Source of the DNA: Rhodopseudomonas palustris | GTDB lineage: Bacteria > Pseudomonadota > Alphaproteobacteria > Rhizobiales > Xanthobacteraceae | Direction of reading: 5' to 3' | Length of the DNA stretch: 64,000 nucleotides | NCBI GenBank assembly: GCA_016215605.1 | Contig: JACRJB010000010.1 | Location: 62,001 to 126,000, forward strand | Shown: positions 1 to 64,000 of the stretch, in pieces | Position numbering within the stretch: the first letter of the stretch is position 1 | How the letters are laid out: every line of letters starts with the position of its first letter | Program-made: the position numbers and the translations under genes | Notes under the pieces: generated by a model | What the model was told of the DNA's origin: nothing | What the model saw: only the letters and a program-made list of their open reading frames with translations | The model's database searches: none

Positions 1-1123
1 GCTGACGCTGGACGCCGCCGGCCTGCGGGTCACCCCGGCCGACATCGACGCCGCGGTGCAGGCCTGCGACCCCGATACCGTCGAGGCGCTGAAATTCGCC
101 CGCGACCGCATCGAATTCTTCCACCGCCGGCAATTGCCGAAGGACGACCGGTTCACCGATCCGCTCGGCGTCGAGCTCGGCTGGCGCTGGAGCGCGATCG
201 AGGCGGTCGGGCTGTACGTGCCGGGCGGCACCGCGGCGTACCCGTCCTCGGTGCTGATGAACGCCATCCCCGCCAAGGTCGCCGGCGTCACGCGCGTGGT
301 GATGGTGGTGCCGTCGCCGGACGGCAAGCTCAATCCCCTGGTGCTGGCGGCGGCGCAGCTCGGCGGCGTGACCGAAATCTACCGCGTCGGCGGTGCGCAA
401 GCCGTGGCGGCGCTGGCCTACGGCACCGCGACGATCGCCCCGGTGTCGAAGATCGTCGGCCCCGGCAACGCCTATGTGGCAGCCGCCAAGCGCCAGGTGT
501 TCGGCCGCGTCGGCATCGACATGATCGCCGGCCCGTCCGAGGTCGTCGTCGTTGCCGACGCCACCGGCAATCCGGACTGGATCGCCGCCGACCTGCTGGC
601 GCAGGCCGAGCACGACGCCAATGCACAGTCGATCCTGATCACCGACGACGCAGCGCTGGCGGCCGCGGTGGAGCGCGCGGTGACGGCGCAGCTCACCACG
701 CTGCCGCGCGCCGAGATCGCGCGCGCCTCGTGGGAGGCCTATGGGGCGATCATCAAGGTCGCCCGGCTCGACGATGCGGTCGCGCTGGCGGATGCGATCG
801 CCGCCGAGCATCTCGAAATCATCACCGCCGATCCGGAAGCGTTCGCGGCCAAGATCCGCAATGCCGGCGCGATCTTCCTCGGCGCGCACACGCCGGAGGC
901 GATCGGCGACTATGTCGGCGGCTCCAACCACGTGCTGCCGACCGCGCGCTCCGCGCGGTTCTCGTCCGGCCTCGGCGTGCTCGATTTCATGAAGCGCACC
1001 TCGATCCTGAAATGCGGTCCCGAGCAGCTCGCGGCGCTGGGCCCGGCGGCGATGACGCTCGGTCACGCCGAAGGCCTCGATGCTCACGCGCGCTCGGTGG
1101 GACTGCGTCTGAATCGGCGATGA
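1..1123 (+). CDS. hisD: Histidinol dehydrogenase, 5' end outside window
   Basis: Catalyses the last two steps of histidine synthesis, the NAD-dependent oxidation of L-histidinol to histidine via histidinal, in the cytoplasm. The reading frame is open from base 2, so the N-terminus lies upstream of the window; about 373 residues are visible against a usual ~430. Conserved landmarks are [16 protein letters not shown] (dinucleotide region), [12 protein letters not shown] (zinc-ligand Gln/His region) and [11 protein letters not shown] (catalytic Glu-His). The stop codon TGA overlaps the ATG of the next gene by the ATGA arrangement, implying coupled translation. Confidence 0.97.
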
Positions 1124-1611
1124 GCACCTCGCAACCAGACGATTCCAACAATCGCATCGTCGCGGTGACGCTCGACGAGGAATCGATCGGACGCTCCGGT
1201 CCGGACATCGAGCACGAGCGCGCCATCGCGATCTACGATCTGGTCGAGAAGAACCTGTTCGCGCCGGAAGGCGCGGGCGAGGGGCCGTTCACGCTGCATA
1301 TCGGCATCACCGGCTCGAGGCTGATGTTCGACATCCGCCGCGAGGACGGCTCGCAGGTGATCGTGCATCTGTTGTCGCTGTCGCCGTTCCGCCGCATCGT
1401 GAAGGACTACTTCATGATCTGCGACAGCTACTACCAGGCGATCCGCACCGCGACGCCGGACAAGATCGAAGCCATCGACATGGGCCGCCGCGGCATCCAC
1501 GACGAAGGCTCGCGGACGCTGCAGGAGCGCCTCGCCGGCAAGGTCCGGATCGACTTCGAAACCGCGCGCCGGCTGTTCACGCTGATTTCGGTGCTGCATT
1601 GGAAGGGGTGA
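1120..1611 (+). CDS. UPF0262 family protein
   Basis: A 163-residue protein of the UPF0262 family, which is restricted mainly to Alphaproteobacteria and has no established biochemical role. The start is the ATG that overlaps the hisD stop by four bases. The ends of the protein are typical of the family: an N-terminal stretch with [15 protein letters not shown] and a C-terminal region ending [11 protein letters not shown]. No signal peptide or membrane segment is visible, so it is probably cytosolic. The association hisD-UPF0262-phosphatase is a recurrent alphaproteobacterial gene order. Function cannot be inferred beyond this. Confidence 0.9.
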
Positions 1612-1649
1612 GGCGGATGATCGTGGCAACTGCGTCCCCTGGATCTTCC

Positions 1650-1730
1650 GTCATTGCGAGCGAAGCGAAGCAATCCAAAATCCAGTGCACCGAGCTGGAT
1701 TGCTTCGTCGCTGCGCTCCTCGCAATGACG
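1650..1730. repeat. Intergenic palindromic repeat, family A
   Basis: An imperfect inverted repeat of about 81 bp, with arms CGTCATTGCGAGCGAAGCGA and its near-complement ending CTCGCAATGACG. A second copy of the same family lies at 61494-61574. Elements of this kind are frequent in Bradyrhizobium and Rhodopseudomonas intergenic regions. It could form a long hairpin in RNA, between the UPF0262 and phosphatase genes. Confidence 0.85.
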
Positions 1731-1751
1731 ATCTGATGCAGGGCTGACCGG

Positions 1752-2207
1752 ATGGCGGGACGCGCGCCGCAAGCGGTGCTGTTCGCCTGCGGCATGAACA
1801 GCGTGCGTTCGCCGATGGCCGAGGGGCTGCTGAAGCAGATCGCGCCGCGGACGATGTATGTGCGCTCGGTCGGGGTGAAGACCCAGGAGCTCGACCCGTT
1901 CGCGGTGGCGGCGATGGCCGATCTCGGTCTCGATATCTCGAAACACAAGCCGACCACCTTCGAGGAGCTCGAAGATTACGAGGGGCTGAATTTCGACCTG
2001 ATCGTGACGCTGTCGCCCGAGGCGCATCACAAGGCGCTGGAGCTGACCCGCGCCCACGCCGTCGACGTCGAATACTGGCCGACCTTCGACCCGACCGGCG
2101 CCGAAGGCAACCGCGACCAGAAGCTCGCCGCGTACCGCGAAGTCGCCGACACGCTGATGCAGCGCATCTACAAGCGCTTCGGCCGGCACAGCGGCGGCAA
2201 TGAGTAG
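1752..2207 (+). CDS. Low-molecular-weight protein-tyrosine-phosphatase family protein
   Basis: A 151-residue cytosolic protein of the LMW-PTP/arsenate-reductase-like fold. The N-terminal P-loop reads CGMNSVRS, which fits the catalytic CX5R(S/T) signature, with Cys-13 the expected nucleophile. A downstream FDPTG segment provides the Asp that acts as general acid in this family. Family members dephosphorylate phosphotyrosine or, in related branches, reduce arsenate; there is no arsenic gene nearby, so phosphatase is the better call. It lies downstream of hisD/UPF0262 on the same strand, separated from them by a palindromic repeat. The true substrate is unknown. Confidence 0.85.
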   Translation: MAGRAPQAVLFACGMNSVRSPMAEGLLKQIAPRTMYVRSVGVKTQELDPFAVAAMADLGLDISKHKPTTFEELEDYEGLNFDLIVTLSPEAHHKALELTRAHAVDVEYWPTFDPTGAEGNRDQKLAAYREVADTLMQRIYKRFGRHSGGNE

Positions 2208-2283
2208 TTGCGATCCGCATCATCGGCCTTTCGCCCGGCACGGCGTAACCTCTCCGAGCGGCCGAGACTCAGTGCCGGTGTCG

Positions 2284-2576
2284 CCCCTCACCCCAACCCT
2301 CTCCCCGCAAGAGCGGGGCGAGGGAGCTCGCTGTGCCCGGTGCGGCTCATCGCCTGAACAAACTCGCCCTTCGTTCGACCGCAGCGCTTTCACCTCTCCC
2401 CGCTCTGCGCGGGGAGAGGTCGACCCGGCGTAGCGCAGCGAAGCCGGGGCGGGTGAGGGGCCGGGCAGTGCATTCGCTCCGATGTCAGCACGTGCGGGGA
2501 GCCAGCAGCCCCTCACCCCAACCCTCTCCCCGCAACAGCGGAGCGAGGGAGCGCGCTGTGCGCGGTGGAGCTCATC
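2284..2576. repeat. Cluster of REP-like repeats, family B
   Basis: Two direct copies of a ~65-bp unit (about 2284-2350 and 2509-2575), each beginning CCCCTCACCCCAACCCTCTC and carrying a short CCCCGC..GCGGGG hairpin. Between them, at about 2390-2462, lies an inverted relative with CTCTCCCCGC..GCGGGGAGAG. The whole gap between the phosphatase and the broken ATPase (2208-2682) contains no supported gene, only these repeats. A related element lies at 54198-54346. Confidence 0.8.
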
Positions 2577-2682
2577 GTTCAAACACTCTGCCGATAGACG
2601 CGGGCCGATGCGGGCGCCGCGCATGTGAAAAGGCGCCGCCGATCTGATATTCAAACGCTGAACGCAACGCCTCCGCAGGTGA

Positions 2683-3242
2683 GTGATGATCACGCGACTT
2701 GCTGTTTCCGGCCACCGATCGTTGCGCGACGTGCGGCTGTCGCTCGGTCCGCTCAATGTCGTCACCGGCGCCAACGACACCGGCAAGTCGAGCCTGTATC
2801 GGGCACTGAAGCTGCTCGCAGACATCGCGCAGGGCCGGGTGATCCAGTCCTCGCCGCCGAAGGCGGGCTGCCGTCGACGCTGTGGGCCCGGCTGGAGATG
2901 CACCAGCACGGCCTGCTGAGACCGCTCAAGGCCGCGGAGCTGTCGGACGGCACGCTGCGCTATCTGCTGCTGATCGCCGCGCTGCTGTCGCCGCGGCCGC
3001 CCGACCTGATGATCCTCAACGAACCGGAGGCGAGCCTGCACCCCGATCTGCTGGCGCCGCTGGCCCGGTTGATTGCGGCGGCTGCGGAGCGTTCGCAGAT
3101 CATCGTGGTCTCGCACGCGTTCGGACTGGTGTCGGCGCTGGACCGGGAAGCCGACAGCCGGCAGATCGTGCTGGAGAAGCAGCTGAGCGAGACCATCGTG
3201 CAGGACCGGACGCCGCCAGCCTGGGCGTGGCCGTCGCGATAG
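2683..3242 (+). pseudogene. Broken AAA/RecF-like ATPase
   Basis: The 5' part (from 2683) encodes an ATPase N-terminus with a Walker A motif GANDTGKSS. Near 2860-2885 the frame is lost: this frame stops at 2919, while homologous-looking sequence resumes in another frame with LPSTLW, then AELSDGTLRYLLL (signature-like), LMILNEPEASLHPD (Walker B) and a C-terminus ending at 3242. The Walker A and the signature are far too close together for an AAA_21/RecF-type ATPase, so I infer a large internal deletion plus frameshift. It sits in repeat-rich DNA between the phosphatase and maf, where related genomes usually carry infA. Confidence 0.8.
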
Positions 3243-3395
3243 CGCAGGATCCCGCACCGGGCAGACCGGTTTTCCGACAAGATCATGCGCCATGGACTGG
3301 CCGGTCCTTTCGGTGGGCCGGCTGTTGTCGTTGTCCACGCCTTCCGATAGGTTCCGCGCGCCTTTCCCTGCCATCGTTCGAATCAAAAGTTCCGC

Positions 3396-4019
3396 ATGCT
3401 CGGCCGTCCCAAACTCGTTCTCGCCTCCGGCTCGCCGCGACGGCTCGCTTTGCTCAACCAGGCGGGGATCGAGCCCGACGCGCTGCGCCCGGCCGATGTC
3501 GACGAGACGCCGACCAAGGGCGAATTGCCGCGCTCTTGCGCCAACCGGCTGGCCCGCGCCAAGGCCGAGGCGGCGCTGAAAGCGGTGCAGCTCGACGACA
3601 ATCTGCGCGGCGCGTTCCTGCTCGCCGCCGACACCGTGGTGGCGGTCGGCCGCCGCATCCTGCCCAAGGCCGAGCTGGTCGACGAGGCCTCGCAATGCCT
3701 GCGGCTGCTGTCGGGCCGCAACCACCGGGTCTATACTGCGGTCTGCCTGGTGACGCCGAAGGGCAGCTTCCGCCAGCGCCTGATCGAGACCAAGGTCCGG
3801 TTCAAGCGGCTGTCGGAGGAGGACATCGACGGATATGTCGCCTCCGGCGAATGGCGCGGCAAGGCCGGCGGCTACGCCGTGCAGGGCATCGCCGGCAGCT
3901 TCGTGGTCAAGATCGTCGGCTCCTACACCAACATCGTCGGGCTGCCGCTGTACGAGACGACGTCGCTGCTCGGCGGCGAGGGCTACCCGATCCGGTTCGG
4001 CTGGCTCAATGCCTCCTGA
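3396..4019 (+). CDS. maf: Maf family nucleotide pyrophosphatase (YhdE type)
   Basis: A 207-residue Maf/HAM1-fold house-cleaning enzyme. Members hydrolyse non-canonical or excess nucleoside triphosphates (dTTP/UTP in the YhdE branch) to monophosphates in the cytosol. Visible family motifs are ASGSPRR at residues 10-16, AADTVV around residue 78, [10 protein letters not shown], and [14 protein letters not shown] near the C-terminus; the last two favour the YhdE branch over the m7GTP-specific YceF branch. Its 3' end overlaps the start of yacG by 11 bases, so the two are probably cotranslated. Confidence 0.93.
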
Positions 4020-4224
4020 CGCCTCCGACGGCGGCTCCGGCGCCACCAAGCCCGCCAAGGCCAAGCCCGTGAGAGCCAAGGCCTGCCCGATCTGCGGCAA
4101 GCCGGCGACGGAGGCCTCCCGGCCGTTCTGCAGCGAGCGCTGCCGCGACGTCGACCTCAACCGCTGGCTGTCCGGCTCCTACAAGATCCCCGCCGCCCCG
4201 GCGGACGACGACGAGGACAACTGA
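4009..4224 (+). CDS. yacG: DNA gyrase inhibitor / zinc-binding protein YacG
   Basis: A 71-residue protein with the four-cysteine zinc finger of YacG: CPIC near residue 25 followed by CSERC about 15 residues later, then the conserved [13 protein letters not shown] segment. YacG binds zinc and in Escherichia coli inhibits DNA gyrase by blocking DNA binding. The start ATG lies inside the 3' end of maf. The N-terminal Ala/Lys/Pro-rich extension and the acidic tail (DDDEDN) are typical of rhizobial members. No other start gives the motif with a sensible length. Confidence 0.92.
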
Positions 4225-4484
4225 GGCGGTCGGGCCTGCGCCCTGCCGAAGGGCTCGGCCATTGGCCCAGTCGCCGCCTCGTCGTGGCGGTGGAAGGCTC
4301 CATCCCCTTCTTGGCACCGGCCCTGTCGGGCGTTTCGCGGCTCCTCGTGGGTCGGCGGCCGCGGCGCCCGCCTTACGGAAATCCCGGCGATTTTTCCCCG
4401 ACAAAGGCACCCCCGGACGGGTGGACAGCGCCGCCGCGGCTGACTATAACCCGGCGCTCCCCCGGCCTTCGCGCCGGGCGGAAC

Positions 4485-4560
4485 GCCCAGGTAGCTCAGT
4501 TGGTAGAGCATGCGACTGAAAATCGCAGTGTCGGTGGTTCGATCCCGCCCCTGGGCACCA
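4485..4560 (+). tRNA. tRNA-Phe (GAA)
   Basis: A complete 76-nt tRNA with encoded CCA. The acceptor stem is GCCCAGG (4485-4491) pairing with CCTGGGC (4550-4556), discriminator A, then CCA. The anticodon stem TGCGA/TCGCA encloses the loop CTGAAAA with anticodon GAA at 4518-4520. The T-arm contains GGTTCGATCC. The position downstream of yacG matches the usual alphaproteobacterial arrangement. Confidence 0.98.
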
Positions 4561-5214
4561 TTTGCGGACAAGGCCGCAAACATTTCCGTTCTTGGATTGC
4601 TCATCTGGCGCTGACGGCCTGGGCATCTCTTTAATGCCGATGTTCGGGTGGCTTGGTCGACCTCGAAGCGTCGATAATTGAGCGGACAGGGCGCTTGCGA
4701 GTGTTGGTGTCGTCCGTATCCAGCCTCGCGTACATCCGTCGCGCGAGGGCATCGATCTCTCTGTAGTGAGGGATGGAACAAGACCGGGCCGACCAAGTTA
4801 TCGATGCACTGTTGGAGTGCGAGGTCGATCTGACATCAGTGCCGCGCGATACGACCCGATCTTTCGAAATACTTAGGTAGTAATCCGGATAGTCGCTCAT
4901 TACTGCCGAACGCATGCTTTTCGAACCATGTGCGCCGTTGTCATCAGCGACCACATCGATTTTTGCCAAACGTCCTCCGATCCGTGCTGTCCAGGATTGT
5001 ACAGCGGCTCATTCGTCGCCCCTTGTGCCGGGCACCGGGTCCGAAGTGCCGCTTTCGACGTCGTTCCAGATCGCTTCAGTCCAGGCGTGAATGGTCTCGC
5101 CGCCACGATGCGCAAGCCGTTCCGGTCTGCGCAGCCGATCGAAGCCATTCGAACCAGATTTGCCGTGCGAGCGCATTTCCGCTGCGACGTCGGCTTGTCC
5201 AAAGGGACCCGTCG
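4561..5214. other. 654 bp without a supported gene
   Basis: No reading frame here shows a recognisable family, and the only longer frames are low-complexity or antisense to the tRNA. A minus-strand frame at 4631-4969 (112 codons) cannot be excluded as a small hypothetical protein but has no supporting motif. The segment ACTTAGGTAGTA at 4871-4882 resembles one at 8524-8535. Confidence 0.5.
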
Positions 5215-5820
5215 ATGAACAAGCCGACGCTATCGAATAGATCAGACAGCTCTCCCGCGGAGGATGTCGACCGCACCCAACAACATGACCGCGGACTTGC
5301 CCCCGATGCCGAACATGCGGCGGCCAATCCCAAAGAGGTCGGAGTCGCCATCGCGCATCAACTGGCGGCGCCGCTCACGGCGCTGCTTCTCAACATCAAC
5401 GAACTGAAGCGGCTGGCCCAAGACACCGACGATGTGACGTGCGAGAGCCGGACGCTGGTCATCGACCGCGCCCTGGACGAGGCCGAAAGGCTCTCCGAAA
5501 TCGTCGAAAGCTTCAACAGATTCGAACGGCCGCGCGAGCCGGAGCTTGCGGTCGCGATCGGATACGAAATCCTCCGATGGCTGAAGGACGCCAGCGCCGG
5601 GGATTGTAAAGGGCAGCTCGATCTCTCGCGTTTCCGGAAGCTGACGATGCGTGAGCAGCAAGTGCTGGAGCTGGTCGCTACCGGCTGCTCCAGCAAGGAA
5701 GGCGCGATTCGGATGGATATCAGTCCACGGACTTTCGAGGCTCACCGCGCCCAGATCATGCGCAAACTCGGCGTCCGGACCGCGGCCCAGTTGATCCGTC
5801 TGGCGCTCTCGGAGCGCTAA
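5215..5820 (+). CDS. LuxR-family regulator with histidine-kinase-like H-box region
   Basis: A 201-residue soluble protein. Residues ~40-110 contain VAIAHQLAAPLTALLLNINE, which looks like the phosphoacceptor H-box of a HisKA dimerisation domain (His followed by a P-L-T-A pattern), but no ATPase domain follows. Residues ~140-200 form a LuxR/FixJ-type helix-turn-helix (LTMREQQVLELVATGCSSKE, then SPRTFEAHRAQIMRKLG). There is no receiver domain. It probably binds DNA and may receive signals or phosphate through the H-box region; the next gene is a hybrid kinase. The ATG at 5215 is chosen because upstream in-frame codons read as Arg-rich nonsense. Confidence 0.8.
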   Translation: MNKPTLSNRSDSSPAEDVDRTQQHDRGLAPDAEHAAANPKEVGVAIAHQLAAPLTALLLNINELKRLAQDTDDVTCESRTLVIDRALDEAERLSEIVESFNRFERPREPELAVAIGYEILRWLKDASAGDCKGQLDLSRFRKLTMREQQVLELVATGCSSKEGAIRMDISPRTFEAHRAQIMRKLGVRTAAQLIRLALSER

Positions 5821-5851
5821 CGCGTGGTCCTCTGCGCGAATGCGGCTTCTT

Positions 5852-5890
5852 CACAAGGCTGAGGCCGATTCTCCACAAGGCTGATGCCGA
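5852..5890. repeat. Tandem 17-bp direct repeat upstream of the hybrid kinase
   Basis: Two copies, CACAAGGCTGAGGCCGA (5852-5868) and CACAAGGCTGATGCCGA (5874-5890), differ at one base and are spaced 22 bp apart, about two helical turns. They lie 25-60 bp before the kinase start. They could be binding sites for a dimeric regulator; this is inference only. Confidence 0.5.
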
Positions 5891-5914
5891 GGCGGGCGAC
5901 CCGATGAGGAATCC

Positions 5915-7813
5915 ATGAACGATCAGATCGCCAAGGATCCGCTTGCCCGGGACATGTACCGGTTGGCAGTGGAAGCATGTCCAAACGGATTGGTGATGAT
6001 CGGCGGCGCCGGCGAGATTGTGATGGTCAACTCGGAAGTCGAACAGCAATTCGGCTATCGGCGGGACGAGCTGATCGGAATGCCGGTGGAAATGCTGTTG
6101 CCGGAGCGGTTGCGCGGGCGCCGCGGGAGCCACCGCAACGGCTACCTCAAGGCAGCGGGTCACGATCGGGAGGAGGACACCTCTTCGATGACCAGCCACG
6201 ATCTGTTCGGGCTGCGCAAGAACGGAAGCGAATTTCCGGTGGAAGTCGGCTTCAACTCGGTCGACTGCAACGATCAGGTCCTGGTCCTCAGCGTCATCAT
6301 CGATGTCAGCCAGCGTAAACAGATCGAGCGATTGAAGGACGAATTCATCTCGACCGTGAGCCACGAATTGCGGACGCCGCTGACCTCGATCGCCGGATCG
6401 CTGGGGCTGCTGACCGGACACTGGGGTGGCAAGCTTCCGGAAGCAGCCGAGCGGCTGTTGACGATCGCACACAACAACAGCCAGCGTCTGGTGCGCCTGA
6501 TCAACGACATTCTCGACATCGAGAAGTTGGATGCGGGCCGCGTCGCGTTCAATTTCGTGCGGATCGAGGCGCGCCTCGTGATCGCGCAGGCGATCGAGGA
6601 AAGCGGTGGATTCGCCGATCGTTTCGGCGTCAAAGTCGAATTCGATCCGGCCTCGGTCGATACCGAAGTCAATGTCGATCCCGACCGGCTGTCGCAGGTC
6701 GTCACCAATCTGTTGTCCAATGCGATCAAGTTCTCGGCCGCCGGCGGCGTGGTCAATGTCGGGCTTGCCTGCGACGGCGAACTGATCCGGATCACGGTTC
6801 GCGATCACGGCGGCGGAATTCCGGAGAACTTCAAGTCGCACGTCTTCGACAAATTCTCGCAAGCCGACGGGACGCTCTCGAAGGAAAAGGGTGGTACCGG
6901 CCTCGGGCTCAGTATCGTCAAGCAATTGACCGAACGCCTCGGCGGCAAGGTGTCCTTCGCGGACGCGGTCGGCGGCGGCACGGTGTTCAGCATCGAGCTT
7001 CCCAAGTGGGACGGCGCGGCGCCCGGCGATCTCGATGCCGACGCGGAAGCGGGCGCCATCCGGATCTTGCTGTGCGCCGACGATCGGACTGCGGCCGACG
7101 AGTACCGGAGGCAATTCGGGCTGGTGGGTTTCTCGGTCGATTTTGCGTCGACCGCCGCGGCCGCCACGGCCCGGCTCGATGCGCATCCCTACGCGGCGGC
7201 GCTTGTCGATCTGCCGTTTCATGACGGCGACGGCATCGACCTGATCCGGCGGGCGCGCTCGATGAGCCGCTATCGCGAGACGCCGATCGTGGTGATCGCG
7301 GAAGATTCCGCCCGCCAACGCCGGGAAATCAGGTCGTCCGGACCGAACGTACTGGAGTGGATCAACAAGCCGATCGATTTCGAGGTGCTGTCGCCGATCC
7401 TGCGCGAGGCGATATCGCCGCAGATTCGCGAGCGCCACCGCGTTCTGCATCTCGACGACGATCCCGACGTGCTGGCGCGCGTTGCCATTGAACTGTCCCC
7501 AATGGCCGAGGTGGTGTCGGTCGCCGACCTGGAGAGCGCGCGGCGCTGCCTTTGCAGCAACCGTATCGATCTTGCGGTCCTCGACATGGAGATCGGCAGC
7601 GAGTCCGGGCTCGATCTGATCCCCGATCTTCACGACGCCGCGGGAAATCCGGTGCCAGTGGTGCTGTTCTCGGTGCACAGCGAATCCACCATGTCGGTGG
7701 AGCAGGTTCGCTACAGATTGTCGAAAGTGAACGGATCGCTGTCGAGTCTGGCCGCGGTGGTTCGCGACCGGTTGGCGATGGTGCCGCTTTACGCAGCCAA
7801 GGGCGAGCTATGA
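5915..7813 (+). CDS. Hybrid sensor histidine kinase: PAS, HisKA, HATPase, two receivers
   Basis: A 632-residue soluble sensor kinase with no membrane segment. Order: PAS domain (residues ~15-135), HisKA with H-box STVSHELRTPLTS (His-150), HATPase with N-box LSQVVTNLLSNAIKF (~259-273), DHGGGIP and GGTGLGLSIVKQL (~326-338). Two receiver-like domains follow. The first (~382-500) has a phosphoacceptor candidate Asp-432 but a weakly conserved acidic pocket; the second (~508-625) has LHLDDDP and Asp-557. The stop overlaps the next gene (ATGA), so the kinase and the receiver-Hpt protein are translated together and likely form one phosphorelay. Signal unknown; a PAS domain suggests redox, light or small-ligand sensing. 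Confidence 0.93.
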   Translation: MNDQIAKDPLARDMYRLAVEACPNGLVMIGGAGEIVMVNSEVEQQFGYRRDELIGMPVEMLLPERLRGRRGSHRNGYLKAAGHDREEDTSSMTSHDLFGLRKNGSEFPVEVGFNSVDCNDQVLVLSVIIDVSQRKQIERLKDEFISTVSHELRTPLTSIAGSLGLLTGHWGGKLPEAAERLLTIAHNNSQRLVRLINDILDIEKLDAGRVAFNFVRIEARLVIAQAIEESGGFADRFGVKVEFDPASVDTEVNVDPDRLSQVVTNLLSNAIKFSAAGGVVNVGLACDGELIRITVRDHGGGIPENFKSHVFDKFSQADGTLSKEKGGTGLGLSIVKQLTERLGGKVSFADAVGGGTVFSIELPKWDGAAPGDLDADAEAGAIRILLCADDRTAADEYRRQFGLVGFSVDFASTAAAATARLDAHPYAAALVDLPFHDGDGIDLIRRARSMSRYRETPIVVIAEDSARQRREIRSSGPNVLEWINKPIDFEVLSPILREAISPQIRERHRVLHLDDDPDVLARVAIELSPMAEVVSVADLESARRCLCSNRIDLAVLDMEIGSESGLDLIPDLHDAAGNPVPVVLFSVHSESTMSVEQVRYRLSKVNGSLSSLAAVVRDRLAMVPLYAAKGEL

Positions 7814-8514
7814 GCCTGTCGAGAATCCTGCATGTCGATGACGAAGCCGACATCCGCGAGGTCGTCGCGATTTCACTCGGGCTCGATCCCGAATTCAGCA
7901 ACCGGAGCTGCGGATCCGGCGCAGAGGCATTGGCGGTGGCCGCCGATTGGTTGCCCGATATCATCCTGATGGATGTGATGATGCCGGTGATGGACGGACC
8001 GGCGACGCTGGCGCTGCTGCGGGACAATCCACTCACCGCTTCCGTTCCCGTCGTGTTCATGACCGCCCGGGCGCAGACTCGCGAGCTCGACCATTTTCGC
8101 GCCCTTGGCGCCGTCGGCGTGATCGCGAAGCCGTTCGATCCGATGACCCTGGCGGCCGCGGTGCGGGCCCAGCTTCGCCCCGCGGCGGATCCATTGGATG
8201 CGTTGCGCGCCAATTTCCTGAAGCGGCTTGGAAAGGACATTGCGGCGCTGGTTGCTCTACGCGCGCAGCTCGTGGACGGCTCCGACATAACGCCCGTTTT
8301 GTCCGGAATCCGCAAGATCGCGCACGGCCTCGCCGGCGCCGGCGGAATCTTCGGCTTCGCTGCGATCAGCGCGGCGGCCGTCGCACTGGAAGAAGCCGTG
8401 ATCGCCGGTCGGCTCGACCCCGGACCCGACGCGGCGGTGGACGACGCGATCGGATTGCTGATCGCGCACAGCGCGCAACACGAGTCTGCGATGCCTGGCG
8501 CAAGCGGCTCATAG
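7810..8514 (+). CDS. Response regulator with C-terminal Hpt domain
   Basis: A 234-residue protein with an N-terminal CheY-like receiver (HVDDEAD at 9-15, phosphoacceptor Asp-55 in LMDVMMPVMDG, Thr in FMTARA, Lys in AKPFD) and a C-terminal histidine phosphotransfer domain with IAHGLAGAGGIFGF, where His-182 is the expected phospho-site. This combination suits an intermediate step in a multistep phosphorelay between the upstream hybrid kinase and a downstream output such as the dual-receiver protein. It starts on an ATG overlapping the kinase stop. No DNA-binding or enzymatic output domain is present. Confidence 0.92.
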   Translation: MSLSRILHVDDEADIREVVAISLGLDPEFSNRSCGSGAEALAVAADWLPDIILMDVMMPVMDGPATLALLRDNPLTASVPVVFMTARAQTRELDHFRALGAVGVIAKPFDPMTLAAAVRAQLRPAADPLDALRANFLKRLGKDIAALVALRAQLVDGSDITPVLSGIRKIAHGLAGAGGIFGFAAISAAAVALEEAVIAGRLDPGPDAAVDDAIGLLIAHSAQHESAMPGASGS

Positions 8515-8643
8515 CGGTCCGACACCTAGGTAGTTCTACGCGAAAAACTTAGTCCCTCGTTAGTCGTCGTCTGTTCTGATCGATTGCCGACTATTGCGCG
8601 CGGGACGGCAACGACGCCGTCGGATTTCAGTTGGAGTACGTTC

Positions 8644-9567
8644 GTGGACCGATTTTCATTGACGAACGAGTTGGGCGCGGCATGGACCGGGAAGCCCGGA
8701 CAATCCGCCGTTGGCGAGGGCGGCGAGAGCAGAGCGCCGAAGATGCTGGTGGCGGACGACGATCCGTCGATTGTCAGGGCGCTCGCGGTGCGATGCCGCA
8801 GGATGGGATTCGACGTCGAGGTGGCGACAAACGGCATGCAGGTGTTGCTCAAGGTGGCGCGGTTCCATCCCGAAATCCTGGTGGTCGACGTGCACATGCC
8901 GGTGGTCGACGGCCTGTCGGCCTGTGCACGATTGCTGGAGCCGCACAAGGCGCCCCTGCATGTCGTGGTGGTGACGGGAAGCCGCGACAGCGAAACCATC
9001 GCACGCTGTGAAGCGCTGGGCGCAATCTACACGCACAAGGGGCTGGATTTCTGGAAGGAACTCGAAGCCGCGTTGATCGCCCTCTATCCGAAACGGACGG
9101 CTCTGATCACCGAGGTGACCACCAATGCGACGGACGTCGAGATACGCGAGCGCCCGCGCATCCTGCTGGTCGACGACGACGACGACGTCCGGGCGTTCCT
9201 GACCTCACGGCTCAGCAAATACGGCGTCGTTCTGAGCTACGCGAGCGACGCAATTCTGGGCTTGAAGAAAGCCCGACGCGAGCAGCCGACGATGATCATC
9301 GCTGATTATTACATGCCCGACGGCGACGCCCTGTATCTGCTGGCGCGGCTGCGCACAGCGCCGGAGACCCAGCACATCCCGGTGGTGGTGTTGAGTGGCC
9401 GCGAACTCAGCGATGGCGTCAGGCAGGACCTGCGGCGGGAAATCAACGGGCTGCCGGGCGCGGCGCAAATCCTGCGCAAGTCCTTCGACACCAGCCACCT
9501 GTTTGGGGCGATTCAGAGGTACTGCGGCTTCGCCATCGAACCAGAGCCGAGAACGCGGTCGGCCTGA
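8644..9567 (+). CDS. Dual-receiver response regulator
   Basis: A 307-residue protein with two CheY-like receivers and no output domain. Receiver 1 spans about residues 33-150 (LVADDDP, Asp-82 in VDVHMPVVDG); receiver 2 spans about 171-295 (LLVDDDDD, Asp-221 in IADYYMPDGD, Lys in LRKSFD). I chose the GTG at 8644 because GGAG lies 7 bases upstream; a TTG at 8584 in the same frame would add 20 residues without a ribosome binding site. As a stand-alone double receiver it probably acts by protein-protein contact or as a phosphate sink in the neighbouring relay. Confidence 0.88.
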   Translation: MDRFSLTNELGAAWTGKPGQSAVGEGGESRAPKMLVADDDPSIVRALAVRCRRMGFDVEVATNGMQVLLKVARFHPEILVVDVHMPVVDGLSACARLLEPHKAPLHVVVVTGSRDSETIARCEALGAIYTHKGLDFWKELEAALIALYPKRTALITEVTTNATDVEIRERPRILLVDDDDDVRAFLTSRLSKYGVVLSYASDAILGLKKARREQPTMIIADYYMPDGDALYLLARLRTAPETQHIPVVVLSGRELSDGVRQDLRREINGLPGAAQILRKSFDTSHLFGAIQRYCGFAIEPEPRTRSA

Positions 9568-9661
9568 GAAGCCGGGATCAAGGTCGTTTCAACGAATCGC
9601 CACGATCGGCCGTTCGTCCGCAGACCTCACCCGTCCCGCCGTTCTCGAAGGACTGCCACAC

Positions 9662-11377
9662 ATGATCCGCCTTTCCGACAGTTTCGCGAATTTGCAAAGC
9701 ATCATCGACGCTGTCCCCCATGCCATCTTCGTGAAGGATCGCACGCACCGGATTGTCCTGCTGAATACCAGCGCCTGCGAATTCCTCGGCCATTCACGCG
9801 CGACGTTGCTGGGCTACTCCGATTTCGAGCTTTTTCCGGCGGACCAGGCCGAGATCTTTCGCGCTGCCGACGACCATGTATTCCAGACCGGCGAGGAAAG
9901 CGAAAACGAGGAGCAGCTGACGGACGGCAGGGGATGCACGCGTCACGTCATCACCCGCAAACAGATGGTGAGGCTCGAGGAGGTCGAATACCTCGTCGCG
10001 TCGGTGACCGACATAACGGCCTCGCGCGTCGCCGAGGCCAAAAATCATCATCTCTCCTTCCATGATCCGTTGACGGGCCTGCCCAATCGCAGCCTGTTCG
10101 AGGAAAAGCTGAACGGCTGTTTCCGCAACGTCGCGGAGGGAAAGCACCTCGCGGTCCTCGTGCTCGATCTCGATGGATTCAAGCATGTGAACGATGCCTA
10201 CGGCTATGTGGTCGGCGACAATATACTCAGGTGGTTCGCCGCCAAGGTCTCCGATCTTCTCGGGCCCGAAGACGTCATGGCCCGAATTGATGGCGACAAG
10301 TTCGCGATCGCGATGCCGGGGATCGGCCCTTCCGGCGACGCGACGTCTCTCGCCAGCCGCATCGTCGCCACGGTCAGACAGCCGTTCGTCGTCGATGGGA
10401 CGACCCTGGAGTTCGGCGTCGGAATTGGAATTGCTCTGGCGCGGGACGTCGCCATCCAGCCCGACGAATTGCTGCGGCGGGCCGATCGGGCGCACCACCG
10501 AGCGAGTGCCGCCGATCGACTATCGATCTGCTATTTTGATGCCGGCATGGACCAGATGATCAAGCGGCGAATTCGGATCGAGCAGGAGCTTCGCGCAGCG
10601 ATTGCCGGCGATCTCATCGTTCCCTGCTATCAGCCTGTGGTCTCGTTGAACGGTGACCGGATCATCGGATTCGAGGCGTTGGCTCGTTGGGAAAACGAGA
10701 GTCTGGGGCAAATTCCGTCGGATGAATTCATTTCGATCGCCGAAGAGGCGGGTCTCATCGACGCGCTCAGCGCCAGACTCCTGTGCCGTGCCTGCCAGGA
10801 TGCGAGCACTTGGCCAGCCTCTCTGTTTCTCGCATTCAATATTTCACCGATATCGCTACGCGACCCGACCCTGGGTCTCCGGATCCTCGGAATTCTGGCG
10901 AAATCGGGCTTCAGTCCGCATCGTCTCGAGCTCGAGATCACGGAGAGCGCCTTGGTGGACAACATCAGCGTTGCCCACACGACGATCGACCAGTTGCGGC
11001 AGGCGGGCGTGCGGATCGCGCTGGACGACTTCGGGACCGGCTATGCCACGCTGAGCCAATTGCTGTCGTTCCGTCTCGACAAGATCAAGATCGATCGCAG
11101 CTTCGTGGCCCGACTGGATGACAGCGAAGAGGGCAAGGTGATCGTCCGTGCAATCCTCGGCCTTGCGACCGGATTCGGGCTGACCACCACCGCCGAAGGC
11201 ATCGAAAGTGGCGAGCAGCTGGCATTCCTCAAGGACAATGGATGCACCGAAGGCCAGGGCTATCTGTTCGGCAAGGCCGTTCCGGCGAGCGAAGTCGACG
11301 CTCTTCTCAACCTGACGCCCTGGGCCGTCACGGCATCTGCACCGCGGATGCTCGCTGCGGGACCGATGGCGGGATGA
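9662..11377 (+). CDS. PAS-GGDEF-EAL cyclic-di-GMP protein, probably phosphodiesterase only
   Basis: A 571-residue soluble protein: PAS (~10-120), GGDEF domain (~135-295), EAL domain (~310-560). The GGDEF active-site loop reads RIDGDKFAI, so the GG(D/E)EF signature is lost and cyclase activity is unlikely. The EAL domain keeps its motifs: GFEALARWEN, LEITESAL, DDFGTGYATL, KIKIDRSFV, TTAEGIES and GYLFGKAV. I therefore predict c-di-GMP hydrolysis with the GGDEF domain acting as a regulatory (possibly GTP-binding) module. It follows the dual-receiver gene on the same strand and may be the output of this signalling block. Confidence 0.9.
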   Translation: MIRLSDSFANLQSIIDAVPHAIFVKDRTHRIVLLNTSACEFLGHSRATLLGYSDFELFPADQAEIFRAADDHVFQTGEESENEEQLTDGRGCTRHVITRKQMVRLEEVEYLVASVTDITASRVAEAKNHHLSFHDPLTGLPNRSLFEEKLNGCFRNVAEGKHLAVLVLDLDGFKHVNDAYGYVVGDNILRWFAAKVSDLLGPEDVMARIDGDKFAIAMPGIGPSGDATSLASRIVATVRQPFVVDGTTLEFGVGIGIALARDVAIQPDELLRRADRAHHRASAADRLSICYFDAGMDQMIKRRIRIEQELRAAIAGDLIVPCYQPVVSLNGDRIIGFEALARWENESLGQIPSDEFISIAEEAGLIDALSARLLCRACQDASTWPASLFLAFNISPISLRDPTLGLRILGILAKSGFSPHRLELEITESALVDNISVAHTTIDQLRQAGVRIALDDFGTGYATLSQLLSFRLDKIKIDRSFVARLDDSEEGKVIVRAILGLATGFGLTTTAEGIESGEQLAFLKDNGCTEGQGYLFGKAVPASEVDALLNLTPWAVTASAPRMLAAGPMAG

Positions 11378-11715
11378 CGCCTAAGGGACGGCGACAGCTT
11401 CTCGAAGAACGTCAGCACGTGCCGGTGCCGCCTCGATTGACGGCGACCTGAAGCGATCGACGCCAGATCCTGCGGCGCCGCGCATTTTGACGCGGTCCGC
11501 AGCTCGATCGACACCGCAATTGTCCTGCGGCATCGACGGCCTGCCCCATTCCCGCCCTGTGCATCACGCATGCGATGGCTCGCTTCCGCATCTTGGGTGG
11601 TGGGGCTATGGAAGCCGGGCGAGGCCGGAGGCGCGTGCCGACATAGCGTGTCGAGGCAAGCCTTGCCGGCTGCGCTCGGGCAGCTTCCAGGCTCGCGCGA
11701 GGGGAACGACGAGAC
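11378..11715. other. 338 bp gap upstream of bioF
   Basis: No gene is supported here. I looked for a BioR-type box (TTATMKATAA) upstream of bioF and did not see one. The ribosome binding site for bioF is probably the GAGGGGAACGA segment at about 11698-11708. Confidence 0.5.
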
Positions 11716-12846
11716 ATGCATGAAGACTTCGAAGCCGATCTGCGCGGGTTGGCGGCGCGCGGGCGGCTGCGGTCGCTGCGCGCGCGCAGCGGGATCGATT
11801 TCACGTCGAACGACTATCTCGGCCTCGCCGAATCCGAGGAACTGCAGCGTGCCGCCGCCGAGGCGGTGGCGCGCGGGGTGCCGGTGGGGTCGGGCGGTTC
11901 GCGGCTGCTGCGCGGCAATCATCCGGAGCACGAGGCGCTGGAAGCCGAGGCGGCGGCGTATTTCGGCGCCGAGACGGCGCTGTATTTCGGCGGCGGCTAT
12001 GTGGCCAATCTGGCGATCTTTTCGACACTGCCGCAGCGCGGCGATCTGGTCGTCCATGACGAACTGATCCACGCCAGCGCCCACGAGGGGATGCGCCGCG
12101 GACGCGCCGACTGCGTGGCGGCGACGCACAACGATGCCGATGCGTTCGACGCCGCGATCAAGCGGTGGCGCGCGGGTGGCGGCAAGGGCCGGCCATGGCT
12201 CGCGGTCGAGAGCCTGTACAGCATGGACGGCGACAGCCCCGATCTCGACGCCCTGTTCGCCGTCGCTGACCGCCACGACGCCATGCTGGTGATCGACGAG
12301 GCGCACGCCACCGGCGTGCTCGGGCCGCAGGGGCGCGGCCTCGCCGCGCGGTTCGAAGGACGTCAGAACGTCGTGACGCTGCACACCTGCGGCAAGGCGC
12401 TCGGCACCGTCGGCGGATTTGTTCTAGCGCCGCGCGTGGTGCGCGATTTTCTCGTCAACCGGGCGCGGCCGTTCATCTTCGCCACCGCGCCGTCGCCGCT
12501 GGTCGCGGCGATCACCCGCGCGGCGATCGAATTGTCGCGCACCAATCCGGCGCGGCGGGAGCGGCTTGCGGCGCTGGTACATTTCGCCGGCGGCGAGCTG
12601 CGCCGGCGCTGCGGCGTCGCGCCGTCCGGCTCGCACATCCTGCCGGTGATCATCGGCGCCGACGGCGCGGCGGTGGCGGTCGCCGAGTCGCTGCAGCGGC
12701 GCGGTTTCGATATCCGGGCGATCCGGCCGCCGACCGTGCCGGAAGGCACCGCGCGGCTGCGCATCGCGCTCACTGCAAATATCGACGAGGCGATCGTCGC
12801 CGAGCTGTTCGCGGCGTTGGCTGAAGACATGCGGATCGCCGCATGA
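11716..12846 (+). CDS. bioF: 8-amino-7-oxononanoate synthase
   Basis: PLP-dependent enzyme (376 residues) that condenses pimeloyl thioester with alanine, releasing CO2 and giving the biotin precursor KAPA. Motifs of the alpha-oxoamine synthase family: [11 protein letters not shown] (~28-38), [12 protein letters not shown] (~57-68), [12 protein letters not shown] (Asp-194, His-197) and HTCGKALG with the PLP-binding Lys-227. First gene of a tight bioF-bioD-bioA set; its stop overlaps the bioD start by ATGA. No bioB is seen in the window. Confidence 0.96.
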
Positions 12847-13478
12847 GCCCGCGCATCGTCGTCACCGGCACCGACACCGGCGTCGGCAAGACCGTGTTCG
12901 CCGCCGCGCTCGCCGGCGCGCTGGATGCCGACTACTGGAAACCGGTGCAGGCCGGGCTCGACGACGGCACCGATCGCGACTGCGTGCTGCGGCTGTCGGG
13001 CCTTCCTGATGCACGGCTGCTGCCGGAGGCGTATCGCCTCAACACCCCGGCCTCGCCGCATCTCGCCGCCGAGCTCGACGGCGTCACCATCGACCCGGAC
13101 AGGCTCGTGCTGCCGCAGACGCAACGCGCGCTGGTGATCGAAGGCGCCGGCGGGCTGTTGGTGCCGCTGACCCGCACGCTGCTGTCGATCGATGTGTTCG
13201 CGCGCTGGCAGGCGCCGGTGGTGCTGTGCGCCCGCACCACGCTCGGCACCATCAACCACACGCTGCTGTCGGTCGAGGCACTGCGGACGCGGAGCATCCC
13301 GCTGCTCGGCATCGCTTTCATCGGCGACGAGAATGCGGAGTCCGAGCGTGTCATCGTGGAGTTCAGCGGCGCGCGGCGGCTCGGCCGGCTGCCGCATCTG
13401 CCCGAACTAACTAGCACAGCGCTGCGCGCCGCGTTCGCGGCGAACTTCACCGTCGATGATTTCCTGAAGGCTTCTTGA
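12843..13478 (+). CDS. bioD: Dethiobiotin synthetase
   Basis: ATP-dependent carboxylase (211 residues) that closes the ureido ring of dethiobiotin from DAPA and CO2. It carries the P-loop GTDTGVGKT at residues 8-16, KPVQAG (substrate-binding Lys) and [10 protein letters not shown]. The length is at the short end of the family but complete. The start overlaps bioF by 4 bp, and its stop TGA overlaps the bioA ATG by one base, so the three genes are translationally coupled. Confidence 0.96.
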
Positions 13479-14746
13479 TGACGTCGAAATCTCCCGTCTG
13501 GCATCCGTTCACCCAGCATGCGGTGCAGCCGGAGGCGATTCCGATCGCACGCGGCGAGGGCGCGTGGCTCGAGGCCGCCGACGGCCGGCGCATTTACGAC
13601 GCCATCTCGTCGTGGTGGGTGATCACCCACGGCCACCGCCATCCGCACATCGTGCAGGCCATCAAGGCGCAGGCCGACAAGCTGGATCAGGTGATCTTCG
13701 CCGGCTTCACCCACGAGCCTGCGGAGAAGCTCGCGCGGCGGCTGGTCGAGATCACGCCGCCGGAGCTGGAGTACGTGTTCTTCTCCGACAGCGGCTCGAC
13801 CTCGGTCGAGGTCGCGCTGAAGATGGCGCTCGGCTTCTGGCGGCATCGCGGCGAAAACCGCACGCGCATCCTGGCGCTGCAGAGCGCGTATCACGGTGAT
13901 ACCATCGGCGGCATGTCGGTCGGCGAGCGCGGCGTGTTCAACGCGCCGTATGATCCGCTGCTGTTCGCGGTCGACCGCATTCCGTTTCCGGAACAGGGCC
14001 GCGAGCAAATGACGCTCGACGCATTGGAAGCGGCCTGCGCTGCGGGCGGCGTCGCGGCGCTGATCGTCGAGCCGCTGATCCTTGGCGCCGGCGGCATGCT
14101 GATCTATCCGCCCGCGGTGCTGGCGGAGATGCAGCGGATTTGCGCACGGCACGACGTGTTGCTGATCGCCGACGAGGTGATGACCGGCTGGGGCCGCACC
14201 GGCACGCGCTTCGCCTGCGAGCAGGCCGGCATCGCGCCGGACATCGCCTGCTACTCGAAAGGCCTCACCGGCGGTTCGCTGCCGCTGGCGGTGACGCTGT
14301 GCCGCGGCGACATCTTCGACGCGCACTACTCGCCCGATCGTACTCGCACCTTTTTCCACTCCAGCTCCTACACGGCGAATCCAATCGCCTGCGCGGCGGC
14401 GCTGGCCAATCTCGAAGTCTGGGACACCGAGCCGGTGATGCAGCGGATCGAAGCGCTGACCGCGCTGCAGGCGCGCAAGCTCGACCGCTTCCGCGCCGAT
14501 GCCCGCTACGCCAATGTCCGGCAGCTCGGCACCATCGCGGCGCTCGATGTGGTCGCCGGCGATGCCGGCTACATGGCCAATATCGGCCCGTCGCTCTACG
14601 AGGCCTTCCGCGCCCGCAACCTGCTGGTCCGGCCGCTCGGCAACACGATCTATCTGATGCCGCCGTATTGCAGCACGGAGGCGGATCTCGATCTGGTCTA
14701 CGACGCGATCGACGAGATCGTCGGAGTGACTCCAGCCGTTTCGTAA
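13478..14746 (+). CDS. bioA: Adenosylmethionine-8-amino-7-oxononanoate aminotransferase
   Basis: PLP class-III aminotransferase (422 residues) that converts KAPA to DAPA with S-adenosylmethionine as amino donor. Signatures: WHPFTQH at residues 8-14, SSWWVITHGHRHP, YHGDTIGGMSVG, LLIADEVMTGWGRTG (Asp-232) and ACYSKGLTGG with the PLP Lys-261. The ATG at 13478 forms TGATG with the bioD stop; a TTG one codon upstream is possible but less likely. With bioF and bioD this makes the late biotin pathway except bioB. Confidence 0.96.
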   Translation: MTSKSPVWHPFTQHAVQPEAIPIARGEGAWLEAADGRRIYDAISSWWVITHGHRHPHIVQAIKAQADKLDQVIFAGFTHEPAEKLARRLVEITPPELEYVFFSDSGSTSVEVALKMALGFWRHRGENRTRILALQSAYHGDTIGGMSVGERGVFNAPYDPLLFAVDRIPFPEQGREQMTLDALEAACAAGGVAALIVEPLILGAGGMLIYPPAVLAEMQRICARHDVLLIADEVMTGWGRTGTRFACEQAGIAPDIACYSKGLTGGSLPLAVTLCRGDIFDAHYSPDRTRTFFHSSSYTANPIACAAALANLEVWDTEPVMQRIEALTALQARKLDRFRADARYANVRQLGTIAALDVVAGDAGYMANIGPSLYEAFRARNLLVRPLGNTIYLMPPYCSTEADLDLVYDAIDEIVGVTPAVS

Positions 14747-14795
14747 AGTTCGGCGTATGAAGGAGTCAGAGTTGTCTGCCCTTTAACAAGCACGA

Positions 14796-14912
14796 CCTCA
14801 TGGTGAGGAGGCGCGAAGCGCCGTCTCGAACCATGCGCCGCCAGAACCTGTGGGGCACATCCTTCGAGACTCCCGGCTGCGCCGGGCTCCTCAGGATGAT
14901 GGCCGTGCCTCG
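14796..14912. repeat. Intergenic repeat, family C
   Basis: A repeat-like element with CTCATGGTGAGGAGGCGCGA, then TCTCGAACCATG, and a second half reading CTTCGAGACTCC..GCGCCGGGCTCCTCAGGATGA. The CTCATGGTGAGGAG/TCTCGAACCATG layout is a common dispersed element of Bradyrhizobiaceae genomes (from memory). It sits in the 454-bp gap between bioA and the islet membrane protein; the remainder of that gap contains no supported gene except the leader frame at 15160. Confidence 0.7.
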
Positions 14913-14956
14913 TGAGAGGCTGATCGATTGGCTGGCTGATCCGCTGGGAACAGCCG

Positions 14957-14988
14957 CTCACGCCCGATCCAGATACGCCGCCAGTATC
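14957..14988. repeat. 32-bp direct repeat, left copy
   Basis: Identical at 30 of 32 positions to 18640-18671, in the same orientation. The right copy is the 3' end of the tetR gene. Read on the minus strand, the left copy encodes ILAAYLDRA and a stop, where the TetR C-terminus reads MLAAYLERA and a stop. The two copies bracket a 3.7-kb lower-GC segment. This may be an integration-type duplication of a gene end, although no integrase is seen. Confidence 0.6.
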
Positions 14989-15159
14989 GGCCGTTTGGTG
15001 CCGCGCCGGCCCATTTTAGAAGGACCGCTCGCGCGTCGTCAGGCGTTTGATCACCACAGCGGTTCGAGCCCCTTGAGTTCCATTATATCCTTATGATCGA
15101 TAGCGGGACCCCAGTACTTGCCATACGTTGTGCACATTGCTGATACGAAGGAATCCGAT

Positions 15160-15234
15160 ATGAAGTTTGAAAACGTCTCCCGGAGAACGGGTCCCGTCGT
15201 TTGTTGGCTGACCGGCGCACCGTGCGCGCAATAG
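15160..15234 (+). CDS. Possible 24-codon leader frame before the membrane protein
   Basis: ATG at 15160 is preceded by AAGGAA with good spacing and opens a 24-residue frame ending TAG at 15232-15234. It overlaps, in another frame, both candidate starts (TTG 15201, GTG 15222) of the membrane protein. It may be a leader peptide coupling translation to GTG 15222, or the remnant of the original N-terminus after a frameshift. Only the ribosome binding site and overlap support it. Confidence 0.3.
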   Translation: MKFENVSRRTGPVVCWLTGAPCAQ

Positions 15235-17342
15235 CGATCGCCGGGCGCAGGGCGGCATCGGCAATTTATGCAAGTTTCGTCGATCTCGGCCATCACCGCT
15301 GGGCCATCGGGGCGCTGCTGGGCGGCTGCATCTGGCTTTACGGCGGCTTCATTTTGCGAACCTACGCGGGCGCCGATTTTCCGCCTGCCGTGAGTTACGC
15401 CCTGAACTTCCAGATTGCGCTGGACCACGGCCAGCTGCCGCCCCGCATGGTGGAGTTTCCGCGCGAGTTTCAGCTCGGCATGGGCACCGTAGACCACACG
15501 CCGCCTACGCCGGATGCGCCAGTGTTTCAATACTACGCATTCTTGCCGAGCGCCCTGGCCTATCCTTGGCTGAGTTTCGGCATCAAGGGTCCGGAGGCGC
15601 TGGGCTGGGTCATTCTCTCGACGTTCGCCCTCGGCGCTATCTGCCTGTATCTGACGGCGCTGCTGCTCGGCGCCCGCCGTAATCTCGCGCTCCTGGCCGC
15701 ATGGTCGTACCTGGTTTCGCCGTGGCTCATCAGCAATATCTATGGCCGCGGCGGTGTCGCGGAGGGCGTGTCGCATGCGTTGTTGCCGCTGCTGGGGTTG
15801 GGCATCGCCTGCGCCTGGACCGGTCGGCATCGGGCGGCCATCATCGCGACCGCGACCGGAATTGCCGGATTGGCCCTGGCCCACAACATCTTTCTACTTC
15901 ATGGCGCGCTATTTTGCGGGCTGGTGATATCCTGCGAAGGGATTTTTGCCGTTGTCGCCATCTGGCGAGACACCGGCGGGAAACCGGCCACGTATCTCGC
16001 AAGGGCGGCCAGCCTCGCGGTCGGGCTCGGGCTCGGACTTGCCGTCAGTTCGTGGCAATGGATGCCGGCCTATATGGCCGTCGGCGATACGAGCTTCGCC
16101 GGACAGGTGGCACACACCTATGTGCAGGACTTTGCAAGCTGGAGCGGTATTTTCGGTTTCCCCAAAACCTATTCCTACGCCGGCAGCCAGACGCCCTTCT
16201 TCTTCACCATCGGTTGGTGGAGCATTCCGTCCCTGATGCTGGCGGTGTGGCTGACACCAGCCGGACGACGTCTGCAGGCCGTTGCTCTGGCCGGCGTGTT
16301 TATCGCCTATTTCGTACTGACCTACGCACCTGGGTTCGGTTACGCGCTGCTGCCGTCGGCGTTCAACGCAACCCAAGTCACATTCAGGACTCTGGCTTTT
16401 CTCAGTTTCGCCGGCGCTTTGGCTTTGGCCTTGGTCCGCTGGCAACCCGGCTGGATCACGACCCTTGCATTGCTCTTTGCGATGACCGCGAGTCAGCTTG
16501 CCGTGATTTACTACCCGGAGCCTGTCTTTCGTTACACCGACGACCAATATCTGAAGGGGTGGGAGGTCAATGCCTTTCATGCGTATCCGCGCTATCTGAG
16601 CAGCACCTTCCGCGTCCGCGGCGACGGCGGCCTGATTTCCGAAAACATCATTCATCTGGCGACCTGGCGGGATGAAACGGGTGCGAAGTCCCGTCCTGTC
16701 GGCCTTCGCATGATCGGCCAAACCATGAAGACGATCGAGAAGCCATTTCAGCTTTGGCTCGGCCGGGTCGATCAGGAGCCGGACGACATTCCCGGCAATG
16801 CGGTTTCAGTCGACAGCGATCGATTTGATGTCACCGTGCCCATACCCGAATCACCCGACGATCTTCGCGTGTTTTTTACCGGGAGCATCGCCAGTGGCGC
16901 CATGGCCGCGATCTATCTGGAGCGCGCTTACCTCATCGAGAGGCTTGCGGCTTCTTACGTCTACTCCGATGCGCTGATGCGCACCGAGGCTACCGGGCTG
17001 CGGCGCACATTTGGGATTCTGCCGGAGCGACTTCGCGACTTTTCACCTGCCCCCTCCAACGGCTATGTCGTCGAGATCCCGATGGTGTACAATCGGTTTC
17101 TGGTCGCGCGTCAGGACGATAGCCCTCTGAAAAGTTGGGTCGACTTCAATTATCGTCTCAACGTGAGGGTCCCGGACCTGGCGCGGCCAATCGTCGTGGC
17201 CTACGAGATCCCGCAACCGATCTGGTGGTTGTCCGCGGCCGGACTTGCAGCACTGATGCTTGTCATGATGTCTGGCGGCGCAAAATCTCTAAGCAGATTT
17301 GATCGACGCCTCGGCGATCCCTCCGGTGCTGGACCGAGGTGA
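15201..17342 (+). CDS. Polytopic membrane protein, GT-C-like / PTPS-related
   Basis: About 713 residues. Several hydrophobic segments span roughly residues 35-420, interspersed with loops such as PPTPDAPVFQYYAFLPS and NIYGRGGVAEGVSHALLP, followed by a ~250-residue soluble domain and a last membrane helix near the C-terminus (WWLSAAGLAALMLVMM). This layout resembles integral-membrane sugar transferases of the GT-C superfamily, in particular proteins called 6-pyruvoyl-tetrahydropterin-synthase-related. No catalytic motif is certain. The start is uncertain (TTG 15201, GTG 15222, or a frameshifted ATG 15160). Base composition is visibly less GC-rich than in the biotin genes. It is convergent with the Tat-exported protein downstream. 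Confidence 0.7.
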   Translation: MLADRRTVRAIAIAGRRAASAIYASFVDLGHHRWAIGALLGGCIWLYGGFILRTYAGADFPPAVSYALNFQIALDHGQLPPRMVEFPREFQLGMGTVDHTPPTPDAPVFQYYAFLPSALAYPWLSFGIKGPEALGWVILSTFALGAICLYLTALLLGARRNLALLAAWSYLVSPWLISNIYGRGGVAEGVSHALLPLLGLGIACAWTGRHRAAIIATATGIAGLALAHNIFLLHGALFCGLVISCEGIFAVVAIWRDTGGKPATYLARAASLAVGLGLGLAVSSWQWMPAYMAVGDTSFAGQVAHTYVQDFASWSGIFGFPKTYSYAGSQTPFFFTIGWWSIPSLMLAVWLTPAGRRLQAVALAGVFIAYFVLTYAPGFGYALLPSAFNATQVTFRTLAFLSFAGALALALVRWQPGWITTLALLFAMTASQLAVIYYPEPVFRYTDDQYLKGWEVNAFHAYPRYLSSTFRVRGDGGLISENIIHLATWRDETGAKSRPVGLRMIGQTMKTIEKPFQLWLGRVDQEPDDIPGNAVSVDSDRFDVTVPIPESPDDLRVFFTGSIASGAMAAIYLERAYLIERLAASYVYSDALMRTEATGLRRTFGILPERLRDFSPAPSNGYVVEIPMVYNRFLVARQDDSPLKSWVDFNYRLNVRVPDLARPIVVAYEIPQPIWWLSAAGLAALMLVMMSGGAKSLSRFDRRLGDPSGAGPR

Positions 17343-17397
17343 TGTGCGAGCTGCGGTTGGACCTGGTCACGGTGCAATCGTCGCGACGATGGTGCGG

Positions 17398-18363
17398 CTA
17401 AGAATATTGCGCACCACTGCTTGCGGTGCCTTCGATCGTACCTGGGAGAAATCCCGGGCCATTGCCGGTCAGAACCAGGCCGCTTTGCAGGGCCATCCAT
17501 CGCAGTCCGGTGGCGCGTTCCTTATTGATGAACGTCATTCCACCCAGATACATGGAGGCATTGGTGCAACACCATCCGGCAAGCGTCCATTTCGTTCCCG
17601 AGGCGTTTTCGAATGCCAGCGTGACGTGATTGTCAGCGACAAACCGACCATTGGTTTCTGCCAGCACATGAGACAGAACCGAATTCCCCTTGATCAGGAT
17701 AAGTCCCTGCGCGCCAATCTCCGCACCGTGGGCACATTTGATATGAGCCCCCGCAAAGTCTCCGTCGAACGCCACCTGTGAGACCGTCGCACCGGTACCA
17801 TTGCCGTACGCCACAACGCCGCTGGCGTTGGGCGAGCGAATTGTCAGGCTGGTGACCGTCAGCTGCGGGCCGCCCGCGGTACCTGCGCCCAGTTGGATCG
17901 CATCGCCTCCGCCACCATCGATCACCACGTTGGGGCTGTTCGGTGCGTCCCCCGTGATGACCACTGAGCCAAATCCGGCCTGACCAACACAGCCTTGGGT
18001 CGTGACGAACGACTCATAGACCTTGGGATCAGAAGCCGTGCCGGGGGACAGACGGATCGTGACGCCGAATCCCTGAAGATCGTAGCCGTTGGCGGCCAGC
18101 CGATAGGCTGCTCCGACCGTTCGCTTGGCGGTCATCCATGTCAATCCGTCCGCTGAATCGTCGGGCATTGACGCATCGACAAATAACGTAAGGCGCGAGT
18201 CCAGCAACATCCTCGACGCGCCGCCCGCCAACGCGGAACGGGACAGCTGAGATCCGAGCAGCGCCGCGGAAGCGCCGGTCGCCATGTGGAGCAGCCTGCG
18301 GCGCGACAATGGCGCGTGACGAGGATACGGCAATTCAGACATCAAATTGCTTCCGGGTTTCAT
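17398..18363 (-). CDS. Tat-exported protein, probably right-handed beta-helix
   Basis: A 321-residue protein with a twin-arginine signal: LSRRRLLHMATGASAALLGS, ending near SALAGG. The mature part is rich in short Val/Ile/Gly/Asn strands (VVIDGGGGDAIQLGAG, LTVTSLTIRSPNASGVVAYG), which suggests a parallel beta-helix of the pectate-lyase-like fold, although no catalytic motif is recognised. An ATG at 18342 with GGAAG upstream is an alternative start that keeps the Tat motif. It probably acts in the periplasm or on the surface, perhaps on a glycan made with the neighbouring membrane protein; that link is inference. Confidence 0.65.
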   Translation of the reverse strand: MKPGSNLMSELPYPRHAPLSRRRLLHMATGASAALLGSQLSRSALAGGASRMLLDSRLTLFVDASMPDDSADGLTWMTAKRTVGAAYRLAANGYDLQGFGVTIRLSPGTASDPKVYESFVTTQGCVGQAGFGSVVITGDAPNSPNVVIDGGGGDAIQLGAGTAGGPQLTVTSLTIRSPNASGVVAYGNGTGATVSQVAFDGDFAGAHIKCAHGAEIGAQGLILIKGNSVLSHVLAETNGRFVADNHVTLAFENASGTKWTLAGWCCTNASMYLGGMTFINKERATGLRWMALQSGLVLTGNGPGFLPGTIEGTASSGAQYS

Positions 18364-18639
18364 TTAATCGCCTCTAATGCGCAAGTCCTTCAAGAATAAA
18401 TCCGTTGTACCTAGGTGTCCCAGGCTTTCGCAAGTCGTCCCACGCGAAGAGAGAGCGCGTTTCGAATTGGTCGCGCCCGCGCCTCTCGCCGACAACCCCA
18501 CCGCAGGAACGCATACGAAGCCCGGCGCACGAGGTCGTACCAAGGCTTGGATCGGTGTGATCGATGCTCACGGTGAAGTCGTCGCAGGATGCGACTTGAA
18601 CAGAGCCATGGTATTCGGTGAGTTCAGCGCAGAGGGCTT

Positions 18640-18671
18640 CTCACGCCCGCTCCAGATACGCCGCCAGCATC
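18640..18671. repeat. 32-bp direct repeat, right copy (tetR 3' end)
   Basis: Right-hand member of the pair described at 14957-14988 (30 of 32 identical). It overlaps the last codons of tetR, which remain intact. The segment between the copies differs in composition from its surroundings. The 277 bp between the Tat protein and this repeat contain no supported gene. Confidence 0.6.
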
Positions 18672-19309
18672 TTGCGCGCGTCGGCGCGGCGCAGCGCACG
18701 CCATTCGGGGGCGGTGACGTCGGTCTTGAACATCGACGACAGCGTGTGGGCGTTGGCGAGGTGGAACTGGCTGAGCGCCGCGATCATCACATAGAGCCGG
18801 AGCGGATCGATGTCCGCGGCGAGCCGGCCCTCGGCGACGCCGCGCGCCAGCAGCCGCTCGGTCATGCTCACCACCGGCGACGATATCTCGTGGATGCGCG
18901 GCGACTTCTTCATGTAGCGCGCCTTCATCATGTTCTCGCTGCGCAGCAGGCTGACCAGATGGCCGTTGCGCTCGAAATGTCCGTTCATGAAATCGAACAG
19001 CTTGAGCAGCCCTTCCAGTGGGTCGAGATGCATCACCTCGAGCGCCAGCTCTTCGGCGCGCAGCGCGCCGAGCGCGCTTTCCAGTGTCGCGACGTACAGC
19101 GCCGACTTGCTGCCGAACTGCTCGTAGATCATCCGCGGATTGGAGCCGGACTTCTTGACGATCCGTGTGATGCGCGCGCCGGCGTAGCCGTGGGTCGCGA
19201 ATTCGATGGTCGCCGCGCGCAGGATCTCCGTGCGGTTCTGTTCGGCGGAGCGACGCGGGCGACGGCGCGGCTTGGGTTGGGCATCGAGATCGGCGATCGG
19301 ATTTGTCAT
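18641..19309 (-). CDS. TetR family transcriptional regulator
   Basis: A 222-residue one-component repressor. The N-terminal helix-turn-helix (~residues 22-70) includes ILRAATIEFATHGYAGARIT and NPRMIYEQFGSKSALYVATL. The C-terminal domain is helical and would bind a ligand and dimerise. The ATG overlaps the amidase stop by 4 bp, so it is the last gene of a minus-strand operon RutB-like hydrolase - amidase - tetR. It may regulate that operon and the divergent ABC operon, with a ligand related to the substrate. The palindrome at 21567-21585 is a candidate operator. Confidence 0.88.
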   Translation of the reverse strand: MTNPIADLDAQPKPRRRPRRSAEQNRTEILRAATIEFATHGYAGARITRIVKKSGSNPRMIYEQFGSKSALYVATLESALGALRAEELALEVMHLDPLEGLLKLFDFMNGHFERNGHLVSLLRSENMMKARYMKKSPRIHEISSPVVSMTERLLARGVAEGRLAADIDPLRLYVMIAALSQFHLANAHTLSSMFKTDVTAPEWRALRRADARKMLAAYLERA

Positions 19310-20496
19310 GGTGAAGTCCGGTTGGTCAGAAGCGCGCTGAAACGGCACGCCGCATCGAGGAGGGCGCGATCCTGGCCGGCGCCACCGATGATCGAGAGCC
19401 CGACGGGGCAGCCGTCGACGGTGGTGACGGGGAGGTTGATCTGCGGCAGGCCGGCATGGCCGGCGATCGACGTCAGCGTCAGCGCGCGCCCGTAGAACGG
19501 ACCGATCTGCTCGCCGGCGCCGGGCATGTCCTTGGGTAGCGCGATGCACGGCGCGGTCGGGATCAGCCACGCCGCGCCGCCGCCGAGTTGCGCGCGCAGC
19601 TTGGCCCGGATGGCGTCGCGCAGCGGCTGCCAGCGCGCGACGTCGGCGGCGGTGATCTCGGCGGTGCCGGCAAAGCGCGGCGCGATCGCGTCGCCGAAGG
19701 TCGGCTTCGTCGCGATGATCCAGGGCCCAAGCTCGCGCCAGTTCTCGGTGCCCTGCAGGATGCGATAGGCCTCGAACCAGTCGGCCTCGGCGCCGCCGAA
19801 CACGTCGATCTCCCGCGTGGCGCCGAGCGCGGTGCAGACCTCGCGCAGTGCGGCGGCTACGGACTCGTCCGCAATCGTGAAGGCATCGCGCACGATCACC
19901 AGGGTCTCGATCGGCGCGGGCTTGGCCGGTGGCAGCAGCACGTCGCCGACCTTCGCCAGCATCTCCGCGTCCCGCGCGAACCAGCCGACCGTGTCGTAGC
20001 TCGGCGCGAACGGCAGCACGCCGTCGAGCGGGAGCGCGTCGTGGGTCGGGCGGATGCCGTAGAGACCGCAGAAGCTGGCCGGCACCCGCACCGATCCGCC
20101 GGTGTCGGTGCCGAGCGCGAAGTCGACCAATCCTGCGGCGACCGCCGAGGCGGAGCCGGACGACGAGCCCCCGGGAATCCGGTCGGGACAGGCGGGATTC
20201 AGCGGCGTGCCGTAATGCGCGTTGACGCCTTCGAGGCTGAAGGCGAGTTCGTCGGTGACGGTTTTGCCGAACACGCTGGCGCCGGCGGCAAGGAGACGCT
20301 GCACCACCGGCGCCGAATGCGTCGCCGGCGCATGCGTGCGCAGCCAGTCCGGATTGCCGCCGCCGGTGATGGTGCCGGCGACGTCGATCAGATCCTTGAC
20401 GGCGAAGGTCAGTCCGTCGAGCGGACCTCGCGCCGTTGCCGCGACTTGCAGCAGCGGCCCGGGGATGAACGCACCGTTGTCGTGATAGGCTTGCAT
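19306..20496 (-). CDS. AMI1-like amidase (amidase signature family)
   Basis: A 396-residue amidase with the Ser-cisSer-Lys triad: Lys-34 in FAVKDLIDVAG, Ser-111 in PGGSSSGSAS, Ser-135 in GTDTGGSVRVPAS. The segments GNPDWLRTH, NAHYGTPLNP and YDTVGWFARD resemble plant AMI1 (indole-3-acetamide hydrolase); triad spacing also fits. It would hydrolyse a small amide to acid and ammonia. The start ATG lies 11 bp after the hydrolase stop, and its end overlaps tetR. With the RutB-like enzyme and ABC transporter it suggests nitrogen release from an imported amide; substrate unknown. Confidence 0.88.
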   Translation of the reverse strand: MQAYHDNGAFIPGPLLQVAATARGPLDGLTFAVKDLIDVAGTITGGGNPDWLRTHAPATHSAPVVQRLLAAGASVFGKTVTDELAFSLEGVNAHYGTPLNPACPDRIPGGSSSGSASAVAAGLVDFALGTDTGGSVRVPASFCGLYGIRPTHDALPLDGVLPFAPSYDTVGWFARDAEMLAKVGDVLLPPAKPAPIETLVIVRDAFTIADESVAAALREVCTALGATREIDVFGGAEADWFEAYRILQGTENWRELGPWIIATKPTFGDAIAPRFAGTAEITAADVARWQPLRDAIRAKLRAQLGGGAAWLIPTAPCIALPKDMPGAGEQIGPFYGRALTLTSIAGHAGLPQINLPVTTVDGCPVGLSIIGGAGQDRALLDAACRFSALLTNRTSP

Positions 20497-20507
20497 CGCA
20501 TGTCCGC

Positions 20508-21314
20508 TCAGCCGGCGTGCTTGCCGAGCGCCGAGATGATCGCGCCGGAGTCGGTGACGAAGCCGAAGCACTTCTTGACGTTCCAGATCGTCGCTTCGGT
20601 GCAGAACTCCGGCGACGACGTCGCGCAGCAGTCTTCGACCAGGATGCAGCCATAGCCGAGGAAGTTGGCGTCGGTCAGCGAGTGCAGCACGCATTGATCG
20701 GTGTTGACGCCGGTGAACAGCACCGAACGGATGCCGAGATTGCGCAGGATGCTGTCGAGCGGCGTGTCCCAGAAGCCGCTGATCCGATATTTGTCGACCT
20801 TGATGTCGTGCGGCTCCTGCGGCAGTTCGTCGACCACCGCGGCGGCCCAGGAGTCCTTCTCCAGCACGCGCGCGCCGCTGCCGGGCAGCGGATCGCCGAG
20901 CCCGGTGCCGATGCCCTTCGGCTTGTAGAGATGGATCTGGTTCGGCGGCATGTTGGCGAGGTCCGGCCGGTTGCCCCAATTGACCCAGATCACCGGCACG
21001 CCGGCCTGGCGCAGCGCGGGCAGCAGCTTCTGCAGCGGCGCGATCGGCTGGCGATCGGGGCGATAGTCGCCGCCGATGTGATCGACCCAGCCGCCGGCGG
21101 TGCAGAAGTCGTTCTGCATGTCGATCACCACGATCGCGGTGCGGTTGAGATCGACGGTGACGTTCTGCGGCGCGCAGGGGATGGTGATCGCGACCGGCGC
21201 CGGCGCCGGCATCGCCATGTCGACGGTGGTGTCGTCGGCCCACCACGCGGTCTGCCGGCCGATGCCGAGCTGACCGCCGCTGATCGGCTGGGCGCGCTGC
21301 TCGCTGGTCTTCAT
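20508..21314 (-). CDS. Isochorismatase-superfamily cysteine hydrolase, RutB-like
   Basis: A 268-residue amidohydrolase. The catalytic triad is visible as Asp-65 (AIVVIDMQNDF), Lys-175 (DKYRISGFWDTPLDSIL) and Cys-208 (GVNTDQCVLHSL). The block from KVDKYRISGF to LFTG closely resembles E. coli RutB, which hydrolyses ureidoacrylate in uracil catabolism; biuret hydrolases belong to the same superfamily. No other rut gene is present. The start at 21314 is preceded by GGAG 8 bases upstream. It is first in a minus-strand operon and carries a sigma-54-type promoter about 85 bp upstream. Likely role: cleavage of an N-carbamoyl or ureido compound. Confidence 0.87.
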   Translation of the reverse strand: MKTSEQRAQPISGGQLGIGRQTAWWADDTTVDMAMPAPAPVAITIPCAPQNVTVDLNRTAIVVIDMQNDFCTAGGWVDHIGGDYRPDRQPIAPLQKLLPALRQAGVPVIWVNWGNRPDLANMPPNQIHLYKPKGIGTGLGDPLPGSGARVLEKDSWAAAVVDELPQEPHDIKVDKYRISGFWDTPLDSILRNLGIRSVLFTGVNTDQCVLHSLTDANFLGYGCILVEDCCATSSPEFCTEATIWNVKKCFGFVTDSGAIISALGKHAG

Positions 21315-21399
21315 TGTCGGTTCTCCGTTGCGATCGTCATCCGCCGAGAGGTGCAGACCTCGCGGCCCGCGATGACGAATTGTGCCGATCGTCCTGTTT

Positions 21400-21414
21400 G
21401 CAAGTTCGCTGCCA
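21400..21414 (-). promoter_or_regulatory. Sigma-54 (-24/-12) promoter for the hydrolase operon
   Basis: On the minus strand the sequence reads TGGCAG-CGAAC-TTGC (21414 down to 21400), with GG and GC exactly 10 bases apart, matching the RpoN consensus TGGCAC-N5-TTGC. Transcription would begin near 21388, leaving a ~74-nt leader before the ATG at 21314. Confidence 0.7.
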
Positions 21415-21566
21415 GCGACGATTTCCAAAGCATTTCAACGCAGGGCAACGCGGCGAATGAGGCCTCTGCCCGCGGATTCGACAAAAGTCGCGGTGGGCGG
21501 CTCAAAAAGTAAGCATTTGTTTGTTTCGACGATCCGACGCCCGGACAATACCAAGCAATTTCAATT

Positions 21567-21585
21567 GTATGCCTGGTTGGCATAC
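21567..21585. promoter_or_regulatory. Perfect inverted repeat, candidate operator
   Basis: GTATGCC-TGGTT-GGCATAC, 7-bp arms with a 5-bp spacer, in the shared control region of two divergent operons. It overlaps the -24 element of the transporter promoter, where a bound repressor would block RpoN holoenzyme. The linked TetR protein is the obvious candidate ligand. Confidence 0.5.
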
Positions 21586-21593
21586 CGCTTGCT
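21578..21593 (+). promoter_or_regulatory. Sigma-54 (-24/-12) promoter for the BMP transporter operon
   Basis: TGGCAT-ACCGC-TTGCT, with GG and GC 10 bases apart, a near-perfect RpoN promoter. The predicted start near 21604 leaves ~34 nt before the ATG at 21638. No NtrC-type enhancer was identified by eye in the 160 bp between the two promoters. Confidence 0.7.
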
Positions 21594-21637
21594 GCAGAGA
21601 TTTTCGCCAACACATTTCAGCCGTCCACGAGGGTCTC

Positions 21638-22606
21638 ATGAGGTCACGCCGTTTCGTTCTGCAAGCCGCGCTGCTCACCGGCACGCTGGCGCTCACCACC
21701 AGTCTTGCGCACGCCGAGCCGCTCAAGGTCGGCATCCTGATTCCGGGATCGAAGTCCGACAAGGGCTGGATGGAGTCGTCCTACGACGGCCTGATGGCCG
21801 CGGAGAAGAAGTACGGCGACAAGATCAAGGTGCAGATGATCGAGAACATCAACTACGCCGATATGGATCAGGCGCTGACCAACCTCGCCAGCAAGAACAC
21901 GCTGGTGATCGGCGTCGGCGGCCAGACCCAGGCGTCGGTGTACAAGATCGCCAAGCGCTTCCCGAAGGTGCATTTCTCGATCGTCGGCGGCAATGACGGC
22001 GAGAGCGCGCCGAACGTCGCCGGCTACGACGTCAAGCAGGCCGAGATCGCCTATGTGGCCGGCGCCGCCGCGGCGATGCTGTCGAAGACCGGCGCGATCA
22101 GCTATGTGGGCGGCCTCGAGATCCCGTCGATCGTCAATGCCGGCAAGGAATTCGGCAACGGCGCCAAGTCGATCAATCCGAACATCAAATACACCGAGAA
22201 CTACACCGGCGATTTCGACGACGTCGCCAAGGCCAAGGAAGCGACGCTGGCGGCGATCGCGCAGGGCGCCGACATCCACTACCACATCCTCAATCTCGGC
22301 CTGCGCGGCATGGAGCAGGCCGCCAAGGAGAAGGGCACCCACATCATCGGCAGCTACACCGATCGCTGCGGCACCGATCCGCTCTACGTCGCCTATTCGA
22401 TCACCGGCACCGGCTATCAGGTGCAGTACGCGATCGACGAAGCCGTGAAAGGCTCGTGGGCGCCGGGCTACAAGGAGTTCGGCCTGAAGATGGGGCCGGA
22501 AGCCTCCAACATGGTGATCTGCGGCGCTACGCCGGAGCAGAAGGCCAAGCTCGACGCCATCATGAAGGATCTGCTCGCCGGCAAGATCAAGGTGCTGAAG
22601 GGCTAG
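21638..22606 (+). CDS. BMP-family ABC transporter substrate-binding protein
   Basis: A 322-residue periplasmic binding protein of the basic-membrane-protein (PnrA/Med) family, whose characterised members bind nucleosides. The N-terminal signal peptide MRSRRFVLQAALLTGTLAL ends near AHA, residues ~26-28. Family segments: VGILIPGSKSDKGWMESSYDG, ENINYADMDQALTNLASK, VIGVGGQTQASVYK, GTHIIGSYTDRCGTDP. The ATG at 21638 follows GAGGG with 4-5 bases. It is first in an operon with a two-domain ATPase and two permeases, directly downstream of a sigma-54-type promoter. The ligand here is unknown. Confidence 0.92.
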   Translation: MRSRRFVLQAALLTGTLALTTSLAHAEPLKVGILIPGSKSDKGWMESSYDGLMAAEKKYGDKIKVQMIENINYADMDQALTNLASKNTLVIGVGGQTQASVYKIAKRFPKVHFSIVGGNDGESAPNVAGYDVKQAEIAYVAGAAAAMLSKTGAISYVGGLEIPSIVNAGKEFGNGAKSINPNIKYTENYTGDFDDVAKAKEATLAAIAQGADIHYHILNLGLRGMEQAAKEKGTHIIGSYTDRCGTDPLYVAYSITGTGYQVQYAIDEAVKGSWAPGYKEFGLKMGPEASNMVICGATPEQKAKLDAIMKDLLAGKIKVLKG

Positions 22607-22608
22607 TC

Positions 22609-24179
<1,571 letters not shown>

Positions 24180-24183
<4 letters not shown>

Positions 24184-25274
24184 CCACGCTCGATCAGCAA
24201 AACTCTCTTGACCGCGGGCCGCGTTTCACGCTGCGGCCGTCGTTGTTCGTTCCGATCGCCGCCGTGGCGTTCGCCGCCGCAGTCGGCCTCGCGCTGATCG
24301 CCGCGATCGGCGTGTCGGTGCCGGATGCAATCGAAGCGTTCGTCGACGGCACCATCGGCTCGCCTTACGCGCTCGCTGCCTCGCTCAACCGCGCCTGCGT
24401 GTTCGCGCTGGTCGGCTTCGGCTTCGTGCTCGCCAACCGCGCCAATCTCACCAATGTCGGTGGCGAGGGCCAGATCGCGGTCGGCGGCATCGCCGCGACC
24501 GCCGTCGCGCTGTACGGCCACGTCGCCGATCTCCCGCTCGGCCTGGCCTTCATCCTGCCGATGCTGGCGGCGGTGATCGCCGGCGCGCTGTGGGGCGCGC
24601 TTGCCGCGGTGTTGAAGGTGAAGTCCGGCACCAACGAGGTGATCTCGACGCTGCTGCTGTCGTTCATCGGCGTCTGGTTGCTGTATTGGTGCGTGCAATC
24701 GCCGGCGCTGCTGCGCAAGCCGATGACGAGTTCCGCGACGCTGCCGGAATCGCTGGAGATCCCGGACGCCACGCAACTGCCGCTGCTGACCGGCGACTAC
24801 GGCTTCCCGGTGCATATCGGCCTGCCGCTGACGCTGCTGATCGCGCTGGTGGTCGGCGTGCTCCTCGCCAAGACGATCTTCGGCGTGCGGCTGCGCGCCG
24901 TCGGGCTCAATCCGGTCGCGGCGCATCGCGCCGGCATCTCGTATGCCAAGACCGTGATTGTCGCGCTGGCCGGCGCCGGTGCGCTCGGCGGTCTCGCCGG
25001 CGCCCTGATGCTGCTCGGCGAGCAACACACGCTGAAGGACGGCTTCTCCTCCGGCTACGGCTTCGACGGGCTGGTGGCGGGTCTGCTGTCGCGCGGCTCG
25101 ATCCCGGGGGTGATCGCCGCCTCGCTGCTGTTCGGCTTCATGCGGTCCGGCGGCATCAACATGGAAATGGTCGCGGCGGTGCCGACCGCTTTGGTGGTGG
25201 TGATCCAGGGTCTGATCGTGATCACGCTCGCCGGCGCGGCGCTGTTCATCGAAAAATGGGAGCGGCGCACATGA
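24180..25274 (+). CDS. ABC transporter permease 1 (BMP type)
   Basis: A 364-residue inner-membrane permease of the BPD_transp_2 family, with many hydrophobic helices between residues ~22 and 355. Family motifs are NRACVFALVGFGFVLANRAN, NVGGEGQIAVGG, KVKSGTNEVISTLLLSFIG and GYGFDGLVAGLLSR. The N-terminal ~20 residues are cytosolic. Start and stop overlap the adjoining genes by ATGA on both sides. It pairs with the next gene to form the heterodimeric channel for the BMP-bound ligand. Confidence 0.93.
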
Positions 25275-26188
25275 CCTGGGAATTGTTCGCCGTCTTCCTC
25301 GGCTCGTCGATTCGCCTCGCGGCGCCGCTGTTACTTGCGGGTATCGGCGAGATGGTCAGCGAGCGGGCCGGCGTGCTCAACATGAGCATCGAAGGCATGA
25401 TGCTGATGTCGGCGTTTGCGTCGGCCGTCGGCGCCTGGGCGACCGGCGATCCGCTGGTCGGCCTGTTGATCGGCATCGTCTCGGTGGTGCCGGTGTCGCT
25501 GCTGCAGGCGTTTCTCAGCAACACGCTGCGCGCCAACCAGATCGTCTCCGGCATCGGCATCAACATTCTGGTGCTCGGCGCAACGACACTGGCGTATCGC
25601 GAGATTTTTGGCGCCCGGTCGCGGGCCGAAATCCCCGGCCTCGCCAAGATCAAGCCGCCGCTGCTCGGCGATATTCCGATCATCGGCCCCGCGGTGTTCG
25701 AGCAGGTCTGGCTGCTCTATGCCGGCATCGGCATCATCATCATCACCGCGCTGGTGCTGCGGTTCACGTCGCTCGGCCTCGCGATCCATGCGGCCGGCGC
25801 CGAGCCGAAGGCGGTCGACAAGTCCGGCCTGTCGGTGACGGCGGTGCGCTACGGCGTCGTGGTGTTCGCCGGCTTCATGGCGTCGCTGGCCGGCGCCTTC
25901 CTGTCGATCGGCGACATCCACACCTTCACTGAGGGCATGACCCGCGGCGCCGGCTATCTGGCGATCGCCTCGGTGATCTTCGGCAAATGGCGAATCGGCG
26001 GCACCACGCTGGCCTGCCTGCTGTTCGGCGCAGCGACCGCGCTGCAATTCCAACTGCCGGCGCTCGGCGTCAACGTCCCGAACGCGCTCTTGATCATGCT
26101 GCCCTATCTGCTGGCGCTGCTCGCCGTCGGCGGGCTGGTCGGCCGGCAGATGGCGCCGGCGACGTTGGGCGAGCCGTACCGGCGCTGA
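25271..26188 (+). CDS. ABC transporter permease 2 (BMP type)
   Basis: A 305-residue inner-membrane permease of the same family as its neighbour but shorter and more hydrophobic. Motifs: LAGIGEMVSERAGVLNMSIEG (N-terminal EAA-like signature of nucleoside permeases), NTLRANQIVSGIGINIL, FTEGMTRGAGYLAIASVIFG. It closes the operon; the next gene is on the opposite strand 40 bp later. Confidence 0.93.
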   Translation: MTWELFAVFLGSSIRLAAPLLLAGIGEMVSERAGVLNMSIEGMMLMSAFASAVGAWATGDPLVGLLIGIVSVVPVSLLQAFLSNTLRANQIVSGIGINILVLGATTLAYREIFGARSRAEIPGLAKIKPPLLGDIPIIGPAVFEQVWLLYAGIGIIIITALVLRFTSLGLAIHAAGAEPKAVDKSGLSVTAVRYGVVVFAGFMASLAGAFLSIGDIHTFTEGMTRGAGYLAIASVIFGKWRIGGTTLACLLFGAATALQFQLPALGVNVPNALLIMLPYLLALLAVGGLVGRQMAPATLGEPYRR

Positions 26189-26227
26189 GCGACGCTGGCC
26201 TGCCGTTTGCCACGCTGGCGTTGGACG

Positions 26228-26380
26228 CTACGCCTGCTCCTGCACGACGTGGTCGCATTGAGCGCACCGGAACACGACCTTGGACGGTTGATGTGTCCGG
26301 CGTGGCAGGCGGCCGAGCAATTTCATTTCGCCACCGCAGATTTCGCATTTCCGCAACAGCGGTTCTGAAGTCATAGTCAT
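26228..26380 (-). CDS. Small zinc-ribbon protein
   Basis: About 50 residues from the ATG at 26380. It has CEICGG near the N-terminus and CAQCDHV near the C-terminus, 27-28 residues apart, a treble-clef or zinc-ribbon layout of two Cys pairs. Similar short Cys-pair proteins occur in Bradyrhizobiaceae (from memory). No good ribosome binding site is seen before 26380; a GTG at 26431 would add 17 residues. The function is unknown. Confidence 0.55.
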   Translation of the reverse strand: MTMTSEPLLRKCEICGGEMKLLGRLPRRTHQPSKVVFRCAQCDHVVQEQA

Positions 26381-26405
26381 GCCGGATGGATCACTTGATG
26401 GTCGT

Positions 26406-26423
26406 TGTAAAGTTTGCTTTACA
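26406..26423. promoter_or_regulatory. Perfect palindrome between zinc-ribbon gene and cbbY-like gene
   Basis: TGTAAAG-TTTG-CTTTACA: 7-bp arms with a 4-bp spacer, in an AT-rich intergenic region that serves divergent genes. It also fits the loose pattern TGT-N12-ACA used by PpsR/CrtJ, but that pattern alone is weak evidence. Confidence 0.45.
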
Positions 26424-26502
26424 CCGTGCACAAGTCTTTGTCAGGCATCATTTTTATTCATTATTTGATGACTGATGGCAGCTTTTTGAGCGAAGAGGTC
26501 CG

Positions 26503-27249
26503 ATGGTACCCGCAGCCTTGATCTTCGATGTCGATGGAACTCTGTCCGAGACCGAAGAGCTGCATCGGCAGGCTTTCAACGACACGTTCGCCGCCGAATC
26601 CCTGCCGTGGCACTGGGATGCGCCGGCCTATCGCCGGCTGCTCGACGTCGCCGGCGGCAAGGAACGGATCGCCCATTTTCTGACGTCGCAGCCGGAAGGC
26701 GCCGAGCGCGCCGCGGGCCGAATCGCCGATCTGCATGCCGCCAAGACCCGCCGCTACACCGCGCTGGTCGCGGCCGGCGCGGCGCTGCGACCAGGCGTGG
26801 CGCGGCTGATCCGGGACGCGAAGGCGGCCGGCGTGAAGCTGGCGATCGCCACCACCACCAGCCTGCCCAATGTCGAGGCGCTGCTCGGCACCTCGCTCGG
26901 GTTCGAGGCGATGAAGCTGTTCGACGTGGTCGGCGCCGGCGATGTCGTGCCCGCCAAGAAGCCCGCCCCGGATATCTATCGCTACGTGCTGGAACGGCTG
27001 GCCTTGCCGGCCTCGTCCTGCGTCGCCTTCGAGGATTCCACCAACGGCGTGCGGGCGGCGTGCGGCGCGGGCCTGGCCACCATCGTCACGCCGGGGATCT
27101 ACACCGAGGGCGACGATTTCTCAGGTGCGCTGGCGGTGCTCAGCGATCTCGGCGAGCCGGAGACTCCTTACCGCCACCTCGCCGGCGTCGGCGCCGGCGA
27201 CCGGCTGGTGACGCTGGATGCGCTGGGGCGCTGGCTCAAGGCCGCCTGA
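26503..27249 (+). CDS. HAD-family phosphatase, CbbY-like
   Basis: A 248-residue HAD subfamily I phosphatase. Motif I is IFDVDGTLSETEELHR (Asp-9 nucleophile, Asp-11), the motif II region is ATTTS, Lys is in PAKKPAPDIY, and motif III is FEDSTNG. The pattern ETEELHR..FN plus GGKER at residues 51-55 is that of CbbY, which in phototrophs dephosphorylates the Rubisco inhibitor xylulose-1,5-bisphosphate. No Rubisco gene is in the window, so the CbbY assignment rests on motif similarity; other sugar phosphates are possible. GAAGAGG lies just before the ATG. Confidence 0.8.
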   Translation: MVPAALIFDVDGTLSETEELHRQAFNDTFAAESLPWHWDAPAYRRLLDVAGGKERIAHFLTSQPEGAERAAGRIADLHAAKTRRYTALVAAGAALRPGVARLIRDAKAAGVKLAIATTTSLPNVEALLGTSLGFEAMKLFDVVGAGDVVPAKKPAPDIYRYVLERLALPASSCVAFEDSTNGVRAACGAGLATIVTPGIYTEGDDFSGALAVLSDLGEPETPYRHLAGVGAGDRLVTLDALGRWLKAA

Positions 27250-27267
27250 GCGGGTGGGACCCGCCGC

Positions 27268-27687
27268 TCAGCGCGGCCGCACGATCTTGAACACGCCGTT
27301 GGCGAGGATGACGCAGCGGCCGTCGACGCTGACTTCGGTCGAGGTGAAGATCAGGCTGCGGGTGGCGCGGATCACGCGCGGCCGCGCGATCAGCAGATCG
27401 CCGATCTCGCCGGCGTCGACGAAATGCGTGTCGAGCTGCACGGTGGCGACGTGCGGGGCGCCGGACTGCTCGCGCGCCGCCATGCCGGAAGCGCGGTCGG
27501 CCAGCGTCATCATCAGCCCGCCCTGCACCAGCCCGCGCCGGTTGCGGTGCTTCGCCGCGGTCGCGATCGCGTATTCGTGCTGGCCGTCGACGACCCGGTG
27601 CCACAGCGGCCCGACCAGATCGATGAAGCCGTCGTCGTGGATGATGCTCCAGCCGTCGGCCTTCAGGCTGCGGGCAGTCTCGGTCAT
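27268..27687 (-). CDS. PaaI-family hotdog thioesterase
   Basis: A 139-residue protein with a single hotdog domain. The segment RRGLVQGGLMMTLADRASG places the conserved Gly-Gly and Asp/Ala helix of acyl-CoA thioesterases, and ATVQLDTHFVDAGEIGD follows in the usual position. It presumably hydrolyses an acyl- or aryl-CoA in the cytosol. It is convergent with the HAD gene; the 18-bp gap contains a bulged hairpin (GAGCGGG..CCGCTC) that could terminate both. Confidence 0.85.
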   Translation of the reverse strand: MTETARSLKADGWSIIHDDGFIDLVGPLWHRVVDGQHEYAIATAAKHRNRRGLVQGGLMMTLADRASGMAAREQSGAPHVATVQLDTHFVDAGEIGDLLIARPRVIRATRSLIFTSTEVSVDGRCVILANGVFKIVRPR

Positions 27688-27762
27688 GCGTTTCGTCCCC
27701 GTCGCCGCGGCAATGGCGCGGCGACGGTTTCCTCGGTCACGCTGCCGGTGTAGTCAAGCCGG

Positions 27763-28389
27763 ATGAGCCATCTGCATGACGACGCCTTGCGCGCCGAGAT
27801 CGCCGCGCGTTGCCGCGCCTTCCCGCGTCACGACGACGGGCTGGAGCCGCACGGCCTCAAGCGCGCCGCGGTCGCGATCGCGGTGGTGGCCGGCGCCGAC
27901 GGCGCCGCTTCGTTCCTGCTGACCTTCCGGGCCGCGAGCCTGCGGGCCCACAGCGCCCAATGGGCACTGCCGGGCGGCCGCTGCGATGCCGGCGAGACCG
28001 CGCCGGAGACCGCGCTGCGCGAATTGCACGAGGAACTCGGGCTCGAACTCGAGGCCGGCGACGTGCTCGGGATGCTCGACGACTATCCGACCCGCTCCGG
28101 CTATCTGATCACGCCGGTGGTGGCCTGGGCGTCGGCCGCGGGGCCGCTCGCGCCCAATCCCGACGAGGTGGCCTCGGTGCATCACATCGCACTCGCCGCC
28201 ATCGCGCACGAAGACGCGTTCGATTTCACCCGGATTCCGGAGAGCGAGCGCCGGGTGGTGCGGTTCCGCCACGACGGCGACTACATCCACGCGCCGACCG
28301 CGGCGCTGATCTATCAGTTCCGCGAAGTGCTGGCCGGCCGCGTCACCCGCGTGGCGGATCTGGAGCAGCCGGTGTTCGCCTGGAAGTAG
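27763..28389 (+). CDS. Nudix hydrolase, probable CoA/ADP-ribose-type pyrophosphatase
   Basis: A 208-residue Nudix protein. The box GGRCDAGETAPETALRELHE plus ELGLEL fits GX5EX7REUXEEXGU. LPGG before the box and the length recall CoA pyrophosphatases (NudL type), but the full CoA-specific motif is not clear. It would cleave a nucleoside-diphosphate derivative in the cytosol with a divalent metal. It stands alone between the thioesterase and the DarT-like toxin, whose composition is quite different. Confidence 0.85.
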   Translation: MSHLHDDALRAEIAARCRAFPRHDDGLEPHGLKRAAVAIAVVAGADGAASFLLTFRAASLRAHSAQWALPGGRCDAGETAPETALRELHEELGLELEAGDVLGMLDDYPTRSGYLITPVVAWASAAGPLAPNPDEVASVHHIALAAIAHEDAFDFTRIPESERRVVRFRHDGDYIHAPTAALIYQFREVLAGRVTRVADLEQPVFAWK

Positions 28390-28460
28390 CGCTTCCGTGA
28401 CGCAACCAATGGATGCATCATCCACCTTACTTCAACGTGAGCGGTGGGAGATCTCCGAGA

Positions 28461-28979
28461 ATGCCTATTGTGGCTATTACTTCGATCGATAAAATTCCTT
28501 GCCTCTACCATTTTACCGATCGCAGAAATTTAGATTCCATCAAAGCGCAGGGTGGATTGCATCCACTGGCAGAACTCGAAAAGAAAGGCGTTGTTATCCC
28601 TGCTGCAGGTGGCAATCAATGGAGTCGCGATGCTGATGCTTTCAAAGGCATGGGAAAGTACGTTCACCTCTGCTTTTGCGAGGAACACCCAATGGAGTTT
28701 CGCGCTCGACAGGATGGGCGGATTACAGAGTCGATCTTTCTTAAGATTGACCCGTCGGTTCTGAAATTCGAGGGGGTAAAGTTCGCTCCAGATGTATCCA
28801 ATAAGGCCGGTGTTGAGTTGCTTGATCTGGCCGAAGCTGAAAAGGTCATCGATTTCGAAGTTCTTTACACTCGTACTGAGTGGTCCAATCAACTTATCAA
28901 GGAGCGTCGCAAAAAGGTGAAGAAATACGAAGTTCTGGTTCCATCTTTCATTCCCCTGAAGCTGATAAGGAACATTTAG
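28461..28979 (+). CDS. DarT-family DNA ADP-ribosyltransferase toxin
   Basis: A 172-residue protein of the DarT (DUF4433) family, which uses NAD+ to ADP-ribosylate bases in single-stranded DNA. Near the N-terminus LYHFTDRRNLDSI gives the conserved His/Arg NAD-binding segment (His-17); near the C-terminus KYEVLVPSFIPLKLI matches the strand with the catalytic Glu (Glu-157). The gene is much lower in GC than its neighbours and uses many AT-ending codons, so it was probably acquired. Start ATG at 28461; an upstream frame extension is not needed for the fold. The next gene, two bases after its stop, encodes a NADAR-type antitoxin. Confidence 0.82.
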   Translation: MPIVAITSIDKIPCLYHFTDRRNLDSIKAQGGLHPLAELEKKGVVIPAAGGNQWSRDADAFKGMGKYVHLCFCEEHPMEFRARQDGRITESIFLKIDPSVLKFEGVKFAPDVSNKAGVELLDLAEAEKVIDFEVLYTRTEWSNQLIKERRKKVKKYEVLVPSFIPLKLIRNI

Positions 28980-28980
28980 C

Positions 28981-29682
28981 TTGGCGAAGCGTCCAATATT
29001 TGTTCCGCATAAGGACGCACCGGGTCTGGTTCGGGAGATTGTCTTCGACATACCATGGGCCGGTGGGTTCGCAGCTACTCAAAAGAAGAAAAATATCGAG
29101 GCGCTTCACAAAGCGGCAGCTGCTCAGGGCTATTCACCGCTTCTGGAGGTTTCAACGAAATCTGATGAAACTGCCGGGCAACATCTAAGTGCCTTTCATC
29201 TTAAAGTTCACGGAAAATCGGGGGAGATACCCCTCGAATCAGCGTTTCAAGGGAGTAAGGTCTTTGAACGGGGCGGTCCTTTTACCGATCTCTACGAGGC
29301 AGAGCCGCGATTAGCGAAACGGGATGATCGTCTTAGAAAGTGCGGGCAACTTATTGGCTTTGAGTTCGAGGGCGATTCGTTTCCGCTCCAACCCACAACT
29401 GTATTCTACGATTGGCTTTATCTCCGTGCCATCTACCCACACAGATTCTGGCTCGAGAAAAGACTAACTAAGCGAGTAAAGTATGCAGGTTTCACCGACA
29501 TTGAGTTCAATCCAAGTAAATCGGTGAACTGTCAGGCTCGATCCTGCGCCCTATTCGTCGCTTTGGTGCAACAAGAGAAGCTGGAAAGTGTTGTCGCCTC
29601 GCCCAAAATTTTTGTCCAGGCGATGACCGAATTGTGTGATGGGCGTCTGCTGGGAGCAAATGAAAGTCAGCTAGCGATATAG
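28981..29682 (+). CDS. NADAR-family antitoxin associated with DarT
   Basis: A 233-residue protein. Residues ~80-145 contain LESAFQGSKVFERGG, RDDRLRKCGQLIGFEFEG and TVFYDWLYLRA, matching the NADAR-like domain of antitoxins associated with DarT1 toxins, which remove ADP-ribose from guanine. The gene begins with TTG one base after the toxin stop, with no nearby ATG, so translation is probably coupled. The low-GC composition is shared with the toxin. There is no DarG macrodomain gene, consistent with a NADAR-type rather than DarG-type module. Confidence 0.78.
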   Translation: MAKRPIFVPHKDAPGLVREIVFDIPWAGGFAATQKKKNIEALHKAAAAQGYSPLLEVSTKSDETAGQHLSAFHLKVHGKSGEIPLESAFQGSKVFERGGPFTDLYEAEPRLAKRDDRLRKCGQLIGFEFEGDSFPLQPTTVFYDWLYLRAIYPHRFWLEKRLTKRVKYAGFTDIEFNPSKSVNCQARSCALFVALVQQEKLESVVASPKIFVQAMTELCDGRLLGANESQLAI

Positions 29683-29751
29683 CCTCGCCGAGCACAGAAA
29701 TGTAGACAATTCGAAAGAATTGATTCACCATCTGTGGCTCAGAATGTGCTT

Positions 29752-30948
29752 ATGGCTTTCTCATGGATTGACGTAACGCGTTTAGCGCTATCTGCTCTGA
29801 CGCTGGTCGCGTCTGCACCACTGTCGCATGCTGAAATGGGCGTGCTGCCGTTCTCCGTGGCGAGGGCGCGCGCGCAGGCCGCCTCACCCGAAGCGGTCGC
29901 CGAATATCGCTACCGGCTGCAGCAATATCAGGCGGCGCGCGCCGAATTCGACCGCGACGCCGAGGCCTATTGGAACGCGATCGCCGAGAAGCGCCGCATC
30001 CGCAACGCCAAGCGCCGCGCCGGCGATCAGATCTCCGGCGACGACTACGTGCTGGTGCAGCCGCCGGTCTATACCGGGCCGAAGCGGCCGGTCGATCCCG
30101 AGCCGAAACCGCAGCCGCCGGGCGAGCGCCGGACGCTTCCGGTGGTGGCGGACTTCGTCAAGGCGGCGGCCGATTACTATCAGTTCACGCCGCAGCGGCC
30201 GGCCTCGGAGCTGGATTTCAAGCGCGCCTATGCGCGCGTCGCCCGCGCCATGGGGCTGACCCGCGAGCAGGCGGTGCGGGTCTACGCGTTCGAGACCGGC
30301 GGCAACGGCGACTACGACATGCAGTCCGGCCTCAGCAAGTCGCGCCCCGGTTCGCGGGCGATCTCGACCGCAATCGGCTACAATCAGTTGCTCACCACCA
30401 ACACCTTGGTGCTGCTGGCCGAGCAGGGCCATCACATCCTCAAGGTGCTGAACGATCGCGCGGCGAGCCTGTCGGGGCCGCAGCGCGCGGCGCTGGAGCG
30501 CAAGATCGCGGTCGTCAAGCGGATGGTGGGGGTGGCGCGGTCGATCCCGGGCAATTGGAGCGAGCACGAGAAGCTCGGCCGCACGCCGCAGGGCTGGGGC
30601 GTGCACGCGCTGGTGCTCGACATCGACGTCGGCCCGCTGCTGCAGACCCACAAGCTGCTGACTTCGGTGATCTTCGCCCGGCAGAAGGGTTACACCGAGC
30701 CGCTGACTGCCGCCGAGCTGGAGATGATGAATCTCACCGGCGACGGCACCGGGCTCGACATGGTGACGATGCCGCAGGCGCTGCGCGAAGTGGTGCCGAC
30801 CTCGAACTTCTTCCAGCGCTCCGGCTACGAGCGCAATCCGGTGGCGATCCGTCACAACACCGTCGCGAAGCTGCTGGCGATCACCGATTCCCGAATGGAC
30901 GCCAACAGCGCCAATCCCGGCGCGCGCGAACTCTACGCGGCGTTCTGA
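29752..30948 (+). CDS. Secreted hypothetical protein
   Basis: About 398 residues with an N-terminal signal peptide (RLALSALTLVASAPLSHA). The mature protein has a helical Arg/Ala/Glu-rich region (~45-85), a Pro-rich linker (~95-125), and a domain with VYAFETGGNGDYDMQSGLS and STAIGYNQLL, whose Glu and GYxQLL pattern resembles lysozyme/transglycosylase-like folds; this is suggestive only. ATG 29752 is preferred over GTG 29734 because it begins the signal peptide. The first ~80 bases share the low GC of the upstream toxin-antitoxin pair, whereas the rest is normal. Confidence 0.65.
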   Translation: MAFSWIDVTRLALSALTLVASAPLSHAEMGVLPFSVARARAQAASPEAVAEYRYRLQQYQAARAEFDRDAEAYWNAIAEKRRIRNAKRRAGDQISGDDYVLVQPPVYTGPKRPVDPEPKPQPPGERRTLPVVADFVKAAADYYQFTPQRPASELDFKRAYARVARAMGLTREQAVRVYAFETGGNGDYDMQSGLSKSRPGSRAISTAIGYNQLLTTNTLVLLAEQGHHILKVLNDRAASLSGPQRAALERKIAVVKRMVGVARSIPGNWSEHEKLGRTPQGWGVHALVLDIDVGPLLQTHKLLTSVIFARQKGYTEPLTAAELEMMNLTGDGTGLDMVTMPQALREVVPTSNFFQRSGYERNPVAIRHNTVAKLLAITDSRMDANSANPGARELYAAF

Positions 30949-31015
30949 GCGCTCGGACGCAGCTGTCCGCCGCGACAGCAGCGTTCTTCAATGAGGTTAG
31001 CTCGCCCGTCAGATC

Positions 31016-31108
31016 CGTCATGGCCGGGCTCGTCGTCCCAGCCATCCACGTCTTGCTTACAACTTGGGCTCCAAGACGTGGATGCCCGGCACGAGGCCGG
31101 GCATGACG
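31016..31108. repeat. Intergenic palindromic repeat, family D
   Basis: Inverted repeat beginning CGTCATGGCCGGGCTCG and ending CGAGGCCGGGCATGACG, with an inner match of ATCCACGTC and GACGTGGAT. A relative lies at 40262-40337. It lies in the gap between the secreted protein and the next minus-strand gene. Confidence 0.85.
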
Positions 31109-31163
31109 TGGGGAATTGTTATGCCCGCGATCTTCGCGCGTAGCATTCTAAGCGCGGAACGTC

Positions 31164-31475
31164 TCAGCGATCCGGGCCGAACTTGAAGCCGCCGTCGTCT
31201 TCGAGGAAGGGGCCGCTGCGCATATACAGCTGGCCGTTGGCGCCGATGAAGAACAGCGTGTCCTTCGGCACCTTCTTGGCGCCCTTGAACAGCTCCTTGG
31301 CGTTGCTGGTCCCCATCTTGTAGGCAAACGTCTTGCCGTCGCGGGTGTAGCCATAGCCCATGTCCGGCGACAGCACCCACGGCGTCGGCTCCTCGGCGCT
31401 TGCAGCCGCCATCGGCAGTGCAAGCGTGCCAAGGACTGCCGCCGTCAGCAGCGTCTTCAAGGATGGGGCGATCAT
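31164..31475 (-). CDS. Small exported hypothetical protein
   Basis: A 103-residue protein with a clear signal peptide (MIAPSLKTLLTAAVLGTLAL, cleavage near ASA). The mature part is about 75 residues, with GYTRDGKTFAYKMGTSN, DTLFFIGANGQLYM and GGFKFGPDR; no Cys is visible. The ATG at 31475 is chosen because AAGGAG lies upstream at good spacing. I do not recognise the family. Presumably periplasmic. Confidence 0.65.
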   Translation of the reverse strand: MIAPSLKTLLTAAVLGTLALPMAAASAEEPTPWVLSPDMGYGYTRDGKTFAYKMGTSNAKELFKGAKKVPKDTLFFIGANGQLYMRSGPFLEDDGGFKFGPDR

Positions 31476-31697
31476 GGCTGCAGTCTCCTTCGACATCCGA
31501 CGCGACCGATGTGCGCCAGACGGATTCCATTTTTTGAACAAATCACGAACGGTGTTTCTGCGTCAAGCCGAGCGGAAATCTCATTCCATCTGCATGTCGG
31601 CACGGCCGGCGATTTTGCCAGTGGGCCGAACGGTCTCTTTCGCGCCGGGCGATTCCGGACTAGAAGCGGCAAACGACCGGGACGGGAGCGAGACACG

Positions 31698-32195
31698 ATG
31701 CGCGCAGGTTCATGGCGGGGATGGACGACAGCCGCAGCGTTGACGGCCGCGGCCGCGTTGACCGGGTTCGGTCCGGCGCAGGCCGACGAGTTCAAGCTCA
31801 GCAACAACCAGCGCATCGCCTGCAGCCGCGGGCTCAGCCCCGGCAAGCTCACCACCGCGACCTGCCGGTCCTACGCCTATCTGTTCAACGTCAAGACCTC
31901 GGAATACTTCCGCTGCTCGGTCAGCCTGGCGATGACCCGCGACAACAAGGAAGTGATCAACGTCCAGACCGACGGCGGCTGCTTCAAGCGACCGCGCATC
32001 TTCGACACCGACGGGACCTACGAATTCGATGCGGCGGAGACCGAGTCGGCGAACACCAACTCGTTCTTCGGGCCGGGCGGCTATGCGGTCTGGGCGAGCG
32101 ACAAAGCCAACCGCAAGGTGCGCGGCTGTATCACCATCACCACCGGCCTCGGCGACGATCTGTCGAAGTGCCTCGACATGACGTTCGACAACTAA
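31698..32195 (+). CDS. Secreted Cys-containing hypothetical protein
   Basis: A 165-residue protein with an Ala-rich signal peptide ending near AQA (~residue 30). The mature part has six cysteines (in IACSRG, ATCRSY, FRCSVS, GGCFKR, RGCITI and SKCLDM), enough for three disulfides, suggesting a stable periplasmic or extracellular fold. GGGAG lies upstream of the ATG. No family is recognised. It is divergent from the preceding small exported protein. Confidence 0.65.
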   Translation: MRAGSWRGWTTAAALTAAAALTGFGPAQADEFKLSNNQRIACSRGLSPGKLTTATCRSYAYLFNVKTSEYFRCSVSLAMTRDNKEVINVQTDGGCFKRPRIFDTDGTYEFDAAETESANTNSFFGPGGYAVWASDKANRKVRGCITITTGLGDDLSKCLDMTFDN

Positions 32196-32297
32196 AGCGT
32201 GTTCGAGCGAAGAGGACACTGGCCGTCGCGAAGGGCACGTGTCGGACGGGGATCTCGAGCCCGGCTCTGAATTCGATCAGAACCGGAGAGCCACCGC

Positions 32298-33515
32298 TCA
32301 TTCCAGCGTGCCCAGCGGCTTCGTGGCGGCGGCGCGGGCGAACTTCTTCAATCCCATCGGCTTGCCGAACAGATAGCCCTGAACCAGGTCGAAGCCGATC
32401 TCGTGCGCGGCGACGTAGTCGGCGCGGCTCTCGATCCCGGTGGCGGTGCAACGTGCGCCGTAGTCGCCGGCGAGATCGACGATCCGCTTGCAAACTGTCC
32501 GCTTCAGCCGGTCGTCGGCGCAGCCGGTGACATAGGCGCGGTCGACCTTGAGCTCGACGAACGGAAACGCGTCGCGATGCATCAACTCGGGCCATTCGCC
32601 GCCGACCTTGTCGAGCGCGATCGCGACGTTGTGCAGCCTCAGCCGCTGGGCGATGTCGACCATCGCGTCGATATGGGCGGCGGCTTCGGTGGCGTTGATC
32701 TCGACGATCAGCCCGCCGAACGCCGGATGCGTCGGAATCCATGCGCACAGATCGTCGACCGCCTGCGCGTCGAGCAAGAAATCGACCGGCAGATTGATCG
32801 ACAGATCGACCGGCCCGTGATGATCGAGCAGATAGCGCCAATCGGCGACGGCGCGCGCGACGACGAATTCCGACAGCGCGCGGAAATGCGGGTCGTTGCG
32901 GTCTGGCAGAAACGCGGACGGCACCACCACGCCCCAATTCGGGTGGCGCATCCGCACCAGTGCTTCGGCGCCGCGCGGCGTCAGCGAGCGGGCGTCGAGC
33001 TTGCGCTGGTACCACAGCTCCAGCCAGCCGGTCTTCAGCGCCTCGGCGACGTCGACCTCGGGCTGCGGGGCAGGATCCTGCGGCAGCAGCGGCGCGATGC
33101 TCTCGCGCAGCATCTGCGCGCTGAACGGCGTCGCCAGCGGCGGCAGCATGGTCAGGCCGAGCTCGAGGCCGTGATGCAGGATGCCGCGCAGCGCGATGCT
33201 CTCGCGCGCCGAGATCAGCATCACGCTGCCGCCGAAGCCGGCGTCGCAGGCGACGTCCAGAATCCGCGCCGCCTCGACGCCGCCGACCGACGACCCGATC
33301 ACCAGAATGTCGGGCTGCGGGTCGAACAGCCGCGACACCAGGTCGTCGACGTCGCCGCACTCGCTGGTGACGAACCGCAGTTCCTCCAGCGTGTCGGCGA
33401 GGAACGCGCGCAGATGCGGTTTGCCGTCGATGATGCAGGCGCGCGGCGATACCCTTCGCCGCCCGAACGCTCCCGCCGCCGTGCGTTCATGGACTTCGAT
33501 CGTGGTGGTCGTCAT
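32298..33515 (-). CDS. Pseudo-receiver plus degenerate EAL domain protein
   Basis: A 405-residue soluble protein. Residues ~20-140 look like a receiver but the phosphoacceptor position reads ILVIGSSVGG, without Asp. Residues ~160-390 are an EAL domain in which EALVRMR is kept but other catalytic motifs are altered: LDKVGGEW replaces DDFGTG, and TATGIES replaces the AEGIE-type loop. It is therefore predicted not to hydrolyse c-di-GMP and may bind it or a partner. The start at 33515 is the first plausible ATG; a frame extension upstream is not supported. Confidence 0.82.
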   Translation of the reverse strand: MTTTTIEVHERTAAGAFGRRRVSPRACIIDGKPHLRAFLADTLEELRFVTSECGDVDDLVSRLFDPQPDILVIGSSVGGVEAARILDVACDAGFGGSVMLISARESIALRGILHHGLELGLTMLPPLATPFSAQMLRESIAPLLPQDPAPQPEVDVAEALKTGWLELWYQRKLDARSLTPRGAEALVRMRHPNWGVVVPSAFLPDRNDPHFRALSEFVVARAVADWRYLLDHHGPVDLSINLPVDFLLDAQAVDDLCAWIPTHPAFGGLIVEINATEAAAHIDAMVDIAQRLRLHNVAIALDKVGGEWPELMHRDAFPFVELKVDRAYVTGCADDRLKRTVCKRIVDLAGDYGARCTATGIESRADYVAAHEIGFDLVQGYLFGKPMGLKKFARAAATKPLGTLE

Positions 33516-33737
33516 GTCGGTTGCCCCCGTTACCGGCTCAGTTTTAGGTGTTGGAACGCGTTCGAATTGTGGAATTGTTCCGCAACCCACATGAAGTCCC
33601 GGGTAGGGTTAAACCTGCGATAGCTATTTAAATTGCGACGATCTGGAACGCGCGACGATGCGCGCGAGGCGCGTGGAAAACGGGTTGATGGGTGGGTGAA
33701 AACCGTTGCCGTGCAACGGCGCCGCGAACTGTGCGGT

Positions 33738-33763
33738 GGACGCGGCCCGCTTCGGCCGCGTCC
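33738..33763 (-). terminator. Strong hairpin after the tricarboxylate-receptor gene
   Basis: GGACGCGGCC-CGCTTC-GGCCGCGTCC, a perfect 10-bp stem just past the stop of the minus-strand receptor gene. No clear U-run follows, so it may act as a processing or stability hairpin rather than a full intrinsic terminator. Confidence 0.55.
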
Positions 33764-33786
33764 CTCAGGCGTGCCGGCGAGGCCGA

Positions 33787-34794
33787 TTATTGCGGTTCGA
33801 TCTTCGCGAACTTCGCGACCTTGCCCCACTTGTCGATCTCGGCGAGCACGAAGCGGTGCATCTCGTCCGGCGACCCGCCGACCGGATCGGCGCCGAGCTT
33901 GCGCAGCCGAGCGGTGCCGTCCTCGGTCTTGATGAACTTCTCGACGCTGGCGTTCAGCTTGGCGATGATCTCCGGCGAGGTCTTGGCCGGCGCGCCGATC
34001 GTGAACCACGCCGCGGCGTCGTAGCCGGCGACGCCGGCCTCGGCGATGGTCGGCAGATCGGGCAGCAGCGGCCAGCGCGTCGCGGTCGACACCGCGAGCG
34101 CGCGGATCGACCCGGCGTCGGCATGCGGCTGCGACGCCGGCAGATTGTCGATGGTGAGATGAACGCGGCCGGCGATCAGATCGGTCAGCATCGGTGCCGA
34201 GCCCTTGTACGGCACATGGGTCATCGGCGCGCCGGTCATCGATTTGAACAGCTCGATCGAGACGTGGGCGGTCGAGCCGAGCCCCGGCGTGCCGTAGAAC
34301 ACTTCGCCGGGCTTCGACTTGGCGTAGGCGATCAGTTCGGCGACGCTCTTGACCGGCAGCGCGTTGGTGACCGAACACAGGTTCGGGACCTTGGCGATGA
34401 TGATCACCGGCGCGATGTCCTTGACCTGGTCGTAGTTCAGCGACTTGAACACGAACTGATTGATGGCGTGCGTGCCCGGCGTGCCGACGATGAAGGTGTA
34501 GCCGTCGGGGTCGGCCTTGGCGACGAATTCGGCGGCGATGTTGCCGCCGGCGCCGGCCTTGTTCTCGACGACGAACTGCTGGCCGTAGTCCTCCGACATC
34601 TTCTGCGCCACCAGTCGCGCCAGAATGTCGGTGGTGCCGCCGGCCGCGAACGGCACGACGAATTTCACCGGGCGGCTCGGCCATGTATCGGCACGGACCA
34701 CGCTCGGCAGCAGCGGCAAGGCGCCGAGCGCGGCGGCGCCGCGCAACAGGCTGCGGCGGCTCGGGCGGAACGGCGGACGGGTCGACGACGGCAT
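33787..34794 (-). CDS. Tripartite tricarboxylate-type substrate-binding protein (Bug/TctC family)
   Basis: A 335-residue periplasmic binding protein with a Tat-like signal (PSRRSLLRGAAALGALPLL). Family segments: VPFAAGGTTDILARLV, NKAGAGGNIAAEFVAK, DGYTFIVGTPGTHAIN, VPYKGSAPMLTDLIAG, LPTIAEAGVAGYD. Such proteins capture carboxylates for TctAB transporters. No tctA or tctB is nearby, so it is an orphan receptor that must use a distant permease or have another role. ATG 34794 is chosen because AAGGAAA precedes it at 6 bases. Confidence 0.92.
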   Translation of the reverse strand: MPSSTRPPFRPSRRSLLRGAAALGALPLLPSVVRADTWPSRPVKFVVPFAAGGTTDILARLVAQKMSEDYGQQFVVENKAGAGGNIAAEFVAKADPDGYTFIVGTPGTHAINQFVFKSLNYDQVKDIAPVIIIAKVPNLCSVTNALPVKSVAELIAYAKSKPGEVFYGTPGLGSTAHVSIELFKSMTGAPMTHVPYKGSAPMLTDLIAGRVHLTIDNLPASQPHADAGSIRALAVSTATRWPLLPDLPTIAEAGVAGYDAAAWFTIGAPAKTSPEIIAKLNASVEKFIKTEDGTARLRKLGADPVGGSPDEMHRFVLAEIDKWGKVAKFAKIEPQ

Positions 34795-34867
34795 GCAGAT
34801 TTCCTTCATGAGAGTGAACAACGAAATAGGGCGGCCGGCACCGCGCGCCGGCCGTCAGGGTCGATGA

Positions 34868-36037
34868 TCAGTTGCGGCTGATCCGCGCCGAGGCGGGATG
34901 GCCGGGCACCTTGAAGCGTTTGCCGGTGTCGGTGACCTTGCCGCCATTGACCTTCAGGATCGAGAAATCCTGCGTGAGGTAGTTGCCGACCAGCAGATAC
35001 TTGCCGTCTGGCGTGAAGCCGGCGGCTTCCGGCAGACCGCCGACCTCGATGTCCTGGGTCTTGGTCACCTTCTTGCCGTCGATCTTCAGCACCGCGATGC
35101 TGCCGTTCGGCTGATGGAAGAAGGCCTTCTTCATGTTGGAGCCGCGCAGGATCACCGCGACCGCGAGATCGCCCTTCGGGCTGATCGCCAGCCCCTCCGG
35201 CCCGTCGCCGACCACGACGCGGTCGATCGCCCGCGGCGGCTTGGCTTCGAGGTCGATCACGCTGACGGTGTCGACGCTGCCGTCGGAGGCGCCCGAATTG
35301 CCGTTGTCGCTTGTCAGCGCCAGCTTGCCGTTCGGCGTCGCGGCGACGTTGTAGGGCCACAGGCCGGCGGCGATATCGACCTTGTTGTAGCTGACCTTGC
35401 CGCCGTCGATGTCGAGCACGGAGATCTTGTGCGCCGGGAAGCGTGCCGCCAGCGCCCGCTTGCCGTCGGGCGTGAAGGTGACGTGGGCGACGCTGTCGGG
35501 TAGCGTCACGGTGTCGGTGATCTTGACGTCGGTGCCGTTGACCGACAGCACGCTGACAGAATTGTCGCCGCGATTGGCGACCAGCGCCATCTTGCCGTCG
35601 GGGCTGAAGCTGAGGCCCGACGGCTGCTTGCCGCCGGTCAGCGTATTGACGAGCTTCGGCGGGCTCGCCTTGAGGTCGATGACGTAGATCTTGTTGTCGA
35701 GCGATTGCTTCAGCGCTTCGCCGTCCTTGGCGACGTCGACCGAGTCGGCCACCAGCGCCACGCTGCCGGTCGGGTCGATATCCACATTGGTGGGCGGTCC
35801 GACCACCGAGTTCTTCAGCGGCAGTGTCGCGACGATCTTCGGGCTTTCCGGATTGGCGAGATCGACGATCAGCACGTTGTCCTTGCCGGCGGCGGACAAG
35901 ACGGGCTTGCCGTCGGCGTCCCACACCAGCTTCTCGTCGTTGCCGACGATCATCCAGGGCTTGGCGGTGGCAAATTGGGTGCCGCTGAGCAGCACCGTAG
36001 CGGCAAGCGTCAGCACGACGCGCGGTGAGGCGATCAT
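34868..36037 (-). CDS. Exported YncE-like beta-propeller protein
   Basis: A 389-residue protein with a signal peptide (VVLTLAATVLLSGTQFATA) followed by repeated blades with patterns such as LSFSPDGKMALVANRGDNSV, VTFTPDGKRALAA and AGFTPDGKYLLVGNYL. Seven or so repeats fit a seven-bladed lactonase/YncE-type propeller. No catalytic residues are assigned. Probably periplasmic, mediating binding. It lies in a minus-strand run between the PhoD-like and tricarboxylate-receptor genes. Confidence 0.82.
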   Translation of the reverse strand: MIASPRVVLTLAATVLLSGTQFATAKPWMIVGNDEKLVWDADGKPVLSAAGKDNVLIVDLANPESPKIVATLPLKNSVVGPPTNVDIDPTGSVALVADSVDVAKDGEALKQSLDNKIYVIDLKASPPKLVNTLTGGKQPSGLSFSPDGKMALVANRGDNSVSVLSVNGTDVKITDTVTLPDSVAHVTFTPDGKRALAARFPAHKISVLDIDGGKVSYNKVDIAAGLWPYNVAATPNGKLALTSDNGNSGASDGSVDTVSVIDLEAKPPRAIDRVVVGDGPEGLAISPKGDLAVAVILRGSNMKKAFFHQPNGSIAVLKIDGKKVTKTQDIEVGGLPEAAGFTPDGKYLLVGNYLTQDFSILKVNGGKVTDTGKRFKVPGHPASARISRN

Positions 36038-36151
36038 CTTGGGCGTACTCCCGGTCTGACCGGCCTCTTGGCGGACCGGTGCTGGAGCAAGACTACGCGG
36101 TCGCGTGCGACGTGACCAGTCTGCTCGCAGTGCGGGGCAATAGGCGCGCGG

Positions 36152-37762
36152 TCAGCGGCTGATCAATCCCGGCCGGCCGGACTCCACCACGAGCGACTGT
36201 GCGGTCCGGACCGGCTGCCCCGGCGTCGCGGTGCTGTCGACGGCGCGGAAATCGGCCTGCCATTGCGTCGGCGTGACGACGTGCCTTGTATAGCCGCGCT
36301 TGTCGCTGAAGAACTTCAGATGAGGGTTGTTGCGCAGCATCGTCGCGCGGTCTGCCTCGGTCGCCGGGCCGTCGCCGACCGAGGAGATCGAGGTCGACAG
36401 GAACTCCACGCCGATGCACGGCGAGGAAGGATCCCGCCAGTCGCGGCGCAGCTCCATCGCGAGCGCTCGGTGCAGGTCGCCTGTCAGCACCACCGGGTTG
36501 GCGATCCCGGCAGCCTCCAGCATCGCGGTCACGCGTGCGCGTCCGGCCGTGGCGCCGTTCCAGGTATCGACGTCGATGATCGGCGCCTCGGTCTCCTTGA
36601 CGAACGGAAAACCGCGCCAGTCGAACTGCGCGAACATCACCTGCTGGGCCAGGACCTGCCATGTCGCCTTGCCCTGATTCAGCCGCTCCGCGAGCCATTG
36701 CTCCTGCGCGCTGCCCAGCATGGTGCGGCCCTCGTCGTCGGCTTCGGCGCATCCCGCCAGAAAGCCGTCGCCGCACGGCTGCCGCGAGCGATATTGCCGC
36801 GTATCCAGCACCGCGACGTCGAGCAGCGAACCGTAGCGGAAGCCCCGATAGGCGCGGACGTCCGGCCCGCGCGGCAACTGCGCGCGGCGCACCGGCATGT
36901 GTTCGTACCAGGCCTGCAGCGCCATCGCCCGGCGAAACAGGAAGGCGTCGGCCGGCGTGTGCTTCGGATCGCTGTCGGCGGCCCAGTTGTTGGCGATCTC
37001 GTGGTCGTCGAAGCTGGGCAGGAACGGGCAGGAGGCGTGCGCGGCCTGCAAGTCGGCATCGGTCTTGTACAGCGCGTAGCGGCGGCGATAGTCGGTCAGC
37101 GTGAAGCAAGCCGGGAAATCCGCCGGCATGGTGCGCGGCGCCGGCTGTTTGTCGCGGCCGGTCACGTCGGTGTGGGCGTATTCGTAGATGTAGTCGCCAT
37201 AATGGAAGACGAAATCGAGCTGGTCGTTCGCGATCGCGCGCCACGCGGTGTAGTAGCCGTCCTCCCAGCGCTGGCAGCCCGCCGCCGCGAAGCGGATCTG
37301 CGCAGGGGCGTCTCCCGCGGCCGGCAGCGTGCGAGTCCGGCCGATCGCACTCTCCACATCGCCGGCGCGAAAGCGGTAGAAGTAGTCGCGCCCAGGGGCG
37401 AGGCCCTCGACCTCGATATGGACCGAGTGCGCGAGTTCGAGGCGCGCTGTCTCGGTGAGCTTGCGGATCACGCGCGTCATCGCCGGATCGTCGGCGATCT
37501 CGACCGTCACCTCGACCGGCTGCGCGGCCATGCCGCCACGCGCCTTCAGCGGCTCCGGCGCGAGCCGGGTCCACAGCACGAAGCCGTCCGGTGCCGGATC
37601 GCCGGAGGCGATGCCGAGGATGAACGGATCGGACTTGAACGAGATGCGGTCCGCGGCGCGGACGGCGGATGGCAGCGTCCCGGCGAGCCCGGCGCCGAGC
37701 GCGCCGCGCAACACGGTTCGGCGGTCGAGCGCGAGGCGGGACGGGAATGGCGAACGCGGCAT
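36152..37762 (-). CDS. phoD: PhoD-family alkaline phosphatase/phosphodiesterase
   Basis: A 536-residue Tat-exported metallophosphatase. Signal: LDRRTVLRGALGAG followed by a hydrophobic stretch. Mature motifs: FHYGDYIYEY, DDHEIANNWAAD, VMFAQFDWRG and VVLTGDLHRALAMEL, which supply metal-binding Asp/His residues. PhoD enzymes release phosphate from esters, often with Ca and Fe. ATG at 37762, with GGAA upstream. No Pho box was identified by eye. It is followed, on the same strand, by the beta-propeller gene. Confidence 0.92.
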   Translation of the reverse strand: MPRSPFPSRLALDRRTVLRGALGAGLAGTLPSAVRAADRISFKSDPFILGIASGDPAPDGFVLWTRLAPEPLKARGGMAAQPVEVTVEIADDPAMTRVIRKLTETARLELAHSVHIEVEGLAPGRDYFYRFRAGDVESAIGRTRTLPAAGDAPAQIRFAAAGCQRWEDGYYTAWRAIANDQLDFVFHYGDYIYEYAHTDVTGRDKQPAPRTMPADFPACFTLTDYRRRYALYKTDADLQAAHASCPFLPSFDDHEIANNWAADSDPKHTPADAFLFRRAMALQAWYEHMPVRRAQLPRGPDVRAYRGFRYGSLLDVAVLDTRQYRSRQPCGDGFLAGCAEADDEGRTMLGSAQEQWLAERLNQGKATWQVLAQQVMFAQFDWRGFPFVKETEAPIIDVDTWNGATAGRARVTAMLEAAGIANPVVLTGDLHRALAMELRRDWRDPSSPCIGVEFLSTSISSVGDGPATEADRATMLRNNPHLKFFSDKRGYTRHVVTPTQWQADFRAVDSTATPGQPVRTAQSLVVESGRPGLISR

Positions 37763-37855
37763 CGATGGTTCCGGGGCGAACTGGCTTGGACGACCGTGAT
37801 GGCCGACCGCCGGGTGCGGCAAGTTAGCGCAGTCCTGCGAACGCGCCGCGACAGT

Positions 37856-39127
37856 CTACTCGGCTGGCGCGGCGGGGACGAGCCCGACCGGTGGTGCCTC
37901 GTCTTGCCGGGTTTCGGGCATCATCACCACGAACAGCACCAGCCCGACGGCTGCGACCCCGGCGAGCGCGAGGAAAGCCGCGCTGTAGCCGGCGGTGACG
38001 ACGATCACCCCCGCAAGCGCGGTCGACAGCGCGCCGCCGATCCCGGTAGCGGTGGCGATCGCGCCCTGGCTGATGTTGAAATGGCCGGTGCCGCGGGTGA
38101 GGTCGGCCACCACCAGCGGGAACAGCGCGCCGAAAATGCCGGCGCCGACGCCGTCGAGCATCTGCACCCCGACCAGCCAATACGGATTGTCCGACAGCGG
38201 ATACAGCGCGCCGCGCAGCGCCAGCACGCCCAGCGCCACCGCAAAGATCGGCTTGCGTCCCCACACGTCCGCCTTGTGTCCGACCAGAATCGCCACCGGC
38301 ACCATCACGATCTGCGCTGCGACGATGCACACCGACATCAGCGTGGTGCCCAGATTCTGGTTCACCAGCGTGAGCTTCTGCCCGACCAGCGGCAGCATCG
38401 CGGCGTTGGCGAAATGAAACAGAACGGTGGCGGCGGCGAAGATCAGCAGCGGGCGACAGGTCAGCAGCACCTTGAAGCCCGACGGTTGATCGTGCCGGCT
38501 GCCTTGGCTCGGACCGCCCGGCTCCTCGACACCGTCGAGTCCGCGGGCGACGCGATCGTCGATCGCCTTGGCCGGGATCGACAGCGTCGCAAAGATGCTG
38601 GCGACGGCCATCGCCGCCATCAGCCAGAACACCACAATGGGTCCGAAGAAATAGGCGGACACGCCCGCCAGCATCGCCGCCACGGCGTTGCCGGCGTGAT
38701 TGAAGGCCTCGTTGCGGCCGGTGCGGCGGGCGAAGGCGCGGGGGCCGACGATGCCGAGCGTCACCGCCGCGACCGCGGGTGCGAAGATCGCGCCGGCGGC
38801 GCCGGCCAGCGCCTGGGTCGCGGCGACCGCCTCGAAACTCTGCAACAGCGGCAGCGTCACCGACGACGCCGTCACCACGATCGCTGCGGCGATCATCAGG
38901 CCGCGCTTCGCCGTCGATCGGTCGATCAGCGCGCCGGCCGGCGTCTGGGCGACGATCCCGGCGATCGCCGCGATCGCCATCACCAGGCCGATCGACGCCT
39001 CGTTCCAGTGCTGCACCGACAGCAGGTAGATTGCCAGATATGGGCCGAGCCCGTCGCGGACGTCGGCCAGAAAGAAGTTCAGCGCGTCGAGCGACCTGTG
39101 TGGGCCGGACGTTTGCAGGAGGGGCAC
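37856..39127 (-). CDS. MFS transporter
   Basis: A 423-residue inner-membrane protein with about 12 hydrophobic helices. Loop motifs include GALIDRSTAKRGL (loop 2-3) and GHKADVWGRKP (the equivalent in the second half). I choose GTG 39127 because GAGG lies 5 bases upstream and the N-terminus then begins cleanly before LNFFLADVRDGLGPYLAIYL; an ATG 99 bases upstream adds a hydrophilic extension with no motif. It resembles uncharacterised MFS proteins with the LADVRDGLGPYL start. Substrate unknown. Confidence 0.85.
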   Translation of the reverse strand: MPLLQTSGPHRSLDALNFFLADVRDGLGPYLAIYLLSVQHWNEASIGLVMAIAAIAGIVAQTPAGALIDRSTAKRGLMIAAAIVVTASSVTLPLLQSFEAVAATQALAGAAGAIFAPAVAAVTLGIVGPRAFARRTGRNEAFNHAGNAVAAMLAGVSAYFFGPIVVFWLMAAMAVASIFATLSIPAKAIDDRVARGLDGVEEPGGPSQGSRHDQPSGFKVLLTCRPLLIFAAATVLFHFANAAMLPLVGQKLTLVNQNLGTTLMSVCIVAAQIVMVPVAILVGHKADVWGRKPIFAVALGVLALRGALYPLSDNPYWLVGVQMLDGVGAGIFGALFPLVVADLTRGTGHFNISQGAIATATGIGGALSTALAGVIVVTAGYSAAFLALAGVAAVGLVLFVVMMPETRQDEAPPVGLVPAAPAE

Positions 39128-39297
39128 GCGAACCTCGGGGTTGGGAACAAAGGAGGGTACGCCAGCAAACCATCCGACCCTGCAGTTGTTCCGCGCCGAC
39201 TCGCCGGATCGCCAATTAATCGCCAATTAGATGGGTTGACCGCGGCTGCGCGCGCGTTCAGTTTCCCTGCCAAACAACTCAGGGGAGAAGTTCGCTC

Positions 39298-40245
39298 ATG
39301 AAGGCCAAATTGGTAGGAATCGCCACGGCCGCGGCCTTGGCCGTGTCGGCCTCACAGGCCCACGCCCAGCAATTCGTCAACGTGCTGACCGGCGGGACCT
39401 CGGGCGTGTATTATCCGCTCGGCGTTGCGATTGCGAAGATCTACGGCGACAAGATCCCCAATGTGAAGGCCCAGGTGCAGGCCACCAAGGCCTCGGTCGA
39501 GAACCTCAATCTACTGCAGCAGGGTCGCGGCGAAATCGCCTTCACGCTCGGCGACTCGCTGAAGGCGGCGTGGGATGGCGACGCCGAGGCCGGCTTCAAG
39601 GCCAAGCTCGACAAGCTGCGGGTGATCGGCGCAATCTATCCGAACTACATCCAGATCGTCGCCACCGCGGAATCCGGCATCAAGACGCTCGCCGACCTCA
39701 AGGGCAAGAGCCTGTCGGTCGGTGCGCCGAAATCCGGCACCGAGCTGAATTCGCGCGCGATCCTCAAGGCCGCCGGCATGGACTACAAGGATCTCGGCAA
39801 GGTCGAATATCTGCCGTTCGCCGAATCCGTCGACCTGATGAAGAATCGCCAGCTCGCCGCCACGCTGCAGTCCGCCGGACTCGGCGTCGCCTCGCTGAAG
39901 GATCTGTCGAACTCGTCCGACATCAACGTGGTGTCGGTGCCGAAGGACGTCGTCGCCAAGATCGGGCCGCCCTTCGTCGCCGAGACGATCCCGGCCGGCA
40001 CCTACAAGGGCCAGGACAAGGACGTGCCGACCGCGGCGGTGATCAACTATCTGGTCACCTCGAGCGCGGTGTCGGACGATCTCGCCTATCAGATGACCAA
40101 GCTGGTCTACGACTCGCTGCCGGAACTCGCCAGCGCCCACGCCGCCGGCAAGGGCATCAAGCTCGAGACCGCCGCCGCCGACAGCCCGGTTCCGCTGCAC
40201 CCCGGCGCGATCAAGTACTTCAAGGAAAAGGGCGTGCTGAAGTAA
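39298..40245 (+). CDS. TAXI-family TRAP transporter substrate-binding protein
   Basis: A 315-residue periplasmic receptor with signal peptide MKAKLVGIATAAALAVSASQ (cleavage near AHAQ). Family segments: VLTGGTSGVYYPLGVAIAK, GEIAFTLGDS, VGAPKSGTELNSRAIL, PVPLHPGAIKYFKEKG. TAXI receptors deliver carboxylates or related solutes to fused TRAP permeases. The permease gene follows 139 bp downstream, separated by a family D repeat. The ligand is not known. Confidence 0.92.
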   Translation: MKAKLVGIATAAALAVSASQAHAQQFVNVLTGGTSGVYYPLGVAIAKIYGDKIPNVKAQVQATKASVENLNLLQQGRGEIAFTLGDSLKAAWDGDAEAGFKAKLDKLRVIGAIYPNYIQIVATAESGIKTLADLKGKSLSVGAPKSGTELNSRAILKAAGMDYKDLGKVEYLPFAESVDLMKNRQLAATLQSAGLGVASLKDLSNSSDINVVSVPKDVVAKIGPPFVAETIPAGTYKGQDKDVPTAAVINYLVTSSAVSDDLAYQMTKLVYDSLPELASAHAAGKGIKLETAAADSPVPLHPGAIKYFKEKGVLK

Positions 40246-40261
40246 GCTCGCCTGGGAAACT

Positions 40262-40337
40262 GTCATGGCCGGGCTTGACCCGGCCATCCATCTTCTTTGA
40301 ATGATTGATGGATGCGCGGGTCGAGCCCGCGCATGAC
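40262..40337. repeat. Intergenic palindromic repeat, family D
   Basis: GTCATGGCCGGGCTTGACCC pairs with GGGTCGAGCCCGCGCATGAC around an inner ATCCATC/GATGGAT. It lies between the TAXI receptor and its permease, where the hairpin could separate expression levels of the two genes. It is related to 31016-31108. Confidence 0.85.
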
Positions 40338-40384
40338 GTTTGTGGAACGAACCACACGACATCACGCGGCGGGAACGGTCATCG

Positions 40385-42505
40385 ATGTTGCAGCCAGAAG
40401 CCACGGTCGAACACGGGCAGGCACCGGTCAAGGTCGAGTTCGACAATTTCGAGCACGGCTTTCCGGCCGGGTTCGGCCCGCGCGGCTGGCGACATCTGGC
40501 CTATGCGGTCGCGATCGCCTTTGCGGTGTTCCAGCTCGTGATCGCGGCCTGGAACGTGTTGCCGAGCCAGGTGGTGCGCGGCGTCCATGTCGGCTTCCTG
40601 ATCCTGCTGACCTTCGGCCTGATCGGCAATTTCACCGCGCGCACCGATTTCGGCCGCGCGGTCGCCTGGATCATCGGCGCGCTCGGCTTCCTGTGCGGAC
40701 TGTATCAGTGGATCTTCTATGCCGACCTGATCGCCCGTGACGGCGATCCGACCCATCTCGATCTCGCGGTCGGGACGCTGCTCGCGGTGCTGATCTTCGA
40801 AGGCACGCGGCGGCTGATGGGGCCGGCGCTGCCGATCATGTGCGGCGTCTGTCTGGTGTACTGGTTCTTCGGTCAGTATCTGCCGGCGCCGTTCAACCAT
40901 CGCGGCTACGATTTCGATCAGGTCGTCACCCATCTGTCGTTCGGCACCGAAGGCTTCTACGGCGTGCCGATCTACGTGTCGGCGACCTACATCTTCCTGT
41001 TCATCCTGTTCGGCTCGTTCCTCGAACGCGCCGGCATGATCCAGCTGTTCACCGACGTTTCGCTCGGCCTGTTCGGCGGCACCCGCGGCGGCCCGGCCAA
41101 GGTCGCGGTGTTCGCCTCCGGCATGATGGGGACGATCTCCGGCTCCGGCGTCGCCAACGTCGTCACCGTCGGCCAGTTCACGATTCCCTTGATGATCAAG
41201 TTCGGCTATCGCCGCGCCTTCGCGGCCGGCGTCGAGGCGACCGCCTCGATGGGCGGCCAGATCATGCCGCCGGTGATGGGCGCGGTCGCCTTCATCATGG
41301 CCGAGACGCTCGGCGTCGATTACTCGGTGATCGTCAAGGCCGCGGTGATCCCGGCGTTCCTGTATTTCGCTTCGGCGTTCTGGATGGTGCATCTCGAGGC
41401 CGGCAAGCACGGCCTGGTCGGGATGAAGAAGTCCGAGATCCCGAGCGCCTGGCGCGCCATGGTCGAGCGTTGGTATTTGATCCTGCCGCTGGCAGCGCTG
41501 GTCTACATGCTGTTCGAGGGCTTCACGCCCTTGTACGCGGGCTCGATGGGGCTGGCGCTGACGGTGGCGCTGATCCTCGGCGCCAGCATCGTGCACGGCT
41601 TCTCCAATCAGGTGCTGCGCTACGTGTTCTGGATCGGGCTGGCGCTGGTGGCCGGCGCGGTGCTGCACGACGGGCTCGACATCATGAAGGTGATCGTGGT
41701 GGTCGCGGTGCTGATCGCCATCACCGCGATCACCCGCGGCGGTCGCGCGACACTGGCCGCCTGCCGCGACTCGCTCGCCGACAGCGCCAAATCCGCTCTC
41801 ACCGTCGGCATGGCCTGCGCCATCGTCGGCACCATCATCGGCATGATGACCCAGACCGGCGTCGGCACCATCTTCGGCACCTGGGTGATCGGTCTCGGCG
41901 AGAAGAGCCTGTTCCTGGCGCTGGTGATGACCATGCTGCTGTCGATCCTGCTCGGCACCGGCATCCCGACGATCCCGACCTACATCATCACCGCGGCATT
42001 GGCGGCACCGGCGCTGGCCAAGCTCGGCGTGCCGCTGATCGTCAGCCACATGTTCGCGTTCTACTACGGCATCATGGCCGACCTCTCTCCACCGGTGGCG
42101 CTGGCGGCGCTGGCGGCGGCGCCGATCGCGCGCGAAAACCCCGACAAGATCGGCTGGGAGGCGATGCGGATCGCACTCGCCGGCTACGTCATCCCGTTCA
42201 TCGCGGTGTATTCGCCGGCCTTGATGCTGCAGCCCGGCGATCCGATGGCGGCCGAACTCGGCTTCTACGGCGCGGTGGTGTACGCGACCGTGAAGGCGCT
42301 GGTCGCGATCGCGCTGTTCGGCATGGTGGCGATCGGCTTTCTGTACACCCGGATGAATGTGCTCGAGCGCCTCGTCGCCTTCGCCGCCAGCATCTGCCTG
42401 CTCGGCGAATTCCCCTACAGCGACTACGTCGGCTTCGTCATCGCCGCGCTGATCGTGCTGTGGCAGTGGCGGCAGCGGCCGCGCAACGCGGTCGCCGCCG
42501 CGTGA
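40385..42505 (+). CDS. TRAP transporter fused permease (4TM + 12TM)
   Basis: A 706-residue inner-membrane protein combining the small DctQ-like and large DctM-like TRAP subunits, the form that works with TAXI receptors. Helices cover residues ~35-690. Motifs: YVSATYIFLFILFGSFLERAG, TISGSGVANVVTVGQFTIP, EATASMGGQIMPPVMGAVAF, LGTGIPTIPTYIITAAL, MADLSPPVALAAL. ATG 40385 is used with GGGAAC upstream. The last codons overlap the next gene (GTGA). Transport is expected to be driven by an ion gradient. Confidence 0.93.
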   Translation: MLQPEATVEHGQAPVKVEFDNFEHGFPAGFGPRGWRHLAYAVAIAFAVFQLVIAAWNVLPSQVVRGVHVGFLILLTFGLIGNFTARTDFGRAVAWIIGALGFLCGLYQWIFYADLIARDGDPTHLDLAVGTLLAVLIFEGTRRLMGPALPIMCGVCLVYWFFGQYLPAPFNHRGYDFDQVVTHLSFGTEGFYGVPIYVSATYIFLFILFGSFLERAGMIQLFTDVSLGLFGGTRGGPAKVAVFASGMMGTISGSGVANVVTVGQFTIPLMIKFGYRRAFAAGVEATASMGGQIMPPVMGAVAFIMAETLGVDYSVIVKAAVIPAFLYFASAFWMVHLEAGKHGLVGMKKSEIPSAWRAMVERWYLILPLAALVYMLFEGFTPLYAGSMGLALTVALILGASIVHGFSNQVLRYVFWIGLALVAGAVLHDGLDIMKVIVVVAVLIAITAITRGGRATLAACRDSLADSAKSALTVGMACAIVGTIIGMMTQTGVGTIFGTWVIGLGEKSLFLALVMTMLLSILLGTGIPTIPTYIITAALAAPALAKLGVPLIVSHMFAFYYGIMADLSPPVALAALAAAPIARENPDKIGWEAMRIALAGYVIPFIAVYSPALMLQPGDPMAAELGFYGAVVYATVKALVAIALFGMVAIGFLYTRMNVLERLVAFAASICLLGEFPYSDYVGFVIAALIVLWQWRQRPRNAVAAA

Positions 42506-42873
42506 GCCTATGCCTCGCGTCCGCCGGCGTGGTGAAGACGCTGGCGCTTGCGTCCTTCACTTTGGCCTGGACGCATTCGATCGAAAAGACCGCGTGGCAG
42601 GAAGATTGGCGCGTCACCCCGCAGGGACTCGAACTGGTGCAGGCGCGGGTCAAAGGCACCGGCGCCGGCATGGAGCCGCCGCCGCAGGCGCACCTGGTCG
42701 ACGGCTGGTTTCAATGGACGCCAGAGCCTCGGCCGCTGCGCGAGGTGATCCTCGGCAACTCCGGCCTGGCCGGCGAGTGGCGTCTGTGCGCTGACGGACG
42801 GTGCCGGACCTTGTCGCAGATCATCGGCCACGATATCGGCCCGCATCCGACGACGATGAGCGCGTGCGAATAG
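42502..42873 (+). CDS. DUF1850 protein linked to TAXI-TRAP
   Basis: A 123-residue protein starting with GTG inside the permease stop. The N-terminus has a short hydrophobic segment, followed by FTLAWTHSIEKTAWQEDWRV, RVKGTGAGMEPP and WRLCADGRCRTL. This matches DUF1850, commonly encoded beside TAXI-TRAP transporters. The WTHSIEK block is the family hallmark. Possibly a periplasmic or membrane-anchored accessory; function unknown. Confidence 0.82.
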   Translation: MSLCLASAGVVKTLALASFTLAWTHSIEKTAWQEDWRVTPQGLELVQARVKGTGAGMEPPPQAHLVDGWFQWTPEPRPLREVILGNSGLAGEWRLCADGRCRTLSQIIGHDIGPHPTTMSACE

Positions 42874-42955
42874 CTCAGCCCGGCACAGCGTCAGGGGTAT
42901 CGCGTGTGAGATCCCGCCTGGTGTCCATGAGCGATTCAGCATTGCTTATCCGCAT

Positions 42956-43074
42956 GTCGTCCCCGCGCAGGCGGGGACCCATACGCCGCAGCATCTCGAT
43001 TGAAGCCCTGTGGCAGAGGCCTTCCTCAATTTGGGAAGCCAGGGGCTATGGGTCCCCGCCTGCGCGGGGACGAC
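42956..43074. repeat. Intergenic palindromic repeat, family E
   Basis: GTCGTCCCCGCGCAGGCGGG at the left pairs with CCCGCCTGCGCGGGGACGAC at the right, around an inner GACCCATA/TATGGGTC; the arms are about 26 bp and nearly perfect. The 343-bp gap between the DUF1850 and SDR genes holds nothing else that I can support. Confidence 0.9.
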
Positions 43075-43216
43075 TCCTTTCGGATCCAGCAGATGAACAT
43101 TGGATCCATATGCGATCGCCCGGGCGGCACGCGAGGCGAGGGTGCGCCGTGCCGGTTGCGCTTCGCTCCATGCCGGTTACAAGCTCTCAAGCTACAATGA
43201 CGAGAGAGATCACGTA

Positions 43217-44020
43217 ATGCCACGACTGCAAGGCAAGACCGCATTGGTGGTCGGTGCCGGTTCGATCGGACCGGGCTGGGGCAACGGTAAGGCGACCGCG
43301 GTGACGTTCGCGCGCGAGGGCGCGCAGGTGTTCTGCGTCGACCGCAATCGGGCCGCCGCCGATGAGACCGTCGATATCATCAAGTCGGAGGGCGGCCGCG
43401 CCATCGCGTTCGCCGCCGACGTGTCACGCGCGGCCGATGTCGAGGCGATGGTCAAGGCCTGCGTCGACGCCTGGGGCGGAATCGACGTGCTCGACAACAA
43501 TGTCGGCATCGCCGAAACCGGCGGCGTGGTCGAGGTGTCGGAAGCGGATTGGGACCGCGTGTTCGCGATCAATCTGAAGAGCGCCTTCCTGGCGATGAAG
43601 CACGTCCTTCCGATCATGCAACGGCAGGGGGGCGGGTCGATCATCAACATCTCGTCGATCGCCTCGATCCGCCATCTCGGCATCTCCTACGTCACCTATG
43701 CCGCGTCGAAGGCGGCGATGAACGCGATGACCCGTAACTCCGCGGTCGAATTCGCCAAGGATCGCGTCCGGGTGAATGCGATCCTGCCCGGTCTGATGAA
43801 GACCCCGATGGTGGCGCATTCCGCTGGGCTCGCCGCCAGCTACGCCGACGGCGACGTCGAGGCGATGTGGCGGGCGCGCGACGCGCAGGTGCCGATGGGG
43901 CGGATGGGCGACGCCTGGGACGTCGCAAATGCCGCATTGTTTCTCGCCAGCGACGAGTCGAAATACGTCACCGGCGTCGAACTGGTGGTCGACGGCGGCC
44001 TGACGCTGAAGGTGAACTAG
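43217..44020 (+). CDS. Short-chain dehydrogenase/reductase
   Basis: A 267-residue classical SDR. The glycine-rich nucleotide motif is extended (VVGAGSIGPGWGNGKATA, residues ~11-28). NNVG is at the usual NNAG position, the catalytic Ser is in INISSIAS, and the catalytic Tyr/Lys are in YVTYAASK. The C-terminus ends TGVELVVDGGLTLK as is typical. It reduces or oxidises a carbonyl/alcohol with NAD(P)(H). The insertion GPGWGNG in the cofactor loop is seen in a subgroup of proteobacterial SDRs. Substrate unknown; the preceding TRAP transporter may import it. Confidence 0.9.
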   Translation: MPRLQGKTALVVGAGSIGPGWGNGKATAVTFAREGAQVFCVDRNRAAADETVDIIKSEGGRAIAFAADVSRAADVEAMVKACVDAWGGIDVLDNNVGIAETGGVVEVSEADWDRVFAINLKSAFLAMKHVLPIMQRQGGGSIINISSIASIRHLGISYVTYAASKAAMNAMTRNSAVEFAKDRVRVNAILPGLMKTPMVAHSAGLAASYADGDVEAMWRARDAQVPMGRMGDAWDVANAALFLASDESKYVTGVELVVDGGLTLKVN

Positions 44021-44026
44021 TCGGCC

Positions 44027-44785
44027 ATGCGTTGCGTGCTCAAAGTCGCGGTCATCGCCCTCGCGCTGCTTGCCGGCGTGCCGGCCTTCGCGACCGGCAC
44101 CGAGGAGCTCGACGACCCGACGATCGATCCCGCGCCGTGCCTCGCGATGGCGGCGCAGCCGGACCAGGCCGAGCGCGCCGTCGCCGTGTGTAGCCGGCTG
44201 ATCGCCAGTCGCAAGACCGGGCGCGAGGACCGCATCAAGGCGTTGATCGTGCGCGCCGGCGCTCTCGCGCGCACCCAGCAGGTCGATCGCGCGATCACCG
44301 ACTACGACGATGCGTTGCGGCTCGATCCGAAGCAGCCGGATGCGCTCAACGCCCGCGGCGAGCTGTGGCTCGGCAAGAGCGACCGCCCCAAGGCGCTGGC
44401 AGATTTCTCGGCCGCGTTGAAGCTGCAGCCGGATCACGCTGCCGCCCGCGCCAATCACAGGGCGCTGGCGATGGAGCTGGAGCGGCTCGGCGCGCAGAAG
44501 GCGATCGACGGCAAGCCGAGCTTCAACTGCGCCCGCGCCCGCCGCGCGGTCGAAAAGGCGATCTGTGCCGATCGCGATCTCGCCAATCTCGACCGCGAGA
44601 TCGCCGCGACGTATCTGCGCATGCTGCAGGCCAACAACAACGCGAAGCCGGCCGAGCTGCGAACGCTGAAGCGTGCGCACGAGGCGTTCCTGGCGACCCG
44701 CAATGCCTCGTTCGGCCGGCCCGGCTACGATCTGCGCGCGGCGATGAAGACGCGGCTGCAGCAGCTCACCGCCCGGAGCGATTAG
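44027..44785 (+). CDS. Exported TPR protein with LprI-like C-terminus
   Basis: A 252-residue protein with a signal peptide (VAVIALALLAGVPAFA). The middle (~50-150) contains TPR-like repeats, such as AITDYDDALRLDPKQPDALN and ALADFSAALKLQPDHAAAR. The C-terminal part has FNCARARRAVEKAICADRDL and the helical LprI (DUF1311) pattern with two Cys. LprI-type domains inhibit lysozyme or bind peptidoglycan in other bacteria. It begins 6 bp after the SDR stop. Likely periplasmic. Confidence 0.8.
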   Translation: MRCVLKVAVIALALLAGVPAFATGTEELDDPTIDPAPCLAMAAQPDQAERAVAVCSRLIASRKTGREDRIKALIVRAGALARTQQVDRAITDYDDALRLDPKQPDALNARGELWLGKSDRPKALADFSAALKLQPDHAAARANHRALAMELERLGAQKAIDGKPSFNCARARRAVEKAICADRDLANLDREIAATYLRMLQANNNAKPAELRTLKRAHEAFLATRNASFGRPGYDLRAAMKTRLQQLTARSD

Positions 44786-44991
44786 GGCCGGTTTGGGCGT
44801 GAATTCGGGAAAGGTATCCGCGCGCCCGTCCGGTTGGAGCTTGAAACCAGGGCTTATCCGGCCACAATGCCGGCCGGCCACGGGCCGACACCGGCACCCT
44901 TGCTTGATTAGGAACAAAGGCGGGGTTGCCAGCTAACGCTAAAAGCTCGACATGGCGGGCAAACCGCCTGAGACCGATGGGAGCTGACGCC

Positions 44992-46902
44992 ATGAATATC
45001 CAGGACAAGAGCCGGTATAGCGAGGTTCATGCCCGCTCGCTCGCAGACCCCGAGGGCTTCTGGGCCGAGGCCGCGCAGGAGATCGACTGGATCGTCCCGG
45101 CCACCAAGGTCTTCGATCCGTCGCAGGGGCTGTACGGCCGCTGGTTCGCCGGCGCCAAGGTCAACACCTGCTACAACGCGCTGGACCGCCACGTCGCGCG
45201 GGGCCGCGCCGATCAGGTCGCGCTGATCCACGATTCGCCGCTGACCGGCACGATCAGCACCTTCACCTATGCGGAGATGCTGCGCGAGGTGCAGGCGCTC
45301 GCCGCCATCATGCAGGATTTCGGCGTGCAGAAGGGCGATCGCGTCATTCTGTACATGCCGATGGTGCCGGAATCGATGGTGGCGATGCTGGCCTGCGCCC
45401 GCATCGGCGCGGTGCATTCGGTGGTGTTCGGCGGCTTCGCGGCGAAGGAGCTTGCGACCCGCATCGAGGACGCCAAGCCGAAGCTGATCCTGTCGGCGAG
45501 CTGCGGCATCGAGCCGGGCCGCATCGTCAAGTACAAGCCGCTGCTGGATGAAGCGATCGAACTCGCCTCGGTCAAGCCGGAGGCCTGCATCATCCTGAAG
45601 CGTCCGCAGCAGGATTGCGAGCTGAAGGACGGCCGCGATCACGACTGGGGCAAGCTGCGCAGCGACGCGCTCGCCGCCGGCAAGGCCGCGGACTGCGTCG
45701 CGGTCGATGCCACCGATCCGCTGTACATCCTCTACACCTCGGGCACCACCGGCAAGCCGAAGGGGGTGGTACGCGACAATGGCGGCCATCTCGTCGCGCT
45801 GAAATGGACGATGGAGAACCTCTACGGCGTCAAGCCGGGCGAGGTGTGGTGGTGCGCGTCCGACATCGGCTGGGTGGTCGGTCACAGCTACATCATCTAC
45901 GGCCCGCTGATCCACGGCGCGACCTCGATCATGTACGAAGGCAAGCCGGTCGGCACGCCGGACGCCGGCGCGTTCTGGCGGGTGATTTCCGAGCACGGCG
46001 CGGTGGCGTTGTTCACGGCGCCGACCGCCTTCCGGGCGATCCGCAAGGACGACCCCGAGGGCAGCTTCATCCGCAAATACGACCTGTCGAAGCTGCGCAC
46101 CCTGTTCCTGGCCGGCGAGCGTGCCGACCCGCCGACGGTGGAATGGGCCGAGCAGCAACTGAAGGTGCCGGTGATCGATCACTGGTGGCAGACAGAAACC
46201 GGCTGGTGCATTGCCGGCAATCCGGTCGGCCTCGGGCTGCTGCCGGTCAAGCACGGCTCGCCGACGGTGCCGATGCCGGGCTACGACGTCCGGGTGGTCG
46301 ACGAAGGCGCCAAGCAAGTGCCCGCCGGCACGATGGGCTCGATCGTCATCAAGCTGCCGCTGCCGCCCGGCAATCTGCCGACGCTGTGGCAGCAGGACGA
46401 GCGCTGCCGCGAAAGCTATTTCGCGGACTATCCCGGCTACTACAAGACCTCCGACGCCGGCTACATGGACGAGGACGGCTACGTCTTCGTGATGGGCCGC
46501 ACCGACGACATCATCAACGTCGCCGGCCACCGGCTGTCGACCGGCGGCATGGAGGAAATCCTCGCTTCGCATCCGGACGTCGCCGAATGCGCCGTGCTCG
46601 GCATCAACGACACCATCAAGGGCGAGGTGCCCTGCGGTCTGATCGTGCTGAAGAGCGGCGTCACCCGCGATCACGCCGAGATCGAGAAGGAGATCGTCAA
46701 GCTGGTACGGGACAAGCTCGGCCCGGTGGCGGCGTTCAAGCTGGCGATCACCGTGCCGCGGCTGCCCAAGACCCGCTCCGGCAAGATCCTGCGCGGCACC
46801 ATCAAGAAGATCGCCGACGGCGACGAATGGGCGATGCCGGCGACGATCGAGGATCCGACCGCGCTCGACGACATCAGCTCGGCGCTGAAGAGCCATAGCT
46901 GA
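44992..46902 (+). CDS. prpE: Propionyl-CoA synthetase (AMP-forming)
   Basis: A 636-residue acyl-CoA synthetase of the ANL family that activates propionate, and less efficiently acetate, with ATP and CoA. Motifs: YTSGTTGKPKGVVRDNGG (~248-265, PPi loop), DIGWVVGHSYI, WWQTETGW, YKTSDAGYMDEDG, and PKTRSGKILRG near the C-terminus with catalytic Lys-598. The sequence P-KTRS-GK fits the PX4GK pattern known for lysine-acetylated, Pat-regulated synthetases of R. palustris. The 22 residues upstream of the ATG at 44992 in the same frame have no family match, so that ATG is used. Confidence 0.93.
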   Translation: MNIQDKSRYSEVHARSLADPEGFWAEAAQEIDWIVPATKVFDPSQGLYGRWFAGAKVNTCYNALDRHVARGRADQVALIHDSPLTGTISTFTYAEMLREVQALAAIMQDFGVQKGDRVILYMPMVPESMVAMLACARIGAVHSVVFGGFAAKELATRIEDAKPKLILSASCGIEPGRIVKYKPLLDEAIELASVKPEACIILKRPQQDCELKDGRDHDWGKLRSDALAAGKAADCVAVDATDPLYILYTSGTTGKPKGVVRDNGGHLVALKWTMENLYGVKPGEVWWCASDIGWVVGHSYIIYGPLIHGATSIMYEGKPVGTPDAGAFWRVISEHGAVALFTAPTAFRAIRKDDPEGSFIRKYDLSKLRTLFLAGERADPPTVEWAEQQLKVPVIDHWWQTETGWCIAGNPVGLGLLPVKHGSPTVPMPGYDVRVVDEGAKQVPAGTMGSIVIKLPLPPGNLPTLWQQDERCRESYFADYPGYYKTSDAGYMDEDGYVFVMGRTDDIINVAGHRLSTGGMEEILASHPDVAECAVLGINDTIKGEVPCGLIVLKSGVTRDHAEIEKEIVKLVRDKLGPVAAFKLAITVPRLPKTRSGKILRGTIKKIADGDEWAMPATIEDPTALDDISSALKSHS

Positions 46903-46971
46903 AGCCGGGCAGGGCGGGCGTTGCGGACTTACAAACTCCGCAATTCGCGGTAAACAGGCACGGCCTATCAA

Positions 46972-47074
46972 CGTCATTCCGGGGTGCCGCATCGCGGCGA
47001 ACCCGGGATCCATAGCCCCTGCCGGTGAGTATGGATTCCGGGTTCGCGAGCTGCGCTCGCGCCCCGGAATGACG
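46972..47074. repeat. Intergenic palindromic repeat, family F
   Basis: CGTCATTCCGGGGTGCCGCA at the left and CGCGCCCCGGAATGACG-like sequence at the right, with inner GGATCCATA/TATGGATTCC. A close relative is at 57283-57376 between lemA and htpX. It fills most of the gap between prpE and the lipoprotein gene. Confidence 0.85.
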
Positions 47075-47091
47075 AACTCTCGGGGTTACAT

Positions 47092-47346
47092 ATGTTGCCT
47101 AGAACGCTGATCGCCCTGACCTTCGCCGCCATCGCGCTCGCCGGCTGCGCCAGCCGCTATGATGCGCCCACCGATCTCGGCGATGATGACGCGTTCTGTC
47201 GGCAGAACGGCGTCGCGGTCGGCTCGTCCGAATACGTCGCCTGCCGCAAGGACCGCGATGTCCAGCGCAGCAATGCGGTGACCCGTGCCAATCGCGCCCA
47301 GCGCGATCTCGGCGACTACATGATGCGCAATCCGAGTCGGCCGTAA
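47092..47346 (+). CDS. Small lipoprotein
   Basis: An 84-residue protein with a lipoprotein signal: hydrophobic LIALTFAAIALAGC, where Cys-19 follows the LAG lipobox. The mature part contains two further Cys (DAFCRQNG, VACRKDRD) 14 residues or so apart. Rich in Arg/Asp toward the end. The family is not recognised beyond similarity to short rhizobial lipoproteins. Confidence 0.72.
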   Translation: MLPRTLIALTFAAIALAGCASRYDAPTDLGDDDAFCRQNGVAVGSSEYVACRKDRDVQRSNAVTRANRAQRDLGDYMMRNPSRP

Positions 47347-47484
47347 CCTCGCCATCGTCACTAGCGTACCGCGCGATATCAAGCACCCCTGCTCGTAATG
47401 CGACAAGGCCAGTCGCGAATCCATTGAGAATTTGTGTCCTGCGGGACACGCTCTGCGACAGCCTGCCACACACTCGACTGCCGT

Positions 47485-47498
47485 TTGATTTGGATCAA
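47485..47498 (+). promoter_or_regulatory. FNR/FixK box upstream of ompW
   Basis: TTGAT-TTGG-ATCAA, a perfect inverted repeat matching the anaerobox (TTGAT-N4-ATCAA). It lies 79 bp before the ompW start, a position compatible with class II activation of a promoter in between. Suggests low-oxygen induction of the porin gene. Confidence 0.75.
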
Positions 47499-47576
47499 AC
47501 TTTCCGGGTTCCCAAAGGCATTGGTGCACCGCGAGCGTGTGCGCTTGCTCACGCCAATGACATTCAAGGGGCTCCT

Positions 47577-48266
47577 ATGACTAAATTTCTGACTGCAGTG
47601 TCGGCGCTGGCGATGGCGGCGGCATTGAACGGCCTGCCGACCAACGCCGTCGCTGCCGATCTCGCCGCTCGCCCGATGTACAAGGCACCGGTCATCGAGC
47701 CGTGGAATCCCTGGATGATCCGCCTGCGCGCGCTCGGCGTGGTCACGCAGGATTCGGGCTATGTCGATCAGGTGCTCGGCTCGGGCCTGAAGACCACCGA
47801 CACCCTGGTGCCGGAACTCGACATTTCGTACTTCTTCACCAAGAACATCGCTGCCGAACTGATCCTCGGCGTCACCAAGCACAGCGTCTCCGGCACCGGC
47901 ACGCTCACCGGGATCGACGTCGGCAAGTCGTGGCTGCTGCCGCCGACCCTGACGCTGCAATATCACTTCACCGACTTCGGCGCGTTCAAGCCCTATGTCG
48001 GCGCCGGCGTGAATTACACCTTCTTCTTCAGCCAGAAGGCCGCCGGTGGCACCGTCATCGAGAGCCACCTCAAGGATAGCTTCGCGCCGGCCGTGCAGGT
48101 CGGCTTCGACTACATGTTCGACAAGCATTGGGGCTGGAACGTCGACGTCAAGAAGCTGTGGCTGCGTCCGGAATGGAGCGGCACGCTCGCCGGCGGCGCT
48201 CCGATCACCGGCAAGGTCAAACTCGATCCGTGGCTGATCGGCACCGGCATCACCTACAAGTTCTGA
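47577..48266 (+). CDS. ompW: OmpW-family outer-membrane protein
   Basis: A 229-residue outer-membrane protein with signal peptide MTKFLTAVSALAMAAALNG (cleavage near AVAA). It has the 8-strand beta-barrel features of OmpW: IRLRALGV at the first strand, LDISYFFTKNIAAEL, LQYHFTDFGAFKPYVGAG, DYMFDKHWGWNVDVK, and the C-terminal strand ending GTGITYKF with terminal Phe. ATG 47577 follows AAGGGG. The FixK/FNR box upstream suggests anaerobic or microaerobic induction; OmpW proteins are linked to small hydrophobic solute passage. Confidence 0.9.
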   Translation: MTKFLTAVSALAMAAALNGLPTNAVAADLAARPMYKAPVIEPWNPWMIRLRALGVVTQDSGYVDQVLGSGLKTTDTLVPELDISYFFTKNIAAELILGVTKHSVSGTGTLTGIDVGKSWLLPPTLTLQYHFTDFGAFKPYVGAGVNYTFFFSQKAAGGTVIESHLKDSFAPAVQVGFDYMFDKHWGWNVDVKKLWLRPEWSGTLAGGAPITGKVKLDPWLIGTGITYKF

Positions 48267-48283
48267 CCCTCGTCAGAACGGCA

Positions 48284-48313
48284 GCGGCGCGGAGCGATCC
48301 GCGCCGCTTTTTT
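48284..48313 (+). terminator. Intrinsic terminator after ompW
   Basis: GCGGCGCGGA-GCGA-TCCGCGCCGC, a perfect 10-bp stem, followed by six T (48308-48313), 17 bp past the ompW stop. A textbook rho-independent terminator. Confidence 0.93.
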
Positions 48314-48416
48314 GCGGGCAAAGGAACTCGGCCATTGCCAGCGCGCCGCATCCCTGCTTGATCGGCGCAACCGCGCGACCCCCGCGCATTCTCGAGCCGA
48401 ACCGGAAAGGCCCCGC

Positions 48417-48635
48417 ATGGACATCAAGGTCAAAGACAGCAACGGCGCGCTGCTCGCCGACGGCGACAACGTCACGCTGATCAAGGATTTGAAGCTGAAG
48501 GGATCGTCCACCGTGCTGAAGCGCGGCACCGTGATCCGAGGCATCCGCCTCACCGACAATGAAGACGAGATCGAAGGCCGCACCGACAAGATCAAGGGCC
48601 TGGTGCTGCGGACGGAATTTCTGAAGAAGTCCTGA
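48417..48635 (+). CDS. PhnA/YjdM-like protein, C-terminal domain only
   Basis: A 72-residue protein: MDIKVKDSNGALLADGDNVT, then VLKRGTVIRGIRLTDNEDEI and KGLVLRTEFLKKS. This is the C-terminal barrel domain of PhnA/YjdM (alkylphosphonate utilisation-like) proteins; the N-terminal zinc-ribbon of full-length E. coli PhnA is absent. Short stand-alone versions are common in Rhizobiales. AAGG precedes the ATG. No phn operon is nearby, so a role in phosphonate use is not implied. Confidence 0.82.
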   Translation: MDIKVKDSNGALLADGDNVTLIKDLKLKGSSTVLKRGTVIRGIRLTDNEDEIEGRTDKIKGLVLRTEFLKKS

Positions 48636-48701
48636 GCACGGACGCGCTGGCTGCCGCGGTCCGCGCCGAAACCGACTGCGCCTGACGTCGGTCGCAGCAG
48701 C

Positions 48702-48914
48702 TCAGTGCAGCGACTGCCCATCGGCGGCGCTCGGTCCGCACATCGCGACCGAGCGGAGCCAATCCAGCTCCGCTTCCAGCCGCTCGTTGACCAGCATCAG
48801 CGCGCGCAGCGCGTCGTGCACGCTGCCGTCGCTTTCCGCAACGATCTGCTCGATCTGCCAATCCAGCCGATTACCCACGGTCCACCCCGTCGCCTCATTG
48901 TCCCACCGGAGCAC
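48702..48914 (-). CDS. Small helical hypothetical protein
   Basis: A 70-residue protein starting at GTG 48914 with GGAG 6 bases upstream. The middle is helix-forming: WQIEQIVAESDG, DALRALMLVNERLEAELDWL. Conserved-looking WDNEATGW at the start. No family assigned, but the strong ribosome binding site and low bias toward shadow patterns support a real gene. Confidence 0.5.
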   Translation of the reverse strand: MLRWDNEATGWTVGNRLDWQIEQIVAESDGSVHDALRALMLVNERLEAELDWLRSVAMCGPSAADGQSLH

Positions 48915-49296
48915 CCGGCTCCGGGATTGGGGCGAAATTCGTGCCCAATTCCGGCTTGAACATGGTTCGGAAATTTTGTCGCCGTTATCCCCCGGCGAGG
49001 CCTCGAGCGGGATGCATGCCGGGAACAGGTTAGGCGTCAGCGCGTACCGATGCGTTGGTGTCGCAGCCAGAAACCGGCAAAATGAGCTGCGTCCGCCATT
49101 CTCTGTTACGGCCGGTTGTCACCCGGCATGCGGGAGGTGAACGCAGCAGGGGCGCTGGCGTTCCTGCGTTTGCTGCGCAGGCGGAGATCTTGCGGGCCGG
49201 CCGCCGCGGGCGGCGACGGGGTGACATCGTCACAGACGGCGAGGGTGCGTCGGTAGAAACCGTGCCTGCGCTCAGATGGATTCCGAAGGACCCGCG
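48915..49296. other. 382 bp gap without a supported gene
   Basis: The segment between the small helical protein and the methyltransferase gene contains no supported reading frame, tRNA or long palindrome. It presumably holds promoters for the two divergent genes. Confidence 0.5.
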
Positions 49297-49917
49297 ATGG
49301 CCACGACCCCCCACGTCAAATTCTGGGACAGGATCGCCGACCGCTATGCGGCGCGGCCGATCAAGGATCCGGCCGCCTTCGAAGCCATGCTCGCCGACGC
49401 CGCCGGCCGGCTGCGCCCGACCGACGTGGTGCTGGAGATCGGCTGCGGCACCGGATCGGCCGCGATTCGCCTCGCGCCGATTGCGGCGGAATGGATCGCG
49501 ACCGACTTCTCGCCGGAGATGTTGCGCCTCGCCCGCGCCAAACCGGCGCCGGCCAATCTCCGCTTCGTCCTCGCCGACGCGCAGAGCCCCTTCGACGGCG
49601 GACCGTTCGACGCGATCTGCGCCTTTCAGGTGCTGCATCTGGTCGGCGATCTGCCCGGCACGCTGGCGCAGATCCACGCCCAGCTGAAGCCCGGCGGCCT
49701 GCTGATCAGCAAGACCTGGTGCTTCGCCGACATGTCGCTGAAGCTGCGCGCGCTGTTCTTCCTGCTGCGAAGCGTCGGGCTGTTTCCGCGCGCCCAGGCG
49801 CTGACCAAACCCGCGCTGCGCCAGGCCCTCCGCGACGCCGGCTTCGAGATCGCCGACGAACGCGTGTTCGGCGACAATCCGCACGGGCCGTATATTGTGG
49901 CGCGAAAGCCGGGCTGA
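49297..49917 (+). CDS. Class I SAM-dependent methyltransferase
   Basis: A 206-residue methyltransferase. Motif I is LEIGCGTGSAAIRLA (~48-62); ATDFSPEMLRLA gives the acidic ribose contact; then VLADAQSPFDGGPFDAICAF and GGLLISKTW. The C-terminal half (ALTKPALRQALRDAGFEI) is as in the UbiE/Methyltransf_11 group. AAGGA precedes the ATG at 49297. Substrate unknown; the adjacent DNA changes composition abruptly into the RusA/HEPN pair. Confidence 0.87.
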   Translation: MATTPHVKFWDRIADRYAARPIKDPAAFEAMLADAAGRLRPTDVVLEIGCGTGSAAIRLAPIAAEWIATDFSPEMLRLARAKPAPANLRFVLADAQSPFDGGPFDAICAFQVLHLVGDLPGTLAQIHAQLKPGGLLISKTWCFADMSLKLRALFFLLRSVGLFPRAQALTKPALRQALRDAGFEIADERVFGDNPHGPYIVARKPG

Positions 49918-50034
49918 GGTGGCCGCCGGGTGGCGTGAGAAAGACGCGCCGGACTGCCGAGTAAGCGCCCATGTTCTAATTCAACCGGAACGCGAAATGC
50001 TCTAACCTCTGCGAAGCCGAGGCAGGGGGCGCCT

Positions 50035-50448
50035 TTGGAGATCGCATTTCCGATCGAGTTCATTGTGGCAGATACGCCGGTTTCGCTTCAGGCCAAACGG
50101 CGCCAGTCGCTTGATCAATGGAAGAGCCAGGTGATCAGTGCGAGCCGGCCTGTGCTGCCACAGGGGCATTTTGCGACTGATCGCCCAATCTCAGCGACGC
50201 TGTTCTACTTTCCTCCGGCCGAGATGCCCGGAGACATCGACAATATCGTGAAGCCGATCTTGGATGCGCTCGGCGGCCATATCTACTTAGACGATCGGCA
50301 GGTGCAGCGCGTCGTCGTCCAGAAATTCGAGCCGGAGGGCATCTTCCCCTTCGCGGCTCCAACTCCTACGTTAGAGGCTGCCTTACGAGGAACGAAGCCG
50401 GTCCTGTATGTCCGGTTGTCCGACGATCCGTTCGAAGAGTTGAGCTGA
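50035..50448 (+). CDS. RusA-family crossover-junction endonuclease-like protein
   Basis: A 137-residue protein beginning with TTG, preceded by AGGGGG. Residues 66-91 read GDIDNIVKPILDALGGHIYL-DD, aligning with the RusA active-site region: Asp-67, Asp-69, Lys-73 and Asp-86/87 correspond to the catalytic Asp and Lys residues of RusA. RusA proteins cleave Holliday junctions and are typically phage-borne. Codon use includes TTA and other AT-ending codons, unlike the flanking genes. Its stop overlaps the next ATG (TGATG). Alternatives: a solitary domesticated phage nuclease. Confidence 0.82.
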   Translation: MEIAFPIEFIVADTPVSLQAKRRQSLDQWKSQVISASRPVLPQGHFATDRPISATLFYFPPAEMPGDIDNIVKPILDALGGHIYLDDRQVQRVVVQKFEPEGIFPFAAPTPTLEAALRGTKPVLYVRLSDDPFEELS

Positions 50449-51098
50449 TGACGAGCACAGACGTCGCAGAGCGGGACGTGATCGAGCTGGTACTCCCCCG
50501 CTATCGGGACGAGGGGTACGAGGTCTACGTCCATCCCTCGCCCTCTCTGTTGCCGCCATTCATGAAATCGTATCAGCCTGATGCGATCGCCCTGAGAGAC
50601 GGCAGGAAGATCGCGATCGAGGTCGTCCGAGGTGATGAAGCGAGCCGAAAGGCCGAGAGCCTTCATTCGCTGTTCGCAGAACAGGATGATTGGGAACTGC
50701 AGATAATCTACGCGCCACCGCTGTCGTCTCGATCCAATCTGTTGATCGCGTCGCGCCCAATTATCCTCGAATCAATACGCAGGGTCGACGCTCTCAGGGA
50801 GGCAGGTGACCGGTTGCCATCATTGATGATGGCTTGGGCAACGTTCGAGGCGATCGGCAGGGCATTGCTTCCAACCCAGCTCGGCCAGCCCCAGTCCCCG
50901 GCGCGCTTGGTCGAAGTGCTGGCGTCCGAAGGGATCATCACGCCGGACGAGGCTCAGGTTCTCCGGCGCGCGAGTGCGATCCGCAACGCCGTCGCGCACG
51001 GCGCGATCGATGCCGTGGTGGACGACGAACTGCTCCAGCAGGTGATCGCGATTCTCTCGACATTGGCCGAGATGGCTCCAGCCGAGGCCTTATCCTAG
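50448..51098 (+). CDS. Predicted PD-(D/E)XK-like nuclease with C-terminal HEPN motif
   Basis: A 216-residue protein, translationally coupled to the RusA-like gene. The N-terminal half has MKSYQPDAIALRDG and RKIAIEVVRGDE (Asp-45, Glu-58), the PD-x12-E pattern of restriction-type nucleases such as the archaeal Holliday-junction-resolvase-like group; the following Lys is replaced by Val. The C-terminal half (~125-205) is helical and contains ASAIRNAVAHG, an RX4H motif (Arg-179, His-184) of HEPN ribonuclease or antitoxin domains. Base composition is atypical for the locus. I do not know a characterised system with this exact pair. Confidence 0.7.
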   Translation: MTSTDVAERDVIELVLPRYRDEGYEVYVHPSPSLLPPFMKSYQPDAIALRDGRKIAIEVVRGDEASRKAESLHSLFAEQDDWELQIIYAPPLSSRSNLLIASRPIILESIRRVDALREAGDRLPSLMMAWATFEAIGRALLPTQLGQPQSPARLVEVLASEGIITPDEAQVLRRASAIRNAVAHGAIDAVVDDELLQQVIAILSTLAEMAPAEALS

Positions 51099-51133
51099 CG
51101 CTTTAGTCTCACGCGCCCTTTCCGGTCGCCCCC

Positions 51134-51162
51134 TTGACTCCACCCCCTGCCGATGGTGCATT
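51134..51162 (+). promoter_or_regulatory. Candidate trp promoter
   Basis: TTGACT (51134-51139), a 17-bp spacer and TGCATT (51157-51162) form a sigma-70-type promoter. The predicted start at about 51169-51170 coincides with the ATG of trpL, which implies a leaderless leader-peptide mRNA as reported for Sinorhizobium meliloti. Confidence 0.6.
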
Positions 51163-51169
51163 GCCGCAC

Positions 51170-51232
51170 ATGCGCACGTCGATCCGCCAGACCCGGCCGT
51201 CCCAGACCCGTCTTTGGTGGCGCACCTCCTGA
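51170..51232 (+). CDS. trpL: trp operon leader peptide
   Basis: A 20-codon frame, MRTSIRQTRPSQTRLWWRTS, with tandem Trp codons at 51215-51220, typical of attenuator leader peptides. No ribosome binding site is visible, matching leaderless translation from the predicted transcription start. Trp-tRNA shortage would stall the ribosome on the Trp pair and favour the antiterminator over the hairpin at 51271-51293. Confidence 0.88.
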   Translation: MRTSIRQTRPSQTRLWWRTS

Positions 51233-51270
51233 GAGGTGGCCGTGCGATTTCCCGTTTTTGAATCGTCCCG

Positions 51271-51293
51271 AGGCCGCCCCACAGCGGCGGCCT
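51271..51293 (+). terminator. trp attenuator hairpin
   Basis: AGGCCGCC-CCACAGC-GGCGGCCT, a perfect 8-bp GC-rich stem followed by GCGTTTG, 38 bp past the trpL stop and 50 bp before trpE(G). The U-tract is short, as seen for other alphaproteobacterial attenuators. Confidence 0.8.
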
Positions 51294-51343
51294 GCGTTTG
51301 TCCTGTGTGGCGTTCCTCCGGCAAGTTGAGTTAAGAGGATGCC

Positions 51344-53506
51344 ATGAACAGGACCGTTTTCTCGCTCCCCGCGCAGAGCGACTACAAGACTGCAGCGGGC
51401 CTCGCCGTGTCGCGCACGGTGGAAGCCTTCACCGGCGGCCAGGCGCTCGACGATCTGATCGACCTGCTGGACCGCCGCCGCGGTGTGATGCTGTCGTCCG
51501 GCACCACGGTGCCCGGGCGCTACGAGAGCTTCGATTTCGGTTTCGCCGATCCGCCGCTGGCGCTGACCATCCGCGCCGAGCAGTTTTCGCTCGAGGCGCT
51601 CAACCCGCGCGGCCGGGTGCTGATCGCGTTCCTGTCCGACAAGCTCGAAGAGCCCTGCGTGGTGGTCGATCAGGCCTGCGCCACCAAGATCAGGGGCCAC
51701 ATCGTTCGCGGCGAGGCGCCGGTCGACGAGGAGCAGCGCACCCGCCGCGCCAGCGCGATCTCGCTGGTGCGCGCCCTGGTGGCGGCGTTTGCGTCGCCGG
51801 TCGACCCGATGCTCGGGCTGTACGGCGCCTTCGCCTACGATCTGGTGTTCCAGTTCGAGGATCTGAAGCAGAAGCGCGCCCGTGAGGCCGACCAGCGCGA
51901 CATCGTGCTGTATGTGCCCGACCGGCTGCTGGCCTACGACCGCGCCACCGGCCGCGGCGTCAATATCGCCTATGAATTCGCCTGGAAGGACCAATCCACC
52001 CGGGGCCTGCCGAACGCCACCGCCGACAGCGTCTACACCCAGACCGGCCGGCAGGGGTTTGCCGACCATGCGCCGGGTGAATACGCCAAGGTGGTCGAGG
52101 TCGCGCGCGAGGCGTTCGCCCGGGGCGATCTGTTCGAGGCGGTGCCCGGCCAGTTGTTCGGCGAACCTTGCGAGCGCTCGCCGGCCGAAGTGTTCAAGCG
52201 GCTGTGCCGGATCAATCCGTCGCCCTATGGCGGCCTGCTCAATCTCGGCGACGGCGAATTCCTGGTGTCGGCCTCGCCCGAAATGTTCGTGCGCTCGGAC
52301 GGCCGCCGGATCGAGACCTGCCCGATCTCCGGCACCATCGCCCGCGGCGTCGACGCCATCGCCGATGCCGAGCAGATCCAGAAGCTCTTGAACTCCGAGA
52401 AGGACGAGTTCGAGCTCAACATGTGCACCGACGTCGACCGCAACGACAAGGCGCGGGTCTGCGTGCCGGGCACCATCAAGGTTTTGGCCCGCCGCCAGAT
52501 CGAGACCTATTCCAAGCTGTTCCACACCGTCGACCATGTCGAGGGCATGCTGCGGCCCGGCTTCGACGCGCTCGACGCCTTCCTCACCCACGCCTGGGCG
52601 GTGACGGTCACCGGCGCGCCGAAATTGTGGGCGATGCAGTTCGTCGAGGACCACGAGCGCTCGCCGCGGCGCTGGTACGCCGGCGCGTTCGGCGTGGTCG
52701 GCTTCGACGGCAGCATCAATACGGGCCTCACCATCCGCACCATCCGGATGAAGGACGGCCTCGCCGAAGTCCGCGTCGGCGCCACCTGTCTGTTCGATTC
52801 CGATCCGGTCGCCGAGGACAAGGAGTGCCAGGTGAAAGCCGCGGCGCTGTTCCAGGCGCTGCGCGGCGATCCGCCGAAGCCGCTGTCGGCGGTGGCGCCG
52901 GACGCCACCGGCTCCGGCAAGAAAGTGCTGCTGATCGATCACGACGACAGCTTCGTGCACATGCTGGCGGATTACTTCCGTCAGGTCGGCGCCCAGGTCA
53001 GCGTTGTGCGGCATATCCATGCGCAGAAGATGCTGGCCGAGAACGCCTACGATCTGTTGGTGCTGTCGCCCGGCCCCGGCCGGCCGGAGGACTTCAAGAT
53101 CTCGTCGACGATCGACGCCGCGCTCGCCAAGAAGCTGCCGATCTTCGGCGTCTGTCTCGGCGTCCAGGCGATGGGCGAGTATTTCGGCGGCACGCTCGGC
53201 CAGCTGGCGCAGCCGGCGCACGGCCGGCCGTCGCGGATCCAGGTGCGCGGCGGCACGCTGATGCACGGCCTGCCGAACGAGATCACCATCGGCCGCTATC
53301 ACTCGCTGTATGTCGAGATGCAGGACATGCCGGAGACGCTCGAGGTCACCGCCTCGACCGAGGACGGCATCGCGATGGCGATCGAGCACAAATCATTGCC
53401 GGTCGGCGGCGTCCAGTTCCATCCGGAGTCGCTGATGTCGCTCGGCGGCGAAGTCGGCCTGCGGATCGTCGAAAACGCCTTCCGGCTCGGCCGGCCGGCA
53501 CTCTGA
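51344..53506 (+). CDS. trpE(G): Fused anthranilate synthase TrpE(G)
   Basis: A 720-residue fusion of the anthranilate synthase component I (residues ~1-515) and the glutamine amidotransferase component II (~530-720); it converts chorismate and glutamine to anthranilate, the first step to tryptophan. Component I shows PSPYGGLLNLGDGEFLVSAS, DRNDKARVCVPGTIKV and the EDHERSPRRWYAGAFG block. Component II has FGVCLGVQAMGEYFGG (nucleophile Cys) and VGGVQFHPES (His-Glu). The fused form is characteristic of rhizobia and relatives. It is preceded by trpL and an attenuator. Confidence 0.97.
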   Translation: MNRTVFSLPAQSDYKTAAGLAVSRTVEAFTGGQALDDLIDLLDRRRGVMLSSGTTVPGRYESFDFGFADPPLALTIRAEQFSLEALNPRGRVLIAFLSDKLEEPCVVVDQACATKIRGHIVRGEAPVDEEQRTRRASAISLVRALVAAFASPVDPMLGLYGAFAYDLVFQFEDLKQKRAREADQRDIVLYVPDRLLAYDRATGRGVNIAYEFAWKDQSTRGLPNATADSVYTQTGRQGFADHAPGEYAKVVEVAREAFARGDLFEAVPGQLFGEPCERSPAEVFKRLCRINPSPYGGLLNLGDGEFLVSASPEMFVRSDGRRIETCPISGTIARGVDAIADAEQIQKLLNSEKDEFELNMCTDVDRNDKARVCVPGTIKVLARRQIETYSKLFHTVDHVEGMLRPGFDALDAFLTHAWAVTVTGAPKLWAMQFVEDHERSPRRWYAGAFGVVGFDGSINTGLTIRTIRMKDGLAEVRVGATCLFDSDPVAEDKECQVKAAALFQALRGDPPKPLSAVAPDATGSGKKVLLIDHDDSFVHMLADYFRQVGAQVSVVRHIHAQKMLAENAYDLLVLSPGPGRPEDFKISSTIDAALAKKLPIFGVCLGVQAMGEYFGGTLGQLAQPAHGRPSRIQVRGGTLMHGLPNEITIGRYHSLYVEMQDMPETLEVTASTEDGIAMAIEHKSLPVGGVQFHPESLMSLGGEVGLRIVENAFRLGRPAL

Positions 53507-53644
53507 CCCGGGAAATTGATCGAAACGCGTGTGCCGCCGGGGGCGGGCTGCTAACACCCCCGGCGGATGATTATCCGAATTTCCGGATTGCCTCCGCCGC
53601 CCCGCGATGACGAATTGAGTCACCCTTAACAGAGACCCGCGCCG

Positions 53645-54190
53645 ATGACCCTCGAACTCGCCCATGATCTGAAGGCCAGTGTCCGGACCATTCCGGACTA
53701 TCCCAAACCCGGCATCATGTTTCGCGACATCACCACGCTGATGGGTGATCCGCGCGCCTTCCGCCGCGCCGTCGACGAACTGGTGCAGCCCTGGGCCGGC
53801 TCGAAGATCGACAAGGTCGCCGGGATCGAGGCGCGCGGCTTCATCATCGGCGGGGCGATCGCGCATCAGGTGTCGAGCGGCTTCGTGCCGATCCGCAAGA
53901 AGGGCAAGCTGCCGCACACCTGCGTGTCGATGGAATACGCGCTCGAATACGGCACCGATCGGATCGAGATCCACGTCGACGCGCTGCAGCCCGGCGAGCG
54001 GGTGATCCTGGTCGACGATCTGATCGCCACCGGCGGCACCGCGGAAGGCGCGATCAAGCTGCTGCGCCAGCTCGGCGCCGAAGTCGTCGCCGCCTGCTTC
54101 ATCATCGACCTGCCCGACCTCGGCGGCGCCGCCAAGATCCGCAACATGGGCGTCCCGGTCCGCACCCTGCTCGAGTTCGGCGGGCATTGA
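53645..54190 (+). CDS. apt: Adenine phosphoribosyltransferase
   Basis: A 181-residue purine-salvage enzyme that makes AMP from adenine and PRPP. Conserved APT segments: [18 protein letters not shown] (~16-33), [25 protein letters not shown], and the PRPP-binding [17 protein letters not shown]. Complete and of typical length. It is on the same strand as trpE(G) but separated by 138 bp with no clear shared operon signal. Confidence 0.96.
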
Positions 54191-54197
54191 GCTCTTC

Positions 54198-54346
54198 ACC
54201 CTCCCCTTGAGGGGGAGGGTCGGCACGCAGCCCGCGCATGCGGGCTGCGTGACGGGGTGGGGTGAGACGCGGGCACGGCGGCTGAACTCTTCGCCACCCC
54301 ACCCCGCTCGCTGACGCGAGCGACCCTCCCCCTCCAGGGGAGGGTG
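54198..54346. repeat. REP-like repeat, related to family B
   Basis: CCCTCCCCTTGAGGGGGAGG at the left and GACCCTCCCCCTCCAGGGGA at the right form a long inverted arrangement. An inner hairpin GCAGCCCGCGCATGCGGGCTGC (54225-54246) and CCACCCCACCCCG/CGGGGTGGGGTG lie between them. It fills the convergent gap between apt and the ATPase gene. Confidence 0.8.
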
Positions 54347-54377
54347 TCCGCGTTGCGGCCAAGCAGGGCGAAACCTC

Positions 54378-55058
54378 TCACGCCCGCGCTTGCGTCATTT
54401 CCAGCTCGAGGTCGCGGAAGCTGGTGTAGTTCTTCCGGATCCACTGGTTCAGTTCGGTCGAGGCGTCGGGCTCGGCGCGCAGATAGCCGGTGAAGGAAAA
54501 GCTCAGCCGGTCGATATAGGTCTTCAGGAACGGCGGCAGCGCGCGAACCCGCACCACCCGGCCGCTGGCGAACACCCGCGGCAACTCGCCGTGCATCACA
54601 TGCTCGTTGTCGATCGCGATCAGCTGCCGCGGCGGGATGAAGTCCTGCAGCGACGTGAAGGCGCGCGCCGAATTGCGATCGGCGTCGGGCATGAACAGCA
54701 CCACCGGCGCGACGCGCCGCCGCGCGGCTTCCTTGATGAAGCCGATCTCGGCGCACATCTGGAAGAACTCGTCGAAGGCGTGGAAGCCGAGGTCGATCAC
54801 CTTGGCGAGCCCGTCGTCGACGATCAGCCGGTCCATCAGCTGCATCTTGCCGAAGGTGTCGTCGACCTCCGCGGTCTCGGTGAGGCGCGGCAGATAGTCG
54901 AGCAGCGACGGCTCCTTGACGTTGACGTCGAACGCCACCACCGAGCCGCGCTGCAGCTGCAGAAATTCGGTCAGCAGCCGCGCGATCAGGGTCTTGCCGA
55001 CGAACGGTCGCGGCGAACAGATGATGTAGACCGGGGTGCGGGACAGGCTGGGGGACAT
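54378..55058 (-). CDS. ParA/MinD-like ATPase with atypical P-loop
   Basis: A 226-residue cytosolic protein. The N-terminal VYIICSPRPFVGKTLIARLL occupies the Walker A position, but reads SPRPFVGKT instead of KGGxGKT. VVAFDVNVKEPSLLDYLPRL follows as in the switch region of ParA/CpsD-type proteins. The C-terminal part has SFTGYLRAEPDASTELNQWI. It lies 89 bp downstream of a canonical ParA-family gene on the same strand, so the two probably work together. Role unknown. Confidence 0.72.
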   Translation of the reverse strand: MSPSLSRTPVYIICSPRPFVGKTLIARLLTEFLQLQRGSVVAFDVNVKEPSLLDYLPRLTETAEVDDTFGKMQLMDRLIVDDGLAKVIDLGFHAFDEFFQMCAEIGFIKEAARRRVAPVVLFMPDADRNSARAFTSLQDFIPPRQLIAIDNEHVMHGELPRVFASGRVVRVRALPPFLKTYIDRLSFSFTGYLRAEPDASTELNQWIRKNYTSFRDLELEMTQARA

Positions 55059-55147
55059 TTGGCGTCGATCGGGCTTTCCGGCCGGCGTCCATTCGCGCGA
55101 CCGGAAGATGTCCCGTCCGATATAGCCAGAATCCGCGGTGAAGCGAA

Positions 55148-55918
55148 TTATTTCTCGCCGGCTTCCGCGACGTCGGTGCTTCGGCCGCCCTTGTCCTTGC
55201 CGACGAGGTCGGTCAGCTTGATCCGGTCGAACTCGCTCCAGACATTGGCGAGCCAGTGCCGCACATAGCCGCGCAGCACGAAGGAGTAGTTCGCCGGCTC
55301 GTCGTGGACGCCCTTGTTGGCGACGAATTTCAGGAACGGTACCGATGATACCTCGACCTGTTCGTAGGCCATTTCGTTGAGCTTCGGAATCGTCAGCTCG
55401 GTGGCGTCCTTGATGCGGTGAAAATACGAATTGTAGGTCGCCTGGTCCCACTCGAAGAAGCTGGTGTTGTTGATGAAGTTCTTCACCAGGAAATACTTCG
55501 CGCCGATCATGAAATTGGCGGTCTCGGCGATCTCGTCGAGCGAGGCGATCGACGGGCCGAGGATGTGGAACACCGCGAAGGTGATCTGGCCGGAGCGCGC
55601 GGCGTCGAGGAAGCCGATGTCGCGGAGCGAGGCCAGCGCCGGCGACAGCAGGCCGGCGCGAACGTCGATCACCGTCACCGACGGCGCCACGGTGTTCAGC
55701 GTATCGAAGATCTTCATCTGGTCGGCCGTCGTCGTCATGTCGACGATTTCGGTGATGCCGGGATGGAAGCGCTTCAGGGTGCCGCGCGGCGCTTCGGTGT
55801 CGAAGGCGCGGGTCTGGATGTTGTTGGCGCTGAAATAGTCCAGCAAGGTTCGCGACACCGTGGTCTTGCCCACGCCGCCCTTGTCTGCGCCTACGACGAT
55901 CACTGCTGGCTTCGCCAT
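55148..55918 (-). CDS. ParA-family ATPase
   Basis: A 256-residue protein with a deviant Walker A, VGADKGGVGKTTVSRTLLDY (~9-28), and the AFDTEAPRGTL segment in the Asp switch region. The middle has SVTVIDVRAGLLSPAL (Walker B-like) and the C-terminus ends with KDKGGRSTDV. It lacks an HTH. ParA-type ATPases position DNA, protein clusters or cell-surface machinery. No parB or parS was seen nearby, so plasmid-type partitioning is unlikely; it probably pairs with the adjacent ATPase. Confidence 0.8.
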   Translation of the reverse strand: MAKPAVIVVGADKGGVGKTTVSRTLLDYFSANNIQTRAFDTEAPRGTLKRFHPGITEIVDMTTTADQMKIFDTLNTVAPSVTVIDVRAGLLSPALASLRDIGFLDAARSGQITFAVFHILGPSIASLDEIAETANFMIGAKYFLVKNFINNTSFFEWDQATYNSYFHRIKDATELTIPKLNEMAYEQVEVSSVPFLKFVANKGVHDEPANYSFVLRGYVRHWLANVWSEFDRIKLTDLVGKDKGGRSTDVAEAGEK

Positions 55919-56088
55919 GAGATTCCTTCTTTGGGCCCGGTTTGATCCCCCACCGCGCGCCGCGGTTCAAGGCCCCTCTTTGGGCGCGAACATGGCAGAA
56001 ACATGGGATAATTCAATTGTCGCTGCCGTCGATGACGGCAATCTCAACAAATTCGTTCAGATGCGAGGTGGTTGCGCCGGTCGCGTCG

Positions 56089-57252
56089 TCACGCCCGCCG
56101 GCCCCATGGTCCGCGCAGGAACCCTGGTCGCGGCGGCTGCGGCGGCGTGTCGGTCCACGGGGTGGGCGGCGCGGATTCTTCCGGGCTGGGCGGAGTGGGG
56201 GGCGTCTCTGCGTCCGCCGCATCGTCCGGCGACGGCAGCGCCAGCGCGCCGGGATCGCGGCCGCCGGCGAACTTCACCAGCGCCGCCACCCGGGAGTCGA
56301 CCGAAGGATGGGTGGCGAACAGATCGGCAAAGCCCTGGCGCGGATTGTCGACGCACATTTCCATCACCGCCGAGGTCGCGCCTTCGAGCTCGCCGCGGTT
56401 CTCGATCTTGCGCAGCGCCGAGATCATCGCGTCGGGGTTCTTGGTCAGTTCCACCGAGCCGGCGTCGGCGAGATATTCGCGCGACCGCGACAGCGCCAGC
56501 TTGACCACCTGCGACAGCAGCCAGGCCAGCAGGATCAGCACGATCGCCAGGATCACCACCATGACGGCGCCGCCGCCGCCCTTGCGGTCGCTCGACGAGG
56601 ACGACGAAGACGACGACGATCCGCCGGAGCCGCCGCCGAACCGGAAGCCGCCCTGGAAAAACATCCGGAAGAACATTTCGCCGAAGAAGCCGACCACGCC
56701 GGCGACGATCATGGCGATCACCATCATCTGGACGTCGCCGTTGCGGATGTGGGTCAGCTCGTGGCCGAGCACCGCTTCGATCTCATGGTCGTCGAGAGCC
56801 GCCAGCAGACCGCTGGTCACCGTGATCGAATATTGCCGCGGGTTGAGGCCGCTGGCGAAAGCGTTCAGCGCCGGACTGTCCATCACTTTCAGCTTCGGCA
56901 TCGCGATGCCGCGCGAGATGCAGAGATTCTCCAGCTGATTGTACAGTCGCGGCTGTTCCTGCCGTGTCACTTCGCGGCCGCCGGTGACGGCGTCGATCAG
57001 CTTCTGGTTGAAAAAATACGCGATCGCGATCCACAGCGCCGCGCCGATCGTGGCGAACGGCAGCGCCTTCACCAGATCGGCGGCGGCGGCATTGAGATAG
57101 AAGCCGACCGGGCGCTCGCTGTCGATCGCGACTTCGGCCAGCAGCGCGCCGGCATAGACCAGCACATAGATCAGCGCGAACAGCCCGATCAGCAGCACGA
57201 CCGAGCGGGTCTTGTTGGCGGCGATGTGAGTGTAGAGACCGTAGGCGGCCAT
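56089..57252 (-). CDS. htpX: HtpX-like membrane zinc protease
   Basis: A 387-residue M48 metalloprotease of the inner membrane, likely involved in membrane-protein quality control. Two N-terminal helices lie at ~15-37 and ~52-75; GHELTHIRNG (HEXXH) comes after them; further helices and the third ligand region SREYLADAGSVEL follow. Around residues 205-225 a Gly/Ser-rich insert with ten consecutive Ser residues is unusual, and the C-terminus is a long Pro-rich tail. The start ATG 57252 excludes a 12-residue extension without motif. Downstream of lemA on the same strand, an association common for htpX-type genes. Confidence 0.88.
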   Translation of the reverse strand: MAAYGLYTHIAANKTRSVVLLIGLFALIYVLVYAGALLAEVAIDSERPVGFYLNAAAADLVKALPFATIGAALWIAIAYFFNQKLIDAVTGGREVTRQEQPRLYNQLENLCISRGIAMPKLKVMDSPALNAFASGLNPRQYSITVTSGLLAALDDHEIEAVLGHELTHIRNGDVQMMVIAMIVAGVVGFFGEMFFRMFFQGGFRFGGGSGGSSSSSSSSSSDRKGGGGAVMVVILAIVLILLAWLLSQVVKLALSRSREYLADAGSVELTKNPDAMISALRKIENRGELEGATSAVMEMCVDNPRQGFADLFATHPSVDSRVAALVKFAGGRDPGALALPSPDDAADAETPPTPPSPEESAPPTPWTDTPPQPPRPGFLRGPWGRRA

Positions 57253-57282
57253 GGGATGATCCGTTTGGGCACAGCCCGTCCA

Positions 57283-57376
57283 CGTCATTCCGGGATGCGC
57301 CCCATCGGGGCGCAGGCCCGGAATCCATACTCCCTGCGGGATTCCGGGCTCACGCTGCGCGCGCCCCGGAATGACG
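57283..57376. repeat. Intergenic palindromic repeat, family F
   Basis: CGTCATTCCGGGATGCGCCC and GCGCCCCGGAATGACG arms around GCCCGGAATCC/GGATTCCGGGC. It is inserted between lemA and htpX, four bases past the lemA stop. It is a close relative of 46972-47074. Confidence 0.88.
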
Positions 57377-57380
57377 AACT

Positions 57381-57938
57381 CTAAAACTTCACTTGCGGCA
57401 CCTGTTCGACCTGCGTCCGCGTCTCGCCGAGGTCGAAATAGTCCTTGTGGGTGAAGCCGAGCGGTGCGGCGAACAGGGCGGCGGGCATCTGCTGGATGCC
57501 GGTGTTGTATTCCTGCACGGCGTTGTTGAAGAACCGGCGGCTGGCCGCGATCTTGTTCTCTATGTCGCTGAGCTCGGATTGCAACTGCTGGAAATTGGCG
57601 TTGGCCTTGAGGTCGGGATAGGCCTCGCTGAGCGCGATCAGCTTGCCGAGCGCGCCGCTCAGCATGTTCTCGGCGGCGGCGACCTGGCCCGGGCCCTGCG
57701 CCGACATCGCAGCGTTGCGGGCCTTGATGACGTCGTCGAGCGTGCCGCGCTCGTGCGCGGCGTAGCCCTTCACGGTTTCGATCAGGTTGGGAATGAGGTC
57801 GTGCCGCTGCTTCAGCTGCACGTCGATGTCGGCGAAAGCCTGGCTGACGCGCTGCCGCAGCGCCACCAGACGGTTGTAGGTCATCAACGCGAACACTGCG
57901 ATCGCGACGATGATGCCGAGAATGATCAAGCCGGACAT
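57381..57938 (-). CDS. lemA: LemA family protein
   Basis: A 185-residue membrane-anchored coiled protein. One N-terminal hydrophobic helix (GLIILGIIVAIAVFALMTY) is followed by the LemA helical bundle, with QRVSQAFADIDVQLKQRHDL, IPNLIETVKGYAAHE, NFQQLQSELSDIENKIAASR and FFNNAVQEYNTGIQQMPA. Function is unclear across the family; it is frequently coupled to htpX-like protease genes, as here, and may scaffold that protease. AGGATCTCCC precedes the ATG. The 331 bp upstream to the autotransporter contain no supported gene, only the palindrome at 58240-58257. Confidence 0.93.
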   Translation of the reverse strand: MSGLIILGIIVAIAVFALMTYNRLVALRQRVSQAFADIDVQLKQRHDLIPNLIETVKGYAAHERGTLDDVIKARNAAMSAQGPGQVAAAENMLSGALGKLIALSEAYPDLKANANFQQLQSELSDIENKIAASRRFFNNAVQEYNTGIQQMPAALFAAPLGFTHKDYFDLGETRTQVEQVPQVKF

Positions 57939-58239
57939 GGGAGATCCTGAGAGGCGAGGGAGGGGACGGCGAGACGCTCCGGGACGGGCGATGAGCGCGC
58001 CGCCGGACAAGCGCCGCGGCGCATCGGGACCGAGTGATCCTGTTCTGTTAGGTCGCGGCGGGCAATGGTTGCGTTCAAGACCGCGACCTTCCGTCCATCG
58101 GATTTGAGCTGCCGCCGCTAGTCCCCGGGCGGCGCAATGGTGCAGAACTGCATCACCCGCGCCCGGCTCTGTCCCGTAATGCACACTGAGATCGGTTTTC
58201 GACGGCCGGTGTCACCCAGATGTCAAACGCCACATTTAA

Positions 58240-58257
58240 GACAAAGTTAACTTTGTC
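58240..58257. promoter_or_regulatory. Perfect 18-bp palindrome upstream of the autotransporter
   Basis: GACAAAGTTAACTTTGTC, a 9+9 perfect palindrome, ends 12 bp before the GTG start of the autotransporter. It could be an operator overlapping the ribosome binding region, or a hairpin masking translation initiation. Confidence 0.6.
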
Positions 58258-58269
58258 CGGGGTGATCGT

Positions 58270-61200
58270 GTGTTGAAGCGTCGCAATATATTGATAACAT
58301 TGACGATTGTGGGTCTTGGCGTCGCCTGGACGGCGCCGGCTGCGGCCGCCTCGTTCACCGTCTCGTCCGGCACCGACACCGCGTCCAAAACGGTCACCGG
58401 GACCGATACCGGCACGATCAGCAGCGGTGCGACCCTCGGCGTAACCGGCACCGCCATCACCTTCACCGGCCCGGCGACCGGCGTCGTCATCAACAATTCC
58501 GGTACCATCACCGCGACCAATCGTGGCATCGACACCTCGGGCGCGAACCCGCCGCGCAGCCTGACGCTGAACAATTTCGCCGGCGCGCTGATTTCGACCG
58601 TGGACGACGCGTTCCGCCTGAACACCAGCATCGGCAACGGCACGGTGGTGATCAACAATTCCGGCATCATCGTCTCCAACACCGGCCAGGTGTTCGACTT
58701 CGCCAGCAACAGTTCCGCCACCGGCACGGTGCAGATCACCAACAATGCCGGCGGCATCATCCGCGCGCTCGGCAACGACGCGATCCGGCCGGGATCGGGC
58801 GCGACGGTGATCAACAACAGCGGACTGATCGAGGCGACCGGCCGCGGGATCAACCTCAGCGTCAGCAATCTGGGGACGGTGACCTCGTTCCAGGTGATCA
58901 ACAGCGCCGGCGGCGTGATCCAGTCTGCCGACGACGCGGTCCGCGTCACCGCCACCACGCTCACGACCACCGCCAGCTTCACCGTCGACAACGCCGGCAC
59001 GATCTGGTCGACCGGCACCGGCCAGGCGATCGACTTCAACGACATCACGTCGGGAACGGTCTCGATCATCAACCGCGCCACCGGCGTGATCCGCTCGGCC
59101 GGCGCCGACGCCATTCGGCCCGGGGAAGGCGCCACCGTCACCAATTACGGCCTGATCTATTCCGATGGCGCGATCGGCAGCAGCAACGACGGCATCGACT
59201 GGCAGGGCCATTCCGGCACCGTCATCAACAAGACCGGCGGCACCATCTCCGGCTTCCGCCACGGCATCACCACCGACGCCAACGTCACCGTCACCAACGA
59301 GGCCGGCGCCACCATCATCGGCCGCAACGGCTCCGGCGTCGGCTCCGACGGCACCGGCACGGTGGTGAACTACGGCCGCATCACCGGTGCGTACAACGGC
59401 AGTGGCACCGGTGACGGCGATGGCGTCGACGTCGATTTCGCCGCCACCATCACCAATTACGGCATCATCGAAGGCACCGGTGCCGGCGGCTACGATTCCG
59501 GCGGCCGCCTCAACAACAGCGAAGGCCTGTCGATCGGCGGCGGCACCATCATCAACTACGGCACCATCTCGGGCGCGTCCTACGGCATCGTCGTCAACAA
59601 CGATTCGAATGTCGACGGCACCCGCAGCGGCGTCGCCGCGACCACGCTGACCAACTACGCCGGCGGCACCATCGTCGGCCTGAACGGCTTCGCGATCCGG
59701 CTGGAGAACAAGACCGGCACCGCCGCTGACAACGACAGCATCGTCAACTACGGCACGATCATCGGCAACGGCGCGATCCCCGATCCGAACGGCGTGGTGC
59801 TGCTGCAGAGCGGGGCGGTCGACACCAATTCGGTCGGCAAGCTCGACGGCGTCACCTACACCGGCACGGGGTCGGCGCGGTTCATCCGCGGCGACGGTTC
59901 GGCGATCCAGATGGGCGAGGGCGCCGACGTTCTGACCAATTACGGCAGCATCATCGGCAACAACGGTCGCGCGGTGAACATGGAAGGCGGCAACGACACC
60001 GTCAACATCATGCCGACCTCGCGGATCATCGGCCTGGTCAACGGCGGCGCCGGCACCGATACGCTGAACTACTACAAGATCGGCCTCACCGAGGCCAAGC
60101 GCGCGGCGCTCGCGTCGGGCCAGACCGTCAATATCGGCGGCACGCTCTACACCTCGTTCGAAGCGGTCAACGCCTTCGCGCCGTCGTTCTCGGCCTTCGC
60201 CAATGCGGCGAATCCCGGCAGCGCCGGCCCGGCCTGGCTGTTCGACAATCTCTCCAACAGCGTCGCGGCGAGCCCCGATGCGCTGGCGCTGATCAATCAG
60301 GTCGCGAATGCCAGCGACGTCGGCGCCGCGCTGGCCCAGCTGTCGCCGGCCTCGTATCAGGCACTCGGCCGGATGACGATGAGTTCGACCTTCCAGACCA
60401 GCTCGCTGATCGACCAGCGCCTGATGCATGGCCGGTTCGGCTTCGGCGGCACCGATCTCGGCGGCGCCGGCGCGGCGCTGGCGATGGCCGACGCCGGCAT
60501 GCTCGGCGCGGCCGGCTCGACCATGGAGCGCACGCTGGCCTCACTCGGCTCCTGGAATACGCGCGATGCGCTGACCGCGTCCGGCTGGGGCAGCAACGCC
60601 GATGCGCTGGCCTATGCGCCGGTCACCAAGGCGCCGCCGCTGCGCGCCGCGCTCGATCCCGACCACGGCGTGTTCATCGCGTCCAGCCTCAGCAGCTCGC
60701 GCGAAGGCGCCCGCGCCGACAGCAGCGCCACCCGCGCGACCACGGCCAATGTGGTCGCCGGCGCCGACTGGCGGCTGTCGGAGACCTGGCTCGCCGGCGT
60801 GTTCGGCGGCTACGCCCTGACCAATGGCGATCTCGATACGCTCGGCAGCACCACCAAGATCTCCACCCGCACTGTCGGCGGCTACGGCAGCTATCGTGCC
60901 GCGTCGTGGTACGCCAATCTGATCGGGTTGTACGGCTGGGACGGTTACGACAACCGCCGCGTCGCGCTCGGCGCCGCCAACAGCTCGCGCTTCGATGGTT
61001 CGCACTACACGCTGCGCGGCGCGGTCGGGACCGATCTGCGGATGTTCGGCGGCTTCGTGGTGACGCCGGAAGTCAGCCTGCAATACACCCGGATGTCGAC
61101 CGACGGTTTCACCGAGAGCGGCGGCATCACCGCGCTGAGCGTCGGATCGGATCGCTCGGAATCGCTTCGCTCCAGCGTCGGCACGCGGATCGCGCGCGAC

Positions 61201-61485
61201 CTGCAGACCGGCAACGGCGTGCTGACGCCGGAACTGCGCCTGACGTGGCTGCATGAATTCCGCGACGGCGTCCGCGGCATTGATGCGAATTTCGTCGAGC
61301 CGACGCTGCCGGGCGTATTCACCACCTTCACCGGGCAGGGCATCCGCGACCGCGGCGTGGTCGGCACCGGCGTCACCGGGCGCTTCGGTCCGAACGCCTT
61401 GGTCTCGCTCGGCTACGACGCCATCGTCGGCAGCAGCGACGCGGTCACCCATCTGGTCAGCGGGCGGCTCAAAGTCGCGTTCTAA
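58270..61485 (+). CDS. Autotransporter (type V secretion) with repetitive passenger
   Basis: A 1071-residue protein. The signal peptide MLKRRNILITLTIVGLGVAW ends near AAAAS. The passenger (~30-640) consists of short repeats of the form VINNSGTI / VTNYGLI / IVNYGTI / LTNYAGGTI about every 20-45 residues, a beta-helix pattern. The C-terminal ~300 residues form the translocator barrel, ending GRLKVAF with the terminal Phe. GTG 58270 is used with GGGGTG before it; TTG 58273 is an alternative. It is likely displayed or released at the outer membrane; the target is unknown. Confidence 0.88.
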   Translation: MLKRRNILITLTIVGLGVAWTAPAAAASFTVSSGTDTASKTVTGTDTGTISSGATLGVTGTAITFTGPATGVVINNSGTITATNRGIDTSGANPPRSLTLNNFAGALISTVDDAFRLNTSIGNGTVVINNSGIIVSNTGQVFDFASNSSATGTVQITNNAGGIIRALGNDAIRPGSGATVINNSGLIEATGRGINLSVSNLGTVTSFQVINSAGGVIQSADDAVRVTATTLTTTASFTVDNAGTIWSTGTGQAIDFNDITSGTVSIINRATGVIRSAGADAIRPGEGATVTNYGLIYSDGAIGSSNDGIDWQGHSGTVINKTGGTISGFRHGITTDANVTVTNEAGATIIGRNGSGVGSDGTGTVVNYGRITGAYNGSGTGDGDGVDVDFAATITNYGIIEGTGAGGYDSGGRLNNSEGLSIGGGTIINYGTISGASYGIVVNNDSNVDGTRSGVAATTLTNYAGGTIVGLNGFAIRLENKTGTAADNDSIVNYGTIIGNGAIPDPNGVVLLQSGAVDTNSVGKLDGVTYTGTGSARFIRGDGSAIQMGEGADVLTNYGSIIGNNGRAVNMEGGNDTVNIMPTSRIIGLVNGGAGTDTLNYYKIGLTEAKRAALASGQTVNIGGTLYTSFEAVNAFAPSFSAFANAANPGSAGPAWLFDNLSNSVAASPDALALINQVANASDVGAALAQLSPASYQALGRMTMSSTFQTSSLIDQRLMHGRFGFGGTDLGGAGAALAMADAGMLGAAGSTMERTLASLGSWNTRDALTASGWGSNADALAYAPVTKAPPLRAALDPDHGVFIASSLSSSREGARADSSATRATTANVVAGADWRLSETWLAGVFGGYALTNGDLDTLGSTTKISTRTVGGYGSYRAASWYANLIGLYGWDGYDNRRVALGAANSSRFDGSHYTLRGAVGTDLRMFGGFVVTPEVSLQYTRMSTDGFTESGGITALSVGSDRSESLRSSVGTRIARDLQTGNGVLTPELRLTWLHEFRDGVRGIDANFVEPTLPGVFTTFTGQGIRDRGVVGTGVTGRFGPNALVSLGYDAIVGSSDAVTHLVSGRLKVAF

Positions 61486-61493
61486 AGCCTGAC

Positions 61494-61574
61494 CGTCATT
61501 GCGAGCGAAGCGAAGCAATCCAGGCCCGAGGCTCGGGGCTGGATTGCTTCGTCGCTTCGCTCCTCGTAATGACG
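61494..61574. repeat. Intergenic palindromic repeat, family A
   Basis: CGTCATTGCGAGCGAAGCGA at the left and TTCGCTCCTCGTAATGACG at the right with GCAATCCAGGCC/GGCTGGATTGC inside. Second copy of the element at 1650-1730. It lies 9 bp after the autotransporter stop, where it may act as a transcript-end hairpin. Confidence 0.88.
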
Positions 61575-61745
61575 AGAGGTTCTCGAACCGCCGGCCTCCA
61601 GCTCTCTGCGCTGTGCAGGCGCCGCCTGCAATTACGCCATTCGGTTTTACTTGCGACGAGCCGCTCCGTGCCGCATGGATCGTCAGCGCAGTCGCGCGCC
61701 CCGATCTCTTGCTGCCGGTTAGGCGGCCTTCCCTCGCGAGCCCTC

Positions 61746-62513
61746 GTGTCGTTGATCATCCTCGATCCCTGGTTCTACGCCGCCGCGATTCCTGCGGTGC
61801 TGCTGCTCGGGCTGGCGAAAGGCGGGTTCTCGGGGATAGGCATCGCGGCGACGCCGCTGCTGGCGCTGTTCCTGCCGCCGCTCGAAGCGGCTGCGCTGCT
61901 GCTGCCGGTGCTGATCAGCCAGGACATGATCTCGCTGTACGTCTATCGCCGGCATTGGGACGCGCGCAGCCTGAAGATCATGCTGCCCGGCGCGCTGGCC
62001 GGCATGGGGGTGGCGTGGTGGACCGCATCGATCGTCTCCGACGACGTGGTCCGGCTGATCGTCGGCGGCGTCGGCGTCGCTTTCGTGCTCAATGTCTGGC
62101 TGCGGCCGCAATTGTCGCCGTCGAAGGGCTCGACCGCGGCGGGCGTGTTCTGGGGCGGCGTGTCCGGCTTCACGTCGTTCATGACCCAGGGCGGCGGGCC
62201 ACCCTATCAGGTCTACATGCTGCCGCTGCAATTGCCGAAGCTGGTGCTGGTCGGCACCACCACGATCTTCTTCGCGATCCTGAACGTGCTGAAGATCGGC
62301 CCGTATCTGCTGCTCGGCCAGTTCAACCCGGCGAATCTCGCGACCTCGATCGCGCTGCTGCCGCTCGCCGCCGCGGCCAATCTGGCCGGAATCTGGCTGA
62401 TCCGCCGGATGCCGACCGGGCTGTTCTACAAGATCGCCTATGTGCTGCTGTTCGTGGTCTCGCTGGCGCTGGTGCTGCAGGGGCTCGGCAACATGCTGCA
62501 TGGCGCCAAATAG
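61746..62513 (+). CDS. TauE/SafE-family exporter
   Basis: A 255-residue inner-membrane protein with about eight hydrophobic helices. The repeated motif GLAKGGFSGIG (~20-30) and its partner GFTSFMTQGGGPPYQVYML (~142-160) are hallmarks of the TauE/SafE/YfcA group, which exports sulfite, sulfoacetate or similar organosulfonate anions. GTG 61746 begins the conserved LIILDPWFY segment. Convergent with ccoG. The substrate here is unknown. Confidence 0.87.
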   Translation: MSLIILDPWFYAAAIPAVLLLGLAKGGFSGIGIAATPLLALFLPPLEAAALLLPVLISQDMISLYVYRRHWDARSLKIMLPGALAGMGVAWWTASIVSDDVVRLIVGGVGVAFVLNVWLRPQLSPSKGSTAAGVFWGGVSGFTSFMTQGGGPPYQVYMLPLQLPKLVLVGTTTIFFAILNVLKIGPYLLLGQFNPANLATSIALLPLAAAANLAGIWLIRRMPTGLFYKIAYVLLFVVSLALVLQGLGNMLHGAK

Positions 62514-62532
62514 CGCCGCACAGACGTGCCTG

Positions 62533-63972
62533 TCAGTTCGTCGGCGGCACGAAGTGATCGGTCGCCGCCGCGGTTTCGCCGGAGGCTGAATCCTTCACCT
62601 CAAACCGGATGTTGACCGACTTGGCCGGCACCAGGCTCGCCGGCACCTGCACCGAGATCCGCAGTTCGCGGCTCTGGTCCCGGCCGACCTCGACGCTGAT
62701 CTGTTCGCCGCCGCCATGGTCGACGCCGGGCGTCTGCATCGTCGCGCCCGGCACGCCGAGCACCGAGATCGTGAAGGTTCGCGCGGTCGGCCGCTTGTTC
62801 AGCAGCCGGACGGTGTAGTCGTTGCGCACGCCGCCGTCGGACAGCGCCACGAACAGCGGGTTGCGTTCGTGCAGCACGTTGACGTCGAGCGTGCCGCGGG
62901 TCGCCAGCACGTAGATCATCACTGCGCCGGTCAGCGCGATCATCGCCGAGTACAGGATGGTGCGCGCCCGGATCGGCCGATACACCGGCGGCTTGCCCTC
63001 GCGCCGGCGCTGGCTGTTGATGTCGGTGTCGTAGGCGATCAGGCCGGTCGGGCGGCCGACTTGCTCCATCACATGGGTGCAGGCGTCGATGCACAGCCCG
63101 CATTGCACGCAGCCGAGTTGCAGCCCGTCGCGGATATCGACGCCGGTGGGACAGACGGCGACGCATTGATGGCAGTCGATGCAGTCGCCGGCCGGCTCGT
63201 GATGCTGGCGCGCCAGTTCGGCTTTCTTCACCGACATCCGCGGTTCGCCGCGGTCGACACGGTAGGTGACGTTGAGCGCCCATTCGTCGGTCAGCGCCGC
63301 CTGAATCCGCGGCCACGGGCACATGTAGATGCAGACCTGTTCGCGCATGAAGCCGGCGAGGGTGTAGGTGGTGAAGGTCAGGATGCCGATCCACACATAG
63401 GCGACCATCGGCGCCTGGAAGCTGACCAATTGCTTCACCAGCGTCGGTGCATCGGCGAAATACAGCACCCAGGCGCCGCCGGTCCACCACGCGATCATCA
63501 GCCAGATGAAATGCTTGGCCGCCAGCTCGCCGGCGCGCCGAACGGTGAAGTCGTGCTGGTCCTTGAGCATGCGGTTGCGACGATCCCCCTCGACGAACCG
63601 TTCGACCGCGTAGAACAGGTCGGTCCACACCGTCTGCGGGCAGAGATAGCCGCACCAGATCCGGCCGGCGAGCGCGTTCATCAGGAACAGCACCAGCGCC
63701 GCGATGATCAAGAGGCCGGTGAAGTAATAGACTTCCTGCGGCCACAGCTCGATGAAGAAGAAATAGAACCGTCGGCCCGGAATGTCGATCAGCACGGCTT
63801 GGTCTGGCAGGCCCGGGCCGCGATTCCAGCGGACGAAGGGAAGGAAGTAGTAGATCGACAGCGTGATCGCCAGCAGCGTCCACTTGATCCGACGGAAGCG
63901 GCCGTGCACCGCCTGCGGGTAGACCTTCTTGCGAGGGGCGTAGAGCGGCCCCTCGATATTTGTTTCTGTCAT
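62533..63972 (-). CDS. ccoG: Cytochrome c oxidase accessory protein CcoG
   Basis: A 479-residue membrane iron-sulfur protein needed for copper delivery to cbb3-type cytochrome oxidase (FixG/RdxA). Helices occur around 30-50, 85-110, 160-180, 190-210 and ~340-360. Metal motifs: GRIWCGYLCPQTVW, YMCPWPR, and two ferredoxin clusters CIDCHQCVAVCP and CVQCGLCIDAC. The C-terminal domain is the periplasmic FixG-type Ig-like region. Gene direction implies that upstream partners (ccoNOQP) would lie beyond the right edge; downstream (left) there is no fixH/fixI/fixS but a convergent exporter. Confidence 0.95.
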   Translation of the reverse strand: MTETNIEGPLYAPRKKVYPQAVHGRFRRIKWTLLAITLSIYYFLPFVRWNRGPGLPDQAVLIDIPGRRFYFFFIELWPQEVYYFTGLLIIAALVLFLMNALAGRIWCGYLCPQTVWTDLFYAVERFVEGDRRNRMLKDQHDFTVRRAGELAAKHFIWLMIAWWTGGAWVLYFADAPTLVKQLVSFQAPMVAYVWIGILTFTTYTLAGFMREQVCIYMCPWPRIQAALTDEWALNVTYRVDRGEPRMSVKKAELARQHHEPAGDCIDCHQCVAVCPTGVDIRDGLQLGCVQCGLCIDACTHVMEQVGRPTGLIAYDTDINSQRRREGKPPVYRPIRARTILYSAMIALTGAVMIYVLATRGTLDVNVLHERNPLFVALSDGGVRNDYTVRLLNKRPTARTFTISVLGVPGATMQTPGVDHGGGEQISVEVGRDQSRELRISVQVPASLVPAKSVNIRFEVKDSASGETAAATDHFVPPTN

Positions 63973-64000
63973 GACGAACGCTTTCGCGGCTGGTTCAGCG

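Follow-up and report, generated by a model that had tools for sequence, protein, structure and literature searches.

What is a gene for a RusA-type junction nuclease doing in a bacterial genome among neighbours that are not phage genes, overlapping a gene for a protein with a predicted HEPN ribonuclease domain? The question is raised by a locus of Rhodopseudomonas palustris (genome of 5.79 Mb in 78 contigs) that lies in the analysed stretch of 64,000 nucleotides, referred to below as the window. The following features define the locus:

50035 to 50448, plus strand: gene 1, predicted RusA-family nuclease of 137 amino acids with a TTG start (PF05866, E 1.9e-9; the profile aligns to E. coli RusA, 1q8r)
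50446 to 50450, plus strand: TGATG, the stop/start overlap of gene 1 and gene 2
50448 to 51098, plus strand: gene 2, 216 amino acids, predicted AHJR-like REase-fold domain and HepT-type HEPN domain (PF18743, 9.5e-21; PF01934, 1.1e-4; AF2 model)

One base belongs both to the stop codon of gene 1 and to the ATG that starts gene 2, and because of this overlap the two genes are probably translationally coupled. With a GC content of 0.600 the pair lies below the window as a whole (0.656), the upstream methyltransferase gene (0.693) and the downstream trpE (0.678), and its third-position GC is 0.70 and 0.74 where the flanking genes have 0.88 and 0.91. Of 315 segments of 1064 bases, about 5% have a GC content as low as that of the pair. 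According to Pfam, an OmpW-type protein, a PhnA-domain protein (YjdM) and the methyltransferase are encoded upstream, and anthranilate synthase trpE(G) followed by a phosphoribosyltransferase family member downstream; the sixth flanking protein, a small one, has no Pfam match, and none of the five families assigned is a phage family. An earlier note, made from the sequence letters, had claimed the one-base overlap at these positions, a composition different from both flanks and an absence of phage genes around the pair, and on all three points, as well as in its residue numbers (D67 in gene 1; E58, R179 and H184 in gene 2), it was right.

Some other features of the window may be mentioned here. 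An Rfam match to the Rhizobiales sRNA Atu_At1 (49018 to 49131, minus strand, 88 bits) lies shortly upstream of the methyltransferase gene and of the variable slot described below. The intergenic stretch 51122 to 51343, before trpE, aligns at about 77-92% to other genomes of the genus, those lacking the pair included; it has no Rfam match at the gathering threshold and is possibly a trp leader. Elsewhere in the window, a low-GC patch (0.53-0.56 over 28001 to 30000) carries two adjacent genes at 28413 to 29682, plus strand. The second of them (28981 to 29682) matches the NADAR protein of Geobacter lovleyi (8bat, 3.3e-50), and the first (28413 to 28979), without a meaningful match among PDB sequences, resembles by its motif a DarT-type ADP-ribosyltransferase; possibly they form a toxin-antitoxin pair of DarT-NADAR type.

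The active site of gene 1 was located as follows:

50233 to 50295, plus strand: predicted RusA active-site block with D67, D69, N70, K73, D77 and D87, aligned with D70, D72, N73, K76, D80 and D91 of 1q8r

Gene 1 scores 38.6 bits against PF05866, whose cut-off is 22.8, and its relatives match this family at E<=0.01 in all 17 rows of our RusA alignment (A2), in which no other Pfam family was found. The E-value of the RusA profile against 1q8r is weak (0.28), and the alignment spans the active site, of which D70, D72, K76 and D91 are the catalytic Asp/Lys set of the E. coli enzyme; D67, D69, K73 and D87 are their counterparts in gene 1. All residues of the block are invariant in the 17 aligned copies, and each of the 24 unbroken RusA copies (24 of 24) has the motif DxDNxxK. 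The RusA reading of the earlier note is supported. A structure model built from three sequences has a mean pLDDT of 41.1. In the related locus L002 a TTG could likewise serve as start at the corresponding position, and for L017 it is the annotated one. Judged by sequence, gene 1 codes for a nuclease of the RusA family whose active site is intact.

Gene 2 is predicted to consist of two domains:

50448 to 50726, plus strand: AHJR-like PD-(D/E)XK-fold domain, residues 1-93, with P44, D45 and E58 present and the motif Lys absent (EVV)
50745 to 51077, plus strand: HEPN domain, residues 100-210, with the motif R179-N-A-V-A-H184-G

The match to the HepT-like family is slightly below its cut-off in the window protein; of 19 gene-2 relatives, 17 match this family with E<=0.01. 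The AF2 model has a mean pLDDT of 81.9 and a pTM of 0.58. With VIA-align, the top rows for residues 100-210 are HepT and other HEPN proteins, and the matches of residues 1-93 are Hjc and other REase folds; a gene-2 profile search also reaches the archaeal Holliday junction resolvase ST1444 at 3.5e-5. Foldseek found no match of the model in the PDB at E<=0.001, with an R2 retrotransposon protein in the first row, and since this result is weak the fold assignment rests on the sequence profiles and the VIA-align rows. Both halves of the protein are thereby assigned to known families, REase-fold and HEPN. The C-terminal RX4H motif proposed earlier belongs to a HEPN domain of HepT type and is kept in 26 of 26 gene-2 copies. 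As to the nuclease-like PD-x12-E pattern proposed for the N-terminal part, the fold stands, and the catalytic reading is weakened by the missing Lys. Among the 26 copies E-x-K is kept in 8, or in 9 when L013 is included, whose motif is ambiguous and has an EIK displaced downstream by a few residues; E-x-R occurs in 4, E without K or R in 10 (the window protein among them), and the Glu itself is missing in 3 (L002, G755, L011). With E-x-K broken in 17 or 18 of 26 copies, the label of nuclease is doubtful for this domain. In the two related genomes G755 and G763 the residue at E58 is Lys; simple counting gives a dN/dS between them of 0.09 (RusA) and 0.07 (gene 2), which argues that the domain is kept though it is probably unable to cut. 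The AHJR-like domain, then, probably recognises DNA rather than cuts it, and from these patterns we infer that the working activities of the pair are DNA cleavage by RusA and RNA cleavage by HEPN, with the AHJR-like domain used mostly for DNA recognition.

The earlier note had proposed to look for the pair in other genomes, and it is found there: RusA lies directly upstream of the AHJR-HEPN gene at 26 of 27 loci (26 pairs, L003 included, and one copy without RusA). With the gene-2 start taken that is nearest the RusA stop, 25 of the 26 pairs show an overlap of 1 or 4 bases, and in the remaining one (L144) the genes are separated by a one-base gap. Among 397 genomes of the order, the single window gene-2 protein matches 13, of which 11 have full-length copies, all with RusA directly upstream; the partial matches L014 and L015, without RusA, were left out of the counts. 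The RusA profile applied to the same 397 genomes recovers these 11 (96-213 bits) and two weaker RusA proteins (43 and 35 bits), so the RusA subfamily at 96 bits or more coincides exactly with the genomes that have gene 2, in a comparison where the profile (A2) itself includes 9 of the 11 pair genomes and where, with up to 10 candidates scored per genome, other RusA proteins may be missed. Within the genus, 4 of 16 genomes have a full-length gene 2, all as pairs (G759, matched in the HEPN part only, was left out). Six of 357 genomes of the class exceed the PF18743 cut-off: the new pairs G847, G848 and G774, the known G000 and G117, and G984; G880 and G1055, below that cut-off and without a match to the gene-2 profile, were left out. 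Five of 398 genomes of the phylum exceed the same cut-off, all of them pairs; matches beyond the five full-length ones cover the HEPN part only and were left out, and G445, from another class of the same phylum, was kept below the cut-off, both of its genes matching (70.2 and 60.8 bits). Among the control genomes, that of Caulobacter vibrioides also scores for PF18743. On plasmids gene 2 was found in 6 of 72,556 records, with RusA upstream in all.

The copy in G984 (L166) is a diverged AHJR-HEPN protein with the motif RDALAHG; it is a lone copy, with no RusA found in 3.2 kb of sequence at this locus.

Some of the 26 pairs are closely related (G755/G763, L020/L021, L004/L016), so these counts are not counts of independent events. 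Distances between RusA proteins and between gene-2 proteins correlate with r=0.894 over 17 pairs, a value reached in none of 2000 permutations and one to which shared descent contributes. The pair is not a chance neighbourhood, since both genes and their order recur in relatives.

The locus itself is variable. In the genus, it occupies a place with variable content:

49918 to 51343, no strand assigned: variable slot upstream of trpE(G), beside the methyltransferase gene, holding the pair and/or HicAB in the genus

Across the 16 genomes of the genus this slot holds the pair only in 2 (the window and G752), the pair with HicB or HicAB in 2 (G755, G763), HicB and/or HicA only in 9, and neither the pair nor Hic was found in it in 3; the methyltransferase gene adjoins the slot in 8 of the 16, and elsewhere the slot is defined by trpE alone. 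HicA and/or HicB are thus present in 11 of 16 slots (L113, L114, L128, L129, L131, L132, L134, L135, L136, L140 and L141, all upstream of trpE) and absent from the window; the copies in G756 were assigned by Pfam at 1.7e-19 (HicA) and 7.1e-14 (HicB). A clean swap of HicAB for the pair is ruled out by the two genomes that have both and the three that have neither, and we speak of a shared variable slot instead.

Within the slot, the pair of the window compares with that of G755 and G763 in an uneven manner. Throughout RusA and as far as about codon 50 of gene 2, third-position identity lies at 0.60-0.97; beyond this point it falls to 0.38-0.53 (30-codon windows), while the flanks stay similar, at 0.70-0.71 in the methyltransferase gene and 0.79 in trpE. 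The pair of G752 is diverged throughout (0.27-0.55), although its trpE is at 0.78. This fall of identity inside gene 2 between similar flanks indicates allele replacement, with the breakpoint placed as follows:

50595 to 50621, plus strand: approximate allele breakpoint in gene 2, about codons 50-58, relative to G755 and G763, placed by the drop in third-position identity

One more kind of variation concerns RusA itself, whose frame is broken in 2 of the 11 pairs of the order sample (G218, G333) beside an open gene 2. The break lies at an identical place, a CCCC run, in these two genomes of different families:

L011, 1180 to 1215: RusA frame-break site
L012, 1198 to 1233: RusA frame-break site

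A third locus (L008) has a run of five C at the same place and is in frame. The breaks may reflect recurrent loss, sequencing error or frameshifting.

From these data it would be natural to think of a plain toxin-antitoxin system, where gene 2 would be a HEPN RNase toxin neutralised by the binding of RusA, DNA cutting would be incidental or autoregulatory, and no DNA signal would be involved. The gene order and the stop/start overlap in 25 of 26 pairs, the co-distribution of RusA and gene 2 in the genomes of the order, the slot in common with HicAB and a HEPN domain of HepT type all agree with it. However, an antitoxin that acts by binding only would not need the catalytic residues that RusA keeps, and 3 of 27 loci have an open gene 2 with a RusA that is broken in frame or was not found; the two broken frames among 26 pairs and the copy of G984 do not easily allow a strict antitoxin role. 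We consider this explanation unlikely, though it is by no means far-fetched.

What surrounds the pair at its other loci was compared with models of known defence systems. No model of PADLOC 2.0.0 matches either window protein up to E=10, and among 19 gene-2 relatives there are two weak matches to HEPN-containing models (0.019 and 0.038), of one member each. The neighbour tally comprises 88 genes, 81 hand-picked from 160 called ORFs and 7 annotated genes of L017 and L021. They match 99 Pfam families, of which the best 25 of 99 are mainly metabolic, and, at E<=1e-8 and pooled across loci, 44 PADLOC families. Of 20 neighbours scanned singly, 7 have PADLOC matches, all at plasmid loci (L017, L019, L020, L021), and none of 10 neighbours from six chromosomal loci was matched; several of these matches cover part of the protein, for example that of REase_II, which in ATP-binding proteins extends over the first ~140 residues. 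On the Rhizobium plasmid L021 the pair stands beside AbiEi/AbiEii, and matches to an Mrr-type REase model occur near it on the Rhizobium plasmids L019, L020 and L021. On the L019 plasmid a strong match to GajA, split in two, lies ~4 kb from the pair, and on the L020 plasmid one lies ~6 kb from it, as placed by a search of 15 genomes or records, with 11 of 14 control genomes weakly matching the GajA model; in G107 a strong GajA match is on a different contig from its pair. Matches to UzuA, ZorB, PD-Lambda-2_C and AriA, whose locus is unplaced, were left out of the counts. Within 8 kb of the copy on an Azospirillum plasmid, no gene is annotated as a defence gene. A defence-island setting is therefore clear only on some plasmids, given the chromosomal neighbours without PADLOC match and the mainly metabolic neighbour families; the defence-island neighbourhoods that the earlier note proposed to look for are seen at plasmid copies near AbiE, Mrr-type and GajA-like genes and are not reflected in PADLOC matches near the six chromosomal loci.

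The copy on pTi_CFBP2177 has different company, ligD, a gene of the ImuA family and genes for a Y-family (translesion) and an error-prone polymerase. This neighbourhood, together with two junction-resolvase-type domains in one operon and the low dN/dS of both genes in the two genomes compared, would fit a housekeeping-like accessory of repair or recombination, in which RusA resolves junctions, the AHJR-like domain aids binding and HEPN has a structural role or works on R-loop RNA. Such a role accords badly with an occurrence as patchy as 11 of 397 order genomes and 4 of 16 genus genomes, with allele replacement at the pair and with the R-x4-H kept in all 26 HEPN domains. Neither GTTCN7GTTC nor GAACN7GAAC, the alphaproteobacterial LexA-type box, occurs in exact form in 17 upstream regions, which rules against SOS control of the pair and leaves no damage signal indicated. 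The repair explanation seems improbable to us. Still less probable is a restriction-like DNase, in which RusA, with the AHJR-like domain where its ExK is intact, would cut branched foreign DNA and HEPN would serve for dimerisation or as backup, since the intact RusA active site, the E-x-K kept in 8 or 9 of 26 domains and the Mrr-type neighbours on Rhizobium plasmids, which speak for it, are set against an ExK broken in 17 or 18 of 26 copies that all keep R-x4-H.

RusA is a crossover-junction nuclease of phages and prophages, whose fold family and complete active site gene 1 shares, and an origin of the pair from phages had to be considered. It was rejected: a search of 50,697 phage records brought no match to gene 2, nor did IMG/VR scans by single sequence or by profile, which use short peptide patterns and can miss relatives, and the 61 IMG/VR loci found with the RusA profile align mostly over the core motif. 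The locus with the highest listed identity among them (L109, 58%) is an ordinary phage-type RusA without gene 2. Unlike the phage proteins, gene 1 belongs to a host subfamily.

Several described systems resemble parts of the pair. One of them is the HEPN/MNT toxin-antitoxin (HepT-MntA, type VII), likewise a small two-gene unit with a HepT-type HEPN fold and R-x4-H. Here, in contrast, the partner of gene 2 is RusA, at 26 of 27 loci, instead of an MNT nucleotidyltransferase, and HEPN is fused to a DNA-nuclease-like domain. The tyrosine of the RX4HXY motif that is AMPylated by MntA, two residues after the HEPN His, is absent in 25 of 26 gene-2 copies and found in L013 only; for this reason, and with RusA and not MNT as the paired gene, the known control of HepT does not apply. 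The archaeal Holliday junction resolvases Hjc and ST1444 share with gene 2 the REase core, and differ from it by the ExK Lys that the window protein has lost.

The fusion itself has been recorded. Table 1 of Anantharaman et al. 2013 (PMC3710099) describes occasional fusions of the DUF86 HEPN-M family to an archaeal Holliday junction resolvase-like REase that had not been detected before, and gene 2 has the same two domains in one protein; RusA has no occurrence in the main text of that paper. No paper with the whole words RusA and HEPN together was found in a search of 5.39 million papers covering neither preprints nor supplements, and the gene table of pTi_CFBP2177 gives the two genes separate entries, one for a RusA-family nuclease and one for a protein with a HepT-like ribonuclease domain. 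The earlier opinion that no system of this architecture is described has thus to be divided: the AHJR-HEPN fusion is known since 2013, and what appears to be new is the junction nuclease as partner gene in a two-gene module based on HEPN.

We propose, with a confidence that falls somewhat short of even, that the pair is a two-gene conflict module of toxin or abortive-infection type, with branched DNA as its signal and a HEPN RNase as its output; the complex, the gating by DNA, the toxicity and the defence we infer. RusA and the AHJR-like domain would jointly recognise four-way or branched DNA, whose source would be replicating or recombining DNA of a phage or plasmid, and RusA would cut it. 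Engagement of the junction, or a loss of the complex between RusA and the gene-2 protein, would release the HEPN RNase, which would then cut cellular RNA, and growth would stop. RusA would in this way take the place that MntA has beside HepT, as a sensor and restraint and not as an AMP-transferase.

This conflict-module reading is suggested by the near-constant pairing and the correlated distances of the two proteins, by the RusA DxDNxxK and HEPN R-x4-H motifs being kept while ExK is mostly lost, and by the patchy distribution in the genus, the allele replacement, the low GC, the slot shared with HicAB and the plasmid copies near AbiE, Mrr-type and GajA genes. Counted against it are the absence of a PADLOC model, the mainly metabolic neighbours, the chromosomal neighbours without PADLOC match, the Azospirillum copy, the two frame-broken RusA genes and the lone copy of G984, the absence of a LexA-type box upstream, the absence of gene 2 in phages and that of the HepT tyrosine needed for control of MntA type.

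In the best-known HEPN toxins, control is exerted by an MNT partner that AMPylates the toxin, or by nucleotides that act as a switch. It is conceivable, though on balance doubtful, that in the present immunity or toxin module an active RusA and a mostly catalytically dead resolvase-like domain form a sensor of branched DNA that switches a HepT-like HEPN RNase. If this is true, an RNase toxin is controlled by DNA structure, and not by a nucleotide signal or an AMPylating antitoxin. A HEPN RNase with an active junction nuclease as its partner would link the structure of phage or plasmid DNA to the destruction of RNA, and the pair, being small and conserved, can be tested with few point mutants. 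For the RusA subfamily, currently annotated simply as crossover junction endodeoxyribonuclease, a role outside phages would follow.
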